Assembly: GCF_004367745.1 (NCBI RefSeq)
Contig: NZ_CP037993.1
Span: 62,001 to 126,000, forward strand
Source: Herbaspirillum huttiense
Lineage (GTDB): Bacteria; Pseudomonadota; Gammaproteobacteria; Burkholderiales; Burkholderiaceae_D
Direction of reading: 5' to 3'
Length of the DNA stretch: 64,000 nt
The position numbers and the translations under genes were made by a program. Below the pieces are notes generated by a model that searched no databases, had not been told where the DNA came from, and saw nothing but the letters and a program-made list of their open reading frames with translations. Shown one piece after another: positions 1 to 64,000 of the stretch (the stretch's first letter is position 1; each line of letters opens with the position of its first letter).

Positions 1-958
1 GCACCATGCCGCGTTCGATGATGGCCGTCAGCAACAGCGGATCGATGTTGCCGCCCGACAGCACCAGCCCCACGCGCTTGCCACGGAAGCGGTCCGGATA
101 GCGCACCAGCGCGGCCAGTCCGGCGGCACCCGCCCCTTCCACCAGGGTCTTTTCGATTTCCAGCAGCATCAGCACGGCCTGTTCGATATCGCCTTCATCG
201 ACCAGCAGCAGCTCGTCGGCTTCGCGCGCGATGATGGCGCGGGTCAGCGTGCCGGGCGTGCCGACCGCGATGCCTTCAGCGATGGTGCTGGCACCGACCG
301 GGTGTTCCGTCCCCTTGACGGCATTGAACATGGTCGGGAAGCGGCGTGTCTGCACGCCCACGATCTCGATCTCCGGCTTGATGGCGCGTGCGGCCACGGC
401 CATGCCGGCCAGCAGGCCGCCACCGCCGATGGAGACCACCAGGCAATCCAGGTCCGGCACCGCCTTCATCATCTCCAGCGCGACCGTGCCCTGGCCGGCG
501 ATGATGGCTTCGTCGTCATAGGGATGGACGAAGGTCAGGCCCTCTTTCTCGGCCAGTTCGTAGGCATGGGTGCGGGCCGCTTCCAACGTGTCGCCATGCA
601 GCACGACATTGGCACCGAAGCCGCGCGTGCGTTCGATCTTCACGCCGGGCGTGAAGCGCGGCATCACGATGGTGGCTGGCAAGCCCAGCCGCTGTGCGTG
701 ATAGGCCACGCCCTGCGCATGGTTGCCCGCCGACATGGCCACCACGCCGCGCGCACCGCCTTCGCTGGCGGCGACGTCGACCATCTTGTTGCAGGCGCCG
801 CGTTCCTTGAAGGAGGCGGTGAATTGCAGGTTTTCGAATTTCAGGAAGACCTGGGCGCCGACGATCTGGGACAGCGTGCGCGATTCCACACAGGGCGTCT
901 CCAGGATCTGGCCTTGCAGCCGCAGGGCGGCGGCTTCGATGTCGTTGAGCGTTGTCAT
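1..958 (-). CDS. ilvA: Threonine ammonia-lyase (threonine dehydratase), partial
   Basis: PLP enzyme that deaminates threonine (and serine) to the 2-oxo acid, the entry step to isoleucine or a catabolic step. Reading the minus strand from the ATG at 956-958 gives an uninterrupted frame to the window edge (about 319 codons). Visible are the PLP-lysine motif SFKERGA (Lys about residue 51), the glycine-rich phosphate loop SIGGGGLLAG and the late LSGGNID motif. The C-terminal end, where an ACT-like regulatory domain would lie, is outside the window, so biosynthetic and catabolic types cannot be separated. The family is clear; the gene symbol is less so. Confidence 0.9.
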   Translation of the reverse strand, partial: MTTLNDIEAAALRLQGQILETPCVESRTLSQIVGAQVFLKFENLQFTASFKERGACNKMVDVAASEGGARGVVAMSAGNHAQGVAYHAQRLGLPATIVMPRFTPGVKIERTRGFGANVVLHGDTLEAARTHAYELAEKEGLTFVHPYDDEAIIAGQGTVALEMMKAVPDLDCLVVSIGGGGLLAGMAVAARAIKPEIEIVGVQTRRFPTMFNAVKGTEHPVGASTIAEGIAVGTPGTLTRAIIAREADELLLVDEGDIEQAVLMLLEIEKTLVEGAGAAGLAALVRYPDRFRGKRVGLVLSGGNIDPLLLTAIIERGMV

Positions 959-1318
959 GCTGAGATTGTAGAGCCAATGGGGTGATTTGTAGCAGTTCGG
1001 GCATGCCGCCGCTCAGGATGCCGGGAAAGCAAAGTTGTGGGCCGTTCTGCTTGCAAATTCGAAAATCCGTCGCGTAATTTTTTGCCTGGCCGATGATAAC
1101 CAGTACCTGAGTAATTGCAGTCCAGGCAACACAAAATTTCTTTGCGAGTGGCCATTGAAGTCCGTCGCTGCGCCGACTAGAGTAAAGACTCGTCGCGCCG
1201 CCAGCTGCCTCCACCCGGAGAGAACAGCCAGCCCGGATGCGGCACCCGGAAGTGGCGCGCGCCCTTCCTTCTCACGCAGATCCGAACAGTCTCAGCAGTT
1301 CTCACCCAGGAGATACCC
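959..1318. other. Intergenic region between divergent genes
   Basis: About 360 bases between the divergent ilvA-type gene and the small zinc-ribbon gene. It must hold both promoters. The open frames here have no ribosome binding site and no recognisable product. I see no convincing hairpin, RNA gene or riboswitch. Confidence 0.5.
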
Positions 1319-1675
1319 ATGAGCATGGCCACCCGGCAACCGGATGTCCGATCGTCCCCGCCCCTGCCCTTCAGTCCCCTCGTTCCCCCGCGCGAACGCA
1401 CGCGCCATTACCAGCGCACGGCACCGCTGCTATTGAAACTGGTCGAGCTGGATCCGCGCGAAGTCGTGGAAGGCATCATGACCCCCAACGGCTACCTGGC
1501 CGCCGAGGTCACGCCGGTGGGCCCGATGCGCGAGGCTTGCCCGCATTGCGAAGGCGTGGCGCTGCAGCTGGTGCTGCGGCATCACCATGTCAAGCGCAGC
1601 CATCTGTTTTGCCGCGTATGCACGCGGGTGTATGACGCGTTCAACGAGAGCGGACATTCGGTGTTGACGGTGTGA
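1319..1675 (+). CDS. Small zinc-ribbon-like protein of unknown function
   Basis: A 118-residue protein not assigned to a named family. A good Shine-Dalgarno (AGGAG, about 8 bases before the ATG) supports the start. The C-terminal half has two CxxC pairs, CPHC at residues 74-77 and CRVC at 98-101, spaced as in a single zinc ribbon with HHH between them. The N-terminal 35 residues are proline/arginine rich and probably disordered. Cytoplasmic; a nucleic-acid or protein-binding role would be a guess. It is followed by ogt in the same direction but with its own gap. Confidence 0.7.
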   Translation: MSMATRQPDVRSSPPLPFSPLVPPRERTRHYQRTAPLLLKLVELDPREVVEGIMTPNGYLAAEVTPVGPMREACPHCEGVALQLVLRHHHVKRSHLFCRVCTRVYDAFNESGHSVLTV

Positions 1676-1801
1676 AGCGAAGCATCCTCACGTGCAGGGC
1701 ACTGCTGAAAAGCGGTGCCCTGTTTTCATTGGGAGAATGCCTCCCCATCTCGCTGCCGAAACAGTAGAATCAGCCCCCTCAACGCAACAAAAGAGATGCC
1801 A

Positions 1802-2374
1802 ATGGAATACGCGTACAAGCTGATGGCCTCCCCGGCCGGTTTGCTCAAGCTGGTGGCCAAGGGGGATCACCTGGCGGCCATCCTGTGGGAGGACGACGAC
1901 GCCCTGCGCGTGCGCCTGGGTGAGATGGTGGAAGATGAAGACCGTCCGGTCCTGATCGAAACCGAACATCAGCTGCGCGAATATTTTGCCGGCGAACGCG
2001 AGAGCTTCGATATCCCGCTGCATTTTGAAGGCACCGAATTCCAGCGCCAGGTATGGTCGGCCCTGCTCGACATCCCTTATGGCCAGACCCGCACCTATCT
2101 CGATATCGCACGCCAGCTCGGCAACGACAAGGCGGTGCGCGCCGTGGGTGCTGCCAATGGCCGCAATCCCATTTCCATCATCGCGCCCTGCCATCGCGTC
2201 ATCGGTACCGGCGGCGAACTGACCGGCTTTGCCGGCGGACTGCACGTCAAGAAACTGCTGCTGGCCATCGAGGGCATTTCCACCGAAGGCCGCGATATCG
2301 GCCAGGTCATCGACCCGCGCCGCAAGGCGCAATCGCGGCGGCGCGAGGATCCGAACCAGCTGTCGCTGCTGTAA
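1802..2374 (+). CDS. ogt: Methylated-DNA--protein-cysteine S-methyltransferase
   Basis: Suicide DNA-repair protein that transfers the methyl group from O6-methylguanine or O4-methylthymine to its own cysteine. The product is 190 residues, typical for Ogt. It carries the acceptor motif PCHRV and the nearby NGRNP and GFAGGL segments, and the N-terminal alpha/beta domain precedes the helical DNA-binding domain. Two close in-frame ATGs exist (1796 and 1802); the second has AGAG at better spacing. A longer open frame upstream has no ribosome binding site. It stands alone between unrelated genes. Confidence 0.92.
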   Translation: MEYAYKLMASPAGLLKLVAKGDHLAAILWEDDDALRVRLGEMVEDEDRPVLIETEHQLREYFAGERESFDIPLHFEGTEFQRQVWSALLDIPYGQTRTYLDIARQLGNDKAVRAVGAANGRNPISIIAPCHRVIGTGGELTGFAGGLHVKKLLLAIEGISTEGRDIGQVIDPRRKAQSRRREDPNQLSLL

Positions 2375-2428
2375 GTCCGAAAACGCAACTAACTCCTGAG
2401 CAACAGCCAGCCTGGCCGTGCAGCGCGC

Positions 2429-3295
2429 TCAGCGCTGCATGCCCCACTTCTTTACGGTCACGCGTTCCAGCGTATTGAAGACCAGGTTCTCTACCAGCAG
2501 GCCAATCAGGATCACCATGGCCAGCCCGGCGAAGACCTTGTCGGTATAGAGTTCGTTGCGATTCTGGAAGATGTACCAGCCCAGTCCGCCTTTGCCGCTG
2601 GTGGCACCGAAGACCAGTTCTGCAGCAATCAGCGTGCGCCATGCGAACGCCCAGCCGATGCGCAATCCCGCCAGGATGGAGGGCAGGGCGGCCGGCACCA
2701 GTACCTGCAGCACGAAGCCCAGGCCGCGCAGGCCGTAGTTGCGGCCGGCCATGCGCAGGGTGTCCGAGACCCCCAAAAAGCCCGCATAGGTATTGACCGC
2801 CAGCGCCCACAGCACCGAATGCACCAGCACGAAGATCAGGCTGCCTTGGCCCAGGCCGAACCACAGCAGGGCGATGGGCAGCAGCGCAATGGCCGGCAGC
2901 GGATTGAACATCGAGGTGAGCGTACCCAGCAGGTCGCGCCCGAATTGCGTGGATACGGCCAGCGTGGTCAGCACGAAGGCCGCCACGATGCCCAGCAGAT
3001 AAGCCTTCAGCAGCACCTGCAGCGACAGCCAGGTCTTGCCGAACAGCTCGCCCGTCTTGAGGCCCTCGATGAAGGCCTGCGCCGTCTGCAGGAAGGTCGG
3101 CAGCAGCAGGTCATTGTTCTGCCAGCGCGCGATGCCTTCCCACACCAGCGCCAGCAGCAGCAGGATGGCGCCCTTGCGCACCCAGCCCTGTTGCCAGATG
3201 CGCTGCGGCAGCGAGAACTGGCGCTGCAGCACCAGGCCGGGCAGGGGAGTCAGCGGCAGTTCGTATTCGTCGCGGATCGGGGGAGTCTGGGGCAT
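2429..3295 (-). CDS. ABC transporter permease, SsuC/TauC type
   Basis: Inner-membrane permease (288 residues) of a nitrate/sulfonate/taurine-type importer. About six hydrophobic segments follow a polar N-terminus of some 35 residues. The EAA loop lies near residue 200, around GRNYGLRGLGF and the following conserved glycine. It is the last gene of a three-gene minus-strand operon (binding protein, ATPase, permease), 15 bases after the ATPase stop. No desulfonation or other enzyme gene is adjacent, so the substrate cannot be read from context; aliphatic sulfonates, taurine or an organic acid are all possible. Confidence 0.88.
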   Translation of the reverse strand: MPQTPPIRDEYELPLTPLPGLVLQRQFSLPQRIWQQGWVRKGAILLLLALVWEGIARWQNNDLLLPTFLQTAQAFIEGLKTGELFGKTWLSLQVLLKAYLLGIVAAFVLTTLAVSTQFGRDLLGTLTSMFNPLPAIALLPIALLWFGLGQGSLIFVLVHSVLWALAVNTYAGFLGVSDTLRMAGRNYGLRGLGFVLQVLVPAALPSILAGLRIGWAFAWRTLIAAELVFGATSGKGGLGWYIFQNRNELYTDKVFAGLAMVILIGLLVENLVFNTLERVTVKKWGMQR

Positions 3296-3310
3296 GGCGT
3301 ATTTCGGTCT

Positions 3311-4183
3311 TTAGTAAGAAAAACGGACATCGCTGAAATTGATGACCGGTGCCGCTGTGCTGGCCGCGCTGTTCTCGCCGCCTTCATCGAAGAGCAGGCG
3401 GTGAATGCGCTGTGCGGTCTGCTGGAAGCCCACGCCGCCGAGGCTGGACAAGTCGTATTGATGGCTGTTGATCTCGGCGCGCACGCGGCCCGGATGGGGC
3501 GAGAGCAGCAGGATGCGGTTGCCCACCACCAGTGCCTCTTCGATGGAGTGCGTCACGAACAGCAGGGTGAAGCGCACCTCATCCCACAGCGCCAGCAATT
3601 CTTCCTGCATCTTGCGGCGGGTCAGCGCATCGAGGGCGGCGAAGGGCTCATCCATCAGCAGCATCTTGGGTTGCATCGCCAGCGCGCGGGCAATCGCCAC
3701 GCGTGCCTTCATGCCGCCCGAGAGCGTATGCGGATAGGCATCGGCAAAGCGCGCCAGGCCCACCTTCTCCAGGTAATGGCGGGCGCGCTCGGCGGCTTCG
3801 CGCTTGCCCAGCGTGCGCGAGGCCAGCAGCGGAAACATCACGTTCTGCAGCACCGTCTTCCACGGCGGCAACTGGTCGAATTCCTGGAACACCACGATGC
3901 GGTCCGGCCCCGGCTGATGCACCACCTGGCCATCGAGACGGATCTCGCCGCCAGCCGGTGGCAGGAAGCCCGCGACCGACTTGAGCAGGCTGGACTTGCC
4001 ACAGCCCGACGGCCCCAGCAGCACGAAGCGATCCGCCGGATGCACGTCGAAACTGACTTCATGCGTGGCATGCACCACGGCCGTGGCGGTACGGTATTGC
4101 AGGCTCACGCGGTCCACCTGCAGCAGCGGCTGCAGGCTGGCTGCGGCGCTCACGCTGGCGGTTTCAGCTGCCGGGTTGTGCAT
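3311..4183 (-). CDS. ABC transporter ATP-binding protein, SsuB/TauB type
   Basis: ATPase subunit (290 residues) energising the adjacent permease at the inner face of the membrane. Walker A (GPSGCGKSS), the signature [15 protein letters not shown] and Walker B (LLMDEPFAALD) followed by the H-loop in FVTHSIEEA are intact. A C-terminal extension of about 40 residues after the core is common in this branch. The start overlaps the end of the binding-protein gene by 20 bases, indicating translational coupling. Confidence 0.92.
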   Translation of the reverse strand: MHNPAAETASVSAAASLQPLLQVDRVSLQYRTATAVVHATHEVSFDVHPADRFVLLGPSGCGKSSLLKSVAGFLPPAGGEIRLDGQVVHQPGPDRIVVFQEFDQLPPWKTVLQNVMFPLLASRTLGKREAAERARHYLEKVGLARFADAYPHTLSGGMKARVAIARALAMQPKMLLMDEPFAALDALTRRKMQEELLALWDEVRFTLLFVTHSIEEALVVGNRILLLSPHPGRVRAEINSHQYDLSSLGGVGFQQTAQRIHRLLFDEGGENSAASTAAPVINFSDVRFSY

Positions 4184-5189
4184 ACGCTTCCTCGAAGAAG
4201 TAATCCTTCCAGCTGCTGGCGCGATTCTTCAGCACGCCCAGCGCATGCAGCTGCTCGGCATAGACGAAGGTGCGCTCGGGCGAGACGGTGAAGTTGATTT
4301 CCGGGTCTTCCACGATCTTGCGCACGAACGCCGGCGAGAGCTTGGACTTCTGCACGCGGATGAAGGTATCGGCTGCCTTGGCCTTGTTGTTGCGCACGAA
4401 TTCGGCCGCTTCCACCAGCGCCTTGTAGAAGGCGCGGTAAGTCTTGGGGTTCTCGTCGTGGAATTTCTGGGTCGTGTAGAGCACGTTGAAGGTCGCCGGG
4501 CCGCCCATGATGTCGTAGGAGCTGATGACCTTGTGCACGTTCTTGTTCTCCAGCGCCTGGTACTGGAAGGGCGGGCTGGAGAAGTGCGCATTGATTTCCG
4601 AGCCGCCCGCGATCAGCGCCGCCGTGGCATCCGGATGCGAGAGGCTCACGCTGATGCTGTCGAATCGCTTGAAGTCTTCCTTGCCGAACACCTTGGCAGT
4701 CTCGATCTGCAGCGTGCGCGACTGGAAGCCGACGCCTGCGGCCGGCACGGCGATGCGGTCCTTGTCGCTGAAGTCCTTGATGCTCCTGACCTTGGGATTG
4801 TTGCTCAGCAGGTAGTTGGGCATGGAGCCCAGCGAGGCGATCGCCTTGACGTTCTGGCGGCCGCGTGTGCGGTCCCACAGCACCAGGGCCGGCGGCGCAC
4901 CGGCCGAGACCACGTCCAGGGCGCCGGCCAGCAGGGCTTCGTTCATGCCGGTGGCGCCCGACAGGCTGGTCCACTCGACCTTGATGTCCACACCTTCCTG
5001 CTTGCCATATTTTTCGATCAGCTTCTGGTCCTGCACCACGTCGAGGATCAGGTAGCCGATGCCGAATTGCTGGGCGATGCGGATGCTGCCTTCGGCGCGC
5101 GCCACCAGCGGCGCGCCCAGCAGCGACAGCGCCAGGGTGGTGGTAAAGAGACGCCGCAGGCGCCCTTTGGAAGAGAGTCGTGTAGTCAT
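4164..5189 (-). CDS. ABC transporter substrate-binding protein, NMT1/THI5-like
   Basis: Periplasmic solute-binding protein (341 residues) that delivers ligand to the permease and ATPase downstream. The first ~33 residues are a signal peptide (positively charged start, leucine/alanine core, cleavage near ARAEG). The body fits the SsuA/TauA fold, with segments such as GVDIKVEWT and the GAPPALVLWD region near the ligand cleft. First gene of the operon; its promoter must lie in the gap before kup. Ligand unknown. Confidence 0.88.
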   Translation of the reverse strand: MTTRLSSKGRLRRLFTTTLALSLLGAPLVARAEGSIRIAQQFGIGYLILDVVQDQKLIEKYGKQEGVDIKVEWTSLSGATGMNEALLAGALDVVSAGAPPALVLWDRTRGRQNVKAIASLGSMPNYLLSNNPKVRSIKDFSDKDRIAVPAAGVGFQSRTLQIETAKVFGKEDFKRFDSISVSLSHPDATAALIAGGSEINAHFSSPPFQYQALENKNVHKVISSYDIMGGPATFNVLYTTQKFHDENPKTYRAFYKALVEAAEFVRNNKAKAADTFIRVQKSKLSPAFVRKIVEDPEINFTVSPERTFVYAEQLHALGVLKNRASSWKDYFFEEAYAQPGS

Positions 5190-5649
5190 GGTGTCCTGTG
5201 CGGTGGAGGTCGGCCGGCTTCGGTGGAGAATCCGGCAGTGGATGTGCGGTGTCGGCTTAGAACCGTCATGGTGGTAAAACGCGGTTCTTTATTCGTTCGG
5301 AGTATATAAAGGGCAAGGGAGAAAGAAAAACTCGATTACCGCATATCGATATGCGGCCGCTGTATGGGCCGCAAAGCCTTGTCCCACGCCGGTTCCAGGC
5401 GATATGAAGGTTTTTGCGGCAGTGCAATTCCGGAACCGCGTCCGTGCGCGGCTGTCAAGTTCCGCAAGCCAGGCGAGAGGCGCGCGCGCAACGTCAGGGT
5501 GACGTCTGCGGCATTTTGAGCGCACCACGGGTAGAGTGCGCTAAAGTACGCGTCCTGCCCGGACAGTGGCCAGCCCTCCCCGCCGAGGGTGGCGTCTGCC
5601 CCCAGAACCTGTCCGCCGGCACTCTATTTGAAGAAGCAAAGGGAGCAAG
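5190..5649. other. Divergent intergenic region
   Basis: About 460 bases between the ABC operon (minus strand) and kup (plus strand), holding both promoters. Short open frames are present on both strands but none has a credible ribosome binding site or recognisable product. The section 5285-5345 is AT-rich compared with its surroundings and is the best place for promoters. No riboswitch or RNA gene recognised. Confidence 0.5.
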
Positions 5650-7551
5650 ATGGGTTCATCTCATACCAATTCAGGCCTTTCCCTCCGGTCGACCAAATTC
5701 CACCTGATTACCCTGGCTGCGCTGGGTGTGGTGTTCGGCGATATCGGTACCAGTCCGCTGTACGCATTGAAGGAATGTTTCAGCCCCGACCACGGCATCG
5801 CCTTTTCTCCGGGCGCGGTGCTGGGCATCATCTCGATGCTGTTCTGGTCGATCTCCATCGTGGTCACCATCAAGTACGTGATGTTCGTGCTGCGCGCCGA
5901 CAACAACGGCGAAGGCGGCGTGCTCGCGCTGATGGCGCTGTCGCTGCGCTCAGCCATCTCGGGGTCGCCGCGCGCCAAGCTGCTGATGATGCTGGGCGTC
6001 TTCGGTGCCTGCATGTTCTATGGCGACGTCGTCATCACGCCGGCCATCTCCGTGCTCTCGGCGGTGGAAGGGCTGGAGATCGCTGCGCCCAGTACGGCGC
6101 ATGCGGTCATTCCGCTCACGCTGGTGATCGTGGTGATCCTGTTCCTGATCCAGCGGCATGGCACCAGCGTGGTGGGCCGCTTCTTCGGGCCGGTGATGTT
6201 CCTGTGGTTCTTCTCGCTGGCCTTGCTGGGCCTCTACAACATCGTCAAGGCCCCCGAGGTGCTGGTGGCGATCAACCCGTATTACGCCGTGCACTTCATG
6301 GCCGAGCACTCGCTGCAGGCCTTCATCGTGCTGGGCTCGGTGGTGCTGGTGCTGACCGGGGCCGAGGCGCTGTATGCCGACATGGGCCACTTCGGCATCA
6401 AGCCGATCCGCTACGCGTGGCTGTTTACGGTCATGCCGTCGCTGCTGATCAATTACTTCGGCCAGGGCGCCAACCTGATCGCCAATCCGGATGCGATCAA
6501 GAATCCCTTCTACCTGATGATCCCCGATCCGCTGGTGCTGCCCATGGTGGTGCTGGCCACCTGCGCCACCGTGATTGCGTCGCAGGCGGTGATCTCGGGG
6601 GCCTTCTCGCTGACCAGCCAGGCCATCCTGCTGGGCTTCGTGCCGCGCATGCGCATCCTGCATACCTCCGAGGATGAACAGGGCCAGATCTACATTCCCC
6701 TGATCAACTGGATGCTGCTGGTGCTGGTGGTCGCTGTGGTGCTGGCCTTCAAGAAATCCGACAACCTGGCCGCCGCCTATGGTGTGGCCGTGACCACCAC
6801 CATGGTGATCACTACCATGTTGCTGGGCGTGGTGATGCGCCACATCTGGAAGTGGCGCATGCCGGCCGTGGTGGTGGCCATCGGCTGCTTCATGGTGGTC
6901 GACGTGGCCTTCTTCGCGGCCAACCTGCTCAAACTTACCGAGGGTGGCTGGTTCCCGCTGGTCATCGGCGGCGCGGCCTTCTTCCTGTTGATGACCTGGT
7001 ACTCGGGCCGCATGCTGCTGCGCATGCGCATCAAGGACGACGGCATTCCCATCGAGCCCTTCATCGAAGGCCTGCTGGCGCATCCGCCGCATCGCGTGGG
7101 CGGGACCGCCGTCTTCATGACCGGCAACATCGCTACCGTCCCGGTCGCGCTGCTGCACAACCTGAAGCACAACCGCATCCTGCATGAGCGCGTGTTCTTC
7201 CTGAAGATCAGCATCTGGGACGTGCCTTACGTGGCCGACAGCGAGCGCCTGACCATGAAGGACCTGGGCGGCGACGTCTACCTGCTGCGCGCCGCCTTCG
7301 GCTTCAAGGAAGCACCGGAAGTGCAGAAGGTCATGACGCTGACCGAGCAGCAGTTCGGCCATCACTTCGACCTGATGGATACCTCCTTCTTCCTGGCGCG
7401 CGACACGGTGGTGCCGAGCAAGCTGCTGGGCATGTCGCTGTGGCGCGAGCGCCTGTTCGCCTGGATGTACCAGAACGGTGCCAAGCCGTCGGACTTCTTC
7501 CACATCCCGGCCAACCGGGTGGTGGAGCTGGGCACCAAGGTGGAGATCTGA
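5650..7551 (+). CDS. kup: Low-affinity potassium transport protein Kup
   Basis: Proton-coupled potassium uptake permease of the HAK/KUP/KT family (633 residues). The N-terminal signature [14 protein letters not shown] near residue 29 is the ion-pathway motif of the family. About twelve hydrophobic segments follow to roughly residue 430, then a soluble C-terminal domain of about 200 residues. Start supported by AGGGAG seven bases upstream. A strong terminator follows directly, so it is a single-gene unit. Confidence 0.95.
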
Positions 7552-7580
7552 GCGGCATAGCACACGCCGCGTGATGCAGA

Positions 7581-7615
7581 AACAGGGCCGTCCTTTGGGG
7601 CGGCCCTGTTTTTTT
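7581..7615 (+). terminator. Rho-independent terminator after kup
   Basis: Perfect 10-bp stem (AACAGGGCCG with CGGCCCTGTT) around a 10-base loop, running into a T tract. It lies 30 bases after the kup stop and just beyond the stop of the convergent Lrp-type gene. Confidence 0.9.
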
Positions 7616-7630
7616 GTGGAGTGCCCGGAC

Positions 7631-8107
7631 CTATCGCGGGGGCAGGGTGATGGGCAGTGGCGAGGTCGGCTTGACCTCTTCCAAGCAGATCATGGAGCGC
7701 AGCCCGGCCACGCCGGGGACCTGCATCAGGCGGTCGGTGAGGAAGTGCGACAGGCTCTTGAGATCCTGCGAGACTACCTTGAGCAGGTAATCGAAGTCGC
7801 CCGAGATGGTGTAGCACTCGACGATTTCAGGAAAGGCCTTGATCACCTTCTCCACTGCGCGCACCTGCTTGAATTGCGCCCGGTCCAGCGACAGCGAGAC
7901 GAAGGCCGAGACATTGAGCCCGACCTCGGCCGGTGCCACCAGGGCGGCATAGCGGCGGATCACGCCTTGCTCCTCCAGCGCACGCACGCGCCGCATGCAC
8001 TGCGGCGGCGAGAGGTGGATGCGCTCGGCCAGGTCGACGTTGCTGATCTGGCCGTCGGCTTGCAGCAGTTCCAGGATCTTGATGTCGATCTTGTCCATGA
8101 GATTCAT
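7631..8107 (-). CDS. Lrp/AsnC family transcriptional regulator
   Basis: Feast/famine regulator of about 158 residues: N-terminal winged helix (DKIDIKILELLQADGQ; recognition helix around LSPPQCMRRVRAL) and C-terminal RAM ligand-binding domain (GDFDYLLKV). It is transcribed divergently from ornithine cyclodeaminase and arginase, so it probably senses an amino acid and controls that operon. ATGs at 8134, 8107 and 8098 are all in frame and none has a clear Shine-Dalgarno; 8107 is preferred because longer versions add non-homologous residues and overlap the operator. Confidence 0.88.
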   Translation of the reverse strand: MNLMDKIDIKILELLQADGQISNVDLAERIHLSPPQCMRRVRALEEQGVIRRYAALVAPAEVGLNVSAFVSLSLDRAQFKQVRAVEKVIKAFPEIVECYTISGDFDYLLKVVSQDLKSLSHFLTDRLMQVPGVAGLRSMICLEEVKPTSPLPITLPPR

Positions 8108-8122
8108 CGCCACGAAATAATA

Positions 8123-8151
8123 TTTCGTCATCATGGCAAATCATGACGAAA
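8123..8151. promoter_or_regulatory. Palindrome in the Lrp/ocd divergent promoter, likely operator
   Basis: Perfect 9-bp inverted repeat TTTCGTCAT...ATGACGAAA around an 11-base AT-containing spacer, with two more symmetric base pairs inside. It lies in the space between an Lrp-type regulator and the operon it most likely controls. Size and AT-rich centre are consistent with Lrp-family sites; assignment to this regulator is inference. Confidence 0.6.
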
Positions 8152-8237
8152 AACGAAAGCCTGTTTCGCTTCGTTGTGGATAAGATTTCATCCATCGCCA
8201 CTGCCGAGGCAGCCTTTGCACAAGAGGCTGATGCATC

Positions 8238-9281
8238 ATGGTCAAGTACATCGGAACGTCGGACCTGCAAGCCCATCTGGCCACGCATCCCTTGCCGGAG
8301 GTGATCGGCGGCATGGTGCAATATCTGCGCGAGGACTTCCTGCGCTGGCCGCAATTCGACAAGAGCGCGCGCGTGGCCAGCCACTCGGCGCGCGGGGTGA
8401 TCGAGCTGATGCCCATTTCGGATGGACGCTGGTATGCCTTCAAGTACGTCAACGGCCATCCCGCCAATACGGCGCAGGGTTTGTTGACGGTTACCGCCTT
8501 TGGCGTGCTGGCCGAGGTGGCCAGCGGCTATCCGCGCCTGCTGTCGGAACTGACGCTGACCACGGCCTTGCGCACGGCGGCGACCTCGGTACTTGCAGCA
8601 CATCATCTGGCGCGCCCGGACAGCCGCAGCATGGCGCTCATCGGCAATGGTGCGCAGGCGGAGTTCCAGGCCATCGCTTTCCATACCCGGCTGGGCATCA
8701 CGGAAATGCGGCTCTTCGATGTCGACCCGGCCGCCACGGACAAGCTGATGCGTAATCTGCGCGATCGGCCTGCATTGCGGCTGATCCGTGCGCGCAGCAC
8801 GGCCGAGGCGGTGGCGGGGGCTGACATTGTCACGACCGTTACGGCCGACAAGCGCCGTGCAGTGATCGTGCATCCGGACATGATCGAAGCGGGCATGCAC
8901 CTCAATGCCGTCGGCGGCGATTGCCCCGGCAAGACCGAACTGCATCGCGGCGTGCTGGAGAAAGCGCGCGTGGTGGTGGAATTCGCACCGCAATCGCGTA
9001 TCGAAGGGGAAGTGCAGCAGATGCCGCCGGACTTTGCGGTGACCGAACTGTGGGAAGTGCTGGCCGGCAAGGCAGCAGGCCGCCGCGATGCCCATGAGGT
9101 GACGGTCTTCGATTCGGTCGGTTTCGCGCTGGAGGATTTCTCGGCGCTGCGCTACCTGGATGACCATATCGATGCGCATCACGCGCAGCAGATCGATCTG
9201 GTCCCCGTACTGGACAACCCCAAGGACTTGTATGGCCTGGCCATCCCCGTTCTTCCCTACAAGGAGCAGGCAAACGCATGA
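8238..9281 (+). CDS. Ornithine cyclodeaminase
   Basis: NAD-dependent enzyme of the OCD/mu-crystallin family (347 residues) converting ornithine to proline and ammonia. The Rossmann segment ALIGNGAQAEFQAIAF (about residues 133-148) and the dinucleotide-proximal NAVGGDCPGKTEL motif are characteristic of true ornithine cyclodeaminases. AAGAGG precedes the ATG at slightly long spacing. The stop overlaps the arginase start (ATGA). With arginase it gives a two-step route arginine to ornithine to proline. Confidence 0.92.
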   Translation: MVKYIGTSDLQAHLATHPLPEVIGGMVQYLREDFLRWPQFDKSARVASHSARGVIELMPISDGRWYAFKYVNGHPANTAQGLLTVTAFGVLAEVASGYPRLLSELTLTTALRTAATSVLAAHHLARPDSRSMALIGNGAQAEFQAIAFHTRLGITEMRLFDVDPAATDKLMRNLRDRPALRLIRARSTAEAVAGADIVTTVTADKRRAVIVHPDMIEAGMHLNAVGGDCPGKTELHRGVLEKARVVVEFAPQSRIEGEVQQMPPDFAVTELWEVLAGKAAGRRDAHEVTVFDSVGFALEDFSALRYLDDHIDAHHAQQIDLVPVLDNPKDLYGLAIPVLPYKEQANA

Positions 9282-10186
9282 ACAAGATCAGGATGATGGG
9301 CGCCCCCACCGACGTGGGCGCCAGCCGCCGTGGTGCCTCCATGGGACCGGCCGCCCTGCGCGTGGCCGAGCTGCAGCGCAGCCTGCAGCAGCATGGACTG
9401 GAAGTGATCGACGGCGGTGACCTGGGCGGTCCGGCCAATCCGCAGCAGCCACCGGTACAGGGCTTGCGCCATCTGGAACAGGTGGTGCAGTGGAACCAGG
9501 CCGTCTTCGATGCCGTATCGGGCAGCCTGGCCGAGGGTGAAGTCCCGCTGCTCATGGGCGGCGACCACGCGCTGGCGGTCGGGTCGATTGCCGCCGTGGC
9601 GCGTCACTGCCGCACCCACGGCAAGGACTTGCGCGTGCTGTGGCTGGATGCCCATGCCGATGCCAACACCAGCCAATCGACGCCAACCGGCAATATCCAC
9701 GGCATGCCGGTGGCCTGTCTGCTGGGCGTGGGGCCCGAAGCGCTGGTGCGGCTGGGGGGCCAGACGCCGGCCATGCAGCCGCAGCAGATCTGCCAGATCG
9801 GCATCCGCAGCGTGGACCGTGAAGAAAAGCGCCACCTGCGCGAGCTGGGCGTGCGTGTCTTCGACATGCGCCACATCGATGAATACGGCATGCGCGCCAC
9901 CATGCAGGAGGCGCTGGCGGGCATGGGCCCGGAGACCCATCTGCACGTGAGTTTCGATGTGGATTTCCTCGATGCCGCGCTGGCACCAGGTGTGGGCACG
10001 GCGGTGCTGGGCGGCCCGACCTATCGCGAAGCCCAGCTGTGCATGGAGATGATTGCCGATACCGGCCGCCTCGCTTCACTGGATGTGATGGAACTCAATC
10101 CGGCCTGCGACGTGCGCAACCAGACGGCGGAGGTGGTGGTGGACCTGGTCGAAAGTTTGTTCGGGAAATCCACACTGATTCGCTGA
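9278..10186 (+). CDS. rocF: Arginase
   Basis: Binuclear manganese hydrolase (302 residues) splitting arginine into ornithine and urea. The three metal-binding motifs are present: GGDHALAVGS, DAHADANT and SFDVDFLDA (residues about 95-105, 125-132 and 225-235). Translationally coupled to ornithine cyclodeaminase, so ornithine is passed on to proline. Followed by a basic amino-acid ABC transporter in the same direction. Length and motifs fit classical bacterial arginase rather than agmatinase, though the two families are related. Confidence 0.92.
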   Translation: MNKIRMMGAPTDVGASRRGASMGPAALRVAELQRSLQQHGLEVIDGGDLGGPANPQQPPVQGLRHLEQVVQWNQAVFDAVSGSLAEGEVPLLMGGDHALAVGSIAAVARHCRTHGKDLRVLWLDAHADANTSQSTPTGNIHGMPVACLLGVGPEALVRLGGQTPAMQPQQICQIGIRSVDREEKRHLRELGVRVFDMRHIDEYGMRATMQEALAGMGPETHLHVSFDVDFLDAALAPGVGTAVLGGPTYREAQLCMEMIADTGRLASLDVMELNPACDVRNQTAEVVVDLVESLFGKSTLIR

Positions 10187-10398
10187 GTTTGGCCGACGCC
10201 TCTCATTGCATGCAATTGGAGGTTGAAGGATTGCGGGCAATGCCCGATCATTCAGGGTTTTGTAGCGTCCAGCGCGCGGAAGCAGGTTATTCACCTTGTA
10301 TTCCCGCGTGCCGGGAAGCACTCGCACGCCGGGGGCGACAGCGGGGTGCGCACGCATCTTGCTCTCCCGGATTACTCCTCCGTCAGAAAGAAGTCATC

Positions 10399-11178
10399 AT
10401 GTCCTTCAAGAAATTGTTCATCGGCGCCGCCAGCGCGCTGGCCCTGTCCTGTGCTGCCGCCAGCACCTTCGCAGCTGACCAGACCTACGTGGTCGGCGCC
10501 GGCGGTACCTACCGCCCCTTCGAATTCGAAACCCCGAAGAAGGAACTGGTCGGCTTCGACATCGACCTGATCAAGGCCATCTCGCAAGCCTCCAACTTCA
10601 AGATCCAGCTGGTGAGCACGCCCTGGGAAGGCATCTTCGCCACCCTCGGCCAAGGCGACCGCGACATCATCATCTCCGGCATCACCATCACCGACAAGCG
10701 CGCCCAGATGGTCGACTTCTCGCTGCCCTACTTCCCGGCCGAACAAGTCATCATCACCAACGCCGATGCCAAGATCGCCTCGCTGGCCGACCTGAAGAAG
10801 ACGCAAGTGGCCGTGGTCAACTCCACCGCCGGTGACATCGTGGTCTCCGAAGAGCTGGGCAAGGCCAGCACCGCCATCCACCGCTTCGACAACACCGTGC
10901 TGATGCTGGAAGAACTGTATCGCGGCGGCGTTGATGCGGCCGTGGGCGATGTGGGCGTGATCAAGTTCTACATCAAGAGCCATCCCGAGAAGAAATTCAA
11001 GGTCGTCGGTGACACCAAGTTCGTGCGCCAGTACTTCGGCATCGCCGTCAAGAAGGGCAACAAGGAACTGCTGGACAAGATCAACGCCGGCCTGAAGCAG
11101 ATCGTCGCCGATGGCACCTACGCCAAGATCTACAAGACCTGGTTCGACGGCGAAGTGCCGACCCTGCCGCTGAAGTAA
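10399..11178 (+). CDS. Amino-acid ABC transporter substrate-binding protein (probably basic amino acids)
   Basis: Periplasmic binding protein of the HisJ/ArtJ family (259 residues). The signal peptide ends near TFAADQ (about residue 24). Landmarks are GTYRPFEF, the GFDIDL turn and DIIISGITIT. The start is the internal ATG giving MSFKKLF; the open frame extends upstream but the extra residues look non-coding. It lies behind the arginine/ornithine catabolic genes and ahead of its own permease and ATPase, so arginine, lysine or ornithine is the likely ligand. The 210-base gap before it may hold its own promoter. Confidence 0.9.
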   Translation: MSFKKLFIGAASALALSCAAASTFAADQTYVVGAGGTYRPFEFETPKKELVGFDIDLIKAISQASNFKIQLVSTPWEGIFATLGQGDRDIIISGITITDKRAQMVDFSLPYFPAEQVIITNADAKIASLADLKKTQVAVVNSTAGDIVVSEELGKASTAIHRFDNTVLMLEELYRGGVDAAVGDVGVIKFYIKSHPEKKFKVVGDTKFVRQYFGIAVKKGNKELLDKINAGLKQIVADGTYAKIYKTWFDGEVPTLPLK

Positions 11179-11188
11179 TCCTTCCGGC

Positions 11189-11208
11189 CCCGGCCCCTGG
11201 TGGCCGGG
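11189..11208 (+). other. Stem-loop between binding-protein and permease genes
   Basis: CCCGGCC pairs with GGCCGGG around a six-base loop, 10 bases after the binding-protein stop. No T tract follows. Hairpins at this place in ABC operons commonly stabilise the upstream mRNA and lower permease expression; that role is inferred here. Confidence 0.5.
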
Positions 11209-11318
11209 CGCCTGCCTGAGCGCCGCTCCGCCGGGGTGCGGGGCGCTGCCTGTCCTGCTTGTTCCGCGTTTTCCGCGTTCCCTGCTTTTCTTAACCTCTC
11301 CGTTTGAACGGATTCATC

Positions 11319-12071
11319 ATGCATTCCTTCTTCCAATGGGAAATCATCGGCGAATACGCGCCGCTGTTCGTCGAAGGCACCTGGATGACCTTGAAGGCCG
11401 CGATCATCTGCGTGATCGCCGGCACCTGCTGGGGCCTGGTGCTGGGCGTGGGCCGCCTGGCCGAGGCACGCCATGGTTTCTGGAAATATTTCCTGTGCTA
11501 CTGCGTGCAGTGGCCGATTCGCTTCTATGTCAGCTTCCTGCGCGGCACACCCTTGTTCGTGCAGATCCTGCTGATCCACTTTGCGCTCATGCCGATGCTG
11601 ATCAACCCCAGCGGCGGCCTGATCCTCTCGGGTGACCTGGCGCGCGAGATCCGCTCGCACTACGGGGCCTTCGCTTCGGCGGTGCTGGCCATCACGCTCA
11701 ACTCGGGTGCATATGTGTCGGAAATTTTCCGCGCCGGCATCCAGTCCATCGACCGTGGCCAGAGCGAAGCTTCGCGCTCGCTGGGCATGAGCTACCTGGG
11801 CACGCTGCGCCGCGTGGTGCTGCCGCAGGCCTTCCGCCGCATGCTGCCGCCGCTGGGCAACAATGCGATTGCCATCGTCAAGGATTCCTCGCTGGCTTCG
11901 GCCATCGGCCTGGCTGAACTGGCCTATGCGGCGCGTACCGTCTCCGGTGCCTATGCGCGCTATTGGGAGCCGTACCTGACCATCTCGGTGATTTACTGGG
12001 TCATCACGCTGGCGCTGGCGGCGCTGGTACGCCATCTGGAAGCACGTTACGGCAAGGGAGATGCACGATGA
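11319..12071 (+). CDS. Amino-acid ABC transporter permease
   Basis: HisM/ArtM-type inner-membrane permease (250 residues) with about five membrane segments. The conserved loop [20 protein letters not shown] (about residues 147-166) contacts the ATPase. The ATG giving MHSFFQWE is preferred to a TTG five codons upstream. The stop overlaps the start of the ATPase gene (ATGA). One permease gene is present, so it probably acts as a homodimer. Confidence 0.9.
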
Positions 12072-12799
12072 GCACGATGATCAAGGTCAATCAACTGCAG
12101 AAGCGATTCGGCCAGGCGCACATCCTGCGCGGCATCGATTGCGAGATCCACGCGCGTGAAGTGGTGTGCGTGATCGGGCCCTCGGGCTCGGGCAAGAGCA
12201 CCTTCCTGCGCTGCCTCAACGGGCTGGAAGAAGTCAGCGATGGCGACATCTTCATCGAAGGCGTCAAGCTCAATGACCCCAAGGTCAACCTCAATGCCTT
12301 GCGCGCGGAGTTGGGCATGGTATTCCAGCGCTTCAACCTGTTCCCGCACATGACGGTGCTGGAAAACCTGATCATGGCGCCCATGCAGGTCCGGAAGCTG
12401 TCACGCCGCGACGCGGTCCTGGTGGCCGAGAAGCTGCTGCAGAAGGTCGGTCTGCTGGACAAGATCGATGCCTTCCCCAACCAGCTTTCCGGCGGCCAGC
12501 AGCAGCGCGTGGCGATTGCCCGTGCACTGGCCATGGAACCGAAGGTGATGCTGTTCGATGAACCCACTTCCGCGCTGGATCCGGAACTGGTGGGCGAAGT
12601 GCTGACCGTCATGAAGCAGCTGGCCGAAGAAGGCATGACCATGGTGGTGGTCACGCACGAGATGGGTTTTGCGCGTGAAGTGGCGGACCGGGTCTTCTTC
12701 ATCGACCAGGGCGTCATCATGGAAGAAGGGCCGCCGCAGCAGGTGCTGGGTGAACCGGTCCATGAGCGCACGCGCGATTTCCTGCGCAAGGTGCTGTAA
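12068..12799 (+). CDS. Amino-acid ABC transporter ATP-binding protein
   Basis: GlnQ/HisP-type ATPase (243 residues) driving the adjacent permease. Walker [10 protein letters not shown], signature [15 protein letters not shown], Walker [17 protein letters not shown] and the switch histidine in VVTHEM are complete. Start overlaps the permease stop; longer in-frame extensions lie inside the permease gene. Last gene of the operon, followed by a terminator. Confidence 0.95.
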
Positions 12800-12826
12800 G
12801 CCATCACGCAGTACGCCGCAAACGAG

Positions 12827-12853
12827 AACGCCGGGAGCAATCCCGGCGTTTTT
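12827..12853 (+). terminator. Terminator after the amino-acid ABC operon
   Basis: Perfect 10-bp stem AACGCCGGGA / TCCCGGCGTT closing a GCAA tetraloop, followed by TTT. It lies between the convergent ATPase and DMT-transporter genes and may act in both directions. Confidence 0.85.
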
Positions 12854-12863
12854 CGTTGCAGGC

Positions 12864-13709
12864 TCAGTGATGCGCCCCAAGCACGATGGCTCCTGCCGCA
12901 ATGACCGCACAGGACAGCACCCGCCGCAGCGTCAGCTTCTCGCCCAGGAACAGCGTGCCGATCAGGAGCGCAAACAGCACGGAGGTCTCACGCAGCGCCG
13001 AGACCATGCCCATGGGGGCGAGCGTCACGGCCCAGATCACGATGCCATAGGCCAGCAGCGACATCACGCCGCCCGCCAATCCGATCCAGGTGTCCTTGTG
13101 CGAGAGCACCACCGGCGAGCGTCCATGCTTGTACTGGTAGAGCAGGGCCAGCGGGATGCTGTCGGCGACGAACAGCCAGCCCGCATAGGCGATGGCGTCG
13201 CCCGCCAGCCGCGCGCCGATGCCGTCGGTGATGGTATAGGCCGCGATGAAGGCTCCGGTCGCCAGGGCTGCCAACGGGCCGGACAGGTGCTCGCGCCGGC
13301 GCATGGCGCGCAGGTTGGCCAGGCTGACGATGCCCAGCGAGACCAGGGCGATGCCGATCACCGTATAGATGCCCAACTGCTCGCCTGCAAAGACCGCCGC
13401 CCCCAGCGCCACCAGCAAGGGTGAGGAGCCGCGCGCAATCGGATAGGACTGGCCGAAGTCGCCAATGCGGTAGGCGCGGATCAGGAACAGGTTGTAGCCG
13501 GTGTGCAGCAGGCCCGAGAGCAGGATGTAGAACCAGCTCTCCGCTTGCGGCCACGGTCGCCACAGCACCAGCGGGATCGCGCCCAGCCCCGCGCCCAGGG
13601 TCATGAGCGAGAGTGACGCCAGGCGGTCGTGGCTGCTCTTGAGCAGGGCGTTCCAGGAAGCGTGCAGCAGCGCAGCGGCCAGGACCAGGGCGATGACGGA
13701 GAGCGTCAT
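12864..13709 (-). CDS. EamA/DMT-family transporter
   Basis: Inner-membrane drug/metabolite transporter-type protein (281 residues) with about ten hydrophobic segments made of two EamA repeats. The start giving MTLSVIALVLAAALLHASWNA fits a transporter beginning directly with its first membrane segment; it overlaps the stop of the upstream TrmB-like gene by four bases. The longer frame upstream lies within that gene. Substrate unknown. Confidence 0.85.
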   Translation of the reverse strand: MTLSVIALVLAAALLHASWNALLKSSHDRLASLSLMTLGAGLGAIPLVLWRPWPQAESWFYILLSGLLHTGYNLFLIRAYRIGDFGQSYPIARGSSPLLVALGAAVFAGEQLGIYTVIGIALVSLGIVSLANLRAMRRREHLSGPLAALATGAFIAAYTITDGIGARLAGDAIAYAGWLFVADSIPLALLYQYKHGRSPVVLSHKDTWIGLAGGVMSLLAYGIVIWAVTLAPMGMVSALRETSVLFALLIGTLFLGEKLTLRRVLSCAVIAAGAIVLGAHH

Positions 13710-14431
13710 GCGCGGCGGCCAATCAGTGCCTGCGCATCCAGATCGGCCAGGACGCGCCACAGCGTGTGGCCTGAGGCGAGATATTTGCGCTCGAAGGGCG
13801 TGATGGGCTGATCGGATTGCCAGGCTTCGGTACGGAAAGTGCCGCCAGATAGCTGGTTCAGGGCCGAAGTGAATTCTTCGACATAAATCTGCCAATTGCT
13901 GCGGCATTCCAGCTGCCCACCCAGCGCCACGATGAAGGGAAACACCGGATGGCCCTGCCAGCGCCGGGCCAGGTGGCCGATCTTGGGCCAGGGATTGGGG
14001 TAGAGCAGGTAGTGTCGCGCCGGACGCAGCCGAGCCTCATGCGCCAGCCGCCAGTAATCGACAAGGTCGGCGCGCACGAAGCAGAGATTCGCCGGTTCCG
14101 GACCATCCCAATGCGTGTTGCGAGCCAGGCGGTCGGCTGACTGGTCAATGCCGATGACGAAATGATCCGGGTATTTCGCCGCCAGGTGCAGCGTCGACAA
14201 GCCCACGCCACAGCCGGTGTCGAGGATCAGCGGCGGCTCGCCCGCGGCGCGCCAGGCCGCCATGCTGGCATCGAAGGCGCGCTGGTTGTAATCGGTGACG
14301 GGTTTGCGGAACGGATGGGCGGGATCGGCGTGGCGCGCCACCAGGGTGGCCAGTTGCTCATGCACGCCGGTCTGGGCGCTGCTGATGGGGGATGAATTCA
14401 CGACAAGGTGGTCAAGGCGGCAAAACGCCAT
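13706..14431 (-). CDS. TrmB-like SAM-dependent methyltransferase
   Basis: Class I methyltransferase of the tRNA guanine-N7 (TrmB, PF02390) family, about 241 residues. The SAM-binding motif LILDTGCGVGLSTLHLA is near residue 70, the acidic strand GIDQS follows, and YPNPWPK stands where TrmB has its FPDPWxK motif. The Asp-to-Asn and His-to-Pro differences suggest a diverged paralog, so tRNA m7G46 activity is not certain. ATG at 14431 chosen; a GTG four codons upstream (14443) is possible, and neither has a clear ribosome binding site. Coupled to the transporter gene downstream. Confidence 0.75.
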   Translation of the reverse strand: MAFCRLDHLVVNSSPISSAQTGVHEQLATLVARHADPAHPFRKPVTDYNQRAFDASMAAWRAAGEPPLILDTGCGVGLSTLHLAAKYPDHFVIGIDQSADRLARNTHWDGPEPANLCFVRADLVDYWRLAHEARLRPARHYLLYPNPWPKIGHLARRWQGHPVFPFIVALGGQLECRSNWQIYVEEFTSALNQLSGGTFRTEAWQSDQPITPFERKYLASGHTLWRVLADLDAQALIGRRA

Positions 14432-14470
14432 TTTAATGGACACCGCGTGCGCGCCGCTGATGGCAAGCTG

Positions 14471-14504
14471 ACCAAAAGAAAACGCCGCGCGGGGGGCGCG
14501 GCGT
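14471..14504 (-). terminator. Terminator after the DUF3567 gene
   Basis: 9-bp stem ACGCCGCGC / GCGCGGCGT with a five-base loop; on the minus strand it is followed by TTTTCTTTT. It lies 33 bases past the DUF3567 stop. Confidence 0.85.
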
Positions 14505-14536
14505 CATTGCCTGTAAAGCGGGAGTGCTTGACCCGA

Positions 14537-14794
14537 TCAGTGCAAGGTCATGGGATGACGCATCATCACGTCGTAACGGCTCAGGAAGTTGTCGATATCG
14601 TCCATGGTGGGTTCGGACGCGATCAGTTCCTGGACATCCTTGCGGAACAGTTCGGCCGCCGGGCCATCGATGTAGATTTCACGCTGGCCGGACTTGTCCA
14701 TGATCTCGTAGCCGCCGAAGCGCAAGGCTTCGTGGTCGGAATCGGCACCGAATTCGACGACGCTGTACTGCTCACTGTTGTAGATCAGGTTCAT
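14537..14794 (-). CDS. DUF3567 family protein
   Basis: Small acidic cytoplasmic protein (85 residues) that I recognise as the betaproteobacterial DUF3567 family by its opening MNLIYNSEQYSVVEFG and the central RFGGYEIMDK segment. Function unknown. Strong Shine-Dalgarno AAGGAG before the ATG and its own terminator indicate a well-expressed single-gene unit. Confidence 0.82.
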   Translation of the reverse strand: MNLIYNSEQYSVVEFGADSDHEALRFGGYEIMDKSGQREIYIDGPAAELFRKDVQELIASEPTMDDIDNFLSRYDVMMRHPMTLH

Positions 14795-15221
14795 AGTGAC
14801 TCCTTATGCTGGAATACTGCTTCGAAAAGGAAGTGGCGCCTTCACCGTAAATTTCAAGACCCTTCACCTGGGCCGCGCCTCGTGTGCATTTCTGCTACTT
14901 CGATACAGCTCCCTCGCGGAACGCCGCGTCGCTTGCGCTCCTGAGTCTGTTGACGGCAGTTTGTCCGAAAAACTTTGATGCCTGCCGTGTTGCCTTTCCG
15001 CATGCACGAAATCTTGCATGTTTCTTCATGATGCACCGTCACCTGCTGAAGATAGATGACAAGCTCGCCTGGAAGTTCATCGCGCTGCAGCAGGCCGGGT
15101 TGCGGCCTGGCAAGCCTCATCACGCCTTCAGCATGCCGCTGTCGGACGTAAAAGAACATCAGGAAATTTCTGACGCCGCCACACCCCTGTGGCGGACTGC
15201 CCCCAAAACGTGATCAGACTA
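14795..15221. other. Intergenic region, no recognisable gene
   Basis: About 430 bases upstream of the DUF3567 gene and downstream of the response-regulator terminator. Open frames of 60-109 codons occur on both strands but lack ribosome binding sites and family resemblance. A hairpin (CCGCCACA/TGTGGCGG, near 15176-15194) is present. No RNA gene recognised. Confidence 0.45.
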
Positions 15222-15254
15222 CCAAAAGAAACGGGACCGCGCTGCGATCCCGTT
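15222..15254 (-). terminator. Terminator after the NtrX-like response regulator
   Basis: AACGGGA / TCCCGTT stem around an 11-base loop; on the minus strand it runs into TCTTTTGG. It lies 26 bases beyond the regulator stop. Confidence 0.75.
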
Positions 15255-15279
15255 GTCTTGTTGTTCATGCCGTGGCTGC

Positions 15280-16029
15280 TCAGTGATTCTTGCGCGCCAG
15301 TTTGCCCGGTTCTACCCCGAGCTGCTTGAGCTTGCGGTAGAGGTGGGTACGTTCCAGGCCGGTACGTTCGGCCACGCGCGTCATGCTGCCGTTTTCGCGC
15401 ACCAGATGGTATTCGAAATAGGCGCGCTCGAAGGCATCGCGGGCTTCGCGCAGCGGCAGGTCGAAGGAGATGTTGGCGGCATTGTCGGCCACCTGTCCGA
15501 AGGGTGTGGCGGCTGGCGTGCCGTGATGCAGCGGTTCGCTGCCCATGGCCGGGGCGTAGGCGGCCACCGGGGCGACGTGTTCGGGGGGGTGCAGGCCGTC
15601 GGCTGCACCATTGGCCACGGCGGCCACCGGGGCCGGGCGATAGCTGGCCGGACGCACCGCTTCGCGGCTGTGTGACAGCCCTTGCTGCACGGCCTTGAGC
15701 AGCTTTTGCAGTGCGATCGGCTTTTCCAGGAAGTTCAGTGCGCCGATGCGAGTGGCCTCGACGGCAGTGTCGATGGTGGCGTGGCCGGACATCATGATGA
15801 CCGGCATGGTCAACAGGCCATCGCGTTGCCATTCCTTCAGGAGCGTGACGCCGTCGGTGTCGGGCATCCAGATATCGAGCAGCACGAGGTCGGGGACTCC
15901 GGCCTGGCGAAGCTCGCGTGCCTGCTGCGCGTTTTCCGCAGTGGTCACGACATGCCCCTCATCGCCCAGAATTTCTGAGAGCAATTCGCGGATACCCATT
16001 TCGTCATCGACGACCAGGATGTTAGCCAT
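15280..16029 (-). CDS. Response regulator, receiver plus Fis-type HTH (NtrX-like without AAA+ domain)
   Basis: 249 residues in two domains. Residues 1-120 are a receiver with the acidic pair DDE at 8-10, phospho-acceptor Asp in LVLLDIWMPD (about 51) and Lys in EKPI. Residues about 205-245 are a Fis-like helix-turn-helix (MTRVAERTGLERTHLYRKLK). The middle is an alanine/proline-rich linker, so the sigma-54-activating AAA+ ATPase of true NtrX is absent. Downstream of an NtrY-like kinase in the same direction. It probably binds DNA on phosphorylation but cannot open sigma-54 promoters itself. Confidence 0.88.
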   Translation of the reverse strand: MANILVVDDEMGIRELLSEILGDEGHVVTTAENAQQARELRQAGVPDLVLLDIWMPDTDGVTLLKEWQRDGLLTMPVIMMSGHATIDTAVEATRIGALNFLEKPIALQKLLKAVQQGLSHSREAVRPASYRPAPVAAVANGAADGLHPPEHVAPVAAYAPAMGSEPLHHGTPAATPFGQVADNAANISFDLPLREARDAFERAYFEYHLVRENGSMTRVAERTGLERTHLYRKLKQLGVEPGKLARKNH

Positions 16030-16196
16030 GTGCTGCTTTCCTCGCTGCTAGTTCATTGTCCAAGTTTTCGATCTTGTTCCGGGCCGGCGCGCTCGACGCG
16101 GCGTTAGCGAGCGTGCCTTGATGAACTGCCGGGTCCCTCCCGGCGACTTGCTGTCGAATCTTGACCCTGGGGACGGTTTCCTGAGAAAACTGTCTC

Positions 16197-18473
16197 TTAA
16201 TCAATAGGTGCTAACTTTACCAGCAAAATTACAATTTTTGCGCCTCGGCCATCGGTCCGATTCTGGATATCGATGCGACCGCCATGTTCCTCGACGATTT
16301 TCTTGACCATCGCCAGTCCCAGGCCGGTCCCTCTGGCCTTGGAAGTGACGTAGGGTTCGAAGGCACGCGCCAGGATGGTCGGCGAGAAACCGGGACCGTT
16401 ATCCATGATCGACAAACGCACGGCCGGCCGGCGCTGGCCGTCGGTGCCGGCGATGTCGATCTGTTCGGTCAGCACGTCGATGCGCGGCGCGCTTTGGCCG
16501 TCATCGGTCACGGCATCTTGGGCATTCTGCAGCAGGTTGTGGATGACCTGGCGCATCTGGGTGGCGTCGCCCATGACCTTGCTCATTTCCGGGGCCAGGC
16601 GCGCGTGGATCACGTCGCGGCCATCGCCGGCCAGGTAGAGGTTGAGGATTTCCTCGATCAGGGCATTCAGATCGAGCGCCACCGGCTTGGCCGGCGGGGT
16701 CTTGGCGTAGTCGCGGAAGTCGTCGACCATGCGCTTCATGGCCGTGACCTGGTTGACGATGGTGGTGGTGCCCTTGTCCAGGATGGCGGCATCGGCCGGC
16801 ATGAGCTTGTCGGCCAGGCGATGCTGCAGGCGTTCGGCGGAGAGCTGGATGGGTGTCAGCGGATTCTTGATCTCGTGCGCCAGGCGGCGCGCCACCTCAC
16901 CCCACGCAATCGAGCGCTGGGCCGAGATGACGTTGCTGATGTCATCGAACACCACCACGTAGCCGACGCCGTTTTCCACCGGCAGGTGCGAGCCACGCGC
17001 CAGCAAGGTCAGCTTGTCATGGTCGGGCTTGCCGCCTTGCTCGTCACCGGCATCCAGCACCGCGCCAGGCTGGCGCGACAGTTCGAACTGCCGCTGCCAG
17101 TGCAGGCCGTCGGCCCCTTCGCTGCTGTGCTGGGCCAGCTGTTCGGAGAAGGCGCGGATGACGGCTTGGGCAAACGGTGCCTGGCTGTCGATGGTTTGCA
17201 GCGGCGTGCCGATGTTGGCCGAGAAGTCGTAGCCCAGGATGCGGCGCACCGAATCGTTGGCGCTGACGATGTTGAATTGCCCGTCCAGCACCATCACCCC
17301 GGCCGACATGTTGGCCAGCACCGATTCCAGATAGGCCTTGGCGTTTTCCAGTTCGGCCCGGTTCTTTTCGACCGAGGTGCGCGCTTCCAGCAGCTGGCGC
17401 GTCATGGTGTTGAAGGATTGGGTCAGCGTGCCCAGCTCATCCGAGGTACTGACGATGGGGCGCGGCGAGAGGTTGCCTTCGGCCACCGCCTTGGTACCTT
17501 CGGCCAGCAGCAGCAGTGGCTTGGCGAGGTCGCTGGCGATCAGGAAAGCGCTGGCGATGGCGGCGAAAATGGCCAGCAGCAGGGTCAGGGTCAGCGTCAC
17601 CAGATAGATCTTGCGCAGCCCCGAGCGCGACACGGAACGTTGCTGGTACTCGTTGTAGGCCAGGCGCAGCGTCTCGGCATTGGTGGCCAGGTAATCCGGG
17701 ACCGGCTGCAGGATCTGCAGGTAGCGCGTTTCATTCTGCAGCGACAATCCGCGGCTGGGAGCCGGGACCAGCACCACCACGTGCAGCCGCAGGTTGCCGT
17801 CGGTATCGGAGCCGCTGGGGGGGCGGGTGTCATCGCTTTCCACCGCCGAGAAGGCACGCGAGACCCGCGCCTGGCGCATCGCCTGGCTGCTGGGCAGGAT
17901 GGGCGTGAGCGAGCCGATGGAGCCGCCGACCGTACTCATCACCTGGCCATTGGCGTTGACGATGGTAATCTCCATGTTCTGGTCGCGCTGGCGCGAAAGG
18001 TAGGTCACCTGTTCGGAGTCGCTCATGTCGGAGAGCTCCTGAGCCATGCCGCGCGCGCGCGAGACCAGGTCCGACAGCGAGGAGTCCAGCGCATTGCGGC
18101 CCAGGTTCAGGCCCGATTCCAGCGCCGCTTCCATGCGCACGTCGAACCAGGATTCGATGGAGCGCGACACGAACTGCACCGACATCAGATAGATCACCGC
18201 CCCCGGCACGATGCCCACCAGGGCAAACATCAGCACCAGCCGCGCCAGCAGCTTGGAACCGAACTTGCCGCGCCGGTAGCGTTTGTAGAGCCGGCCCAGC
18301 AGCAGCAGCACCAGGCCCAGCAGCGAAATGGCCGCCAGGCCGTTGAGGAACAGCAGCCACGGATAGTGCTGCTCGAAGAGGGCGGAATTCTCGGAGGCCG
18401 ACGCCAGCAGGAACAGCAGGACACTGATGACGCCCCCGCCGACCACCAGCAGATAGCGTAAGGTGCGGCTCAT
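16197..18473 (-). CDS. NtrY-like sensor histidine kinase
   Basis: Membrane histidine kinase (758 residues). There are transmembrane segments near the N-terminus and around residue 300, flanking an extracytoplasmic sensor; then HAMP (about 320-375), PAS (about 385-490), the dimerisation/phosphorylation domain with His in LAHEIKNPLTPIQLSAERLQ, and a catalytic ATPase domain with NGPGFSP and GTGLGLAMVKK. Upstream it is coupled (ATGA) to the DUF4390 gene; the cognate regulator follows after 167 bases. The order rsmB-DUF4390-ntrY-ntrX is a common betaproteobacterial arrangement, from general knowledge. Confidence 0.9.
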   Translation of the reverse strand: MSRTLRYLLVVGGGVISVLLFLLASASENSALFEQHYPWLLFLNGLAAISLLGLVLLLLGRLYKRYRRGKFGSKLLARLVLMFALVGIVPGAVIYLMSVQFVSRSIESWFDVRMEAALESGLNLGRNALDSSLSDLVSRARGMAQELSDMSDSEQVTYLSRQRDQNMEITIVNANGQVMSTVGGSIGSLTPILPSSQAMRQARVSRAFSAVESDDTRPPSGSDTDGNLRLHVVVLVPAPSRGLSLQNETRYLQILQPVPDYLATNAETLRLAYNEYQQRSVSRSGLRKIYLVTLTLTLLLAIFAAIASAFLIASDLAKPLLLLAEGTKAVAEGNLSPRPIVSTSDELGTLTQSFNTMTRQLLEARTSVEKNRAELENAKAYLESVLANMSAGVMVLDGQFNIVSANDSVRRILGYDFSANIGTPLQTIDSQAPFAQAVIRAFSEQLAQHSSEGADGLHWQRQFELSRQPGAVLDAGDEQGGKPDHDKLTLLARGSHLPVENGVGYVVVFDDISNVISAQRSIAWGEVARRLAHEIKNPLTPIQLSAERLQHRLADKLMPADAAILDKGTTTIVNQVTAMKRMVDDFRDYAKTPPAKPVALDLNALIEEILNLYLAGDGRDVIHARLAPEMSKVMGDATQMRQVIHNLLQNAQDAVTDDGQSAPRIDVLTEQIDIAGTDGQRRPAVRLSIMDNGPGFSPTILARAFEPYVTSKARGTGLGLAMVKKIVEEHGGRIDIQNRTDGRGAKIVILLVKLAPID

Positions 18474-19099
18474 TCGGGTTTGTAATTGAATTCGATCCAG
18501 TCGGAGGACAGCCGCCAGTCATTGTTGTTGAGCGCGTTGACCTGGAAGGGCTTGGGCAGCTGCGCCACGTCCAGCCGCATGCGCAGGCCGACATGATAGG
18601 TCTCGCCGGCCTTGAGCGTATTGTTGTCGGCGATGATCCAGCGCGGCGGACGGCGGATCAGGGTCAGTGCGTCATCCAGGTTGGTGAAGCTCTGCTGCAG
18701 CTGGCCGCTGATGGCGGTGTGATATTGCCGCGTCAGCACGTTGTAGGACAGGCGCAGGGTGCGTGACGCCGAGACGCTGGTCTCGTCGAACCAGTACCAG
18801 CGCCGCCGGGTCAGCTGTACCTCGGTGGTGAAGTACAGGGGCACGCCGCGCGAGAGCGCATCTTCCAGGCCGCGATTCAATTCGAAGTCATAGGACACCG
18901 AAAGCCGGTAGCCTTCGTCGCTGGCTTCGATGGCGGCCTGGTTGACGGTGATTTCAGCAGCCTGGACGGCCAGAGCGGAACAGGCCAGCAGCAGCGCCAG
19001 CAGCCATTGCAGCACCGCGCGCAGCAGCCGCGGGAAGCCGGCATCGCGCGGGCGTGCGGACGTGGGAGTGGGGAAGGGGGCCGATTGCGTCAAATTCAT
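18470..19099 (-). CDS. DUF4390 domain protein, exported
   Basis: About 209 residues. An N-terminal hydrophobic stretch (LLRAVLQWLLALLLACSALAVQA, described by its ends at about residues 25-47) ends in a signal-peptidase-like site. The rest is beta-rich with RRRWYWFDE and the WIIADNN region typical of DUF4390. Probably periplasmic; function unknown, but its fixed position before the NtrY-like sensor suggests it could influence sensing. Start at the ATG overlapping the rsmB stop. Confidence 0.8.
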   Translation of the reverse strand: MNLTQSAPFPTPTSARPRDAGFPRLLRAVLQWLLALLLACSALAVQAAEITVNQAAIEASDEGYRLSVSYDFELNRGLEDALSRGVPLYFTTEVQLTRRRWYWFDETSVSASRTLRLSYNVLTRQYHTAISGQLQQSFTNLDDALTLIRRPPRWIIADNNTLKAGETYHVGLRMRLDVAQLPKPFQVNALNNNDWRLSSDWIEFNYKPE

Positions 19100-20415
19100 G
19101 CACCAGGTTTTTGGAACAGCGCATAGAACAGGCCATCGTGATCGGCATCGGCACCGGCGGTCGGCAGCAGTTGACCTGGAGCGGGCAGCCGGATGGCATG
19201 GTTTTTCTGCGCGAAGGCGATCGCTTGCTGCTCCGATTCCTGGGGCCACAGCGAGCAGGTTACGAGCAGCAATTTACCATCCGGTCGCAGCATCTGCCAA
19301 AGCTTGTCCAAAATTTGCGCGGAAAGTGTTGCAAGCTGCGCGGTGTCGGTCTTGCGGCGCAGCCAGCGGATATCCGGGTGGCGGCGCACGATGCCGGAGG
19401 CGGTACAGGGCACGTCAGCCAGGATGCGGTCGAAGCCCTGGCCATCCCACCAGCCGTCTTCGCGGGCGTCGCCGGTGATCAGTTGCGCCTTGAGCTGCAG
19501 ACGGTCCAGGTTTTCGGCGATGCGCTGCAGGCGGCGCGGATCGTGGTCCAGCGCCTGCAGTTCGATGTCGGCCAGTTCCAGCAGGTGGCCGGTCTTGCCG
19601 CCCGGCGCGGCGCAGGCATCGAGCACGCGCATGCCATCAGCCACCTCCAGCAGCGGCGCGGCCAGCTGGGCCGCCGCATCCTGCACCGAGACCACGCCCT
19701 CGGCAAAGCCGGGGATCTGTTGCACCGGCACCGGCTTGTCTAGCCGCACGGCATAGGGGCCGACGGCGCGTGCGCCGATGCCGGCCTGCTGCAGGGTGGA
19801 CAGGTATTGTTCCACGCTGGCGCGGCGGCGGTTCACGCGCAGGGTCAGCGGCGGTGGCTGGTTGCCGGCGTGCAGGATGGCTTGCCACTGCTCGGGATAG
19901 GCGCCCTTGAGGCGGTCGATCCACCAGGTCGGATAATTCCAGGTGCCAGGCGGGGTCTTGGTGGCCTGCGGCATGAGCGTCGCGCGTTCGCGCAGGAAGC
20001 GGCGCAGGATGGCATTGACCACGCCCTTGGCGAAACTCATCTCCTGGCTGATGGCGGCGGCCTCGACGGCCTGGTCCACCACGGTGAAGCTGTCGTAGCC
20101 CGCGTCTTCTTCATTGACCAGCAGTGCCAGGGCCGTCACCAGCAGGCCGTGCAGGACCTCCGGTTGCGGCGGCTTGTTGGCCAGCAGGCCCAGCAGGCTG
20201 TCGCTCAGCCCCAGGCTGCGCATGGCGCGATAGCTCAGGTCCTGGATGGCACCGCGTGCCGGCGGCGGGGCGTCGCTGCGGGAGAAGATCTGCGCCAGTG
20301 CCTGCGGCAAGGCGTGGCCGGCGCGCACGGCGGCCACTGCCTGGGCGGCATAGGCCAGCTGATAGGCCAGGGAATCGGCCTTGGCACCGGGAGGGAGGAG
20401 AGAAATCTGGATCAC
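19096..20415 (-). CDS. rsmB: 16S rRNA (cytosine(967)-C(5))-methyltransferase
   Basis: SAM-dependent methyltransferase modifying C967 of 16S rRNA. Residues about 1-140 form the NusB-like RNA-binding domain. The catalytic domain has VLDACAAPGGKTGHLLE (SAM binding), ADVPCTASG and LVTCSLWPQES, which carry the two conserved cysteines. A GTG (20413-20415) giving about 439 residues fits the family length; the frame continues upstream without a better signal, so the exact start is uncertain. First gene of the rsmB-DUF4390-ntrYX-like operon. Confidence 0.88.
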   Translation of the reverse strand: MIQISLLPPGAKADSLAYQLAYAAQAVAAVRAGHALPQALAQIFSRSDAPPPARGAIQDLSYRAMRSLGLSDSLLGLLANKPPQPEVLHGLLVTALALLVNEEDAGYDSFTVVDQAVEAAAISQEMSFAKGVVNAILRRFLRERATLMPQATKTPPGTWNYPTWWIDRLKGAYPEQWQAILHAGNQPPPLTLRVNRRRASVEQYLSTLQQAGIGARAVGPYAVRLDKPVPVQQIPGFAEGVVSVQDAAAQLAAPLLEVADGMRVLDACAAPGGKTGHLLELADIELQALDHDPRRLQRIAENLDRLQLKAQLITGDAREDGWWDGQGFDRILADVPCTASGIVRRHPDIRWLRRKTDTAQLATLSAQILDKLWQMLRPDGKLLLVTCSLWPQESEQQAIAFAQKNHAIRLPAPGQLLPTAGADADHDGLFYALFQKPGA

Positions 20416-20586
20416 GTCTTTGCTGGCTCGGAAGATAAGGCGGCACCCCGTATTGCAACCCGGCAATGGTCGGAGCAAGGGGCGCGGGCCGCCAGTGTAC
20501 CAGCGGCCAATGGTGCTCACACCTGCGCGATGCATTTTGGGTGGTGCAAGTGTCGGTCCGGCACGGCAGAATGCCGCCCGACAAGG

Positions 20587-20623
20587 ACAAACGGCCGCCG
20601 CGGTGGATGTTCGCGGCAGCCGT
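20587..20623 (-). terminator. Terminator after the DUF1840 gene
   Basis: 12-bp stem (one G-T pair) formed by ACGGCCGCCGCG and CGCGGCAGCCGT; on the minus strand it is followed by TTTGTCC. It separates DUF1840 from the rsmB operon. Confidence 0.7.
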
Positions 20624-20707
20624 TCGGCGCGGGTATGTCAGGGTGATTCAGGCAATCAAGCGTCAGGAAGTGTCAGGAGCGCAACGCGCCCGGGCTTCCT
20701 GCAGGCA

Positions 20708-21052
20708 TCAGACGCCCCACAGGATGTCGTAATTGCCCTTCTTGGCTTCGCGCAGCATGTCCAGCAGCGGATAGGCGCGTGCCGAGAAGCTGACCGGCTC
20801 GATCTTTTCGTGGTTGTGGTCGTCGACGTCGGCGTTGTGGTGGGCGTTGACGTCACGCGCCAGCGCTTCGGCGGCTTCATGCGACTTGCTGGCGTTGATC
20901 TGCTGTTCCAGCAGGGCGATGGCGTCACCGGCCTCGGCCGCGGTGATCACGCCACGGGCAGGATCCTTGTGCAACAGGTCCAGAATGGGTTTGGCGTGCG
21001 ACTCATACATCACCACATCGGCAGCCGCTTTTGATTTGAAGGTAATCAGCAT
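20708..21052 (-). CDS. DUF1840 domain protein
   Basis: Small cytoplasmic protein (114 residues) recognised as DUF1840 by the opening MLITFKSKAAADVVMY and the closing PLLDMLREAKKGNYDILWGV. A histidine-rich stretch (HHNADVDDHNH) lies in the middle. Function unknown; widespread in Betaproteobacteria. Single gene with its own terminator. Confidence 0.82.
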   Translation of the reverse strand: MLITFKSKAAADVVMYESHAKPILDLLHKDPARGVITAAEAGDAIALLEQQINASKSHEAAEALARDVNAHHNADVDDHNHEKIEPVSFSARAYPLLDMLREAKKGNYDILWGV

Positions 21053-21224
21053 ATTTCCTCAGGGTCTTTGATTGATAACGTTTTTTGGGCAGGCCCGCCA
21101 AGGCGGGCGCGCTGGAAATGCGCTGCAGACTGCATCCGCATTTCTGCGGGAATGCCTGTTTGGAGAGTCAGGCAGGACAAGAATACCCCGGTAGCCGGAA
21201 TATTGTCATCCGGCTCGGCCCCGC

Positions 21225-21752
21225 TCAGGTTGGTTTGAAAGAGCTGAAAAAGGTTTCAATATTTTCCTCGGTGAAGGCCTTTTGCTCCCCCACGATGAGA
21301 ATCTGGTACACCCGCCGCTCACGCACCGCCAGCCGGGCGACCAGCCGCAGAGGGCGGCCGCGGGACACGCCCCGCGCGTCCAGGTCCAGCGTGCGCGCCA
21401 GGCCCGTGGTCTTGCCCGGCCACACCGGCGTGCCCTGCGGCTGGCCGCCGATGTTGTTGAGGAGGGCGGTGCGCATTGCTTCCAGCGCCCGGTTGGCCGC
21501 GGCCGCATCGGGCAGTTCGGCCGTTCCCACGGCGAAGGTGAGGCCGTCGACTTCGGCGGCGGTCATGCTCATGTCGACCTTGGGACCGTCCAGGTCGACC
21601 GGGCGCGTCACGCTGGCCGGCTTGGCGGGCAGGAGCACCACGAAATGCGCGCCGTTGTCGCTGGCTTCACGCCAGTTGTAGCGCGGAGAGCAGGCCGCCA
21701 GGCACAGGCAGGCCAAGGACAGCAACAGCAGGGCAGGACGGAGGCAGCGCAT
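21225..21752 (-). CDS. Predicted lipoprotein of unknown function
   Basis: About 175 residues starting with a lipoprotein signal (LLLLSLACLCLAAC), giving Cys near residue 21 as the acylation site. The mature part has a beta-rich pattern and a C-terminal ENIETFFSSFKP, seen in small envelope proteins that describe a time-resolved or stress-type domain; I do not assign a family. The ATG at 21752 sits at the natural beginning of the signal peptide; upstream in-frame ATGs at 21782/21785 add residues without improving the signal. No clear ribosome binding site. Confidence 0.7.
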   Translation of the reverse strand: MRCLRPALLLLSLACLCLAACSPRYNWREASDNGAHFVVLLPAKPASVTRPVDLDGPKVDMSMTAAEVDGLTFAVGTAELPDAAAANRALEAMRTALLNNIGGQPQGTPVWPGKTTGLARTLDLDARGVSRGRPLRLVARLAVRERRVYQILIVGEQKAFTEENIETFFSSFKPT

Positions 21753-21892
21753 GGGAAGGGTCCGGAACGGGGAGAGGGGCATCATATCAAAGCCGGTTTG
21801 AGACACATATGAAGCAAATAGCGCAATTGTCCGATGGCCGTACGGCAATTCTTGCGGTATAAGAACGCATCGAAACGGAACCCTTTCCCGAT

Positions 21893-23899
21893 ATGAAACA
21901 AGATAACCAAACCGGCCTGCCGGAACTGACCCTGCGCGGGATGCTGCTGGGCGCGCTCATCACGGTGGTCTTCACCGCTTCCAACGTGTATCTCGGGCTG
22001 AAGGTCGGCCTGACCTTCTCCTCGGCGATCCCCGCTGCGGTGATCTCGATGGCGGTCTTGCGCCTGTTTTCCAATGCCAACATCCTGGAAAACAACATGG
22101 TGCAGACCCAGGCCTCGGCGGCCGGCACGCTCTCCTCCATCATCTTCATCCTGCCCGGCCTGGTGATGATGGGCCACTGGCAGGGCTTCCCCTTCCTGCA
22201 GACGCTGGGCATCTGCGCCGCCGGCGGCATGCTGGGGGTGATGTTCTCCATCCCGCTGCGCCGGGTGATGGTGGTGCAGAGCGCGCTGCCGTATCCGGAA
22301 GGCGTGGCGGCCGCGGAGATCCTGCGCGTGGGCAGCGCCGACGCCGAGGGCGGCGAGGAAACCCGGCGCGGCCTGCGTGACATCCTCTTCGGCGGCACAA
22401 TTGCAGCAGCCTTCAGCGTGATCGCCAGCGGACTGAAGCTGTTTGCCGAAAGCATCAGCCTCTGGTTCACCGCCGGTGCTTCGGTGGTCCGCCTGACCAT
22501 GGGCTTCTCGCTGGCGCTGGTGGGCGCGGGCTACATGATCGGCATTGTCTCCGGCATCGCCATCCTGATCGGCCTGGTGATCGCCTGGGGTGTGGCCGTG
22601 CCTTATCTCACCGCCGTCACCCCCCATGCGGCCGATGTCGCCCTGTCGGACTTTGCCAACGGATTGTGGAAGAGCCAGGTGCGCTTCATCGGTGCCGGCA
22701 TGATCGGCGTGGCCGCAGTGTGGACACTGGCTACCCTTTTCAAGCCCATGCTGGAAGGCGTGAAGGCCTCGCTGTCGACGCTCTCGCGCCGTCAGCAGGG
22801 CAGCACCGAGCGCACCGACCAGGATATGTCGCCGCGCTGGATCATCGTCATCAGCCTGGCCATGATTGCGCTGCTGGCGGTGGTGTTCGCGTCCTTCCTG
22901 TCCGAAGCACCGGTGTCGCCGGCGCTGTTCATCGGGCTGATCGTCTATGCGGTGGTGTTTGCCTTCATCTTCGGCTTCCTGGTGGCGGCAGCCTGCGGCT
23001 ACATGGCCGGGCTGATCGGTTCCTCCTCCAGTCCGATCTCGGGTATCGGCATCGTGGCCGTGATCCTGGTGTCGGTCCTGCTGCTGGTCTCGGGCGCGGT
23101 CGATCCGCTGCTGGCGACGCCCGAAGGCAGCAAGCTGGCCATCGCGGTGGCGCTGTTCGTCACCGCAGCCATCATTGCGGTGGCGGCCATCGCCAATGAC
23201 AACCTGCAAGACCTGAAGACCGGCCAACTGGTCGGCGCCACCCCTTGGCGCCAGCAGGTGGCGCTGCTGGTCGGTTGCGTGGTGGGTGCGCTCATCATCC
23301 CGCCGGTTCTGAATCTGCTCTACAACGCCTATGGCTTCACCGGTGCCCTGCCGCGCGCGGGCATGGATGCAGCCCAGGCCCTGGCGGCTCCGCAGGCGAC
23401 CCTGATGACGGCCATTGCCACCGGCATCTTCACCCGCGAGCTGAACTGGACCATGCTGGGCGTCGGGGTGGCACTGGGCATCGTGCTCATCGTGATCGAC
23501 TGGCTGCTGGCCCGCCGTGGCGGCGTGGCGCGCTTGCCGGTCCTGGCGGTGGGCATTGGCATCTACCTGCCGCCGATGGTCAGCAGCGCCCTGTTCCTGG
23601 GCGCGCTGCTGGGCTGGCTGATCGAACGCGCCCTGCGCCGCCGGGCGCTGGCTGCCGGTGCGGACCCGGAAGCCTATGCCGACAAGCCGCGCCAGCGCGG
23701 CATCCTGGTGGCCTCAGGCCTGATCGTGGGGGAAAGCCTGGTGGGTGTGCTGCTGGCCGCCATCATCGGCTTTACCGGCAAGGATGCGCCGCTGGCCGTG
23801 GTGTCGGGGGCGTTTGAATCGACCGGGCAGTGGCTGGGCCTGGTTGCGCTGGTGCTGGTGCTGATCGCGTTTGCGCGCCGCATCCTGCCGTCACGTTGA
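21893..23899 (+). CDS. OPT family oligopeptide transporter
   Basis: Inner-membrane transporter (668 residues) with about 15 hydrophobic segments. The N-terminal ELTLRGMLLGALITVVFTASNVY, given here only by its ends at about residues 10-32, and the later motif ANDNLQDLKTGQLVGATP are hallmarks of the bacterial OPT (YSL/EspB-like) family. Likely imports oligopeptides or metal-chelate conjugates; substrate unknown. A single gene convergent with the lipid cluster. Confidence 0.9.
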   Translation: MKQDNQTGLPELTLRGMLLGALITVVFTASNVYLGLKVGLTFSSAIPAAVISMAVLRLFSNANILENNMVQTQASAAGTLSSIIFILPGLVMMGHWQGFPFLQTLGICAAGGMLGVMFSIPLRRVMVVQSALPYPEGVAAAEILRVGSADAEGGEETRRGLRDILFGGTIAAAFSVIASGLKLFAESISLWFTAGASVVRLTMGFSLALVGAGYMIGIVSGIAILIGLVIAWGVAVPYLTAVTPHAADVALSDFANGLWKSQVRFIGAGMIGVAAVWTLATLFKPMLEGVKASLSTLSRRQQGSTERTDQDMSPRWIIVISLAMIALLAVVFASFLSEAPVSPALFIGLIVYAVVFAFIFGFLVAAACGYMAGLIGSSSSPISGIGIVAVILVSVLLLVSGAVDPLLATPEGSKLAIAVALFVTAAIIAVAAIANDNLQDLKTGQLVGATPWRQQVALLVGCVVGALIIPPVLNLLYNAYGFTGALPRAGMDAAQALAAPQATLMTAIATGIFTRELNWTMLGVGVALGIVLIVIDWLLARRGGVARLPVLAVGIGIYLPPMVSSALFLGALLGWLIERALRRRALAAGADPEAYADKPRQRGILVASGLIVGESLVGVLLAAIIGFTGKDAPLAVVSGAFESTGQWLGLVALVLVLIAFARRILPSR

Positions 23900-23929
23900 C
23901 GTTAGCGAGAATGCGCTGCTGGTGGTGCT

Positions 23930-24871
23930 TCAGTGCACCCACCAGTAGCGCAGGATATGAAAGAAAATCGGTGCCGAGAAACTGATCGAATCGACCCGGT
24001 CCAGCATGCCGCCATGGCCTTCGATCATGGCACCCCAGTCCTTGAGTCCGCGGTCACGCTTGATCGCCGACAGCACGAATCCCCCGAAGAAGCCCAGAAT
24101 GTTGATGGTCAGCGCCACCAGCGCCGCCTGCCACACATTGAAAGGCGTGATCCAGTACAGCGCTGCCCCGACGGCGGTGGACGTCAGCACGCCCCCGACC
24201 AGGCCCTCCAGCGTCTTGGAAGGTGAAATCTGCGGGGCCAGCTTGCGCTTGCCGAACAGCTTGCCCCACACGTACTGGAACACATCGCTGGACTGCACCG
24301 TCAGCACCAGGAACACGATGAGCTGCAGGTTGCGGCCTTCGAAGCCCTCGATGGGCAGCGTCAGCAGGGCCGGCACGTGCGAGATGCAGTAGACGCAGAT
24401 CATCAGCCCCCACTGCACCTTGGCCGCACGTTCCAGGAAGTGCTTGGTATCGGTGGAGAGCGAGGCCGAGATTGGCAGCAGCAGGAAGGCGTAGACCGGG
24501 ATCAGGATGGAGAACAGGCCATACCAGTCCATCCCGATGAGCACGTACTGCAGCGGCAGGAACACGAAGAAGCACCACAGCAGCGCCCGATGGTCGCCCA
24601 CGCGAGTGTAGGTGACGGAAATGAATTCACGCAGCGCCTGCAGCGAGATGAAGGCAAACAGCACGACCACGCCGGTCTTGCCGATCCAGAACGCGATGGC
24701 CAGCGCGCCGATCATCCACCACCAGGCCTTGATGCGGGCATTGAGATTGTCGATGACGCTGCTGCTGCGTCCGGCCAGCCGCCAGCGCAGCAGGCCACCG
24801 ACCGAGCTGGCCAGGGCGAGGACGGCGAACACGCCGCCAAACAGGGCGATGAGGGTATCTTGAGGAGTCAT
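23930..24871 (-). CDS. CdsA-like phosphatidate cytidylyltransferase (YnbB-like)
   Basis: Integral membrane enzyme (313 residues, about eight hydrophobic segments) of the CDP-diglyceride synthetase family, converting phosphatidic acid and CTP to CDP-diacylglycerol. The C-terminal signature is complete: SAIKRDRGLKDWG followed by GHGGMLDRVDS. Last gene of a six-gene minus-strand cluster of lipid enzymes, 16 bases after the acyltransferase. Length and neighbourhood match E. coli YnbB rather than the housekeeping CdsA, which is expected elsewhere in the genome. Confidence 0.85.
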   Translation of the reverse strand: MTPQDTLIALFGGVFAVLALASSVGGLLRWRLAGRSSSVIDNLNARIKAWWWMIGALAIAFWIGKTGVVVLFAFISLQALREFISVTYTRVGDHRALLWCFFVFLPLQYVLIGMDWYGLFSILIPVYAFLLLPISASLSTDTKHFLERAAKVQWGLMICVYCISHVPALLTLPIEGFEGRNLQLIVFLVLTVQSSDVFQYVWGKLFGKRKLAPQISPSKTLEGLVGGVLTSTAVGAALYWITPFNVWQAALVALTINILGFFGGFVLSAIKRDRGLKDWGAMIEGHGGMLDRVDSISFSAPIFFHILRYWWVH

Positions 24872-24887
24872 GGTCGTTCGTCGCGGA

Positions 24888-25508
24888 TCATTCGGCCACG
24901 GGGGCCAGGGCGAGCAGGGCCTGGCGGGTGCGGGCCAGGAACTGTTCCTTGCTTTCGTCGGGGCGCAGCATCAAGGGCTCGCCGAAGCTGAGGGTGCAGA
25001 GCAGCGGCAGCGGCACCAGATGGCCTTTGGGCATGGCCCGGCCGAGGTTTTCGATCCATACCGGCACCAGTTCCACTTCGGGATGCGCGCAGGCCAGGTG
25101 ATACAGCCCGCTCTTGAAGGGCAGCAGGCCCTCGTCCAGGTTGCGTGTGCCTTCCGGGAACAGGATCAGCGATTCGCCCCCCGCCAGCACCTGGCCCATC
25201 ACGCCGATGGGATCGGCGCTGCGGCCGACCTGGCGGTCCACCAGCACGCCCCGGAACACCCGATTGATCACATAGCGCCGCACGGCACTGCTGAGCCAGT
25301 AGTCCGAGCCGGCCACCGGCCGGGTGCGCTTGCGCATGGCGCGCGGCAGCATGCTCCAGACCAGCACGAAATCACCGTGGCTGCGGTGGTTGGGATAGTA
25401 GACACGCAGCTTGCCGGGATCGGGCGCGGCAAACCAGCGGGCACGCACGCCCGTGAGGACGCGGGCGAAGGTGCAGATGGCGGAGGCGAAGAGGCGGTCG
25501 ATCAGCAT
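24888..25508 (-). CDS. Lysophospholipid (1-acylglycerol-3-phosphate) acyltransferase, PlsC-like
   Basis: Membrane-associated acyltransferase (206 residues). The catalytic HX4D motif is NHRSHGD at about residues 40-46, and the glycerol-phosphate-binding motif FPEGTR lies near 120. It would acylate a lysophospholipid to give the phosphatidic acid used by the adjacent CdsA-like enzyme. It lies between an unknown membrane protein and the CdsA-like gene with gaps of about 20 bases. Confidence 0.85.
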   Translation of the reverse strand: MLIDRLFASAICTFARVLTGVRARWFAAPDPGKLRVYYPNHRSHGDFVLVWSMLPRAMRKRTRPVAGSDYWLSSAVRRYVINRVFRGVLVDRQVGRSADPIGVMGQVLAGGESLILFPEGTRNLDEGLLPFKSGLYHLACAHPEVELVPVWIENLGRAMPKGHLVPLPLLCTLSFGEPLMLRPDESKEQFLARTRQALLALAPVAE

Positions 25509-25528
25509 ACAAATTCAGTTTTCAAGGA

Positions 25529-26059
25529 TCAGGAAAGGAACAGTAACGCCAGGGTGACCACCCAGGCCACCACCTGCAAAGCCAGGTATCGGACCTGATT
25601 CTTCACCAGGCGGCGTACCCCGGCGATGCGTTGCGCCAGCGGGCGCGGCGCCGCACCGGCTTTGGGCCCAAGACCGCTGTCTGCGAGGGCCAGGTCAAAG
25701 GCAGCCAGATCGTCCTGCGGTGGATTTCCCTGGTGCCAGCGGCGCGCCCATGAGGTGAAGATGGGGACATCGAAGGCGCAGCGCAGCGCGAAACTGCATT
25801 CGGCGATCCCGAACACGATGGACAGCGCCAGCGCAGCCCAGACTGCAGGGCCGCCTGGATGCAAGACCAGCAAGACCAGCGCGCAGAGGCTGAGCAAGCG
25901 GCTGGTGTTGTCCAGCGGACGGCTCACGGCCAGGATTGCCAGGGCAATGTCGGCCTGGTGGGCTGCCTGCTGCGCAGCTGGGGCGTTTTCAGGCGGGAGG
26001 CCTTGATGAGCGGCATCGTTGGCGGCATCGCTGCCGGATCCTTGGCGCAGGTCAGACAT
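25529..26059 (-). CDS. Unknown membrane protein in the ynb-like lipid cluster
   Basis: 176 residues, family not recognised. The first ~35 residues are polar and alanine/glutamine rich. Two hydrophobic stretches follow near residues 55-92, then a polar loop with ARRWHQGNPPQDDLAAFD, and a final hydrophobic segment at 158-175. The start overlaps the end of the YnbD-like gene by 8 bases and the stop is 20 bases before plsC, so it is translated as part of the cluster. It could be an accessory or scaffold subunit for the membrane enzymes on either side; no catalytic motif is visible. Confidence 0.75.
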   Translation of the reverse strand: MSDLRQGSGSDAANDAAHQGLPPENAPAAQQAAHQADIALAILAVSRPLDNTSRLLSLCALVLLVLHPGGPAVWAALALSIVFGIAECSFALRCAFDVPIFTSWARRWHQGNPPQDDLAAFDLALADSGLGPKAGAAPRPLAQRIAGVRRLVKNQVRYLALQVVAWVVTLALLFLS

Positions 26060-27410
26060 GGCGTTCTCCCTTCAGCAACTGCTGCTCGACCTCCCGCAGG
26101 CGTTCCCGCAGCGCGGCGTTGATGACCACCGTGGGGCGGCGTTCGGCCAATAGCGCAAGAGCAGAGTCCATGTCGGGGCAGCGTCCGCTCAAGAACAGCC
26201 AGGTTGCCACTGCAGCAGCGCTGCGCGAATAGCCCAGCGCACAGGCCACCAGCACGGGGCCATGGCTGCGCAGCGATTCGATGCTGCGAGCGGCTGCCAG
26301 CAATTGATCGGCGTCGGGGGCGACCAGGTCCAGCCAGGCATGGCCGGCATAAGCCCACGGACCGCGCGGGGCGGGCAGTTCGGCGCAGAGGTCGCACAGG
26401 GCGGCGAACGGACCGGCGTGCATGTCGACGGTATTCGGAAGCCGGCCCAGCCAGACATCTCCGGTGATGGCGTCAGGCTGCGGACGGCGGCGGGTCCACA
26501 GGCGGGCATTGATCCAGGCACCCAGTGCGTGGGGTGCCAGCAACCAGGCAGCGGCCAGCGACCGGCGGCCGTCGTGCTTCTGGAAACCGGCGGCACCGGC
26601 ATGGGCGTAATTCCAAGCCACGATGGCCAGCGACAAGGCCAGCCAGCCCAGTGGGGCGGCCAAGGCGCGCACGGAGATTGCCAGCGCCAGTGCCAGCAAG
26701 GCTCCCAGCGCGTAGGCCAGCGCCAGACGCATGCGGCGCGCACTGCGCTGGCCGCTGCGACGCAGCGGCGTACCCCCCTCATCCGGCCACAGCCACAGGC
26801 AGAACAAGCCCAGCATGGCACCGGTCGGGATATCGATGAAGTGATGCTGCCAGGTCGTCAGTACCGACAGGCCGATCAGCAGCGCCCAGCCGTGGATGAC
26901 CAGCTGCCAGAACCAGTGCGTGCGCAGCCGGGCGAACTGGACCCAGATCAGCACCAGCAGTGCGATATGCAGCGAGGGGGCCTGGTTGAAGGGCAGGTCG
27001 AAGGCCGCCAATGAGGCGAAGAGCGCGCCAAACAGTCCGTCGGTGGCCGGCCGCACGAAGGCAAAGCGCAGCGGAAAGGCCAGGAAGCAGGCCACCGCGA
27101 TCAGCTGCGTCGTCAGTAGCCGCAGCGCGTGGCGATCGGTCTCGCGCGGGGTGCGGCAGCACAGGAAGGAAAATCCGTAGAGCAGGTCGATGGACCAATA
27201 GGGCAGGATGGTCCAGGGCAGGAAGGGAATATGACGCTCCCAGCCATAGAAGAAGCTGGGCACGCTGGCGCGCGCGGCGGCTGCATGGTTGGCGAAGCCA
27301 TAGCTGAGGAAGAACAGCGGCCCCAGCAACAGCAGCCAGGCCACGCCGCGCTTCCACGGCAGCGGCGTGGCCGGTGCTGCCGCGGGCAGCAGGCGGTCGG
27401 CCTGGCTCAT
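26052..27410 (-). CDS. PAP2 / dual-specificity phosphatase fusion protein (YnbD-like)
   Basis: Two-domain protein (452 residues). The N-terminal ~310 residues are polytopic, with PAP2-type motifs PSLHIALL and WQHHFIDIPTG giving the phosphatase histidines and aspartate. The C-terminal ~140 residues are a cytoplasmic dual-specificity/tyrosine-phosphatase domain with the P-loop CALGYSRS (CX5R). Such fusions could remove phosphate from a lipid phosphate head group, as PTPMT1 does for phosphatidylglycerol phosphate. Start overlaps the YnbC-like stop (ATGA). Length is close to E. coli YnbD. Confidence 0.85.
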   Translation of the reverse strand: MSQADRLLPAAAPATPLPWKRGVAWLLLLGPLFFLSYGFANHAAAARASVPSFFYGWERHIPFLPWTILPYWSIDLLYGFSFLCCRTPRETDRHALRLLTTQLIAVACFLAFPLRFAFVRPATDGLFGALFASLAAFDLPFNQAPSLHIALLVLIWVQFARLRTHWFWQLVIHGWALLIGLSVLTTWQHHFIDIPTGAMLGLFCLWLWPDEGGTPLRRSGQRSARRMRLALAYALGALLALALAISVRALAAPLGWLALSLAIVAWNYAHAGAAGFQKHDGRRSLAAAWLLAPHALGAWINARLWTRRRPQPDAITGDVWLGRLPNTVDMHAGPFAALCDLCAELPAPRGPWAYAGHAWLDLVAPDADQLLAAARSIESLRSHGPVLVACALGYSRSAAAVATWLFLSGRCPDMDSALALLAERRPTVVINAALRERLREVEQQLLKGERHV

Positions 27411-29158
27411 GCGGCCTTGCGCCGGGCCAGCGAGACGGTAAAGATGCCCCACTGGTCGATGCGCTGTTCGATCTTCTCGAATCCGGCCTCGGCCACCAGC
27501 TGGTCCATCTCGGCTTGTGTGCGGCGGCGCATGACCCAGGCCTGGCCGCCGCGATGGCTGGTCAGGGCGCGGGCGATCAGTTCCAGTTGCGGATGCCAGG
27601 GCTGGCCGGTGTAGACCAGATAGCCGCCCGGCGCGATGGCATCGGCCAGTCCGGCCAGGGAGGTGGCCACGGCGTCATTGTCCGGGAACAGTTCGTAGAG
27701 GCCGGAGACGATGCCCACCGTCGGGCGCGGCGTGACGGCGGCCAGGCTGGCGCGGTCAAAGGCGTCGCCCTGCACGAAGCGGGCGATGTCGGCCAGGCCC
27801 TTGTCGGCAATCAGCGCCGTGCCTTGCTGTACATTCAGTTCGCTGTAGTCGCGCAGCAGGATGGAGTGGGGACGCGGTCCCTGGCCCAGCGCTTCCAGCA
27901 CGTAGCGGCCATGGCCGGCGGCGATGTCGAGCACGTGCAGCGGCTGTCCTTCCGCCTGCAGGCGGGCCAGGGCCGTACGCAGCAATTCCTCTACATGCAG
28001 CTTGCGCTGGCGGATGCCTTTCCAGCCGATCGCGTCCAGATACTGGCGATCGATGGCGCGGCCCAGCGGACCGACGCCTTCGGGGGTGTTGCGGTAGACG
28101 TAGTCGAGCGTGCTGCCCGAATCAAAACCGGTGCGATGTCCGAGCGCCACGCCCTTGGAGAGCAGGCCGCCCAGCTTCATGTTGGCGCGGTAACCGGCCC
28201 AGTACATTCCCTTGGGGCTGAGAGCGGGAAGCGGCGCGGACAGCTGGCGCGACTCCTCGAAGGTCGGGCCCTGGCGGTGCGACTGGCGAAGGTCCGGACG
28301 GGCCCAGGCTTGCGAGAATTGGCGCAGGATGAATTCACGTGCCAGGTCGGTGGCGATCTTGCGGTCCTTCTCGCCGAAGGTGTCGTGATAGAAGCCGGGG
28401 AGGACGTGCTTTTCCTTCACTGGTGTGCCCAGACGTGCGAAGAAATCGTGCTGGGGGCCATGGTGCACGACCCAGTCCGCGCCGGAAATGAGCAATTGCG
28501 TGGGAATGGTGATGGCCTGGGCATCGGCGACCACGCGTTCGGCCGCTTCATACAGCGCCAGCAGGATATTCACGGAGATCGGGCGGCTGATCAGCGGATC
28601 GCTGTCGTAGGAGGCCTGGCGCTGCCGGTCGTGGGTCAGATACTTCGCCTTGACGTAGCTGTTGACGAAGAAATTGCCACGCAGCTTCTGCTGCAGGGCC
28701 AGTCCCGGACGGGCGAAGGGAACATAAAGCTTCACCTTGAAGGCGGGCGATGCCAGCACCAGGCAGCGTACGCGGGGCGCGTAGTCATGCGCCCAGGTCG
28801 AGACCAGCACCGCGCCCACGCTCTGGGCCAGCACGGCCATGTCTTCCTCGGCCACCTGCCACTGGTCGCGCAGGTGGTGGATGAAGGTTTGCACGTCCCG
28901 CACCGAGTGCGCAAAGCTCGGGGAATAGCCGCGCGGGCCGGGCGAACGGCCATGGCCGCGCGCATCCCAGGCATAGAAATCGAAATCGGAGAGGCCGAGT
29001 TCATCGACCAGATGCTCCATGCGCCCGCCGTGCTCGTGGCCGCGATGGAACATGACGACAGCGCCGCGCCGCTGCGGGCCGGTGGCCGGCCAGCGGCGAT
29101 AGAACAGGGATTGGCCGTCGTGGGTGGTGAACTGGTGTTCCTGGCAGGATCGTGTCAT
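27407..29158 (-). CDS. Bifunctional alpha/beta hydrolase - SAM methyltransferase (YnbC-like)
   Basis: 583 residues. Residues 1 to about 280 form a serine hydrolase like monoglyceride lipases: MFHRGHEHGGR oxyanion region, nucleophile in LAQSVGAVL, acid in ISGADWVVHHG and His in GFYHDTFGE. Residues about 300-583 are a class I methyltransferase with the SAM loop HVLDIAAGHGRYVLEAL. E. coli YnbC has the same two-domain build and nearly the same length. It may trim and methylate the lipid made by the cluster; the substrate is unknown. The ATG overlaps the upstream stop, and the longer frame runs into that gene. Confidence 0.88.
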   Translation of the reverse strand: MTRSCQEHQFTTHDGQSLFYRRWPATGPQRRGAVVMFHRGHEHGGRMEHLVDELGLSDFDFYAWDARGHGRSPGPRGYSPSFAHSVRDVQTFIHHLRDQWQVAEEDMAVLAQSVGAVLVSTWAHDYAPRVRCLVLASPAFKVKLYVPFARPGLALQQKLRGNFFVNSYVKAKYLTHDRQRQASYDSDPLISRPISVNILLALYEAAERVVADAQAITIPTQLLISGADWVVHHGPQHDFFARLGTPVKEKHVLPGFYHDTFGEKDRKIATDLAREFILRQFSQAWARPDLRQSHRQGPTFEESRQLSAPLPALSPKGMYWAGYRANMKLGGLLSKGVALGHRTGFDSGSTLDYVYRNTPEGVGPLGRAIDRQYLDAIGWKGIRQRKLHVEELLRTALARLQAEGQPLHVLDIAAGHGRYVLEALGQGPRPHSILLRDYSELNVQQGTALIADKGLADIARFVQGDAFDRASLAAVTPRPTVGIVSGLYELFPDNDAVATSLAGLADAIAPGGYLVYTGQPWHPQLELIARALTSHRGGQAWVMRRRTQAEMDQLVAEAGFEKIEQRIDQWGIFTVSLARRKAA

Positions 29159-29727
29159 GGGTGGGAGGCGGCGCGCAGGCCGCTGCGGATGCGGTTGACG
29201 ATATTGAGGAGGATGGCGGCGACAGCCAGCGGCAGCGCCCAGAAGATCCAGCCCGGGAGGCTGCCGGCCAGGCCCAGCCACAGGCCCAGCGCGCCGAACA
29301 GGAAGGCGCGGTCGCTCTTGCCCATGGGGCCGTCGTACTGGCGTGGCGCACCGACCATGGGGCCGAGCGCCCCGGTCATCTCCGACACCGCCGACAGGAA
29401 GATCACCCCGCCCACGCTGGCCCAGCCAAACGGGGCCACCAGCGCAAAGGGCAGGTACAGGGCGGCATCGGAGACGACGTCGGTCAGCTCGTTGAGATAG
29501 GCCCCCAGCGCCGACTGCTGGCCGAATTCACGCGCCAGCATGCCATCGACGGCATTGAAGGCCATGCGCAGGAACATCCACAGCGGCAGCAGCAGGAACA
29601 GCGCCGGCCGCTGTGGCCCGGCCACGAACAGCAGCGCGCCCAGTGCCAGCGAGACCAGCATGGCCAGCACGGTGACCGCATTGGCCGTCACGCCGGCCTC
29701 GGCCAGGGCGCGCACCATCGGCCGCAA
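29155..29727 (-). CDS. CDP-alcohol phosphatidyltransferase-like protein (YnbA-like), start probably frameshifted
   Basis: Membrane enzyme of the CDP-alcohol phosphatidyltransferase fold, about 190 residues and six hydrophobic segments. The family motif is present but altered: NAVDGMLAR then eight residues, then GAYLNELTD. Asn stands at the first and third metal-binding Asp positions; I recall the same in E. coli YnbA, so it looks like a subfamily trait. The conserved N-terminus (NQLKPRFQALLRP) is encoded upstream but out of frame with the nearest ATG (29768-29770): one extra A at 29756-29757 separates them. As drawn, translation would start at TTG 29727 or ATG 29718. First gene of the cluster. 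Confidence 0.75.
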   Translation of the reverse strand: MRPMVRALAEAGVTANAVTVLAMLVSLALGALLFVAGPQRPALFLLLPLWMFLRMAFNAVDGMLAREFGQQSALGAYLNELTDVVSDAALYLPFALVAPFGWASVGGVIFLSAVSEMTGALGPMVGAPRQYDGPMGKSDRAFLFGALGLWLGLAGSLPGWIFWALPLAVAAILLNIVNRIRSGLRAASHP

Positions 29728-29770
29728 GAGCGCCTGAAAGCGGGGTTTGAGTTGATTAGATGCTGATCAT

Positions 29771-30085
29771 GCAGCACCTGCCGCACGGTCGTCGGGGAGG
29801 GAAGAGGGCATGGGGGATCGTCCTTGTTGTCGATTCTGATTTGTTATTTGTTGTATCGGGCGAAGCTCACCTTAGGCAACGCAATGGCGTCTTCTGTTCC
29901 CGGCTTATGCGAGCAGAAGTTGAAATCGAGGGAATGAAAGGGGAGTTCTCGTCGCCGTTCGAGGCTTGCGTTGACTGAATGTCATCGGCTTTGGCGCCGT
30001 TGCGCAGGCAGGCGAGGGAGAAGGCGACGCAGCGATGCGCTCCCGGTGAGCGCATCGTTACGTCGGGAACTGAGGCGGGGGAGGG
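29771..30085. other. Intergenic region upstream of the ynb-like cluster
   Basis: About 315 bases between the lipid cluster and the LysE-type gene, both on the minus strand. It holds a 9-bp hairpin (CGATGCGCT/AGCGCATCG, 30033-30057) without a T tract, 29 bases past the LysE-type stop. The AT-rich part near 29825-29860 is the likely cluster promoter. No gene seen. Confidence 0.5.
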
Positions 30086-30715
30086 TCAGCGGCGCTGGAT
30101 CAGCATATGGACGGCCAGTCCGGCCAGCACGCTACCCATCAGCCAGCGCTGCAGGCGTTGCCAGTGTGGACGGCCAGCCAGCAGGGCCGAGATGGAAGCC
30201 GCAGAGAAGGTGATCACGGCGTTCATGCTGACGCCGACCACGATCTGCGTCAGACCCAGGGCGAAGGACTGGAGAAGTACGCTCCCGTGTTCGGGCTGGA
30301 TGAATTGCGGTAGCAGCGACAGATACATCACGGCGATCTTGGGATTGAGCAGGCTGGTCAGCAGACCCATGCTGAAGAGTTTGCGGGGGCTGTCCGGGGG
30401 CAGGGTGCGGAGGGCAAACGGCGATCGGCCGCCCGGCTTGAGGGCTTGCCAGGCCAGGTAGAGCAGGTAGAGCGCTCCCGCCAGGCGCAGCGCGTCGTAG
30501 GCCAGGGGCAGGGTCATCAGCAGGGCGCTGATGCCCAGCGCGGTACAGAGCATGTAGAACACCAGCCCCAGCGCGATTCCGGCCAGCGAGATCAACCCGG
30601 CCTTGCGGCCCTGGCAGACCGAACGCGAGACCAGATAAAGCATGTTGGGGCCGGGCGTGAGCACCATGCCCAGGCAGAGGGCGGCGAAGGCCAGCAGGGT
30701 GGAGACAGTGGGCAT
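30086..30715 (-). CDS. LysE/RhtB family amino-acid exporter
   Basis: Inner-membrane exporter (209 residues, about six hydrophobic segments). The family signature GMVLTPGPNMLYL is at residues 16-28 and the second conserved region SLLNPKIAVMYLSLLPQF near 120-137. Shine-Dalgarno GAGGAT precedes the ATG. Likely exports an amino acid or homoserine-lactone-like compound; substrate not determinable. Last intact core gene before the island boundary. Confidence 0.9.
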   Translation of the reverse strand: MPTVSTLLAFAALCLGMVLTPGPNMLYLVSRSVCQGRKAGLISLAGIALGLVFYMLCTALGISALLMTLPLAYDALRLAGALYLLYLAWQALKPGGRSPFALRTLPPDSPRKLFSMGLLTSLLNPKIAVMYLSLLPQFIQPEHGSVLLQSFALGLTQIVVGVSMNAVITFSAASISALLAGRPHWQRLQRWLMGSVLAGLAVHMLIQRR

Positions 30716-30876
30716 GGCGATGATCCTCTTTCGGTCGGCAGGTGGGGGCGGCAGTCAATGCCATGTGAATTGCAAGGCTAAGGCCCGGCCGGCCGAGGGA
30801 GAAGATACAGACGGTGCTCTTGCATGGCGCAACAGGGGGGGAATGCTCTTGTCTGCCCGGACAGATCCGTTGCCGC

Positions 30877-31350
30877 TCAATTACCGGCCAGCGTCCGCCG
30901 GTATTGCACTGCCTCGGCCACATGCGCCTGTGTGATCACATCGGACTCCGCCAGATCGGCGATGGTGCGCGCCAGTTTCAGCACCCGGTGATAGGCCCGC
31001 GCCGACCAGTTCAGCCGCAGCATGGCGGCTTGCAGCAGTTGGGCCGCCGCCACATCGTGCTGGCAGTGCCGGTCGATTTCGCTACCCCCCAGCTGGCTGT
31101 TGGGTTTGCCCTGGCGCTGGCGCTGTCGTTCAAAGGCGCGCGCGACCCGTTCCGCGATGGCGGCGCTGGTTTCACCCGGCTGCTGGACGGCCAGTTCGGC
31201 GGGGCTCAGGGCGTTGACGTGCAGTTGCATGTCGATGCGGTCCAGCAGCGGGCCGGACAAGCGCGCCTGGTAGCGCTTGACCAGTTCCGGCGTGCAGCGG
31301 CAGCGGCCCTGGCTGTCGCCATACTGTCCGCACGGACAGGGATTCATGGC
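30877..31350 (-). pseudogene. comM: comM/yifB (Mg-chelatase-like ATPase), 3' fragment
   Basis: Only the last ~157 residues of the ComM/YifB family remain. The fragment begins at AMNPCPCGQYGD, the zinc-binding CxC region that normally follows the Walker motifs, and continues through LSGPLLDRIDMQL to the normal C-terminus. The AAA+ Walker A and B motifs and the N-terminal Lon-like domain are missing. Upstream codons of the open frame do not resemble ComM, so homology stops at about 31350. This marks the left edge of the foreign segment; the fragment is presumably non-functional. Confidence 0.88.
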
Positions 31351-31720
31351 TTGTGCCGTCAAGCCGTTTTTAGCGGTTTTTGTTCCTGACAAACGCTTTG
31401 TAGTGATATTGCCAAATTGATATCGTAACTCGAACGAATGTTAAGCGATATTGCCACTTTCGAAACCGGCGAGCGTATTTTCGGTGGCCTTATCTAGAGG
31501 CTGAGATAACCCACAGGCGTGAGGGCTCTTAAAGGGAAATACATGCCGGTGCAGACCAGATCTGCACGAGGTCGGTTAGCCCTTTCGAAGAGTATGCAAA
31601 AGCGTTCCGCTGATAAGGCATCGTTAATCAAAAAGCTGTGACGTCAGTTGAAACGCCCCTGGTGCAGGAAAGTTTGTCCTTCTAAGCAATGCCCCTATCT
31701 TGGAGATGTTGGACTTTCTG
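31351..31720. other. Island edge without genes; paired GATATTGCCA repeats
   Basis: About 370 bases with no credible gene. The 10-mer GATATTGCCA occurs at 31405-31414 and again at 31447-31456, 42 bases apart in the same orientation, inside 22-base windows sharing 16 positions. Repeats of this size just inside a junction resemble transposase-binding sites at the ends of Tn7-like elements, but no transposase is in the window. Lower GC than the core region. Confidence 0.45.
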
Positions 31721-31732
31721 GCAATAAAGAAA

Positions 31733-31765
31733 AAAAGGGGCGACGACGATGTCGTGACCCCTTTT
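31733..31765 (-). terminator. Terminator after the XRE regulator
   Basis: AAAAGGGG pairs with CCCCTTTT, with an inner ACGAC/GTCGT stem; on the minus strand it runs into a T-rich tract. It lies 56 bases after the regulator stop. Confidence 0.8.
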
Positions 31766-31820
31766 CTTATTAGCACTCAGTTCGAGGCATCAAGTTACTA
31801 CGTACTCGTGAGAGTCCCGA

Positions 31821-32153
31821 TTATCGCTGCTGCGCCCGTTGTATCGATTCACGGAACGCGAACATGGCCTCCTCAACCATCTGAGGAGTCGCATTGGGAA
31901 CCAAGTCGTCAGTAGGAAACTTACCGGCCATGTAGTAGAGGTATTCCTCCGGCATGTTCAAAATCTTGGCCAGTTGCTTAACGATGAAATCAGATGACGG
32001 ACTGCGGCGGTCATGCTCAATATCATTCAGATACTGCGCGGATATTGGAACACCATCTTCGCGTAGGATTTGAGAAGCTAAATCCTTTTGAGTCAGTTTC
32101 TGTTTTTTGCGTTGAGTGCAAATGACGCTGCCAAAAGTTGCGGGTTGACTCAT
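31821..32153 (-). CDS. XRE-family helix-turn-helix regulator
   Basis: 110 residues. The N-terminal ~70 form an HTH_3 domain (KLTQKDLASQILREDGVPIS, recognition helix SAQYLNDIEHDRRSPS), the rest is a short helical tail. Probably a DNA-binding repressor for itself or the adjacent gene. It lies on the same strand as, and 100 bases downstream of, the truncated C39-like gene. The AT-rich gap between them could carry its promoter. Not recognisable as a phage repressor. Confidence 0.82.
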   Translation of the reverse strand: MSQPATFGSVICTQRKKQKLTQKDLASQILREDGVPISAQYLNDIEHDRRSPSSDFIVKQLAKILNMPEEYLYYMAGKFPTDDLVPNATPQMVEEAMFAFRESIQRAQQR

Positions 32154-32253
32154 AAGAAGGATAAAAATCGATAAAAGCAGATCAGCTAATTAGCGTAGTT
32201 TATAGCAATTTGCTAAATCGTTCAAATTTTTCAGATACTGCGCGGATTCAAGA

Positions 32254-33277
32254 TCACTTCGATCGTTGTGTTTCAGGTGGAGAAAAGTGACTAATCATTG
32301 CACGAACGATGGCGGCGGCCTGAGCATCATTCGTACCTGGCTCTTGCATGCACAGCGCTTGAATCATTGCATTGAATTCATGGCCGTATGTTTTCCCCTG
32401 TAACAAGAGAGGACTTTGCTCGATTCCTGTCGCGTCAAAAAGCAGATCAAGACAAACACTGTCGTTAGTGCGGGCAGTAGCTCGCCACATATATTTGGGC
32501 AAAGACATCTTCAAGGTGTCAGCGGTATCGTCCCCGTAGCTACCGTCCTTCAATAACTGGTTCTTAAACGAGGAAACCGTGATGAGATAGATGTCCCATG
32601 TCTGCCTCTCCATCTTGGGAAAGAATTGCAGGCGGATCTGTTCAAATAGGTCATCTAAGGCAACGATCGCATCATGGATGAACTTGAAGGGAATTCGGAT
32701 CTTCTTGTATAGCGGCAGTACTATTAGCTTCGGTATTGCAATGACGCATGGGGCTTGCTCGTTATTCTTGTACTTTCTTGGTTTAGAGCTTGTTTTCTTT
32801 AGCGAGAAAAGCTCAGTTTTACTCGGTTTCCAGTCTGTCGACATGGAGTTAACCACTTTGCCATCAATTTCGCGCGCTTGAAACGACATGCGTGCAAATG
32901 GCCCGAGCTGATCATCATGCACATAGAGTTTGTCGATTTTTGAGGCTTCAAGCTGAAATCGCGTCGGACCACTGGGAATGATCTCATTGCCGCCAAGGCT
33001 ATACCCAGCAACTGCTACTGCATGGCCACCCTTTTCCGTGCGAGTGCATTTCGTATTGGAGAAATCGAGATCTTCCAGGGTAATCGCCATCAGCGCGGGC
33101 ACACCACCACGTAAATATGCATAGAGCGTGCTCTTTACGATGTGATTATCTTGGGCGCTCAAGATTTGCGCTTCTAGCCCTACAGCATTAATGGCATTGG
33201 CCATTTGCGGGGCAGTAAGTCCTCTATTGGGAAAGGCTCGTGCCTCAGGTGCCTCGCTGTTCGGCAAAGTAGCAATA
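32254..33277 (-). pseudogene. C39-like (papain-fold) protein gene, 5' end removed at the IS junction
   Basis: An open frame of 362 codons runs from inside the adjacent IS element, but only the part up to position 33277 belongs to this gene (about 340 residues). GLTAPQMANAIN, the His segment GGHAVAVAGY and the following LYVHDDQLGPFARM match the His-Asp half of peptidase C39-like domains. The N-terminal catalytic Cys region is absent because the element abuts the gene. The C-terminal ~200 residues are not recognised. The IS-derived ATG (MGQLRMQ...) could still give a fusion product. Original role unknown; an XRE regulator follows. Confidence 0.55.
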
Positions 33278-33280
33278 GCT

Positions 33281-33755
33281 TGTTGATTTGCATTGAAAAC
33301 TGACCCAGTTTCCCCGGAAATTTGCATCCTAAGTTGACCCATGTTTAGACCACAATCCTGCTCATGACATCGAGCGGGAGAACGGAGTGATAGACGTGGC
33401 CCTACTTGGAATCATTCGACGCTGGTACATCAGAGATCGCGTCTCGATCCGGGAAATCGCCCGCAGGTTGGACATTTCCCGAAACACGGTTCGTCGCTAC
33501 ATTCGATCAGAGGCGATCGAACCTTCCTATGCCAGCAGGCATTCACCGAGCTCTTTGGATGCATATGCCCCCAGGCTTTCCGCGTGGCTGAGCTCAGAGT
33601 TGGTCAAATCCCGTAAGCAAAGACGGACCCTGAAACAGATGTTCCTGGAGTTAAGGGAGCTTGGTTATGAGGGGTCGTATGACCGTGTGGCGGCCTTTAG
33701 CAGGCACTGGAAGGCGGGTCAGTTAGAGAGGGTCAAATCGGCGAGCAAATCAACA
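33281..33755 (+). mobile_element. 475-bp non-autonomous IS21-like element, copy A
   Basis: The ends are an 11-bp perfect inverted repeat, TGTTGATTTGC ... GCAAATCAACA, and both ends also contain a TGACCC-type inner motif. A second internal copy of the end motif (TTTGCAT...TTGACCC) follows the left end, as in IS21-family elements with multiple terminal repeats. It carries only the start of istA and no istB. An identical copy lies inverted at 49773-50247, and three extra bases (GCT before, GCC after) are shared by both. No target duplication is visible. Confidence 0.75.
33387..33755 (+). pseudogene. istA fragment (IS21-family transposase N-terminus)
   Basis: GTG start preceded by GGGAG. About 123 residues encode the helix-turn-helix of IstA (VSIREIARRLDISRNTVRRYIRS) and the start of the linker. 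The DDE catalytic core is absent; the frame runs out of the element into the neighbouring gene remnant. It cannot transpose on its own, but the product could still bind element ends. Confidence 0.8.
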
Positions 33756-33758
33756 GCC

Positions 33759-34148
33759 TCAGATCTGTTGTTCGATGATGAGGGCTACTGGGACACATCG
33801 CAGGCATGGAGAGGACACCAGCCCGTTACGAATTTCGTTGACCTGATTGCGCAAGTGTTACCTTCCGCGAACTCTTGGAACGATGAGGTTTGTATTTGGG
33901 GAACCGCCGGAGAAAATAATATTCAGGTGAGCTATAAAGACGAACTCGTGGAGTCGGTCGCGATTCGTATTGATACTCGTGGTGACGCGTTGCCAATGTG
34001 CTTGAAAGTCATCCACCTGGCAAAAGCGATGAATTGCTTACTATTTCTCCCCGCATCTCGATCTATCATCATGCAGGATGCAGCATTGCTGATAGGCGCT
34101 CTTCTCAACTCCAAAGCATCACATCCGAATACCGTCTCCGAAAATTAG
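33759..34148 (+). pseudogene. Immunity-type gene remnant fused to the istA frame
   Basis: About 130 codons in frame with the istA fragment encode a compact alpha/beta protein (WNDEVCIWG, then VESVAIRIDTRGDALPMCLK, then NCLLFLPASRSII). The pattern resembles small immunity proteins of polymorphic toxin systems, with charged beta strands and a C-terminal helix, but I cannot name the family. The natural start has been lost at the IS junction. GC is well below the core average. Confidence 0.45.
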
Positions 34149-34149
34149 T

Positions 34150-34179
34150 TGGTCTGCTCTCGGCCAGAAGCCGACGTTC
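34150..34179. repeat. REP-like imperfect palindrome, copy 1
   Basis: GTCTGCTCTCGGCCAGAAG followed by CCGACGTT. One of at least four related copies in the window with consensus GTCCGCtaTCGGCCAGAAG-C-GACATT. The left GTC-GC and right GC-GAC parts can pair around CGGCCAGAA. Confidence 0.55.
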
Positions 34180-34200
34180 AAAAATAATGAGCTGGATAAT

Positions 34201-34517
34201 ATGCTTCCCTTGATACCAAGCAGCTATTACGACTACATTCAAGAAAATGGTCTGTTCGAAGGGTTCACTGTCGATGAGGCCCGCCCAGGCTACATTATCC
34301 TCTGGGCTAAGGACGAAATTCCTGGAGGTAATTCTGATATTGAAATCGAAACGTACGCGCCCGGCTTCGTGGCTTTTGCGGGAGATGGCGGGGGGAAGTG
34401 CTAGCCTTTGATGAACAAGGCGCTGTCTACATGCTGCCACTAATTGGAATGGCGCCTGAGGCTGCCATCCTAATAGCAGATGACTTTCAATCGTTCGCCA
34501 GTAGATTCGTCCGCTAG
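34201..34517 (+). pseudogene. SMI1/KNR4 (SUKH)-like immunity gene with frameshift
   Basis: The first frame reads LPLIPSSYYDYIQENGLFEGF, a SUKH opening, and ends prematurely after GDGGG. Inserting one G in the G6 run at 34390-34395 restores EVLAFDEQGAVYMLPL and a further ~35 residues to a TAG at 34515-34517, as expected for this fold. The N-terminal portion is also short, with no good ribosome binding site. SUKH proteins neutralise nuclease and other toxins of contact-dependent or type VI systems. No toxin gene is present. Confidence 0.55.
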
Positions 34518-34536
34518 CGGCCAGAAACAGACATTG
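34508..34536. repeat. REP-like imperfect palindrome, copy 2
   Basis: CGTCCGCTAGCGGCCAGAAA followed by CAGACATTG; same family as the copies near 34150, 35502 and 42672. It lies between the SUKH remnant and the next small gene. Confidence 0.55.
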
Positions 34537-34548
34537 AAGGAAGTATTG

Positions 34549-34848
34549 ATGCCCTGGGTTAATAGTGTCTCGACTTTCAAGGACTTTTTGTCGCTCGTCA
34601 TCGTTCACGCACCGGATGATTTTCCAAAAGAAGACTATCTCAGCGACGATGAACAGCTCACTCTGGAATCCGCGTTCTCCGAGCTTCGCGCTGGCGTAGA
34701 ACTGTTCGCCAAGGCTCGCCACCTTAAAGCGGACGATGTGGCCGAGCTTCAAAGCCTGCTTGATGTTTCGCTTAAATCCTATCGCTCTGGAGGCGACATT
34801 GAAGGAGCCCACCTGCTGCAAGACCTGGAGTCGAAGGCCTTCCGATAG
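34549..34848 (+). CDS. Small protein of unknown function, possibly immunity
   Basis: 99 residues, acidic and mainly helical (VHAPDDFPKEDYLSDDEQLT, then LRAGVELFAKARHLKADD). The ATG giving MPWVNSVST is preceded by AAGGAAG at good spacing; the longer frame runs through the upstream repeat. No family recognised. Its place in a run of small immunity-like genes separated by palindromic repeats suggests an orphan immunity protein; this is inference from context. Confidence 0.6.
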   Translation: MPWVNSVSTFKDFLSLVIVHAPDDFPKEDYLSDDEQLTLESAFSELRAGVELFAKARHLKADDVAELQSLLDVSLKSYRSGGDIEGAHLLQDLESKAFR

Positions 34849-34943
34849 AGCTATGCTTTAGGCGCGTTAGACGGCTCAGGCGTTCACCCGCAATCGGCCA
34901 CTAACGGACGACACTTCGGCCAACAACGCATACAAGTATAAAA

Positions 34944-35378
34944 ATGAAAAATCTTTCTTGGAACGACCTATTTGTTGATGCATCTTTGCTAGATTTCAAG
35001 GCTCTTTTTTCGGAATGGCCAGGCTTGATCAAAGGGGAAGTTGCGCCCATTGGTGCATCGGTTTTCGGAGACCTTTTTTATCAGAATAGGTCCGGAGCGG
35101 TCTTCAAGCTGGATGTTTTGGAGGGTGGGGTCAGCCAGATAGCGGATACCATGCAACAGTTTTCCGAACTGATGAATTCAGAAAAGTGGCGGGAATATCA
35201 TCTTTTAAGCGAAGGGGTGGCATTGCTTAAACAAAAAGGCCTGGAGCGATCTGCCCTTCAATTTTTTGGTTTTGCCCCACATCCCGCTCTGGCAGGAAAG
35301 ATCGACTGGTCTAGAGTGATGTTGCTAGACGCAGTGGTCTGGAACTCTATTTGTGCCCAGTCTTTGGGGATTCGATAA
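34944..35378 (+). CDS. DUF1851 / Tdi1-like immunity protein
   Basis: 144 residues resembling the DUF1851 (T6SS immunity Tdi1 C-terminal) family: GDLFYQNRSGAVFKLDVLEG is the strand-rich core, followed by a helical region and LQFFGFAPHPALAGK, a phrase typical of these proteins. It would protect against an ADP-ribosylating or nuclease effector by binding it. No effector, VgrG or T6SS gene is nearby, so it is an orphan. No strong Shine-Dalgarno is visible before the ATG at 34944. Confidence 0.65.
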   Translation: MKNLSWNDLFVDASLLDFKALFSEWPGLIKGEVAPIGASVFGDLFYQNRSGAVFKLDVLEGGVSQIADTMQQFSELMNSEKWREYHLLSEGVALLKQKGLERSALQFFGFAPHPALAGKIDWSRVMLLDAVVWNSICAQSLGIR

Positions 35379-35501
35379 TCCTCGCTTGCCCAAACTGTTG
35401 ATGCTAGAAAAATTGACCCGCTGCGATTTGGTCGGGCCCAAGACCACGCCAAATTAGAGACAGAGGTGCCGGGTCAAGAGGCAACGCGAATCAACACTAA
35501 G

Positions 35502-35530
35502 ATGTCCGCTATCGGCCAGAAGCAGACTGA
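35502..35530. repeat. REP-like imperfect palindrome, copy 3
   Basis: ATGTCCGCTATCGGCCAGAA followed by GCAGACTGA, the copy closest to the consensus on its left side. On the minus strand its translation gives the nonsense phrase FWPIADI, which marks such repeats in spurious ORFs. Confidence 0.55.
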
Positions 35531-35601
35531 GCACGTCTCGCTCTTTCCCAATCTGGTCATTGGTTGAGCTACGATTCGAGGACAATCTCTTGCCGAGCGT
35601 C

Positions 35602-36462
35602 CTAAAACGCCGGTATCCGCCCTAAAACAGCTGCAACGTCTGGACGTTGTATCAATGATCGCCAATGGATTGCCCAACAACAGACATGATCAAAGTCTGA
35701 AATGATCGACATCCGTGCTTTCTGCCCAGTGCCCATTCGTCCCAGAAAAGACCGGGTAACGTCCGGTCCGACGACCGTATCTCGGGCACCTGCCAAATGG
35801 AGCTGAGGGATGTCTGCGATACGCTCCGCATAGTCTGCGGGATCAAGAGAACCATCCAGTGGAGCGAGTCCGTCGCGTTTTATCCAATATCCCAGGTCAA
35901 GATTGGCTGCTACTGTGACGATGGCAGCAACGTCTTGCCGGTGTCCCGCAAGCAAAGCTGCCAGCGCGCCACCTCCCGAATAGCCTACCAGTATCAGCCG
36001 TGATGCAGCCACACGCTCTTTTTCGTGATCAAGCGCTTCACTGATGCTATCAACGATTGGCAACGAATATCGCTGATCGGTCCAATACTGCTTGCCACAG
36101 TTACGTCCGTAATCAGGCAGAACGTATTGGCAAGGCCGCGCGATATAGAGCAGGGGTCCCGAGCTCGGGTCGACAATTGCCATTTTTAAAGCGACAGGGT
36201 CAGCTGGGGTCGGGTCGGCAGATGGCAGGGATGAATTCAGATAGGCACGCCCGTCACCCTCCAGATATACGGTCAGTGTATCTCCTAGCCTTCCGGTCGG
36301 CGCGGCAGTGACAATATCAAACTGTTGCGTGGCAATGGTATGCGATTGCCACCCCACCGAGCTCAGCAGTGCATCTTTCAAATCTCGCCGCCCTTGTACC
36401 CCAGCGCACCCCGGCACCAGAATTACGCAACATAAGGCAATCAGCACATATCTGCAGCTCAT
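35602..36462 (-). CDS. Alpha/beta-hydrolase-fold lipoprotein
   Basis: 286 residues. A lipoprotein signal (LIALCCVILVPGC) places Cys near residue 19. The body shows an alpha/beta-hydrolase pattern: strand YLEGDGRAYLN, an oxyanion region, nucleophile elbow GYSGGG near residue 155, acid in AGARDTVVGP and His in SDFDHVCCW. Likely an envelope-anchored esterase or lipase of unknown substrate. The chosen ATG begins the signal peptide; the open frame upstream is not signal-like. Confidence 0.72.
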   Translation of the reverse strand: MSCRYVLIALCCVILVPGCAGVQGRRDLKDALLSSVGWQSHTIATQQFDIVTAAPTGRLGDTLTVYLEGDGRAYLNSSLPSADPTPADPVALKMAIVDPSSGPLLYIARPCQYVLPDYGRNCGKQYWTDQRYSLPIVDSISEALDHEKERVAASRLILVGYSGGGALAALLAGHRQDVAAIVTVAANLDLGYWIKRDGLAPLDGSLDPADYAERIADIPQLHLAGARDTVVGPDVTRSFLGRMGTGQKARMSIISDFDHVCCWAIHWRSLIQRPDVAAVLGRIPAF

Positions 36463-36928
36463 GATCCCATCACCTAAATTCTTTTCTCTACCCGGTCGAG
36501 TACATGAGTCTCGTCGCTGTCCGCAATATGACATTCACCAATGCAGATAGTCACTTTTCGCTCAATAGCCGCCATGCTACTCGAATATTCCATCTGGACT
36601 AGCTACCTTTCAAACGCGCGAAAGCTATGACATAGGATGACGCGCGCAAGAGTACGAGCGACTACGTTTAAGATGGAATGGCCGTACATAAGGCATCGGC
36701 GTTGTCAACGGCGCCCATGTAGTCGAGGCACTCTTCGCTCGCTCCAGCCGAGATAGCGCTCGTCTAGTCCGAAATAGAAGATGAAATACCTACGTGCTTT
36801 GAGGACTAATCTTCGACGCAAGCAGGCATACTCGCCCGCGATAATAAAAAAATCAAATTTTGAAAAACAATAAAAATATTTAACTCATGCCGATGGATAT
36901 CTCCATCAAAGTTTCGGGGGAAGTATTA
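36463..36928. other. AT-rich intergenic region, divergent promoters
   Basis: About 465 bases between the lipoprotein and autotransporter genes. GC is clearly lower than in the core, with runs of A from 36840 to 36885 just upstream of the autotransporter start. No gene, RNA or terminator recognised; a weak match to the palindromic repeat family lies near 36515. Confidence 0.45.
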
Positions 36929-39088
36929 ATGTCAGGTATTCGCAGTCAAACGGCCAAACGGCCGGCATGTTTTTCCAGACACCGATCAAATGTTCGAAAT
37001 TGCATTGTCATGGGCGCTTCGGCGCTGGCCTTAACGGCAACGGTAGAAGCATCGGCTGCACCTTGCGGTACCAATGTCACTTTAGTCAACACCTCTTGCA
37101 CGCAGGGCCTGGTCTGGTCTAACGCCGGCGGTACCGTTACCAACAACGGCACCATCGATGGCGCAGGCGGCAATTTCAACGGCTTCACCGCTGGCGTGGG
37201 TATTACCGGCTCGGGCGCGCCGTTGGACCTGCTCGTCAATAACGGCACGATTACCGACGCCTATGTGGCGGTATGGACCCAAAGCCGCTCCATCAACACG
37301 CTGGTCAACAATGGCTTGATCATGTCTCCGAGTGCCTGGGCTATCGCCGAAAACGTCAGGATTGGCACCATCGTCAACAACGGCACCATCTATGGTTCTA
37401 TTTCCGCCTACAACACCGGCAACATGACGATCGTCGGCGCCAGCAGCGGCTTCGGAACCATTACTGGAAGCGCCGGCAATGCCGTGGTGTACAACAATGC
37501 GGGCGATATCGAATTTGCCGGCGGCAGTACCTTGCTCGACAGCAACATGACGGTCAGCGCATCCAACAAGGTAATTAACAATGGCGCCACGCTCAAGTTT
37601 GTGCGGAACCGCAGCATCTCCGGCAACTACCTGCAGACGGGCGGCTCGCTGATCTTCGCGGCGACGTCGGCCAGTGCATTTCCTCGGCTGTCGGTCTCCG
37701 GCACGGCTACCCTCAACGGCGGCACGATCGTGCTGGTGCCGGTCAGCGGCCAGAATGCCACCTCCTACACAATCATTACGGCAGCCGGGGGGCTGACCAG
37801 CACCGCGGTGGCATCGGCGGCCGGGTATGCGGTCACTTCCGCGGTGAGTGGCAATAACCTCATCGTGACACTGAGTCAGATCACCACGCCAGTGACTCCA
37901 GTGACTCCAGTGACTCCAGTGACTCCAGTGACTCCAGTGACTCCAGTGACTCCAGCGACGCTAGTGACATCGACATGGACGGCCAAGGCAAACAACGCTG
38001 GCGGCTCTGCCGTACCTATCGGTCCGGTGCTCGACCAACTGTCTGGCAACAGCGACTACGCGGTGATCCTGATGGGCTTGTCGTTGTTGCAATCAGGGCC
38101 GCAACAGCGCGCCTTGCAACAACTGGCAGGTCCAACGCCCCTGCCGCAGGCGTTGTCGAGCGGGGCGTCATATGCGCTGTCGGCGGGTGCCATCTCGCAA
38201 CGCCAGGTGACCCTGCTAGCCGGCAGGCCGACAGGCAAGGCAGCCGGTGCAGCGGCCGACGGCACCGGCGTGTGGGGACAGGTGCTGGGCAGTAAAGCCT
38301 CCATGAACAGCACCGACCAGGCAGGCGGCTTCCATGCGTCAGGCTATGGGCTCATCATCGGCGCCGATCGTCAACTGGCTCAGGACGTCGTCCTCGGTGG
38401 TGCCGTGAGCTGGCTGCATAACGACCTCAACGGCGATGGCATCAACCGTGGCAACGACGCCAAGCTCGACAGCTATCAGTTGGCGACCTATGGCTCTTGG
38501 CGCCCGCGGGGAGGCAACGCTTATATCAGCGGTATCGCTTCGGTAGCGCGCAATAACTACGACCAGGCGCGCTCGGTCGATTTTCTCGGCACCGCGAGTG
38601 CCAACTACCGCGGTTGGCAGGGCCAGTTCAAGCTGGAAACCGGCTATGACCTGCCGTTGTCTTCGGGATTGACCGTCACGCCATTCGCTTCGCTGCAAGC
38701 TGCGCGCATCAGTAACGACGGCTATCGCGAGAGCGGGCTGGGCGCAGCGAACCTGGACGTGCAGCGCCAGAGTTTCAATAACCTGGAAAGTGAGCTGGGC
38801 GTGCGGCTAGGCAGCTACACCGATACCGGCTGGGGTCGCCTGACGGGCGAATGGCAAACCGGCTGGGTGCATTCGTTCAAGAACGATGCCATCGCCACCA
38901 CCGCCAGCATGGGCGGCGTGACGTTCGTGTCGAGCGCAGACCGTCTGCCCAAGGATGGCGCGCGTATCGTGTTGCGTGGCACGCTCCAGCGCAGCAACAA
39001 CCTGTCCTATTCGGTCGGCTACGATGGCGATCTGCGTTCCAAGTTCCGCAGCCAGACCGCCTCGCTGAAAATACGCTACGATTTCTGA
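36929..39088 (+). CDS. Autotransporter (type Va secretion) surface protein
   Basis: 719 residues. An extended signal region precedes the hydrophobic core near ASALALTATVEASAAP. The passenger (about 50-330) is a beta-helix built on NNGTI-type repeats (NNGTIDG, NNGTITD, NNGLIMS, NNGTIYG). A PVT tandem repeat links it to the C-terminal beta-barrel (about 440-719), which ends in SLKIRYDF with the terminal Phe needed for BAM insertion. GGGGGAAG precedes the chosen ATG; the upstream ATG at 36887 lacks one. The next two genes encode a sulfotransferase-like and a glycosyltransferase-like protein that may modify it. Confidence 0.88.
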   Translation: MSGIRSQTAKRPACFSRHRSNVRNCIVMGASALALTATVEASAAPCGTNVTLVNTSCTQGLVWSNAGGTVTNNGTIDGAGGNFNGFTAGVGITGSGAPLDLLVNNGTITDAYVAVWTQSRSINTLVNNGLIMSPSAWAIAENVRIGTIVNNGTIYGSISAYNTGNMTIVGASSGFGTITGSAGNAVVYNNAGDIEFAGGSTLLDSNMTVSASNKVINNGATLKFVRNRSISGNYLQTGGSLIFAATSASAFPRLSVSGTATLNGGTIVLVPVSGQNATSYTIITAAGGLTSTAVASAAGYAVTSAVSGNNLIVTLSQITTPVTPVTPVTPVTPVTPVTPVTPATLVTSTWTAKANNAGGSAVPIGPVLDQLSGNSDYAVILMGLSLLQSGPQQRALQQLAGPTPLPQALSSGASYALSAGAISQRQVTLLAGRPTGKAAGAAADGTGVWGQVLGSKASMNSTDQAGGFHASGYGLIIGADRQLAQDVVLGGAVSWLHNDLNGDGINRGNDAKLDSYQLATYGSWRPRGGNAYISGIASVARNNYDQARSVDFLGTASANYRGWQGQFKLETGYDLPLSSGLTVTPFASLQAARISNDGYRESGLGAANLDVQRQSFNNLESELGVRLGSYTDTGWGRLTGEWQTGWVHSFKNDAIATTASMGGVTFVSSADRLPKDGARIVLRGTLQRSNNLSYSVGYDGDLRSKFRSQTASLKIRYDF
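37889..37960 (+). repeat. Nine-base tandem repeat in the autotransporter linker
   Basis: Seven perfect copies of CCAGTGACT (37889-37951) followed by a degenerate eighth, encoding PVT repeats between passenger and barrel. The unit is a multiple of three, so copy-number change alters linker length without breaking the frame. Confidence 0.92.
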
Positions 39089-39110
39089 TCGCAGCATCAG
39101 GTCAAACATT

Positions 39111-39136
39111 GCCCGGCTGCATGCCGGGCTTTTTTT
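39111..39136 (+). terminator. Terminator after the autotransporter gene
   Basis: 7-bp perfect stem GCCCGGC / GCCGGGC with a five-base loop followed by seven T. It separates the autotransporter from the two TPR genes, though read-through remains possible. Confidence 0.88.
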
Positions 39137-39203
39137 CGCGATGGCGTGCACTGCGTCGCGTCACATCATCGCCCGACTTTTGGTTCACAGGGAGACCCAC
39201 AGG

Positions 39204-41333
39204 TTGTCCGCAAAAAGAACACGGCCGAATCACTCGTCCCCGCCCCCGCCGTCACGGTTGGCGCCTCTGGCGGAGGCTGCGCAACTTACCAGCGCCCTGA
39301 CCCGGATCGATCAGTTGATGGAAGCGGCCTACGCTCACTGGCGCGTAGGCCAGTCGGCTCAGGCCTCGGCCATTTCTGAGCAGGTTCTACAAGCGGTACC
39401 ATTGCATGCGCCAGCGTTGCACCTGCTGGGCCTGATCGCCCACGCTGAAGGTGATATCGCGCATGCGCTGCTTTTGTTGGAACGGGCTTGTTCGCAGCCG
39501 GATGCGCTCGCTGATTTTCATAGCAATCATGCCGAGGTAAGCCGACAGGCCGGACTGCTGGCACGTGCCGAGCAAGCGGCGCGGTGCGCGCTGGTACTGT
39601 TTCCCGGACACCCGTCGGCACTCAGCAACCTCGGCATCATCCTACAGCAGGCCGGCCGGCTCGAGGAGAGCATCGAATTGCTGACTGCGGCGACGCAGGC
39701 AGCGCCGGACGACCCCAACGCACTCAGCAACCTGGGCAATACACAACAATTGATGGGGTATCTCAACGACGCCATGAAGAGCTACACGGCAGCCATCGCC
39801 TGTGATCCTGCGCACGAAGCGGCCTACGCCAACCTGGCCGCCTTGCAACTCGAACTGGGTCGATTCGACGATGCTGCCCACAGCGCCGGGGAAGTGCTCG
39901 AACTGAACCCGCAACATGCCCAGGCCTATCTTGCGCTGGCCCAGGTTCACCGCGCGCGCCATCGCCCCCAGCTTGCGTTGCAAGAACTGGACAAGCTGCT
40001 CAGCTTCGCCCGCTCCAATATAGATGCACTGCGCCTGCGCGTGCATCTTTTGCTCGACTGCAATGACCTCCTCTCCGCCGAGGAGGCCTTGCAGGCGCTC
40101 CCCGCGCCGGCGCAGTGGTACGACGAGCTGCTGCAGGCGCGTCTGTGGACCATGCGCGGGCGTGACCTCGATGCGCTGGCCGCCTGCCAGCGCGCATACG
40201 AGGCGCAGCAGAATGCAATGGTCGTCACCGCGCACGCGTTGGCGCTAGGTCGCATCGGCCAGGCGGAGCAGGCCAGCGCCAACCTGCGACGGTTATTGGA
40301 CGAGGCGCCATCCCATGCTACCGCCTGGTTGGCGTTGAGCGAATTGGACGACACAGCGCCAACCTCGCTTGAAATAGATCGCATGCGGACTGTCCTCGAG
40401 AAGAGCCGAGAGAGCGGCTGTGGCTGGCGCGATGCCGTGGCGCTTCATCGCGCCTGGGGACATGCCATGCTGGCCAACGACGATGAGGCCGCAGCGATGA
40501 CGGCCTACGATTTCGCCAACGGGCTGGAAGCGCAAGCCCATCCCTTCGCAGCGGCGCGGCTTGAAGGAGCAGTTGAGCAAGTGATTGACAGCTGGTCACC
40601 TCTTGCGGCAAAAGGCCAGGAAAACGGGATGAGTTCGCCGGTGTTCATCATCGGTATGCCCAATAGCGGCGCGGAACTGGTGCGGTCCATGTTGCGGGAA
40701 GGCCAAAAGAGCGACGAGGATCGCTACGACCTGATCGGCCATATACTTACCAGCATCACGCAGGAAGACGAAGCGCTGATGGATTCAGCTGCCGTGTTGG
40801 CCGATTTGACTGTCGATGATTATGCTGAGCTTGCGCAGTATTACCTGGACTGCGCCGATTCCACCGGCGATTTGGTCGACGCATGCCACGCCAACTTCCT
40901 TCTGGTCGGTTTCATCAACCAAGTCTTTCCCGCGGCGCGCTTCATTTTTTGCCGGCGGGAGCCCTTGGAAAACTGTCTGGCCTGCTACCAGAATCCCCCC
41001 CAGTCTGGTCATGCCTTTCCGCACGCGCTCGAAGAATTAGCACGTTACCACCGCGTACATGAACGCCTAATGCGGCACTGGACATCGCATCTGCCGGATG
41101 ACCGCTGGCTGCAGATTGATCATGCCCGCTTGCTCGACAATACAGCGCGCGTTGCAGAGCAGGTGGCGTCCTTCTCCGGCATGCCCTGCCGCTTGCCGTA
41201 CGACGCGCAATTGGCGCGCGCTCGTCGCCAGGTGGATGCGTTGGCGCGCTTGAGGCAGGGGACGCAAACGCCGGCAGAACTAGCTCAGCGGTGGGAAGAA
41301 GACGGCATCGCACGAGGTAGCCATGGCAACTGA
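39204..41333 (+). CDS. TPR-domain sulfotransferase-like protein
   Basis: About 709 residues. Residues about 40-390 hold eight or more TPR units (for example LSNLGIILQQAGRLEESIELL and AYANLAALQLELGRFDDAAH, each within the limit of one helix pair). From about 470 a sulfotransferase-type domain follows: VFIIGMPNSGAELVRSML corresponds to the PAPS phosphate loop, and FIFCRREPLENCLACY to the 3'-phosphate motif. Asn and Ala-Glu replace the usual Arg and Thr-Thr of the loop, so activity may differ. TTG start with GGGAG upstream is preferred; the frame is open further 5'. Overlaps the glycosyltransferase gene by 11 bases. Confidence 0.72.
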   Translation: MSAKRTRPNHSSPPPPSRLAPLAEAAQLTSALTRIDQLMEAAYAHWRVGQSAQASAISEQVLQAVPLHAPALHLLGLIAHAEGDIAHALLLLERACSQPDALADFHSNHAEVSRQAGLLARAEQAARCALVLFPGHPSALSNLGIILQQAGRLEESIELLTAATQAAPDDPNALSNLGNTQQLMGYLNDAMKSYTAAIACDPAHEAAYANLAALQLELGRFDDAAHSAGEVLELNPQHAQAYLALAQVHRARHRPQLALQELDKLLSFARSNIDALRLRVHLLLDCNDLLSAEEALQALPAPAQWYDELLQARLWTMRGRDLDALAACQRAYEAQQNAMVVTAHALALGRIGQAEQASANLRRLLDEAPSHATAWLALSELDDTAPTSLEIDRMRTVLEKSRESGCGWRDAVALHRAWGHAMLANDDEAAAMTAYDFANGLEAQAHPFAAARLEGAVEQVIDSWSPLAAKGQENGMSSPVFIIGMPNSGAELVRSMLREGQKSDEDRYDLIGHILTSITQEDEALMDSAAVLADLTVDDYAELAQYYLDCADSTGDLVDACHANFLLVGFINQVFPAARFIFCRREPLENCLACYQNPPQSGHAFPHALEELARYHRVHERLMRHWTSHLPDDRWLQIDHARLLDNTARVAEQVASFSGMPCRLPYDAQLARARRQVDALARLRQGTQTPAELAQRWEEDGIARGSHGN

Positions 41334-42498
41334 ATGGCATGTGCAAGCGTTGGCTGCGCGCCAGCAACAGATAGCCGACGCGTTTTCCGCAGGTCAACTG
41401 GAGCAAAGCGAACAGCTGGCCCGTGAATTGATCGATGCCGGCTATGCTACGTTGCCGGTCTGGCGCGCCCTGGGCCTGTCGCTACGCCAGCAAGGTCATA
41501 TCGCACAGGCCTGCGAGATCCAGCAGCGCCTAGTCGACACAGCCCCCGGCAACGTCGACCTGCGTTTCGACCTGGCCGAAACCCTGCTGCTGAAGGGAGA
41601 TTACGCGCGCGGCTGGCAGCATTATCAGTACCGCTATAGCCTTGATCATACCCGTCACATGGACCGCAAGGTCAAGGCTCCGCTCTGGAAAGGTCAGGCG
41701 ATGCCTGGCAAGACCTTGCTTATTCATGATGAGCAGGGATATGGCGATACCTTCCAGTTCATCCGCCTAGTCGAGCGCGCCAGACGCCAGAGTCAGGCGC
41801 GTATCGTGGTGCAGATCAGGGCTGAGCAGGCGGCATTCGCGCGGCGCCTGCCCGAAATCGACGAAGTGGTGCTGCAGGGACAACTGCCACCGCCCTTCGA
41901 TGCGCATTGCCAGATGATGAGCTTGCCGCGGGCCTTGAATCTGCACCTCGATGAGCTACCGGGTGCGCTGCCCTATCTGCAGGCCGATCCGTATCGGGTC
42001 GAGCGATGGCGACTTCGCCTGCAGCCGTTGCGCCGTCCATGGATCGCCCTGGCGTGGGCCGGACGCCCCACGCACGACAATGATCGCAATCGATCCATGA
42101 CATTGGAGCAATTGTCGGCGCTGGCGCCCGTAGCGGCGCAAGGTGCGAGCCTGCTATCGGTGCAAAAGGGCCCGGCAGCAGCGCAGGCGCATTCGCCACT
42201 GGGCGGCTTGAGGCTGGAAGCGTTAGGTGATGAATTAAGCGATTTCGAAGATACGGCAGCGGTGCTCCAGTTATGCGACCTGCTGATTTCGGTGGACAGC
42301 TCGCCCGTGCACTTGGCGGGCGCACTGGGACGGCCCGTCTGGGTTATGTTACCGCTGGTGCCCGATTGGCGTTGGCTGATGGAGCGCGACGATACGCCGT
42401 GGTATCCCCAGATGCGCTTGTTCCGCCAGACCACGCGTGGTCAATGGTCTGACGTGGTGGAAAGAGTGGCTAAGCAGTTGCACGTCCTAGTCACGTAA
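41323..42498 (+). CDS. TPR-domain glycosyltransferase (family 9-like)
   Basis: 391 residues. Two to three TPR-like helical pairs occupy residues 1-90 (VWRALGLSLRQQGHIAQA). The catalytic part begins with HDEQGYGDTFQFIRLVE, contains LAWAGRPTHDNDRNRSM and ends with VDSSPVHLAGALGRPVWVML, the donor-binding region of heptosyltransferase/GT9-type enzymes. In other bacteria such TPR-GT proteins glycosylate adhesins or flagellin. The overlap with the sulfotransferase-like gene and the autotransporter just upstream point to a surface-protein modification role, which is inference. Confidence 0.75.
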   Translation: MATEWHVQALAARQQQIADAFSAGQLEQSEQLARELIDAGYATLPVWRALGLSLRQQGHIAQACEIQQRLVDTAPGNVDLRFDLAETLLLKGDYARGWQHYQYRYSLDHTRHMDRKVKAPLWKGQAMPGKTLLIHDEQGYGDTFQFIRLVERARRQSQARIVVQIRAEQAAFARRLPEIDEVVLQGQLPPPFDAHCQMMSLPRALNLHLDELPGALPYLQADPYRVERWRLRLQPLRRPWIALAWAGRPTHDNDRNRSMTLEQLSALAPVAAQGASLLSVQKGPAAAQAHSPLGGLRLEALGDELSDFEDTAAVLQLCDLLISVDSSPVHLAGALGRPVWVMLPLVPDWRWLMERDDTPWYPQMRLFRQTTRGQWSDVVERVAKQLHVLVT

Positions 42499-42671
42499 CA
42501 TAGGGCAGCTCGCCTATTGAGCGCACATGCGGGTTTCTGAGTACCTGATCGGCCTTAACAAGATGGTGTCACTTCGCCACCGGACAGCCAGGGATTGTTC
42601 AGACTCGAATGGGTTGAAATGCTCAATGGTGATTGCTTCGGAAACGCGCCTTGCTTTCATGATGTCAAAAA

Positions 42672-42699
42672 GGTCCGCAATCGGCCAGAAGCCGACATC
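42672..42699. repeat. REP-like imperfect palindrome, copy 4
   Basis: GGTCCGCAATCGGCCAGAAG followed by CCGACATC; same family as the three copies near 34150-35530, here after the glycosyltransferase gene. Confidence 0.55.
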
Positions 42700-42708
42700 T
42701 AGGCCAAT

Positions 42709-42736
42709 AAAAAAGCCCGCAATCGCGGGCTTTTTT
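42709..42736. terminator. Bidirectional terminator downstream of the TPR genes
   Basis: Perfect 12-bp stem AAAAAAGCCCGC / GCGGGCTTTTTT closing an AATC loop, with A and T tracts on the two sides so it can work on both strands. It lies 210 bases after the glycosyltransferase stop. Confidence 0.85.
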
Positions 42737-42830
42737 GGGGGCCATAAACCTCTCTGGGGGCAATTCTATTACCCAGATAGGCGTTTATTACCCCAATAGG
42801 GTCCCAGCATAAGCCGGAACCCTTGTGTGC

Positions 42831-42877
42831 TGGTGCTGATGGGCGGAATCGAACCGTCGACCTACTGATTACGAATC
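42831..42877 (-). pseudogene. tRNA-Thr(CGU) 3' fragment
   Basis: On the minus strand the sequence runs from the anticodon loop (TTCGTAA, anticodon CGT) through the 3' anticodon stem, variable loop, T arm (GGTTCGATTCC) and acceptor strand to CCA. The D arm and 5' acceptor strand are missing; the bases that should pair in the anticodon stem do not. A 3' tRNA half with a break in the anticodon region is the usual scar of integrase-mediated insertion. Confidence 0.75.
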
Positions 42878-42908
42878 TGCGAGGAAAACGATAAAAATCA
42901 GAGGGTTA
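42865..42908. repeat. att-like repeat, copy 1
   Basis: CTGATTACGAA at the tRNA anticodon region, then 15 bases, then ATAAAAATCAG and GGTTA. The same two blocks recur at 45949-46003 in the same orientation with a longer spacer. Interpreted as an integration site or its duplicate. Confidence 0.5.
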
Positions 42909-43259
42909 AGGTAATTATTGCTCCGCAATTCAAAAATCCGGCGGGTCGCAAGGCCAGTTAGGACGCGGCTCGATTTTCAGTTGCGGAGCGAAATTTTTGC
43001 AGCCAATTGCGAATGCCGAGCCGTTTTTAAGAGCCGCTTGCGACAGCCGTAATCTCGGGTAGTGGGCAATCCCGATAACGCTCATCCGCGAATCCATCCA
43101 CCTCAACGACCGATATCACTCAATCATATTGCAATTTTTGCAAGCCTGGACGATTAGGCACCCGGGAAATTCCTGACCTGCCTGAGTACTTTCTGGGGGA
43201 AACCACTACAGCCACTAGGGAGGATGCTGCCTAAGATGAACTCATTCTAGGAGATCATC
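42909..43259. other. Intergenic region with 9-bp inverted repeat
   Basis: No gene larger than the 24-codon ORF that follows. GCTCCGCAA at 42920-42928 is repeated inverted at 42981-42989. The remainder shows no recognisable element. Confidence 0.45.
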
Positions 43260-43334
43260 ATGTTGACTACCTTCCTGCTGACCGTCATTGCCTCTGCCTT
43301 GATCGCTGTTCTCATAGCTTCGCTTAGGTTTTAG
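43260..43334 (+). CDS. Predicted 24-residue hydrophobic peptide
   Basis: ATG preceded by a strong Shine-Dalgarno (TAGGAGATCATC) opens a 24-codon frame made almost entirely of L, I, V, A, T, S and F with a single Arg near the end (MLTTFLLTVIASALIAV at the start). It would form one transmembrane helix. Such peptides occur as type I toxins, phage lysis peptides or small membrane regulators; no antisense RNA is provable from sequence. Too short for standard ORF calling. Confidence 0.45.
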   Translation: MLTTFLLTVIASALIAVLIASLRF

Positions 43335-43611
43335 ATGTCTGGAAGTGGTGCCATCAATTAGAGCATCGGATCGGGAGGCATTTGGATAGTCTGACGGTGA
43401 ACATCATGTGATGAGTTGCCGAAGCATAACGATGAGCTTAAGGCTAGTTCTTCTTACTGTTCAGGTTTTTCCTTAACTAAATTTCTAGCGCGGTAGGGAA
43501 TTCCCGGATGTTAGGCGAGCTCTTCAGAAATTACAGTATCTCCATACCAACGCTGCACGGGGAAGTTCTTGCAAGGGGCGAGGACGGGGCAGCCAGACCA
43601 GGAGAAACAAA

Positions 43612-44112
43612 ATGTTCTTCATCAAGAAAAATCGCATCGTCGCTGCTTCCATCGCCGCTGTCGTCCTGGCTTCCAGCGCACCAGCTTCCTTCGGTGCTAC
43701 CGCCAGCGGCACGCTGACCATCACCGCCTCGGTGGTCGCCGCTTGTACCGTGGTCGGTTCGGCCATTGCCTTCGGTGCCTACACCCAGAGCGTGGTCAAC
43801 CAGTCCGGCACCATCACCGTGCTCTGTACCAACGGCACGGCCTACAACGTCGGTCTGGACGCCGGTACCGGCACCGGTGCCAGCGTGAGCAACCGCAAGA
43901 TGAGCGCAGCCGGCGGCGGTACCCTGAACTATGCGCTGTACCGCGACTCGGCCCGCAGCAACAACTGGGGTTCGACCATCGGCACCGATACCCTGACCGG
44001 CACCGGTTCCGGCCTGACCCAGACCCTGACCGTCTATGGCCAGATCCCGGCGGCCCAGACGCCGCTGGCCGGTGCCTACTCGGATACCGTGACCGTGACA
44101 CTCACCTACTAA
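43612..44112 (+). CDS. Spore coat protein U (SCPU) domain / Csu-type pilin
   Basis: 166 residues. Signal peptide (SIAAVVLASSAPASFGATA), then one SCPU domain: GTLTITASVVAACTVVGSA at its start, a paired second Cys in VLCTNGT, and the closing beta strand AYSDTVTVTLTY typical of donor-strand-exchanged subunits. Normally several such genes sit with a chaperone and usher; none is here, so this is an orphan subunit. Purine-rich AGGAGAAACAAA precedes the ATG. Confidence 0.85.
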   Translation: MFFIKKNRIVAASIAAVVLASSAPASFGATASGTLTITASVVAACTVVGSAIAFGAYTQSVVNQSGTITVLCTNGTAYNVGLDAGTGTGASVSNRKMSAAGGGTLNYALYRDSARSNNWGSTIGTDTLTGTGSGLTQTLTVYGQIPAAQTPLAGAYSDTVTVTLTY

Positions 44113-44265
44113 ATCGTAAATCGCGGCACCGAGCCGAATGACGCTTTGCCGCGTATTGAACGTCTCACTAATCGCCCGTTGAGCTGTTCCCAAATTATCG
44201 GGCACCGGCAGCGGCCGGCATGCAGCAGATGTCAAAAATGCCCGTATTTAACCTAGGGGAAATAT

Positions 44266-45888
44266 ATGAGTGCGCTCAAGAATATGAAGATCGGGACAAA
44301 ACTGGCGTCGGCTTTCGCAGCCTTAGTAACGCTAGCGGTTCTACTGGCGGGAATAGCATTAGGTAGCATCAATTCACTCACTGTATCCATCAGGGCGGCC
44401 GATGCGGTACAGGATCAGCGCTTGGTGCCGCTCTATCTCGCGAGAGAAGCTTTAGATCAAACGGGTCTCGCCGCTCGCAATGCCTACGTCTTCAGAAGTG
44501 ATGCAGATGCGCAAAAGGAGCTGGCGATCGTTGATGAGCAGAAGCAGATCTATCTCAAGGCGCTCAAAGACATGGAGCCGCATTTCGCCGGCGACAAAGG
44601 TTTTGAGAAGGTCCGTGTGGGCCTTTTGCAGATGGCTGAAGAGTTGAAACGTCCGCGTATCTATCGTGAAGGCGGAAAGTCGGAGGAGTTTCGCGATTTT
44701 CTGGTTAATGAGTGTAGCCCATTGCGCCGCCAGATAGTAATCGATATCAACAAGGTTATCGACGAAGTAGACGCAGAAAATGCTAAGGCACATGACGCCA
44801 CCATCGACCTCGCAGCGAAGGCCTCGGTGGTAGTAGCCGTGTTGACCGCCATAGTGGCCCTCATTTCTGTACTTGTTGCGTTCGCGATCACCCGGGGACT
44901 CTTGAAGCAGCTTGGCGGAGAGCCTGCTTACGCTGCAGATATTGCGCAGCAGATCGCAGCTGGTGACCTCACCAGCGAAGTAAACGTGAAAGACGGCGAC
45001 ACTACCAGTTTGCTGTTCGCCATCAAGAAGATGCGCGATAGCTTAGTCGGAATCGTGGGGAGGGTGAGAGAAGGCACACACGCCATCGAACAGGCATCTA
45101 CCGAAATCGCAACAGGCAACTTGGATTTGTCCTCGCGCACGGAACAGCAGGCAGGGGCATTGGAAGAGACAGCTTCAGCGATGGAAGAACTGATGTCCAC
45201 CGTGAAGCAAAACGCTGATAACGCCAAGCAGGCGAGTGAGCTGGCGGTCTCCGCTTCGAACGTTGCCACCCAAGGTGGTGAGGTGGTCGGCAAGGTGGTT
45301 AGCACAATGGAAGGTATTAATGCTTCCTCACGAAAGATCGTCGATATCATTAGCGTGATTGACGGAATTGCGTTCCAGACAAATATCCTGGCATTGAATG
45401 CAGCCGTTGAGGCAGCAAGAGCCGGTGAGCAGGGGCGTGGTTTTGCGGTCGTTGCATCGGAGGTCCGTAGCCTGGCGCAAAGGAGTGCGACGGCGGCAAA
45501 AGAAATCACCGAACTGATCAACGATTCCGTGGCGCAGATTGACCAGGGAAGCAGCTTGGTCGAGCAAGCTGGGATGACCATGGAAAATGTGGTCACCAGT
45601 GTCAAGCGGGTGACCGATGTGGTGGCGGAAATTTCCCATGCGAGTCAGGAGCAGAGTCACGGAATCACTCAAGTCAATCTCGCAATTACCCACATGGACG
45701 AAGCGACTCAACAGAATTCTGCGTTGGTCGAAGAGGCCGCTGCTGCTGCGAATGCGATGATGGAGCAGGCGGGTGAATTGGCTGGATTGGTCTCTACATT
45801 CAAGCTCGATAATGCGCAAAGCTCCGCTAATGTCGCCGGCGTTGGAAGAAACATGGGGATGGGTGCTAGAACCTTGGCACTAGGTTGA
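44266..45888 (+). CDS. Methyl-accepting chemotaxis protein
   Basis: 540-residue chemoreceptor. A first membrane helix at about 10-32, a periplasmic four-helix-bundle sensor (about 35-190), a second helix (about 190-212), HAMP, then the signalling domain with the hairpin tip [20 protein letters not shown]. It lacks the C-terminal pentapeptide for CheR/CheB docking (it ends ARTLALG). AGGGGAAAT precedes the ATG. Lies between two att-like repeats; ligand unknown. Confidence 0.92.
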
Positions 45889-45906
45889 AAAGAACAGAAT
45901 CATGGC

Positions 45907-45937
45907 AAATCGCCCGCTTCGTGCGGGCGATTTTTTT
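45907..45937 (+). terminator. Terminator after the chemoreceptor gene
   Basis: 11-bp perfect stem AAATCGCCCGC / GCGGGCGATTT with a TTCGT loop and T tract, 18 bases after the stop. Confidence 0.9.
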
Positions 45938-45948
45938 GGGGGGAGCTG

Positions 45949-46003
45949 CTGATTACGAAATAGCGTTGCTGGGGCCTAAAAGTTTATAAAAATCAGCAGG
46001 TTA
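45949..46003. repeat. att-like repeat, copy 2
   Basis: CTGATTACGAA, 26 bases, ATAAAAATCAG and AGGTTA, matching the blocks at 42865-42908. Here the tRNA T arm and acceptor are absent, leaving only the core. Confidence 0.45.
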
Positions 46004-46109
46004 GGGCGGGGCGGGTGGGTTATTGAGCCCCGCGATTGGTCTCTGTAAGTGCTTGATTTCATTGGGATGGGTTCTATCGAATAACCCTGAGCAGGAGTCC
46101 GGCGAGGCT

Positions 46110-47825
46110 TCAATTTCCCAGCAATTTTTCCCGTACTGATTCTTCTTCGGCATGGCTGGCACTGGCACGTGCGAGATCTGACAAGGACAGCACGCCGACC
46201 AGCTGTCGGCGTTCCGGTCCGTTCACCACCGGCAGGCGCGCGACCCCTTGTCGTGCCATCGCCCCGGCAGCCGCGCGCGCACTCAGGTGTGGCAGCAGGT
46301 AGCCGGCATTGGCTTGCAGCAGGGTACCGCAGCCTGTGGCCGGATCTGCGGCCTGCAGGCGGCTCAGTGCGACCATGCCGAGCAGGCGGCCATGCGCCGT
46401 CACCGGATAGTAGCGATGCACACGCTCTGCCGCGCGACACCGCGCCAATGCTTCACCGGCGGGCAGCGCGTCTTCCAGCGCCAGCGGGACTGACATCAGG
46501 TCGTCCACATGCACCCGTTCCAGCGGGTCGACCCCATATTCGCGATGCACATGCAGGCCGCGCCGTGCGATCTTCTCGGTCATGATGGAGCGCTTCATCC
46601 ACAACACGTTTACGCCATAGGCCACGGCCGTGGTGGCAATCAGCGGTAGCAGCGCATTGCCCGCATGGGTCAGGCCGAAGGCGAAGACGATGGCCGTCAG
46701 CGGCGCACCGAGCACGCTGCCCAGCACACCGGCCATGCAGACCAGCGGCCACAGTCCCGGCGAGCCGCCCGTCAGCCACGGTGCGAGCACCAGACCCAGA
46801 CCGGCCCCCATCATCAGCAGCGGTGCTAGCACCCCGCCCGAGGTCCCCGACCCCAGCGCCAGCAGCCAGATCACCGCCTTCACCAGCAGCAGCGCCAGGG
46901 CCGCCGGCACCAGCATGTGCTGGTTCAGCAGGTCGGCGATGACGTCGTAGCCCACGCCCAATGCGCGCGGTTGCAGCAGCCCGCCGAGCCCGACGGCGAT
47001 CCCGCCCAGCGCCGGCCACCACATCCAGTGCAGCGGCAGGCGATGGAAGCCGTCCTCGATGCGATACAGGGCCAGCGTCAGCAGCGCCGCCAGGACACCG
47101 CTGGCCAGGCCGGCGGCGAGGCAGGACAACAGGGCGATCGGCGCGACCGGTGCCACTTCCAGCGGAAACAGCACGCCACCTTCCATCAGCCACGGCCGCA
47201 GGAAGCCTGCGATGGCGCAGGCCAGCGCGACCGGCAGCAGACTGCGCGGGCGCAATTCGAACAGCAGCAGTTCCACCGCCAGCAGCAGAGCGGCCAGGGG
47301 CGTGCCGAAGATGGCCGTCATGCCGGCACAGGCTCCCGCGACCAGCAGGGTCTTGCGCTCGGCCGCAGTCAGGTGCATCCACTGCGCCAGCAGGGAGCCG
47401 AGCGAGCCGCCGGTCATGATGATCGGCCCTTCGGCACCGAACGGACCGCCGCTGCCGATGACGATGCCCGATGACAGCGGTTTCAACAACGCGACCTTGG
47501 GCGACATGCGGCTCTTGCCGAAGAGGATGGCCTCAATAGCTTCCGGAATGCCGTGGCCCCGGATCTTGTCGCTGCCGTAGCGCGCCATGAGTCCGACGAT
47601 GAGACCACCGATCACCGGCAGCAGGGCCGCCATCCAGCCCAGCGTATGCCCGGCTGGCGAACTGGCCTCGAAGGACAGGCGCTGGAAGTAGAACAGGTTG
47701 GTGAAGAGTGCAATGAGCTTGAGCAGCAGCCAGGCCGCGCCCATCGACAGCACGCCGATGGCCGACGCGACGGTGCATAGCAGGGGCAGCCGCCGGTCGG
47801 CGGTGTAGTCGCGTTTGTGTTTCAT
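46110..47825 (-). CDS. ClC-family chloride channel with CBS domains
   Basis: About 571 residues. The membrane part (about 15-430) carries the ClC selectivity motifs GSGGPFGAEGP and GSGTSGGVLAPLL. A CBS pair occupies the C-terminal ~140 residues (VDDLMSVPLALEDALPAGE, then ARLPVVNGPERRQLVGVLS). The gating glutamate is present in GAEGP, consistent with a Cl-/H+ exchanger. ATG at 47825 chosen by homology; upstream codons are AT-rich leader and no start has a clear ribosome binding site. Local GC is high, unlike the flanking island DNA. Confidence 0.88.
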   Translation of the reverse strand: MKHKRDYTADRRLPLLCTVASAIGVLSMGAAWLLLKLIALFTNLFYFQRLSFEASSPAGHTLGWMAALLPVIGGLIVGLMARYGSDKIRGHGIPEAIEAILFGKSRMSPKVALLKPLSSGIVIGSGGPFGAEGPIIMTGGSLGSLLAQWMHLTAAERKTLLVAGACAGMTAIFGTPLAALLLAVELLLFELRPRSLLPVALACAIAGFLRPWLMEGGVLFPLEVAPVAPIALLSCLAAGLASGVLAALLTLALYRIEDGFHRLPLHWMWWPALGGIAVGLGGLLQPRALGVGYDVIADLLNQHMLVPAALALLLVKAVIWLLALGSGTSGGVLAPLLMMGAGLGLVLAPWLTGGSPGLWPLVCMAGVLGSVLGAPLTAIVFAFGLTHAGNALLPLIATTAVAYGVNVLWMKRSIMTEKIARRGLHVHREYGVDPLERVHVDDLMSVPLALEDALPAGEALARCRAAERVHRYYPVTAHGRLLGMVALSRLQAADPATGCGTLLQANAGYLLPHLSARAAAGAMARQGVARLPVVNGPERRQLVGVLSLSDLARASASHAEEESVREKLLGN

Positions 47826-48286
47826 GGAGAAGCGAAATTGAAGGGTAGTGGTGACGACCTCATCGTGGAGAAGAAGTCGCATGGATAAAAGGATAGGGGG
47901 TAAATATATCATAACGTGATATAAAATATTCGACCAAGACGTGGCCGGGCGTTGCATGCAGGGCACGACTTATCCGCTTTTCTTCTTGTTTCAGCTTTCG
48001 AAGGGAAAGGGAGCGGTCCACAAATTTCCTCCGACGCAAGCTCCCGTCGCGAAGTAGCTTCCGGCTAATTCATTCTTCACGGCTCATTAATATCGAGATG
48101 AGACTTCACGCCAAATGCTCGAACCGTGAGTCAAAATGCGTCAGATTTGAGACCCCCGGGGTGGGGCACCGGGCCAGGCTGGGCGGGCATCGCCGCCTGA
48201 CGCAAATTTGAGTCAAAACTCATCTATGTAGCGGGCAGGCGCGGGGTGGGGGGCAACCGCGCGCGCAGGGCCGGGAAAGTGATTTA
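47826..48286. other. Intergenic region upstream of the clc gene
   Basis: About 460 bases. AT-rich near 47895-47935, probably the clc promoter. An 8-bp inverted repeat (TGCGTCAG at 48137-48144 and CTGACGCA at 48197-48204) brackets a GC-rich block flanked by TTTGAG repeats. No gene seen. Confidence 0.45.
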
Positions 48287-48306
48287 TACTGTACACATAT
48301 CCAGTA
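48287..48306 (+). promoter_or_regulatory. LexA box (SOS operator)
   Basis: TACTGTACACATATCCAGTA matches the CTGT-N8-ACAG consensus with one mismatch and has the flanking TA/TA symmetry. It lies 32 bases before the first ATG of the umuC relic, as expected for an SOS-controlled umuDC-type operon. Confidence 0.75.
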
Positions 48307-48338
48307 TTATTGAAAAATCACCATCCCTAGTTGTCAAT

Positions 48339-49245
48339 ATGTCACGCCTCACCTGTCCCGCGCCGATCCCACCAGGGAGCCCGGTCAGACCCGTGCCGAC
48401 CGTCTGCGTCGGCATCGGTGCCACCAAGACGCTGGCCAACCACGTCGCGAAGAAGCGCCCCAGTTTGCCGACGTGCGCAACCTGTCCAGCCTGCCGCCCG
48501 CCGAGGTCGACCAGTTACTGGCGAAGATTGAAGTGGGCAATGTCTGGGGTTTAGCCGACGCATCACCGAGCAGCTCGCGCACCTGCACATCCGCACCGCA
48601 CAGGAGCTGCGCACCGCGCACCTGAAGGCCATCCGCCAGCACTTCGGCGTGGTGATGGAGCCGCACCTGCGCCGAGCTGCGCGGCGTCCCCCGCCTCACC
48701 GCGTCAGCAGGTTGTCTCGTCGCGCTCCTATGGCGAGCGCGTGTCCGGCCTGCGCGAGATCGAGGAATCGGTGAGCACCTGCGCCTCCCGCTCCGCCGAG
48801 AGGCTGCGCGCGCAGGGCTCCACCTGCGGTGCCGTGCATGTCTGGGACTGCTCGCTTCAAGCTGGACGAACCGCAAAACAACAACCGTCGCACCGTGCCA
48901 CTGCCCGAGCCGACCGATGATCTGCGGGTGATCTTCAAGGCGGCGATGTGGGGTCTGCGCCGGATCTAGCGGTCCGAGTTCCTCTACAAGAAGGCCGGCA
49001 TCATGCTGATGGATCTGGCCGCGGGCCAGGCGCGGCAGGGCACGCTCGTTGGCAGCGGCGTGTCGACGATGTCGTCGGCGCCGCTCATCGTCGCCTTCGA
49101 CAGCATCAACAAGCGTTTTGGACACGACGCCGTGCGCCTGGCCGGCGCCGCCGGCCCGCACCGCTGAGCGGAGCGCTTCGAGCACATGAACGCCGCATTA
49201 CACAACCGACTGGAAGGCGCTACCGCGCGTGAGGTGAGCAAGTGA
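48339..49245 (+). pseudogene. umuC-like (DNA polymerase V) pseudogene
   Basis: Translation fragments in changing frames match UmuC in order: VGIGATKTLA then NHVAKKRP (with a small deletion), VDQLLAKIEVGNVWG, the thumb region, VSGLREIEESVSTCASRSAE, YKKAGIMLMDLAAGQARQGTL, FDSINKRFG..DAVRLAGAAG and a closing TTDWKAL-like stretch. Several frameshifts and in-frame stops, for example TAG near 48967, destroy the gene. The N-terminal catalytic palm and umuD are missing between the LexA box and the first fragment. Confidence 0.75.
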
Positions 49246-49598
49246 TCGTTTATCAGATGCGCCGCAACGGCGTGGAGATTGCCCGCGAGCTGCTGGGCGA
49301 TGAGGCACGCAATATCGGCGAGCTGCGCGTGGGCGTCTTCGAGGACGACGACCGCCGCCGACCGACCAAAGCGGCACGTCTGCAGCGTGACAGCGGCGAA
49401 CTCATCATGGAACTGGTGGATGTCCAAGTGGATGCCATCAAGGCATCGCGCATGGTCATCAAGGGGATCGAGCGACGGCAGACCGAGCGCGGGGTGGTGG
49501 AGTTCGCGCAGGCCTGGCTGTGCGTGCAGGCGGGGACGCCGTTGCTGGAGACTTCGCGGGAGAGGTTTTTCAAGAGTAGCGGTGGTGCTCAACATTAG
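49242..49598 (+). CDS. Hypothetical protein downstream of the umuC relic
   Basis: 118 residues, intact frame from a GTG preceded by GAGGTGAG. Contains EIARELLGDEARNIGEL and a basic FEDDDRRRPTKAARLQRDSG stretch, mostly helical. No family recognised. The start overlaps the end of the umuC relic, suggesting it was its downstream operon partner and that it remained intact while umuC decayed. Confidence 0.5.
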   Translation: MIVYQMRRNGVEIARELLGDEARNIGELRVGVFEDDDRRRPTKAARLQRDSGELIMELVDVQVDAIKASRMVIKGIERRQTERGVVEFAQAWLCVQAGTPLLETSRERFFKSSGGAQH

Positions 49599-49772
49599 CA
49601 GTTCTATGGCTTAGCTTGTCTCATTTCTTGGGACGCATATAATTCACGTCTGAAGCAAAAGACCGAAAAGTATTCACCTGGCTTCCATTAGCTCCACACA
49701 GCCACCGCGCGGTGAGCGATTTAACGAATACTTATGTCCACCTCTCAAACTTTTAGCTTCAAGTACCGTGGC
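49599..49772. other. Gap before IS21-like copy B
   Basis: AAGTATTC (49669-49676) and GAATACTT (49728-49735) form an 8-bp inverted pair with the perfect palindrome CACCGCGCGGTG between them. No gene is supported; on the minus strand the istA fragment frame runs through this stretch. Confidence 0.4.
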
Positions 49773-50141
49773 TGTTGATTTGCTCGCCGATTTGACCCTC
49801 TCTAACTGACCCGCCTTCCAGTGCCTGCTAAAGGCCGCCACACGGTCATACGACCCCTCATAACCAAGCTCCCTTAACTCCAGGAACATCTGTTTCAGGG
49901 TCCGTCTTTGCTTACGGGATTTGACCAACTCTGAGCTCAGCCACGCGGAAAGCCTGGGGGCATATGCATCCAAAGAGCTCGGTGAATGCCTGCTGGCATA
50001 GGAAGGTTCGATCGCCTCTGATCGAATGTAGCGACGAACCGTGTTTCGGGAAATGTCCAACCTGCGGGCGATTTCCCGGATCGAGACGCGATCTCTGATG
50101 TACCAGCGTCGAATGATTCCAAGTAGGGCCACGTCTATCAC
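49773..50141 (-). pseudogene. istA fragment in copy B
   Basis: Encodes the same ~123 N-terminal residues of IstA as copy A, including the recognition helix SRNTVRRYIRS, then runs into flanking DNA for about 30 unrelated codons. No catalytic domain. Confidence 0.8.
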
Positions 50142-50247
50142 TCCGTTCTCCCGCTCGATGTCATGAGCAGGATTGTGGTCTAAACATGGGTCAACTTAGG
50201 ATGCAAATTTCCGGGGAAACTGGGTCAGTTTTCAATGCAAATCAACA
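49773..50247 (-). mobile_element. 475-bp non-autonomous IS21-like element, copy B
   Basis: Same sequence as copy A in opposite orientation, with the same ends (TGTTGATTTGC / GCAAATCAACA) and the same three flanking bases on both sides; the encoded residues are identical to the last shared codon. It abuts a truncated flgB on its left-end side. No target duplication visible. Confidence 0.75.
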
Positions 50248-50456
50248 AGCATTGGCAGCCTCGACGTTGTCATCGCCTGCTGCAAGGCAGTTGAGAAATC
50301 GATATCCCGGGCCTTGTAGTTAGGAGTGTCTGCGTTGGCAATGTTCGATGCCAGCAATCCGAGACGTTTCTCGGTGAGGCGGACGGCGTGTTGCCAGAAC
50401 TTCTCGTCTTTCTCTCCAACTGCCGTTGGCGACGGCTCCATTCCTTTGACATTCAT
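50248..50456 (-). pseudogene. flgB: flgB 5' fragment (flagellar basal-body rod protein)
   Basis: About 69 residues from a strong Shine-Dalgarno (AAGGAG, seven bases before the ATG). The segment RLGLLASNIANADTPNYKARDIDFSTALQQ is recognisable in two parts (LLASNIANADTPNYKARDID, then FSTALQQ) as the conserved FlgB N-terminus. The frame is cut at the IS21-like element; the remaining ~60 residues are not on the other side of either copy. No other flagellar gene is in the window. Confidence 0.78.
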
Positions 50457-50557
50457 CACCGCTCTCCTTGCTTAACGCGACACCCGAACAATCTGCGATC
50501 AACTTTCTGGCGCCGAGATCACTCCGGACGCAAGGAACCCATTCCACGGCAAAACCG

Positions 50558-50737
50558 CTAACGGTCACAAAGGCGTGATGTGGGGCAACTGTTTTTGAGG
50601 GGCGCCGCCGGCTTTTGGCGAGGAGAATCCTGGCAAGATTTGGCTAACCGACCATTCAGCTGGCTACTCTCTTTCGCCAAAACAGGCGTCGAACACAAAG
50701 CGGAAGAAACGAGAAGCAGAGCGAAGAGTGCGTCCAC
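50558..50737 (-). CDS. Predicted small exported peptide, possibly metal-regulated
   Basis: From a GTG (preceded by GGGGG) the frame gives about 59 residues: a signal-peptide-like start (LFALLLVSSALCSTPVLA) and a short mature part with three cysteines. A start at ATG 50794 is also open but lies close to a TAGAAT -10-like box, leaving almost no leader. A palindrome nearly identical to the one before czcE lies about 90 bases upstream, linking it to metal regulation. No homology recognised; the gene is provisional. Confidence 0.4.
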   Translation of the reverse strand: MDALFALLLVSSALCSTPVLAKESSQLNGRLAKSCQDSPRQKPAAPLKNSCPTSRLCDR

Positions 50738-50825
50738 ATGGCCCCCAAAAGGAAAAATGCCGAAGGTCGCCCCCGTCGAATGAGGTGCGCCCATACAGCA
50801 AGATTCTAAGAAGGCATTTCGAACA

Positions 50826-50862
50826 AAATCATTACGCGTCTATTACGATCGCGTAATGATTT
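50826..50862. promoter_or_regulatory. Palindromic operator, czcE-type
   Basis: AAATCATTACGCG and CGCGTAATGATTT form a 13-bp perfect inverted repeat around 11 bases. Inside lies ATTACGATCGCGTAAT, which differs by one base from the core of the palindrome before czcE (ATTACGATTGCGTAAT). Three ATTACG half-sites are present. Likely bound by the CzcR-type regulator encoded at 55419; inferred. Confidence 0.6.
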
Positions 50863-50924
50863 GTGTGGAGTGCAGAATCAGGGAGGCGATGAACGCAGAA
50901 CAGGCTCATCAAGTAATATTAATT

Positions 50925-51512
50925 TCAGAATAACGATGCAGAACCATCATTCCATCTGCGCACGATGCGCTGGAAGAAAAGGCTGTTTGGGAGCTGAAGT
51001 GTCGTCCCGCTCCCGCTACCCTCAGTTTCCTCCGCCAATGTAGTGTAGACCAGATTGATGTCCAGCACTCGCCCTTTGACACCAGGCTTGTCTCCCCCTT
51101 CAATCACCTCGATCACGTCACCCACGCGGAACGGCTGCGTGGTGTAGATCAGGATGGCGCAGAAGAGATTGGAAAGAACGCTCCATGCCGCGAAAAATGC
51201 GACTGCACCGACTGCTGCAAATCCTGTAAATGCAGACCACAGTACCGCACCGGAGACACCCATCCGCTCCAAGGCCCAGAGGATGGCACCGCCATACACA
51301 AAAAATCCGATGATGCGCTGGGTGAGCGCGGCCGCCTTATTCGGGAAACCATATGTCCGGCCAAGCCTTCCGATAAGCAGCCTCGCGACACGCATGATCG
51401 CGAGCGCCGCGACCAGAATCAAAATCACCTCAGCCGTTGGCACCAATACATCGAACCAATCAGCCATCCACTGAGGCAGGCTGTCGTGTACTGCTTGCAA
51501 GACTTTGTTCAT
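50925..51512 (-). CDS. Small MscS-family mechanosensitive channel
   Basis: 195 residues, shorter than E. coli MscS (286). Membrane segments lie near 27-48 and 65-90; the pore-lining third segment has the glycine/alanine pattern GFAAVGAVAFFAAW near 95-110. A short beta domain follows (PFRVGDVIEV, GRVLDINLVYTTL), ending IVRRWNDGSASLF. The large C-terminal cage domain is missing, which is normal for the small subfamily. Strong Shine-Dalgarno GAGGAG before the ATG. Confidence 0.85.
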   Translation of the reverse strand: MNKVLQAVHDSLPQWMADWFDVLVPTAEVILILVAALAIMRVARLLIGRLGRTYGFPNKAAALTQRIIGFFVYGGAILWALERMGVSGAVLWSAFTGFAAVGAVAFFAAWSVLSNLFCAILIYTTQPFRVGDVIEVIEGGDKPGVKGRVLDINLVYTTLAEETEGSGSGTTLQLPNSLFFQRIVRRWNDGSASLF

Positions 51513-52090
51513 TGGACTCCTCTTAAATCAGCCGGCCGTCGACGCCATACTGAAAATTTGAAAGAGCGAAGCATAGGACAAATATAAAAAAGTGGGCAAA
51601 AAAAATATCCGCATCCTACACACCAGACACACAAGAATATGTGTCTCGAATACGCATCGTTTTGGAGCTCTTCACGCGCGAAAAAGATACCTCAACCAAG
51701 CACAAAAATTAACGAACGTTAATCTTGAAAATCATACCGACAGTCTGGATGAAACACTGAAGCGATAGCGGATTTTTCGCATCAAGTCTGTCAATAAAGA
51801 AGAGGAAATTCCTTTGTTTATGCAGCTTACAGAGGATTTTTATTAACAACATTTAATGTTTCATTCCCGTTCGTAGATCACCAACGCTGGCTAACATCCG
51901 TCGAAATTTCGGTGCCCGCACAACGTCCTTCTACGATCTCCTCAATGATCAGATGCCTCCGGATTTCACTCTTTGAAATCTGGATCAGGTTCTCCGGGCA
52001 CGTTCCTTATGAACAGAAACGGAGGATACCTCATGCCGTCTTCGACAATCTTCAGTCTGCCAATTTATCACCTGCGGAGCGCTCAATAAT
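51513..52090. other. AT-rich intergenic region
   Basis: About 580 bases of clearly lower GC between the divergent MscS and Sel1 genes, holding both promoters. A-rich runs at 51588-51606 and T-rich stretches near 51835-51860 are visible. An open frame at 51912-52121 overlaps the Sel1 start and shows no coding features. No RNA gene or hairpin recognised. Confidence 0.5.
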
Positions 52091-53650
52091 ATGGCCGCCC
52101 GTGATGACCTCGCTATTTTAAAAGCAGCCAGAACTGGTGCTGCGGAAGCCCAATTGGCAATTGGTACTCGCTATTACCTGGGAAACGGAAGCCTTCCACA
52201 AAGTACAGAAACTGCATTCTATTGGCTTGAGCGTGCAGCTAGGCAGGGACTTCCCGATGCTTGGACTATGATCGGCCGCGCGGTTCCATATGACCTGGTG
52301 CGCACAATGTCCCGTCCCTACGAAGCTGCCACCTGGTATGAACGGGCTTTCGATTCTGGAGTGTTTGAAGCTGGCATCGTATTCTCGCGACTGGTGCTCG
52401 AGAACTCATCACATTTCAGCGACAGATCCAAAGAAAAAGCCGTCAGTGTTCTCAAGCAACTGGCGGAACGGGACGACCACGAAGCACAATGGCTTCTCGC
52501 TCAACACCTTGCGCGGTTGGAAGACGACCATCGGACCGCTCCCGATGAAAGGATCAGTCTCGTACCTCCTTTGAAGGAAGCCAAGGAACACTGGACAAAG
52601 CAAGCAGCGCTGGCTGGAGTGGCGGAAGCCCAGTACTCCATATTGGAGAAGTGCTGGCAAACAAGAGACTACGTCGGCTTTTACGAGAACGCTGCGCCAA
52701 TAATCAACAGTGTCCTCAAAGGCCAAGAAAGTCAGATTCGACTGCTCCGGGATCCATCACCTCATTCGCTGCCTCTCTCTCTCTCCGACAATGAGACTGA
52801 ACTGTTCTTACGGCAGTCGCAAATCATATTGGAACGCAATACACCAGACATCCCATATGCCCAGAGATTGTTAGAAGTCGCGGCACTCTCTCAAAATCAT
52901 GAGGCGCAATATCGGCTAGGTATGCTGTATGCACGCATCGATCACGACTGCGAGCGGGTGTTCCCACGGAGCGGCCAAGCAAATTATCTAGCTGCTGTTC
53001 CATGGCTCAATGCAGCCGGGAAAGCGGGGGTTGCAGAAGCATGGCACGGCCTCTCCATGATCTACGCAAAGGCAGAGTACTTCCAGCGCAATCTGGCACT
53101 GTCTCGCCAGTATCTGAACCGCAGTGCCGAGATGGGGTTCGCACACGCGCAATTCGACTACGCACAGTACTTATGGCGCACGCGGCGTGATGCGCCCATG
53201 CATGACGTCCATGCACTCTCATGGTGGAAGAAGGCAGCGGACCAAGGCCATCATGAAGCGCAGATAGCAGTTTCTAGATTCTCTGCTCAGAACGGAAGCG
53301 AGACATGGGCAACTGAGATTGCCAGGTCACTGACGACCAAGATGAGAAAGTCCCACCCCTTTCTCTCAGCCAGAATTGACCTTGCCGCTGCTTTCCGTCT
53401 GTCCAAATCCGAAGCCGTTCTCATAGAAGTGCGCCATGCCGATCATGGTCACTGCATCGAAGTAGACATCAGCAAACTTCACGCACGCAGCAAAAGGCGG
53501 TTGATTCTGGTTGAAAGTGCCTATCAACGTATGACATTAGATTTGATCTCGCGCCTTTTTAGCGACGTCAACTCAAGCTTCGACGGCCCTGAAGGCAACT
53601 ATCGCCAGCGTCAATATCGCTTGAAGAAAATCATTGCTGAGATCGGCTAA
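52091..53650 (+). CDS. Sel1-repeat (TPR-like) protein
   Basis: 519 residues without a signal peptide. At least six Sel1-like repeats are visible, such as AQLAIGTRYYLGNGSLPQ...AFYWLERAARQG, AEAWHGLSMIYAKAEY and AHAQFDYAQYLW..ALSWWKKAADQG. The C-terminal ~120 residues (EVRHADHGHCIEVDISKLHA onward) are not repeats and are unrecognised. Sel1 proteins act as scaffolds in secretion, stress or signalling. GCGGAG precedes the ATG. GC is moderate (below core), suggesting acquired DNA. Confidence 0.8.
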   Translation: MAARDDLAILKAARTGAAEAQLAIGTRYYLGNGSLPQSTETAFYWLERAARQGLPDAWTMIGRAVPYDLVRTMSRPYEAATWYERAFDSGVFEAGIVFSRLVLENSSHFSDRSKEKAVSVLKQLAERDDHEAQWLLAQHLARLEDDHRTAPDERISLVPPLKEAKEHWTKQAALAGVAEAQYSILEKCWQTRDYVGFYENAAPIINSVLKGQESQIRLLRDPSPHSLPLSLSDNETELFLRQSQIILERNTPDIPYAQRLLEVAALSQNHEAQYRLGMLYARIDHDCERVFPRSGQANYLAAVPWLNAAGKAGVAEAWHGLSMIYAKAEYFQRNLALSRQYLNRSAEMGFAHAQFDYAQYLWRTRRDAPMHDVHALSWWKKAADQGHHEAQIAVSRFSAQNGSETWATEIARSLTTKMRKSHPFLSARIDLAAAFRLSKSEAVLIEVRHADHGHCIEVDISKLHARSKRRLILVESAYQRMTLDLISRLFSDVNSSFDGPEGNYRQRQYRLKKIIAEIG

Positions 53651-53695
53651 CTCTCCCATGGTACCACTCGATTTTCATTTGAGCGGTATGCCTTC

Positions 53696-53726
53696 CGGCA
53701 CCAACCTCCGTTGGTGCCGTTTTTTT
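53696..53726 (+). terminator. Terminator after the Sel1 gene
   Basis: 10-bp perfect stem CGGCACCAAC / GTTGGTGCCG with a CTCC loop and seven T, 46 bases after the stop. Confidence 0.92.
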
Positions 53727-53937
53727 CGGCCGTCGAATGTCACATCGCACACGCCATCTCGAAAGGCTTCATGCATTCGACAGATGAAGAAATACAACAT
53801 ATCAAGAATCATTCGACCGGTAAAAACCAGACTTTTTTCTATATTTACAAATGGCCTGTTGATGCGAAAAAGGAACACGTAATGTTAGAACATCCGTTAA
53901 ACGAGCGGATCCTCAAGACTATTTTTAAGGAAGACAA

Positions 53938-55101
53938 ATGAAGAAATCCTTGCTCGCACTGGCCGTGCTCGGCGCATTCGCTGGTGCTGCCCAGGCGCAA
54001 TCCTCCTCCGTTAGCATCTACGGCATTATCGATACTGGTGTCGTGTACACCAGCAAGGCTGTGAACGGCACCGCCAATGGTACCGGCAGCAAGTTTGGCC
54101 TGAATTCCGCTGTTATCCAAGGCTCGCGCATCGGCTTCAAGGGCGTTGAAGACCTGGGCGGCGGTCTGAGCGCAGTCTTCAACCTGGAAACTGGCTTCCG
54201 TAACGACACTGGTGCCCTGGATGATTCGAAGACTACCAATACTCTGTTCCGTCGCAAGTCGGTGGTCGGTCTGGCCGGCGGCTTCGGTACCGTTCTGCTG
54301 GGTCGCCAAACCGACTTCGCTGACTCGATTTCCTACCTGACCTCGGTTGCCGACTTCGGCTTCATGACCGGCTCTGTTGGCCACAACCTCGATCGCCTGG
54401 AAGGCACTCGTAGCAACAACGCCGTCAGCTACACCACCACCAATATGGGTGGCTTCACCGGCAACCTTTTCTACGGCTTCGGTGAACAAGCTGGCCGCAC
54501 CTCCGCTGGCCAAGCCTTCGGTATCGGCGGCAAGTACGACAATGGTCCTCTGGGTCTGGGCATCAACTACTTCCAGTCCAAGCAAGGCGCAACCCCGGCT
54601 GACACCTCGCTGCTGATCGGCACCACCAATGCCGGCGACGTTACCAACTCCGGCAACAGCGCTGCCAAGGTGCTGAACGTTGCAGCTAGCTACCAGTTCG
54701 GCCCTGCCCGCGTGTACGCAAACTACAACCGCGTCAAGCAAGACTTGAACACCACCAGCCCAACCGCTCTGGCTGGCAAGACCCTGGCTGTCGCGAATAA
54801 GGCCGATATCTATGAAATCGGCACCGCTTACTCGCTGACTCCGACTCTGAAGCTGCTGGGCGCCGTGACTCACACTCGTGCTGACTTCAACTCGTCCTCC
54901 AAGGGCAAGCTGACCCAAGTCAGCCTGGGCACCGACTACTGGCTGTCCAAGCGCACCGACCTGTACGCCTTCGTGGCTAACATTCGTGCGTCTGACATGG
55001 CCAACAGCGGCGTGTACGGCGATGCAACCGGCAACGCCGCTACCGGTGGTGCTGATGCTAGCCAGACCCTGGTCGCAGTCGGCGTTCGCCACAAGTTCTA
55101 A
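53938..55101 (+). CDS. Gram-negative porin (OmpC-like, betaproteobacterial)
   Basis: 387 residues: signal peptide cut after AGAAQA, then SSSVSIYGIIDTGVVYTSK, the usual first strand of trimeric Burkholderiales porins. Alternating amphipathic strands continue to the C-terminal VAVGVRHKF, whose last Phe is the BAM signal. The internal PEFG-like loop is replaced by FGTVLLGRQTDF. Codon use is that of a highly expressed gene. AAGGAAG precedes the ATG; a hairpin follows. Just upstream of the metal-sensing two-component genes but probably an independent unit. Confidence 0.92.
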   Translation: MKKSLLALAVLGAFAGAAQAQSSSVSIYGIIDTGVVYTSKAVNGTANGTGSKFGLNSAVIQGSRIGFKGVEDLGGGLSAVFNLETGFRNDTGALDDSKTTNTLFRRKSVVGLAGGFGTVLLGRQTDFADSISYLTSVADFGFMTGSVGHNLDRLEGTRSNNAVSYTTTNMGGFTGNLFYGFGEQAGRTSAGQAFGIGGKYDNGPLGLGINYFQSKQGATPADTSLLIGTTNAGDVTNSGNSAAKVLNVAASYQFGPARVYANYNRVKQDLNTTSPTALAGKTLAVANKADIYEIGTAYSLTPTLKLLGAVTHTRADFNSSSKGKLTQVSLGTDYWLSKRTDLYAFVANIRASDMANSGVYGDATGNAATGGADASQTLVAVGVRHKF

Positions 55102-55115
55102 GCAGTACGTCCTCT

Positions 55116-55144
55116 CCAATATCGCGACCTAGTCGCGATATTGG
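55116..55144 (+). terminator. Strong hairpin after the porin gene
   Basis: 13-bp perfect stem CCAATATCGCGAC / GTCGCGATATTGG with a three-base loop, 14 bases after the stop. No T tract follows at once; a weaker AAGGC/GCCTT hairpin with a T-rich tail lies near 55160-55190 and may complete termination. Confidence 0.65.
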
Positions 55145-55418
55145 ATCGGCATCAGAAGAAGGCTTGCCCACGCAGGCCTTTTTTCTTTTCTCCAAAATTA
55201 TTTTCAAAAATTTCCACCGAGCCATCGGCTATTTTTCGCTCGCGTGGTACAGTTTTTCTCCTGCATCAAACACCTCAGGTAGACATTCAATACCCCAAGG
55301 TTCCGGTGCCAACTCCATTCAAACTCACCAGTCTTGCAATGCTCTTCGGGTCATTCCGAATTGAGCGAGGCGCACCTCAGCGCCCCAATAACTGGCCCCA
55401 ATATTCTGTGTAGGAAAA

Positions 55419-56105
55419 ATGACGGCGACAAAATTGCTGATCGTCGAAGACAACGAGCGCGTAGCGCGGTTCTTGAAGAAAGGACTATCCGAATCCGGAT
55501 ACGAGGTTGATCACGCCGATAACGGTCGCGACGGCATGTTGCTGGCGACCAGTACACCCTATGCCGCCATTATTATGGACCGCATGCTCCCAGGGGGCAT
55601 CGATGGTTTGAGCATCATTGAGGCATTGCGTAAGACTGGAAACAAGGTCCCTATCTTGATCCTCAGCGCTATGGCCGAGGTCGACGACCGAATCAAAGGA
55701 CTTCAGAGTGGCGGGGACGACTATCTGGTCAAGCCGTTTTCGTTCGGGGAGTTACTGGCTCGCGTCGAAGCCATTGCCCGCCGCGCTCGGGAATCGACCG
55801 AGAAGACCTACCTAGTCATAGGCAACCTGCACCTCGATGTCATGAAGCACAAGGTATATCGGGACGGAAAGGCCCTGACTCTCCAACCGAGAGAGTTCCT
55901 GTTGCTCGAGTATCTGATGCGCCACGCCAATCAGGTCGTTACCCGTACCATGCTCCTGCAGAACGTTTGGAATTACGATTTCGACCCACAAACCAATGTG
56001 GTCGAGGTGCACATCAGCAAACTTAGACAAAAACTGGATGGGGATTCTCGCCCCTCTATCCTGCGCACCATCCGTAACGCCGGCTATATGCTTACTGATG
56101 AATAG
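55419..56105 (+). CDS. OmpR-family response regulator, probably heavy-metal responsive (CzcR-like)
   Basis: 228 residues. Receiver with EDNE acidic pocket, phospho-acceptor Asp in IIMDRMLPGG (about residue 54) and Lys in VKPFSF; winged-helix DNA-binding domain from about 130 (LTLQPREFLLLEYLMRHANQ, ISKLRQKLDG). TAGGAAAA precedes the ATG. The kinase gene overlaps by eight bases. The czc genes on the other side and the ATTACG palindromes suggest it controls metal efflux; the family (CzcR/CopR/CusR/QseB) cannot be separated by motifs alone. Confidence 0.85.
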   Translation: MTATKLLIVEDNERVARFLKKGLSESGYEVDHADNGRDGMLLATSTPYAAIIMDRMLPGGIDGLSIIEALRKTGNKVPILILSAMAEVDDRIKGLQSGGDDYLVKPFSFGELLARVEAIARRARESTEKTYLVIGNLHLDVMKHKVYRDGKALTLQPREFLLLEYLMRHANQVVTRTMLLQNVWNYDFDPQTNVVEVHISKLRQKLDGDSRPSILRTIRNAGYMLTDE

Positions 56106-57462
56106 ACTATTTAAATTCTCTGCTCGAACAGTAGCCACCTGCTACGTCATATTCAGTCTACTTGCGCTGGCAGCCTTTGCCACGCCGCTCTGGTACGCAT
56201 GGCAAGAATTTGTGGAGCAAGATTGGCGACACATTCTGCACGCCGATAGCGATAGGCTTCAGCGTGTCTTCGATGAGGAAGGCGTCGATGCGCTCAGCCG
56301 AAGGATCGAATCAAGAGTCGGTGCCATACCGGGAGGATCGGAGGATATTGTCCTGTTGACGGACGAGAAGATGCAGCACCTCGCAGGAAATCTCGATGCT
56401 TGGCCAGTTGAAGTCAGTCCGATAGCATCCAGCGGCAGATTCCAGGTCGATATCAATGGCAACCGCACACGCATTCTCGCTCGACATTTGGTCCTGAATG
56501 GACGATTCCATCTGCTGGTCGCTCACGACATCAATCGATATCGACTGCTTGAGAACATGTTTATCGTAGGCTTGGCCGCCTCCGGCACCATCATTATCCT
56601 GCTCGGCATCGCTGGTGGGGTGGCGATCCGCCGCAGTCTGCTTGCGAAGGTGAAAGATATCAACCAGGCTGCCTCGGCCATTATGCAAGGAGATTTCAGC
56701 CATCGGCTTCCGCATCATGGCGGGGAGAATGAGCTGGCGACCCTCGTCCAGACGGAAAACCTCATGCTGGCGCAGATTGAGCAGCTCATGAATGGCATCA
56801 TCAATGCGTCTAACTCGATTGCGCATGATCTTCGCACACCACTTGCCGAATTACGATCGCGGCTGGAAGGCCTCCTGCGGGTACAACGAGGTGATGCGGA
56901 TGAAATAGAGGGAGCGATCGAAGATGTCGACAGAGTCATCGCCATCTTTAACGCTTTGCTACGGTTGGTAGAAATTGATACAGGTGCTCGGAAGGCCGGC
57001 TTTACTACTGTTGATGTAGCGGCTGTTGTCGCCGATATCGCCGATTTTTATCAGCCGCTAGCGGAATCTCTCGGAAAGTTCATTGATCATCGCCCGTCTG
57101 GGCCTGTTCTGCTCCGCGGAGACTCATTGCTACTGGCGCAAGCCGTGAGCAATCTGATTGATAACGCGATGAAATTTGTACCTGTCGGCGGGACCGTTAC
57201 ACTGAGCTGCGTTCAAGTAGACGAGGGCCGAGTTCTGGTGCGTGTTAGTGACGACGGCCCTGGGATTTCTGACGCTGAATTACCGAAGGTGCAACAGCGT
57301 TTCTATCGGGGCGATACGAGCAGAGCGACACCAGGTGTTGGCCTAGGCCTCAGCCTGGTGGCGTCTGTTGCGAGACTACATGATGGCTCTCTAGAACTTT
57401 CCAACAACCATCCCGGACTACGAGCAGTCCTGATTCTGCGAACTGCATCGGTATCGGAATAG
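56098..57462 (+). CDS. Sensor histidine kinase, CzcS-like
   Basis: 454 residues. Two membrane helices (about 12-32 and 155-180) flank a periplasmic sensor of about 120 residues; then HAMP, the phosphorylation motif NSIAHDLRTPLAELRSRLEG (His about 246), and the ATPase domain with NLIDNAMKFVP, DDGPGIS and GVGLGLSLVASVARLH. Translationally coupled to the regulator. Convergent with czcE. Metal specificity cannot be read from the sequence. Confidence 0.88.
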   Translation: MNRLFKFSARTVATCYVIFSLLALAAFATPLWYAWQEFVEQDWRHILHADSDRLQRVFDEEGVDALSRRIESRVGAIPGGSEDIVLLTDEKMQHLAGNLDAWPVEVSPIASSGRFQVDINGNRTRILARHLVLNGRFHLLVAHDINRYRLLENMFIVGLAASGTIIILLGIAGGVAIRRSLLAKVKDINQAASAIMQGDFSHRLPHHGGENELATLVQTENLMLAQIEQLMNGIINASNSIAHDLRTPLAELRSRLEGLLRVQRGDADEIEGAIEDVDRVIAIFNALLRLVEIDTGARKAGFTTVDVAAVVADIADFYQPLAESLGKFIDHRPSGPVLLRGDSLLLAQAVSNLIDNAMKFVPVGGTVTLSCVQVDEGRVLVRVSDDGPGISDAELPKVQQRFYRGDTSRATPGVGLGLSLVASVARLHDGSLELSNNHPGLRAVLILRTASVSE

Positions 57463-57491
57463 TTACATCCAATCCAAGCAGAGCTCATCAA

Positions 57492-57824
57492 TTAATGACC
57501 GCGGTACAGCGGATTAGTGCTCAGGTACACGGTGGCATTTGCGCCATCGAAACCTTGCGGAGCGATCTTCGAGAACGCGAACGGCTGCAGGCCGAAAGTA
57601 TCGAACTTCCAGGTGAAGCTCTTGCCTTGCGAGACGAATTTCACGATCTCGCCCTGCGCGACGTTGACGTACTTAGTCGAAGCATTCATGGTGATCTCAC
57701 GCTCCGGCAGTGCCTTGTTGGCGGGAACGCCGAAGGGATCAGCGACTTGAGCAACGGCATTAGCGCCGGCGAAGGACATCAGCAAAGTTGCGGCGATTGC
57801 GATCTTGGAAAACTTGGACTTCAT
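57492..57824 (-). CDS. CzcE-like periplasmic metal-binding protein
   Basis: 110 residues: signal peptide (ATLLMSFAGANAVAQ) then a compact beta domain with KYVNVAQGEIVKFVSQGKSF, WKFDTFGLQPF and VYLSTNPLYRG, which I recognise as the CzcE family. In Cupriavidus CzcE binds copper in the periplasm. Very strong Shine-Dalgarno AAGGAGG before the ATG. It has its own promoter region with a palindromic operator upstream and a TACAAT -10-like box (57868-57873), and lies after a terminator, so it is expressed apart from the czcBAD genes. Confidence 0.78.
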   Translation of the reverse strand: MKSKFSKIAIAATLLMSFAGANAVAQVADPFGVPANKALPEREITMNASTKYVNVAQGEIVKFVSQGKSFTWKFDTFGLQPFAFSKIAPQGFDGANATVYLSTNPLYRGH

Positions 57825-57899
57825 GGCAAACCTCCTTGGGGTGAAATGTCGTTTTGACGATGAGTTCATTGTAGGGAGGAGCCAATTACCAAAATCGAA

Positions 57900-57929
57900 C
57901 GAAATTATTACGATTGCGTAATAATTTCG
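57900..57929. promoter_or_regulatory. Perfect palindrome upstream of czcE (probable regulator site)
   Basis: CGAAATTATTACG and CGTAATAATTTCG pair perfectly over 13 bp around ATTG. It lies 76-105 bases before the czcE start. The central 16 bases recur with one change at 50842-50857. Half-site ATTACG resembles those of CopR/CzcR-type regulators, from general knowledge. Confidence 0.65.
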
Positions 57930-57934
57930 GATCC

Positions 57935-57965
57935 AAAAAAAAGGGGCGCAAATCTGCGCCCCTTT
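57935..57965 (-). terminator. Terminator after the czcBAD-lipoprotein genes
   Basis: 11-bp stem AAAGGGGCGCA / TGCGCCCCTTT with a four-base loop; on the minus strand a run of eight T follows. It lies 17 bases after the lipoprotein stop and separates the operon from czcE. Confidence 0.92.
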
Positions 57966-57982
57966 CTCCACATCAAATTCAG

Positions 57983-58504
57983 CTAGTCGATCTTCGTAAG
58001 CACCAAGTCCAGCGGCTGCACGGAATCTTTCGCTCGTTCCCTGCTTACAGATTTGATACTCGGCTCCGTCGAGAAAAAGTGCTCTGCAATCTGGTACTCC
58101 AGGAAGGCCTCTTTCTGCATATCAACGGAAATCGATACCGTCTCGATTTTGTCCGCCGTAACCTTCACGGTATGTGTCCCCGGCCGCATTTTTATGCGAG
58201 CGAAGGTCTTCGGCCCCAACTCTGCCAGGAATACACCGTCCACGAATATCTTCGACTTAGTACTACGCTGCTGGGCATAAGGCCGCGTTATGTACATGTA
58301 GCCCGATCCCTCAGGCGCCGGCGTAAAGGCTTTAGCCTCATCGTCATGCAAGTCGTCATGCACCGGCACAGCTACGCAGACGCTAGTTTGTTGCAATATC
58401 GTGCAGGGAACGCTTTCAGGTGACGAAGTCGCGCATGCGGATACCAAAGCCATCGATGCGGCCATCAATGACAATCTGATCCAGCGACTAGTGTTTGTGG
58501 TCAT
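57983..58504 (-). CDS. DUF2846-type lipoprotein
   Basis: 173 residues. A lipoprotein signal (LSLMAASMALVSACA) gives Cys near 24. The core GSGYMYITRPYA, SKIFVDGVFLAELGPKTFARI and RPGTHTVKVTAD matches DUF2846/PEGA-like domains of envelope proteins. Very strong AAGGAGG before the ATG, which overlaps the czcD end by 17 bases. A metal role is suggested only by the operon. Confidence 0.75.
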   Translation of the reverse strand: MTTNTSRWIRLSLMAASMALVSACATSSPESVPCTILQQTSVCVAVPVHDDLHDDEAKAFTPAPEGSGYMYITRPYAQQRSTKSKIFVDGVFLAELGPKTFARIKMRPGTHTVKVTADKIETVSISVDMQKEAFLEYQIAEHFFSTEPSIKSVSRERAKDSVQPLDLVLTKID

Positions 58505-59426
58505 CGTGATCCTCCTTCCCTAGCGGAGAAAAATTATGTTCATCAGCGGCCTGTTCGCAGGGCGTATCTTCCATCTGAATGGTGACATGGTGAATATCAA
58601 ACTTCTCTGCCAACAACTTCCGAATCTTGTCCAGCACTTCAATATTGGAAGTACGCGAGTCATAGACAACGTGAGCGGTCAAACTTACCTTATCGTTCGA
58701 TATCGACCACACATGAAGATCGTGAATCGATTGGGCACCTTCTATTCCAAGAATGCTCTCTTGAATGTCATCGATATCCACGTGCGCCGGCGTCGCCTCC
58801 AGAAGAACGTTAATACTCTCCTGCAACAGCGTCCAGGTACGTGGCAACACCCAAAGACCAATAGCCACAGCGATAACCGTGTCAACCCAACCCCACCCAG
58901 TGAACCGGATGATGAGGGCTCCGGCGATCACGCCTATGGAGCCGAGCATGTCGCTCCACACCTCCAGATAGGCTCCTTTAACATTCAGGCTCTTGTCTTT
59001 GCCCGACATCAGAATCCGCATACTGACAAGATTGATGATCAACCCTAGGATCGCCACTACCAACATCGCACCGGACTGAATCTCAGGCGGAGACTTGAAC
59101 CTCTTGTATGCCTCGACGAGGATATAGACCGCTACCGCGAACAGCATCAAAGCATTGAATAATGCGGCCAAGATTTCATAGCGCGCGTACCCAAAAGTTC
59201 TTTTTGTGTCTGCTGGTCGCTTTCCAATGCGGATTGCAAATAACGCGATCGCCAATGCTGCACTGTCTGTCAACATATGTGCCGCATCGGAGATCAACGC
59301 GAGGCTCTGGGTCAGAACACCCGCAACAGCCTCCGCAATCAGAAATGTCGACGTCAGGGCAAGCGCGATCTTCAGCGCCTTCTCATTGCCCCCTTGCGGT
59401 TGAACGTGCGAGTGTCCTTGTCCCAT
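58488..59426 (-). CDS. czcD: Cation diffusion facilitator CzcD
   Basis: 312-residue inner-membrane zinc/cobalt/cadmium exporter. Six hydrophobic segments; the metal site motif SDAAHMLTDS in TM2 and EVWSDMLGS in TM5; a cytoplasmic C-terminal dimer domain (IHDLHVWSI). Histidine-rich ends (MGQGHSHVQ and DDHKH) probably bind metal. Ten bases after the czcA stop, so in the same operon. Confidence 0.9.
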   Translation of the reverse strand: MGQGHSHVQPQGGNEKALKIALALTSTFLIAEAVAGVLTQSLALISDAAHMLTDSAALAIALFAIRIGKRPADTKRTFGYARYEILAALFNALMLFAVAVYILVEAYKRFKSPPEIQSGAMLVVAILGLIINLVSMRILMSGKDKSLNVKGAYLEVWSDMLGSIGVIAGALIIRFTGWGWVDTVIAVAIGLWVLPRTWTLLQESINVLLEATPAHVDIDDIQESILGIEGAQSIHDLHVWSISNDKVSLTAHVVYDSRTSNIEVLDKIRKLLAEKFDIHHVTIQMEDTPCEQAADEHNFSPLGKEDHDDHKH

Positions 59427-59435
59427 ATTTACCTC

Positions 59436-62400
59436 TTAGTTGGCAATGGATGAACGCTTAGCCCAGAACTTCCAGAAGGGAGGACGCGATGTCTTGCCAG
59501 CTGGTGATTCATCTTCGTCCTTGTCATGTGCCAACTTGTAGAGCAGCGGCAGCACGAGCAACGTCAGCGCGGTCGACGACAGAATACCGCCGATCACCAC
59601 CGTTGCCAGCGGACGCTGTACTTCTGCACCGGTTCCGGTGGCCAGCGCCATTGGGACAAAGCCCAGAGACGCGACCAGCGCCGTCATCAAGACTGGGCGT
59701 AGACGCGTCATCGCACCATCGTGAATCGCTTCATCCAGCGAACGTCCGTCCTCGCGCAAGCTCCGAATGAAGGAGATCATCACTAAACCGTTCAGAACTG
59801 CAACACCTGATAAGGCAATGAAACCAACAGCCGCAGAGATCGACATCGGAATTCCACGCATTGCAAGGGCCAAAATACCGCCCGTCAACGCGAATGGGAT
59901 ACCTGTGAACACCAGCATGCCGTCCTTGACGTTGCTAAACATCGCAAACAACAGCACGAAGACCATCAATAAGGCAACTGGAATCACAATCTGCAGGCGT
60001 TGCGTTGCCGACTGCAGATTTTCAAACTGCCCGCCCCAGGTAGTCCAGTAGCCAGTGGGGATCTTGACTTCAGACTGCAGCTGACGCTCAGCGTCAGCCA
60101 CGAAGCCACCCAGATCGCGGCCACGAACGTTGGCACTGACCACGATGCGACGCTTACCGTCCTCCCGGCTGATCTGGTTTGGACCCGGAGCGACGTTCAG
60201 GGAAGCGACCTCACCCAGCGGTACATAGCTTGTGCGCGTAGCACCGTCCTGCAAAGGCAATGCGATTGGCAGTCGGCGAATAGCCTCCAGATCGGTACGA
60301 GCATTGTCCGGCAGGCGCACCACGATGCCGAAGCGGCGGTCGCCCTGGAACATCGTACCGGCCTCCTTGCCACCGATTGCAGTCGCGATCGTGTCCTGAA
60401 TATCCGACACGTTCAGACCATAGCGTGCGGTCTTCTGACGATCGATATCCACGGTCAGCATCGGCAAGCCCGTCGTCTGCTCAATCTTCACCTCGGTGGC
60501 GCCCGGAATTTTCTCCAAGACGGCCGAAATCTTGCTGGCGGTGTCATTGAGCACATTCATGTCGTCGCCGAATACCTTCACTGCCACGTCACTTCGAACG
60601 CCCGAAATCAGTTCATTGAAGCGCAGCTGAATTGGTTGCGAGAATTCATAGTTGTTACCCGGAATCTTCGCGACTTCTTCCTGAATTGCTGCAAGCAGCT
60701 CCTCATGCGTCTTTTTCGGTTTAGGCCACTGGTCCAACGGCTTGAGCATAATGTAGCCGTCGGAAATGTTCGGCGGCATCGGATCGGACGCAACTTCCGC
60801 CGTACCGGTTCGAGCAAACACTCGTTCCACTTCGGGGAATTTCTTTTTTAGTGTCTTCTCGATCTGCTTCTGCATCTCCAGAGACTGGGTCAGGCTCGTG
60901 CCCGGGATTCGTAGCGCCTGAATAGCCATATCGCCTTCGTTCAGGCTCGGAACAAACTCCGTGCCAAGACGGGTCGCTACTACGCCACAAACAACAATCA
61001 AGGCGCCGGCAAAAGTCAGAACGACTGCCTTATTCTCCATAATGGCCTTCAGCATTGGCTCGTACAGACGCTTTGCCCAAACCATCATGAAATTCTCTTT
61101 CTCGGCGACTTTCTCTCCGATGAACAAGGCAATAGCTGCCGGAATAAAGGTGACCGACAAAATCATGGCACCGATCAGGGCCGCAACGACGGTAAATGCC
61201 ATCGGCGTGAACATCTTGCCTTCGACACCCGTTAAGGCGAACATCGGCAAATACACGATCATGATGATCAGTTGGCCAAAGATCAGCGGGCGGCGAGCCT
61301 CCTTCGCCGCGGCGAAGACTTCATGGAAGCGTTCGTTGCGCGTCAATGTACGGCCATGATGCTCCTGGGCGTGTGCCAATCTCCGGACACAATTCTCCAC
61401 AATCACCACGGCGCCGTCGATGATGATCCCGAAATCGAGTGCACCGAGGCTAAGCAGGTTCGCACTCACCTTGTTTGTCACCATGCCTGTGAACGTAAAG
61501 AGCATGGCCAGAGGAATCACGGTTGCCGTGATAATGGCTGCACGGATGTTGCCCAGGAAGACAAACAACACCGCGACCACGAGCAATGCGCCTTCAACCA
61601 GATTCTTTTTCACCGTGGCGATTGCTTTGTCGACCAATACAGTACGGTCATACACCGTCACCGCCTCAACACCCTTCGGTAGGGTGCGATTGATTTCCTG
61701 CATCTTCTTGTCGACGGCCAGCGAAACCTTACGGCTGTTCTCACCGATTAGCATGAAGACGGTACCCAAGACCACCTCACGACCATTTTCGGTCGCGGCG
61801 CCTGTACGCAGCTCGCGGCCAATATCGACGTCCGCTACATCACGCACGCGAATAGGCACGCCCTTGACGTTGGACAGCACAATGTTGCCAATGTCTTCGA
61901 TCGAAGCCACCTGACCAGGAGCACGAATCAAGTACTGCTCGCCGCGGCGCTCAATATAGCCGGCGCCGACGTTGTTGTTGTTCTTCTCCAGTGCCTTGAT
62001 GACCGTATCCATCGTCATGCCGTAAGACGCAAGCTTCTCCGCGGACGGGGCGACTAGATATTCCTTGGCGTAGCCGCCAATGGTGTTGATCTCGGTCACC
62101 CCTGGGACCAGACGCAACTGCGGCTTGATGACCCAGTCCTGAATTTCCCGCAGGTCTGTCGGAGTGTATGGCGTTCCATCTGCCTTGCGTGCATCGTCCT
62201 TGGCTTCGACAGTCCACAAGTAGATCTCACCAAGACCGGTAGAAATCGGTCCCATTCCAGGATCAATGCCCGCCGGCAGCTGGCTTCTGGCCTGCTGAAT
62301 ACGTTCATTGACCAACTGGCGAGCAAAGTAGACGTCCGTGCCATCCTTGAAGATGACCGTCACCTGCGACAGTCCATAACGCGACAAGGAGCGGACCTGC

Positions 62401-62639
62401 TCCAAATTGGGCAAGCCAGACATCACGGTTTCAATCGGATAACTGATTCGCTGCTCGGTTTCGAGCGGAGAATATCCAGGCGCGGAGGTGTTGATCTGCA
62501 CCTGCACGTTGGTGATATCAGGTACGGCATCGATAGGTAGCTTTTGATAGCTATAGACGCCGTATGCTCCCATCCCAAGTACGGCGAGCAGGACAAGCCA
62601 TCGATGCTCGATGGCGAAGCGAATAATTCGTTCAAACAT
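59436..62639 (-). CDS. czcA: Heavy-metal RND efflux pump CzcA
   Basis: 1067-residue HME-RND inner-membrane pump exporting divalent cations through the CzcCBA complex. TM4 has the conserved proton-relay motif DFGIIIDGAVVIVEN. Two large periplasmic loops and twelve membrane helices are evident, with the second half starting near FAGALIVVCG. Length is standard for CzcA. Metal choice (Co/Zn/Cd versus others) is inferred from the neighbouring czcD and czcE. Follows czcB by 29 bases. Confidence 0.93.
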   Translation of the reverse strand: MFERIIRFAIEHRWLVLLAVLGMGAYGVYSYQKLPIDAVPDITNVQVQINTSAPGYSPLETEQRISYPIETVMSGLPNLEQVRSLSRYGLSQVTVIFKDGTDVYFARQLVNERIQQARSQLPAGIDPGMGPISTGLGEIYLWTVEAKDDARKADGTPYTPTDLREIQDWVIKPQLRLVPGVTEINTIGGYAKEYLVAPSAEKLASYGMTMDTVIKALEKNNNNVGAGYIERRGEQYLIRAPGQVASIEDIGNIVLSNVKGVPIRVRDVADVDIGRELRTGAATENGREVVLGTVFMLIGENSRKVSLAVDKKMQEINRTLPKGVEAVTVYDRTVLVDKAIATVKKNLVEGALLVVAVLFVFLGNIRAAIITATVIPLAMLFTFTGMVTNKVSANLLSLGALDFGIIIDGAVVIVENCVRRLAHAQEHHGRTLTRNERFHEVFAAAKEARRPLIFGQLIIMIVYLPMFALTGVEGKMFTPMAFTVVAALIGAMILSVTFIPAAIALFIGEKVAEKENFMMVWAKRLYEPMLKAIMENKAVVLTFAGALIVVCGVVATRLGTEFVPSLNEGDMAIQALRIPGTSLTQSLEMQKQIEKTLKKKFPEVERVFARTGTAEVASDPMPPNISDGYIMLKPLDQWPKPKKTHEELLAAIQEEVAKIPGNNYEFSQPIQLRFNELISGVRSDVAVKVFGDDMNVLNDTASKISAVLEKIPGATEVKIEQTTGLPMLTVDIDRQKTARYGLNVSDIQDTIATAIGGKEAGTMFQGDRRFGIVVRLPDNARTDLEAIRRLPIALPLQDGATRTSYVPLGEVASLNVAPGPNQISREDGKRRIVVSANVRGRDLGGFVADAERQLQSEVKIPTGYWTTWGGQFENLQSATQRLQIVIPVALLMVFVLLFAMFSNVKDGMLVFTGIPFALTGGILALAMRGIPMSISAAVGFIALSGVAVLNGLVMISFIRSLREDGRSLDEAIHDGAMTRLRPVLMTALVASLGFVPMALATGTGAEVQRPLATVVIGGILSSTALTLLVLPLLYKLAHDKDEDESPAGKTSRPPFWKFWAKRSSIAN

Positions 62640-62668
62640 GATTTTCGTCTTTCTCGAAGTCGCCGGTA

Positions 62669-64000
62669 TTAGTGGCCATGCTCAGCGGAACCCTTGCCCA
62701 GCTCAGCCTTGATTGCGAAGCTGCCGGTCGCGGCATACTCAGCACCTGCGTCCAGACCTGATTTGATTTCCACAAATTTCCCGCTCGTACGACCGATAGT
62801 GACTTCTTGAGCCGCGAAGCCGCCAGGAACGCGAACGAACACCACGCTCTTCTCATCGACGGTCTGGATTGCATCGGCAGCCACGGCCACAGGTACCTGC
62901 GCCTCGTCGGAAACGACTTCAACGTTCACGAACAGGCCAGGACGCCAGCTGTCATCCGAATTCGGAAGTACGACGTGCGCCTTAGCGGTGCGGCTTTGCT
63001 CGCCAATCAGGGAGCCAACGTAAGAGATCTTTCCGCTTGCGCTTGCGCTGAAGGCAGTGGCGCGAACAACCACCTTCTCCCCCACACGGACAACTTGCAT
63101 ATCCTTGGGCGAGACGATGATCTCGGCCCACACGCTGGTCAGGTCGGAAATCAGGAAGGCGTTCGCATCTTCGCGTACAGCCTCCCCCAGTCCCAGGTGC
63201 TTTTCGACAATGACACCGTCGAACGGAGCACGGATTTCATAGCGATTCAGGCCGCCCGAGGATCCAACCGCGCCAATTGCGCGCAGCTTTTGTTGGGCAT
63301 TGCGCACCGACACTTCTGCTTCACGCAGGGTAGTTTGTGCCTGCAGATAGTCTTGTTCAGCAGAGATCTTCTGTTCCCACAGGTTCTTCTCACGTTGATA
63401 CGCGGTCTTGGCAAGAGCCAGACGCTGCTCGGCATTCAACAACTCCGAGCGTTGCTCCGAAACGGCACTGCTGTTAATGACTGCCAGAATCTGGCCCTTT
63501 TTCACCCTCTGGCCCAGATTGGCGGATACAGATTCAACAATGCCTGCCACTTGCGGTACAACGTGGGCAGTACGGTCTTCATTGAAGCGAATTTCCCCTG
63601 GCAGCTGCAGACTGCTATTCAATTTCATGGCGCTAGCGGTCTTCACCTGGATACCAGCCGCAGCCATCTGCTCATTGTTCAATTCGATCTTTCCTTCTTC
63701 CTTGGAAAGTGTGAACTTCTGAGAACCGGTCGGCGTCGATGCCGAGAACTTGATGTCGAACAGATGCGGCTCCTCGATCGGCGCGCTTGCCTTCAGGGCA
63801 TCTTTCTCGATCTTGAATTCCAGTAACTCACCGGCCTTGCCCGGACGAGTCAATACTGCGGACAATTTCACTGTGGTGGGCGCCACCGGCTTATCAGCCT
63901 GGTAGGGATAAACTACCAGTGCGCCATCGCTTTCAGACAGCAGCACTTCGAAGGAAGACTCTCCCTCCTTGTACACAGATCCACCATGTGGGCCCTTGGC
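62669..64000 (-). CDS. czcB: RND periplasmic adaptor CzcB, 5' end outside the window
   Basis: About 444 residues are visible, continuing past the window edge. Near the visible start is GPHGGSVYKEGESSFEVLLSE, here split as GPHGGSVYKEG and FEVLLSE, a CzcB N-domain typical of HME adaptors. Then come a lipoyl/hairpin region (IRAPFDGVIVEKHLGLGEAV), a coiled hairpin (QRSELLNAEQRLALAKTAYQ) and the barrel domain. The C-terminus is histidine-tipped (AEHGH). czcC, if present, lies beyond the window. Forms the periplasmic link between CzcA and the outer-membrane channel. Confidence 0.9.
   Translation of the reverse strand, partial: AKGPHGGSVYKEGESSFEVLLSESDGALVVYPYQADKPVAPTTVKLSAVLTRPGKAGELLEFKIEKDALKASAPIEEPHLFDIKFSASTPTGSQKFTLSKEEGKIELNNEQMAAAGIQVKTASAMKLNSSLQLPGEIRFNEDRTAHVVPQVAGIVESVSANLGQRVKKGQILAVINSSAVSEQRSELLNAEQRLALAKTAYQREKNLWEQKISAEQDYLQAQTTLREAEVSVRNAQQKLRAIGAVGSSGGLNRYEIRAPFDGVIVEKHLGLGEAVREDANAFLISDLTSVWAEIIVSPKDMQVVRVGEKVVVRATAFSASASGKISYVGSLIGEQSRTAKAHVVLPNSDDSWRPGLFVNVEVVSDEAQVPVAVAADAIQTVDEKSVVFVRVPGGFAAQEVTIGRTSGKFVEIKSGLDAGAEYAATGSFAIKAELGKGSAEHGH

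Follow-up and report, generated by a model that had tools for sequence, protein, structure and literature searches.

Do the six lipid-enzyme genes that stand together in Herbaspirillum huttiense form a pathway of their own, and if so, what would it make? The window, meaning the whole 64,000-nucleotide stretch of DNA that was analysed (contig NZ_CP037993.1, positions 62,001 to 126,000), carries six successive ORFs on its minus strand at 23930-29770. A preliminary description had read these as a complete ynbABCD-like cluster with an added acyltransferase, in which an alcohol phosphate is transferred to CDP-diacylglycerol (CDP-DAG) and the phosphate is then removed.

Gene content of the locus and probable damage to gene A

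Genes are lettered A (CDP-alcohol phosphatidyltransferase), C (hydrolase-methyltransferase), D (PAP2-dual-specificity phosphatase, DSP), E (small membrane protein), P (PlsC-type acyltransferase) and B (CDP-DAG synthase). The features of the locus are:

29155..29770, minus strand: gene A, YnbA-like CDP-alcohol phosphatidyltransferase, Asn variant (PF01066, 32.3 bits, cut-off 22)
27407..29158, minus strand: gene C, YnbC-like, fusion of a hydrolase resembling monoacylglycerol lipases with a class I SAM methyltransferase (PF12146, 236 bits; PF12147, 516 bits)
26052..27410, minus strand: gene D, YnbD-like, fusion of a PAP2 and a DSP domain (PF00782, 37.5 bits, cut-off 33.5)
25529..26059, minus strand: gene E, helical, probably membrane protein (co-occurrence with D; predicted model)
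24888..25508, minus strand: gene P, PlsC-family acyltransferase (PF01553, 58.8 bits, cut-off 23)
23930..24871, minus strand: gene B, YnbB-like, CDP-DAG synthase paralogue (PF01148, 224.7 bits, cut-off 24)
21893..23899, plus strand: left flank, putative oligopeptide-transporter-like membrane protein, by eye
30086..30715, minus strand: right flank, putative LysE-like, by eye

The reading of six overlapping or abutting genes was borne out by the ORFs and their tight junctions. This included 4-base overlaps (ATGA) at both A/C and C/D, an 8-base overlap at D/E and gaps of 20 bases at E/P and 16 bases at P/B. Matches above the curated Pfam cut-offs comprised CDP-OH_P_transf, Hydrolase_4 with Methyltransf_20, DSPc, Acyltransferase and CTP_transf_1. 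Motifs had been described as visible for each gene, which holds for A, B, C, P and the DSP half of D, but the PAP2 half of the window protein scored 23.8 bits against a cut-off of 27.2 and E had no match in Pfam or NCBIfam.

The description of the cluster as complete fails in this genome because gene A is frameshifted. The start first chosen for A (ATG at 29770) runs into a TAA stop at 29758-29756, and codon 5 holds one extra base relative to five same-genus copies (L099-L103), which read on through the conserved start. In the open frame past the stop, the first ATG, GTG or TTG is the TTG at 29727, and starting there loses conserved N-terminal residues. As this frame is otherwise intact, with 96% identity to the nearest copy over the aligned part, the one-base change is either recent or an assembly error. 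Gene A in this genome is thus probably broken near its start, through a real mutation or an assembly error, and the frameshift probably impairs the pathway here. A Variovorax locus (L043), in which A is split over two frames, represents a second, independent damaged A. Elsewhere in the window (32001-64000), GC content drops from ~0.65 to ~0.49 at 32 kb and is then mixed (0.49-0.65) to the window end; the drop suggests acquired DNA adjoining the module.

Inheritance of the module and its A-B-P core

The module was found in 6/34 same-genus genomes. In the five other carriers it adjoins the same left-hand, oligopeptide-transporter-like gene. In six non-carriers the right-hand flank comes within about 15-220 bases of this gene, and in two of them (L250, L251) that flank starts at the LysE-like gene itself. 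With the left flank joined directly to the right flank in the non-carriers, the cassette is evidently present or absent as a block.

Conserved co-occurrence of all six genes across genomes had been put forward as a check on the preliminary description; we ran this survey, and the genes do co-occur. Scanning genome contigs with C gave at least 485 relatives, of which the best 80 were kept, a set biased to close relatives of C. Together with plasmid, E. coli and further genome loci, these made up 121 C loci, some of which stop at a contig end. All six genes were present at 106/121 loci and followed the order A-C-D-E-P-B on one strand at 99/121, whilst rearranged loci kept the genes together (b-p-A-C-D-E, P-B-A-C-D-E, A-B-P-C-D-E). 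C without A was seen in L105 and L107.

To offset the bias of that set, 398 genomes drawn from the phylum were surveyed as well, the four draws being taken as the same genomes. C occurred in 27 of these, A in 37 (E<=1e-25), E in 26 (E<=0.001) and D in 43 (E<=1e-20; the match spanned almost the full profile in 26 and a single domain in 17). Every C carrier also had A (27/27), and full-length D and E were confined to the same 26 genomes, all of them C carriers. Among the 26 carriers fetched, 22 had all six genes within the fetched stretch; the others were G263 (A-C-P-B, with D-E on another stretch about 42 kb off), G354 (A and C only), and G103 and G312 (without B and P within the fetched stretch). 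Protein distances of A, B, C, D and P correlated at 0.85-0.93 across 83 loci, values uncorrected for shared host ancestry.

Single-linkage clustering of flanking ORFs (>=110 aa) gave no recurrent seventh gene that was both close and general. The widest flank cluster, ABC-transporter ATPase-like, covered 7 taxon labels and lay a median of 4.2 kb away. Simple patterns of known regulators showed no enrichment over shuffles in 118 upstream stretches, and no description of the six-gene module was found in the open-access PMC literature. Operons of Shinella, Variovorax, Pseudomonas and Zoogloea hold the same six genes, usually in the same order, and are annotated as separate lipid enzymes; unlike in the window, A is intact in these operons, and in Shinella it is turned round. 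The cluster is a real, widespread and co-inherited lipid module. It is best explained as a horizontally moving operon, gained, lost and rearranged almost as a unit.

A occurred without C in ten genomes of the 398-genome draw. Eight of these held A-B-P triads without C, D and E, and the remaining two had truncated A and B (L240) and a lone divergent A (L243). A midpoint-rooted tree was inferred from joined A and B proteins of 91 loci, after 30 Pseudomonas loci had been dropped at random. Five triads formed a group with L104 and E. coli ynb (support 1.0, with weak inner nodes of 0.29-0.42), one more triad and a copy from an E. coli plasmid sat by E. coli, and two triads fell among six-gene Pseudomonas copies. 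Given this placement, P counts among the core genes with A and B, its absence from E. coli K-12 is most likely a loss, and C-D-E can go together, the two Pseudomonas-placed triads suggesting loss of C-D-E as a block. The acyltransferase is therefore not an addition to a four-gene operon: it stands in the core where C, D and E are missing, and K-12 appears reduced while other members of its clade have P. Triad neighbours had no shared partner among 20 proteins scanned. One Pseudomonas-family triad lies close to a TOTE-type primase-helicase gene (PF22548; L235:4905-7286). A separate observation was an E. coli IncF conjugative plasmid (L017:5827-9967) that carries A-B-P-C and a D cut after ~90 codons.

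The proposed equivalence with E. coli K-12 ynbABCD holds in so far as homologues of A, B, C and D stand together there in one operon, with identities to the window proteins of 59% (C), 44% (A) and 40% (D). Gene set and order differ: K-12 has A-B-C-D, without the P and E found in the window, and its ynb genes branch with the A-B-P triads, away from the A-C-D-E-P-B copies. Nor was it quite right that ynbABCD has no established function. According to the available excerpts of the papers cited here by PMC identifier, YnbB is a CdsA paralogue able to feed synthesis of the MPIase precursor (PMC6362211, PMC7018664), and a review describes CDP-DAG production by YnbB in vitro (PMC7018664). In the same excerpts, deletion of ynbB in E. 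coli gave no lipid defect (PMC6362211, PMC7018664). For the other genes, the excerpts describe an activation of ynbA by BglJ-RcsB, given in a paper citing another (PMC12871917), a former annotation of ynbA as cholinephosphotransferase that was later removed (PMC3781023), and entries in gene lists only for ynbD (PMC3855560) and ynbC (PMC13313352).

The active site of A and its partner enzymes

CDP-alcohol phosphotransferases are reported to hold two metal ions through four Asp (PMC6506517). We examined the corresponding motif, D1xxD2GxxAR...G...D3xxxD4, counting one copy per locus. Although A passes the PF01066 family cut-off, it does not carry the four metal Asp. Asn replaced both Asp 1 and Asp 3 in 119/119 loci having A, the broken copy L043 among them, and in 9/10 further copies, giving 128/129 in total; E. 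coli YnbA likewise has Asn at both positions. In the single exception, L243, Asp 1 is Ala, Asp 3 is Asn, and AV stands in place of AR. This lone divergent A (L243:9742-11063) adjoins a cytidylyltransferase-like gene, a hint of a CDP-alcohol donor in a distant relative. In background CDP-alcohol phosphotransferases (30 top matches, 40 hand-picked lower-scoring ones and two from the window genome), the Asp were kept in 72/72, 63 fitting the strict motif and the other nine having AK for AR.

The remainder of the site is retained in A, namely Asp 2, Asp 4, AR, both motif Gly and, by alignment, the phosphate-site Arg. Besides the two Asp changed to Asn, the metal site of the YnbA family has a conserved Glu beside the second Asn and an extra Asp one turn on. 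The residue following Asp 4, reported always to be K/R (PMC6506517), was never K/R in the 119 copies of A; the broken copy has W and the others V, I, L, M or A. In human CEPT1, changing two signature Asp to Ala is reported nearly to abolish activity (PMC10156783), the motif positions of these two residues being our own assignment. As A is missing two of the four metal-binding Asp, and Asp-to-Ala CEPT1 is nearly inactive, A may not be an ordinary transferase. No description of the Asn pair was found in the open-access PMC literature.

Catalytic residues were retained in B, C, D and P in alignments of homologues. C kept its Ser-Asp-His and SAM-site residues in 94-95 of 95 sequences and was closest to monoacylglycerol lipases (E 1.1e-17) and lysophospholipase L2; no description of the function of PF12147 was found in the open-access PMC literature. 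HX4D and FPEGTR catalytic residues of P were present in 87/87, and the signature Lys and Asp positions of B in 88-90 of 90. B shares PF01148 and the conserved signature with CdsA and YnbB, and differs in being a second, module-linked copy beside the housekeeping one, a second CTP_transf_1 gene being found elsewhere in the window genome.

The PAP2 half of D, below the cut-off in the window protein, matched in 46/51 homologues at E<=0.01, and its His-His-Asp was present in 89/89. The Cys and Arg of the DSP CX5R motif occurred in 88/89 and 87/89, respectively, the remainder being gaps. The predicted model of D (pLDDT 93.4) matched solved PTPs over its DSP part, and the 50 PDB matches displayed concerned mostly the phosphatase domain. 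From the helices of this model and loop charges read by eye, the PAP2 site would lie outside and the phosphatase inside. The transmembrane and DSP part also matched NF009025, which we take to be a lipid-kinase-type fusion, in 51/51. Since NF009025 covers the same part, the membrane and phosphatase half of D is common to another protein family. Proteins of 540-570 aa (in genomes G075, G201, G334 and others) match D only in this part. E gave a predicted model of pLDDT 91.9, with no PDB match to its fold at E<=0.001. An anti-phage defence role was rejected; five of the proteins had no PADLOC match and C matched mad2 weakly (E 1.9e-06), in its methyltransferase part only.

A candidate phospholipid pathway and its alternatives

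The preliminary reading of the locus as a lipid route stands as regards one co-inherited lipid-enzyme unit, for which a CDP-DAG-based route is the simplest reading of the gene set. A dedicated CDP-DAG-based phospholipid pathway is, in our estimate, somewhat better than even (roughly 0.6). For A, C, D, E and P we infer reactions, acceptor, topology and product as follows. P would acylate a lysophosphatidate-type acceptor, and B would convert the phosphatidate to a private CDP-DAG pool, the sole step of the scheme with published biochemical support, through YnbB (PMC7018664). A, in its Asn variant, would transfer the phosphatidyl group to an acceptor alcohol. As no head-group gene recurs by the module, this acceptor would be a common metabolite, most likely a small phosphorylated housekeeping one such as glycerol phosphate. 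The DSP domain of D would then strip the head-group phosphate on the cytoplasmic side, and C would methylate the head group and trim or remodel an acyl chain. On the periplasmic side, the product would be acted on by the PAP2 domain of D, which may work together with E. That all tailoring steps follow in this full order is unlikely.

What did not survive from the preliminary description was the transfer of an alcohol phosphate and removal of the phosphate as ordinary chemistry. In its DSP fold and its probable PAP2 fold, D resembles phosphatidylglycerophosphate (PGP) phosphatases, of the PTPMT1 type, which we take to be the DSP-fold form, or of the PgpB type, and PGP would be the most straightforward substrate for the phosphatase step. 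A is without two metal Asp, and E. coli YnbD, in the available excerpt, did not replace the PGP or C55-PP (undecaprenyl-pyrophosphate) phosphatases (PMC7413402).

The altered site of A bears on two of the other readings. Were A, within the same fold, a regulator without catalytic activity or a hydrolase of CDP-DAG, the operon would tune the CDP-DAG pool and make no lipid. The Asn at two metal-ligand positions would fit this, but the strictness with which the rest of the site is kept is unusual in a dead enzyme, and we consider such a role very unlikely. An inositol lipid, with A as phosphatidylinositol-phosphate synthase and D as its phosphatase, draws on the best NCBIfam matches, which in 50/50 A members include archaetidylinositol-phosphate and phosphatidylinositol-phosphate synthases, and on the best PDB match of A, an M. 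tuberculosis enzyme. The nearest known enzyme is M. tuberculosis PgsA1, a phosphatidylinositol-phosphate synthase, with which A shares the fold family, the DGxxAR...G...D core and the extra Asp one turn past Asp 4. A differs from it in the Asn at Asp 1 and Asp 3 and the absence of K/R past Asp 4, and scores far under the curated cut-offs of both synthase families (63.4 versus 180, 47.9 versus 170 bits); TIGR00473 (pssA) likewise matches 50/50 A members. The inositol-phosphate synthase itself (PF01658) was absent from 31/35 carriers scanned, one of which is only 68% complete, with the window genome (G000) among the 31, and from the E. coli control. With these low scores, the missing synthase and no K/R past Asp 4, a de novo inositol lipid was rejected as highly improbable.

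Two further readings start from the partner enzymes. The operon could remodel or salvage phospholipids, C deacylating, P reacylating, and B and A returning the product to the CDP-DAG-derived pool, with no new lipid made. The lipase kinship of C and the PlsC type of P are in keeping with this, but remodelling needs neither a fused methyltransferase nor D, and A-B-P stands without C in eight genomes, which leaves it a rather poor prospect. Alternatively, B could be the committed enzyme of a glycolipid route to diacylglycerol-pyrophosphate-sugar lipids, for example the MPIase precursor GlcNAc-PP-DAG. Overproduction of YnbB is reported to raise or restore MPIase and not bulk phospholipid (PMC6362211, PMC7018664), but deletion of ynbB left MPIase unchanged in the excerpt available (PMC6362211), glycosyltransferases and other sugar genes are not recurrent neighbours of the module, and A, C and D are left unexplained; we judge this route quite improbable.

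CDP-DAG-dependent phospholipid synthesis with a noteworthy transferase is thus the best reading of the module. More specifically, and tentatively, with the odds somewhat against it, the YnbA family may be a separate branch of CDP-alcohol phosphotransferases whose rebuilt metal site transfers the phosphatidyl group through a changed chemistry of metal or acceptor. Together with the private CDP-DAG synthase and the acyltransferase, it would yield a phospholipid new to Proteobacteria, methylated by C and dephosphorylated by D-E, and the MPIase activity of YnbB would be a side activity.

If true, this would mean that E. coli K-12 and many Pseudomonas possess the genes for a membrane lipid that nobody has found, and that its key enzyme functions with fewer metal ligands than its family is believed to require. 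Natural material for comparative lipidomics already exists in the A-B-P triads, the six-gene loci and the clean empty sites, which also offer YnbB a meaning other than that of an MPIase backup.
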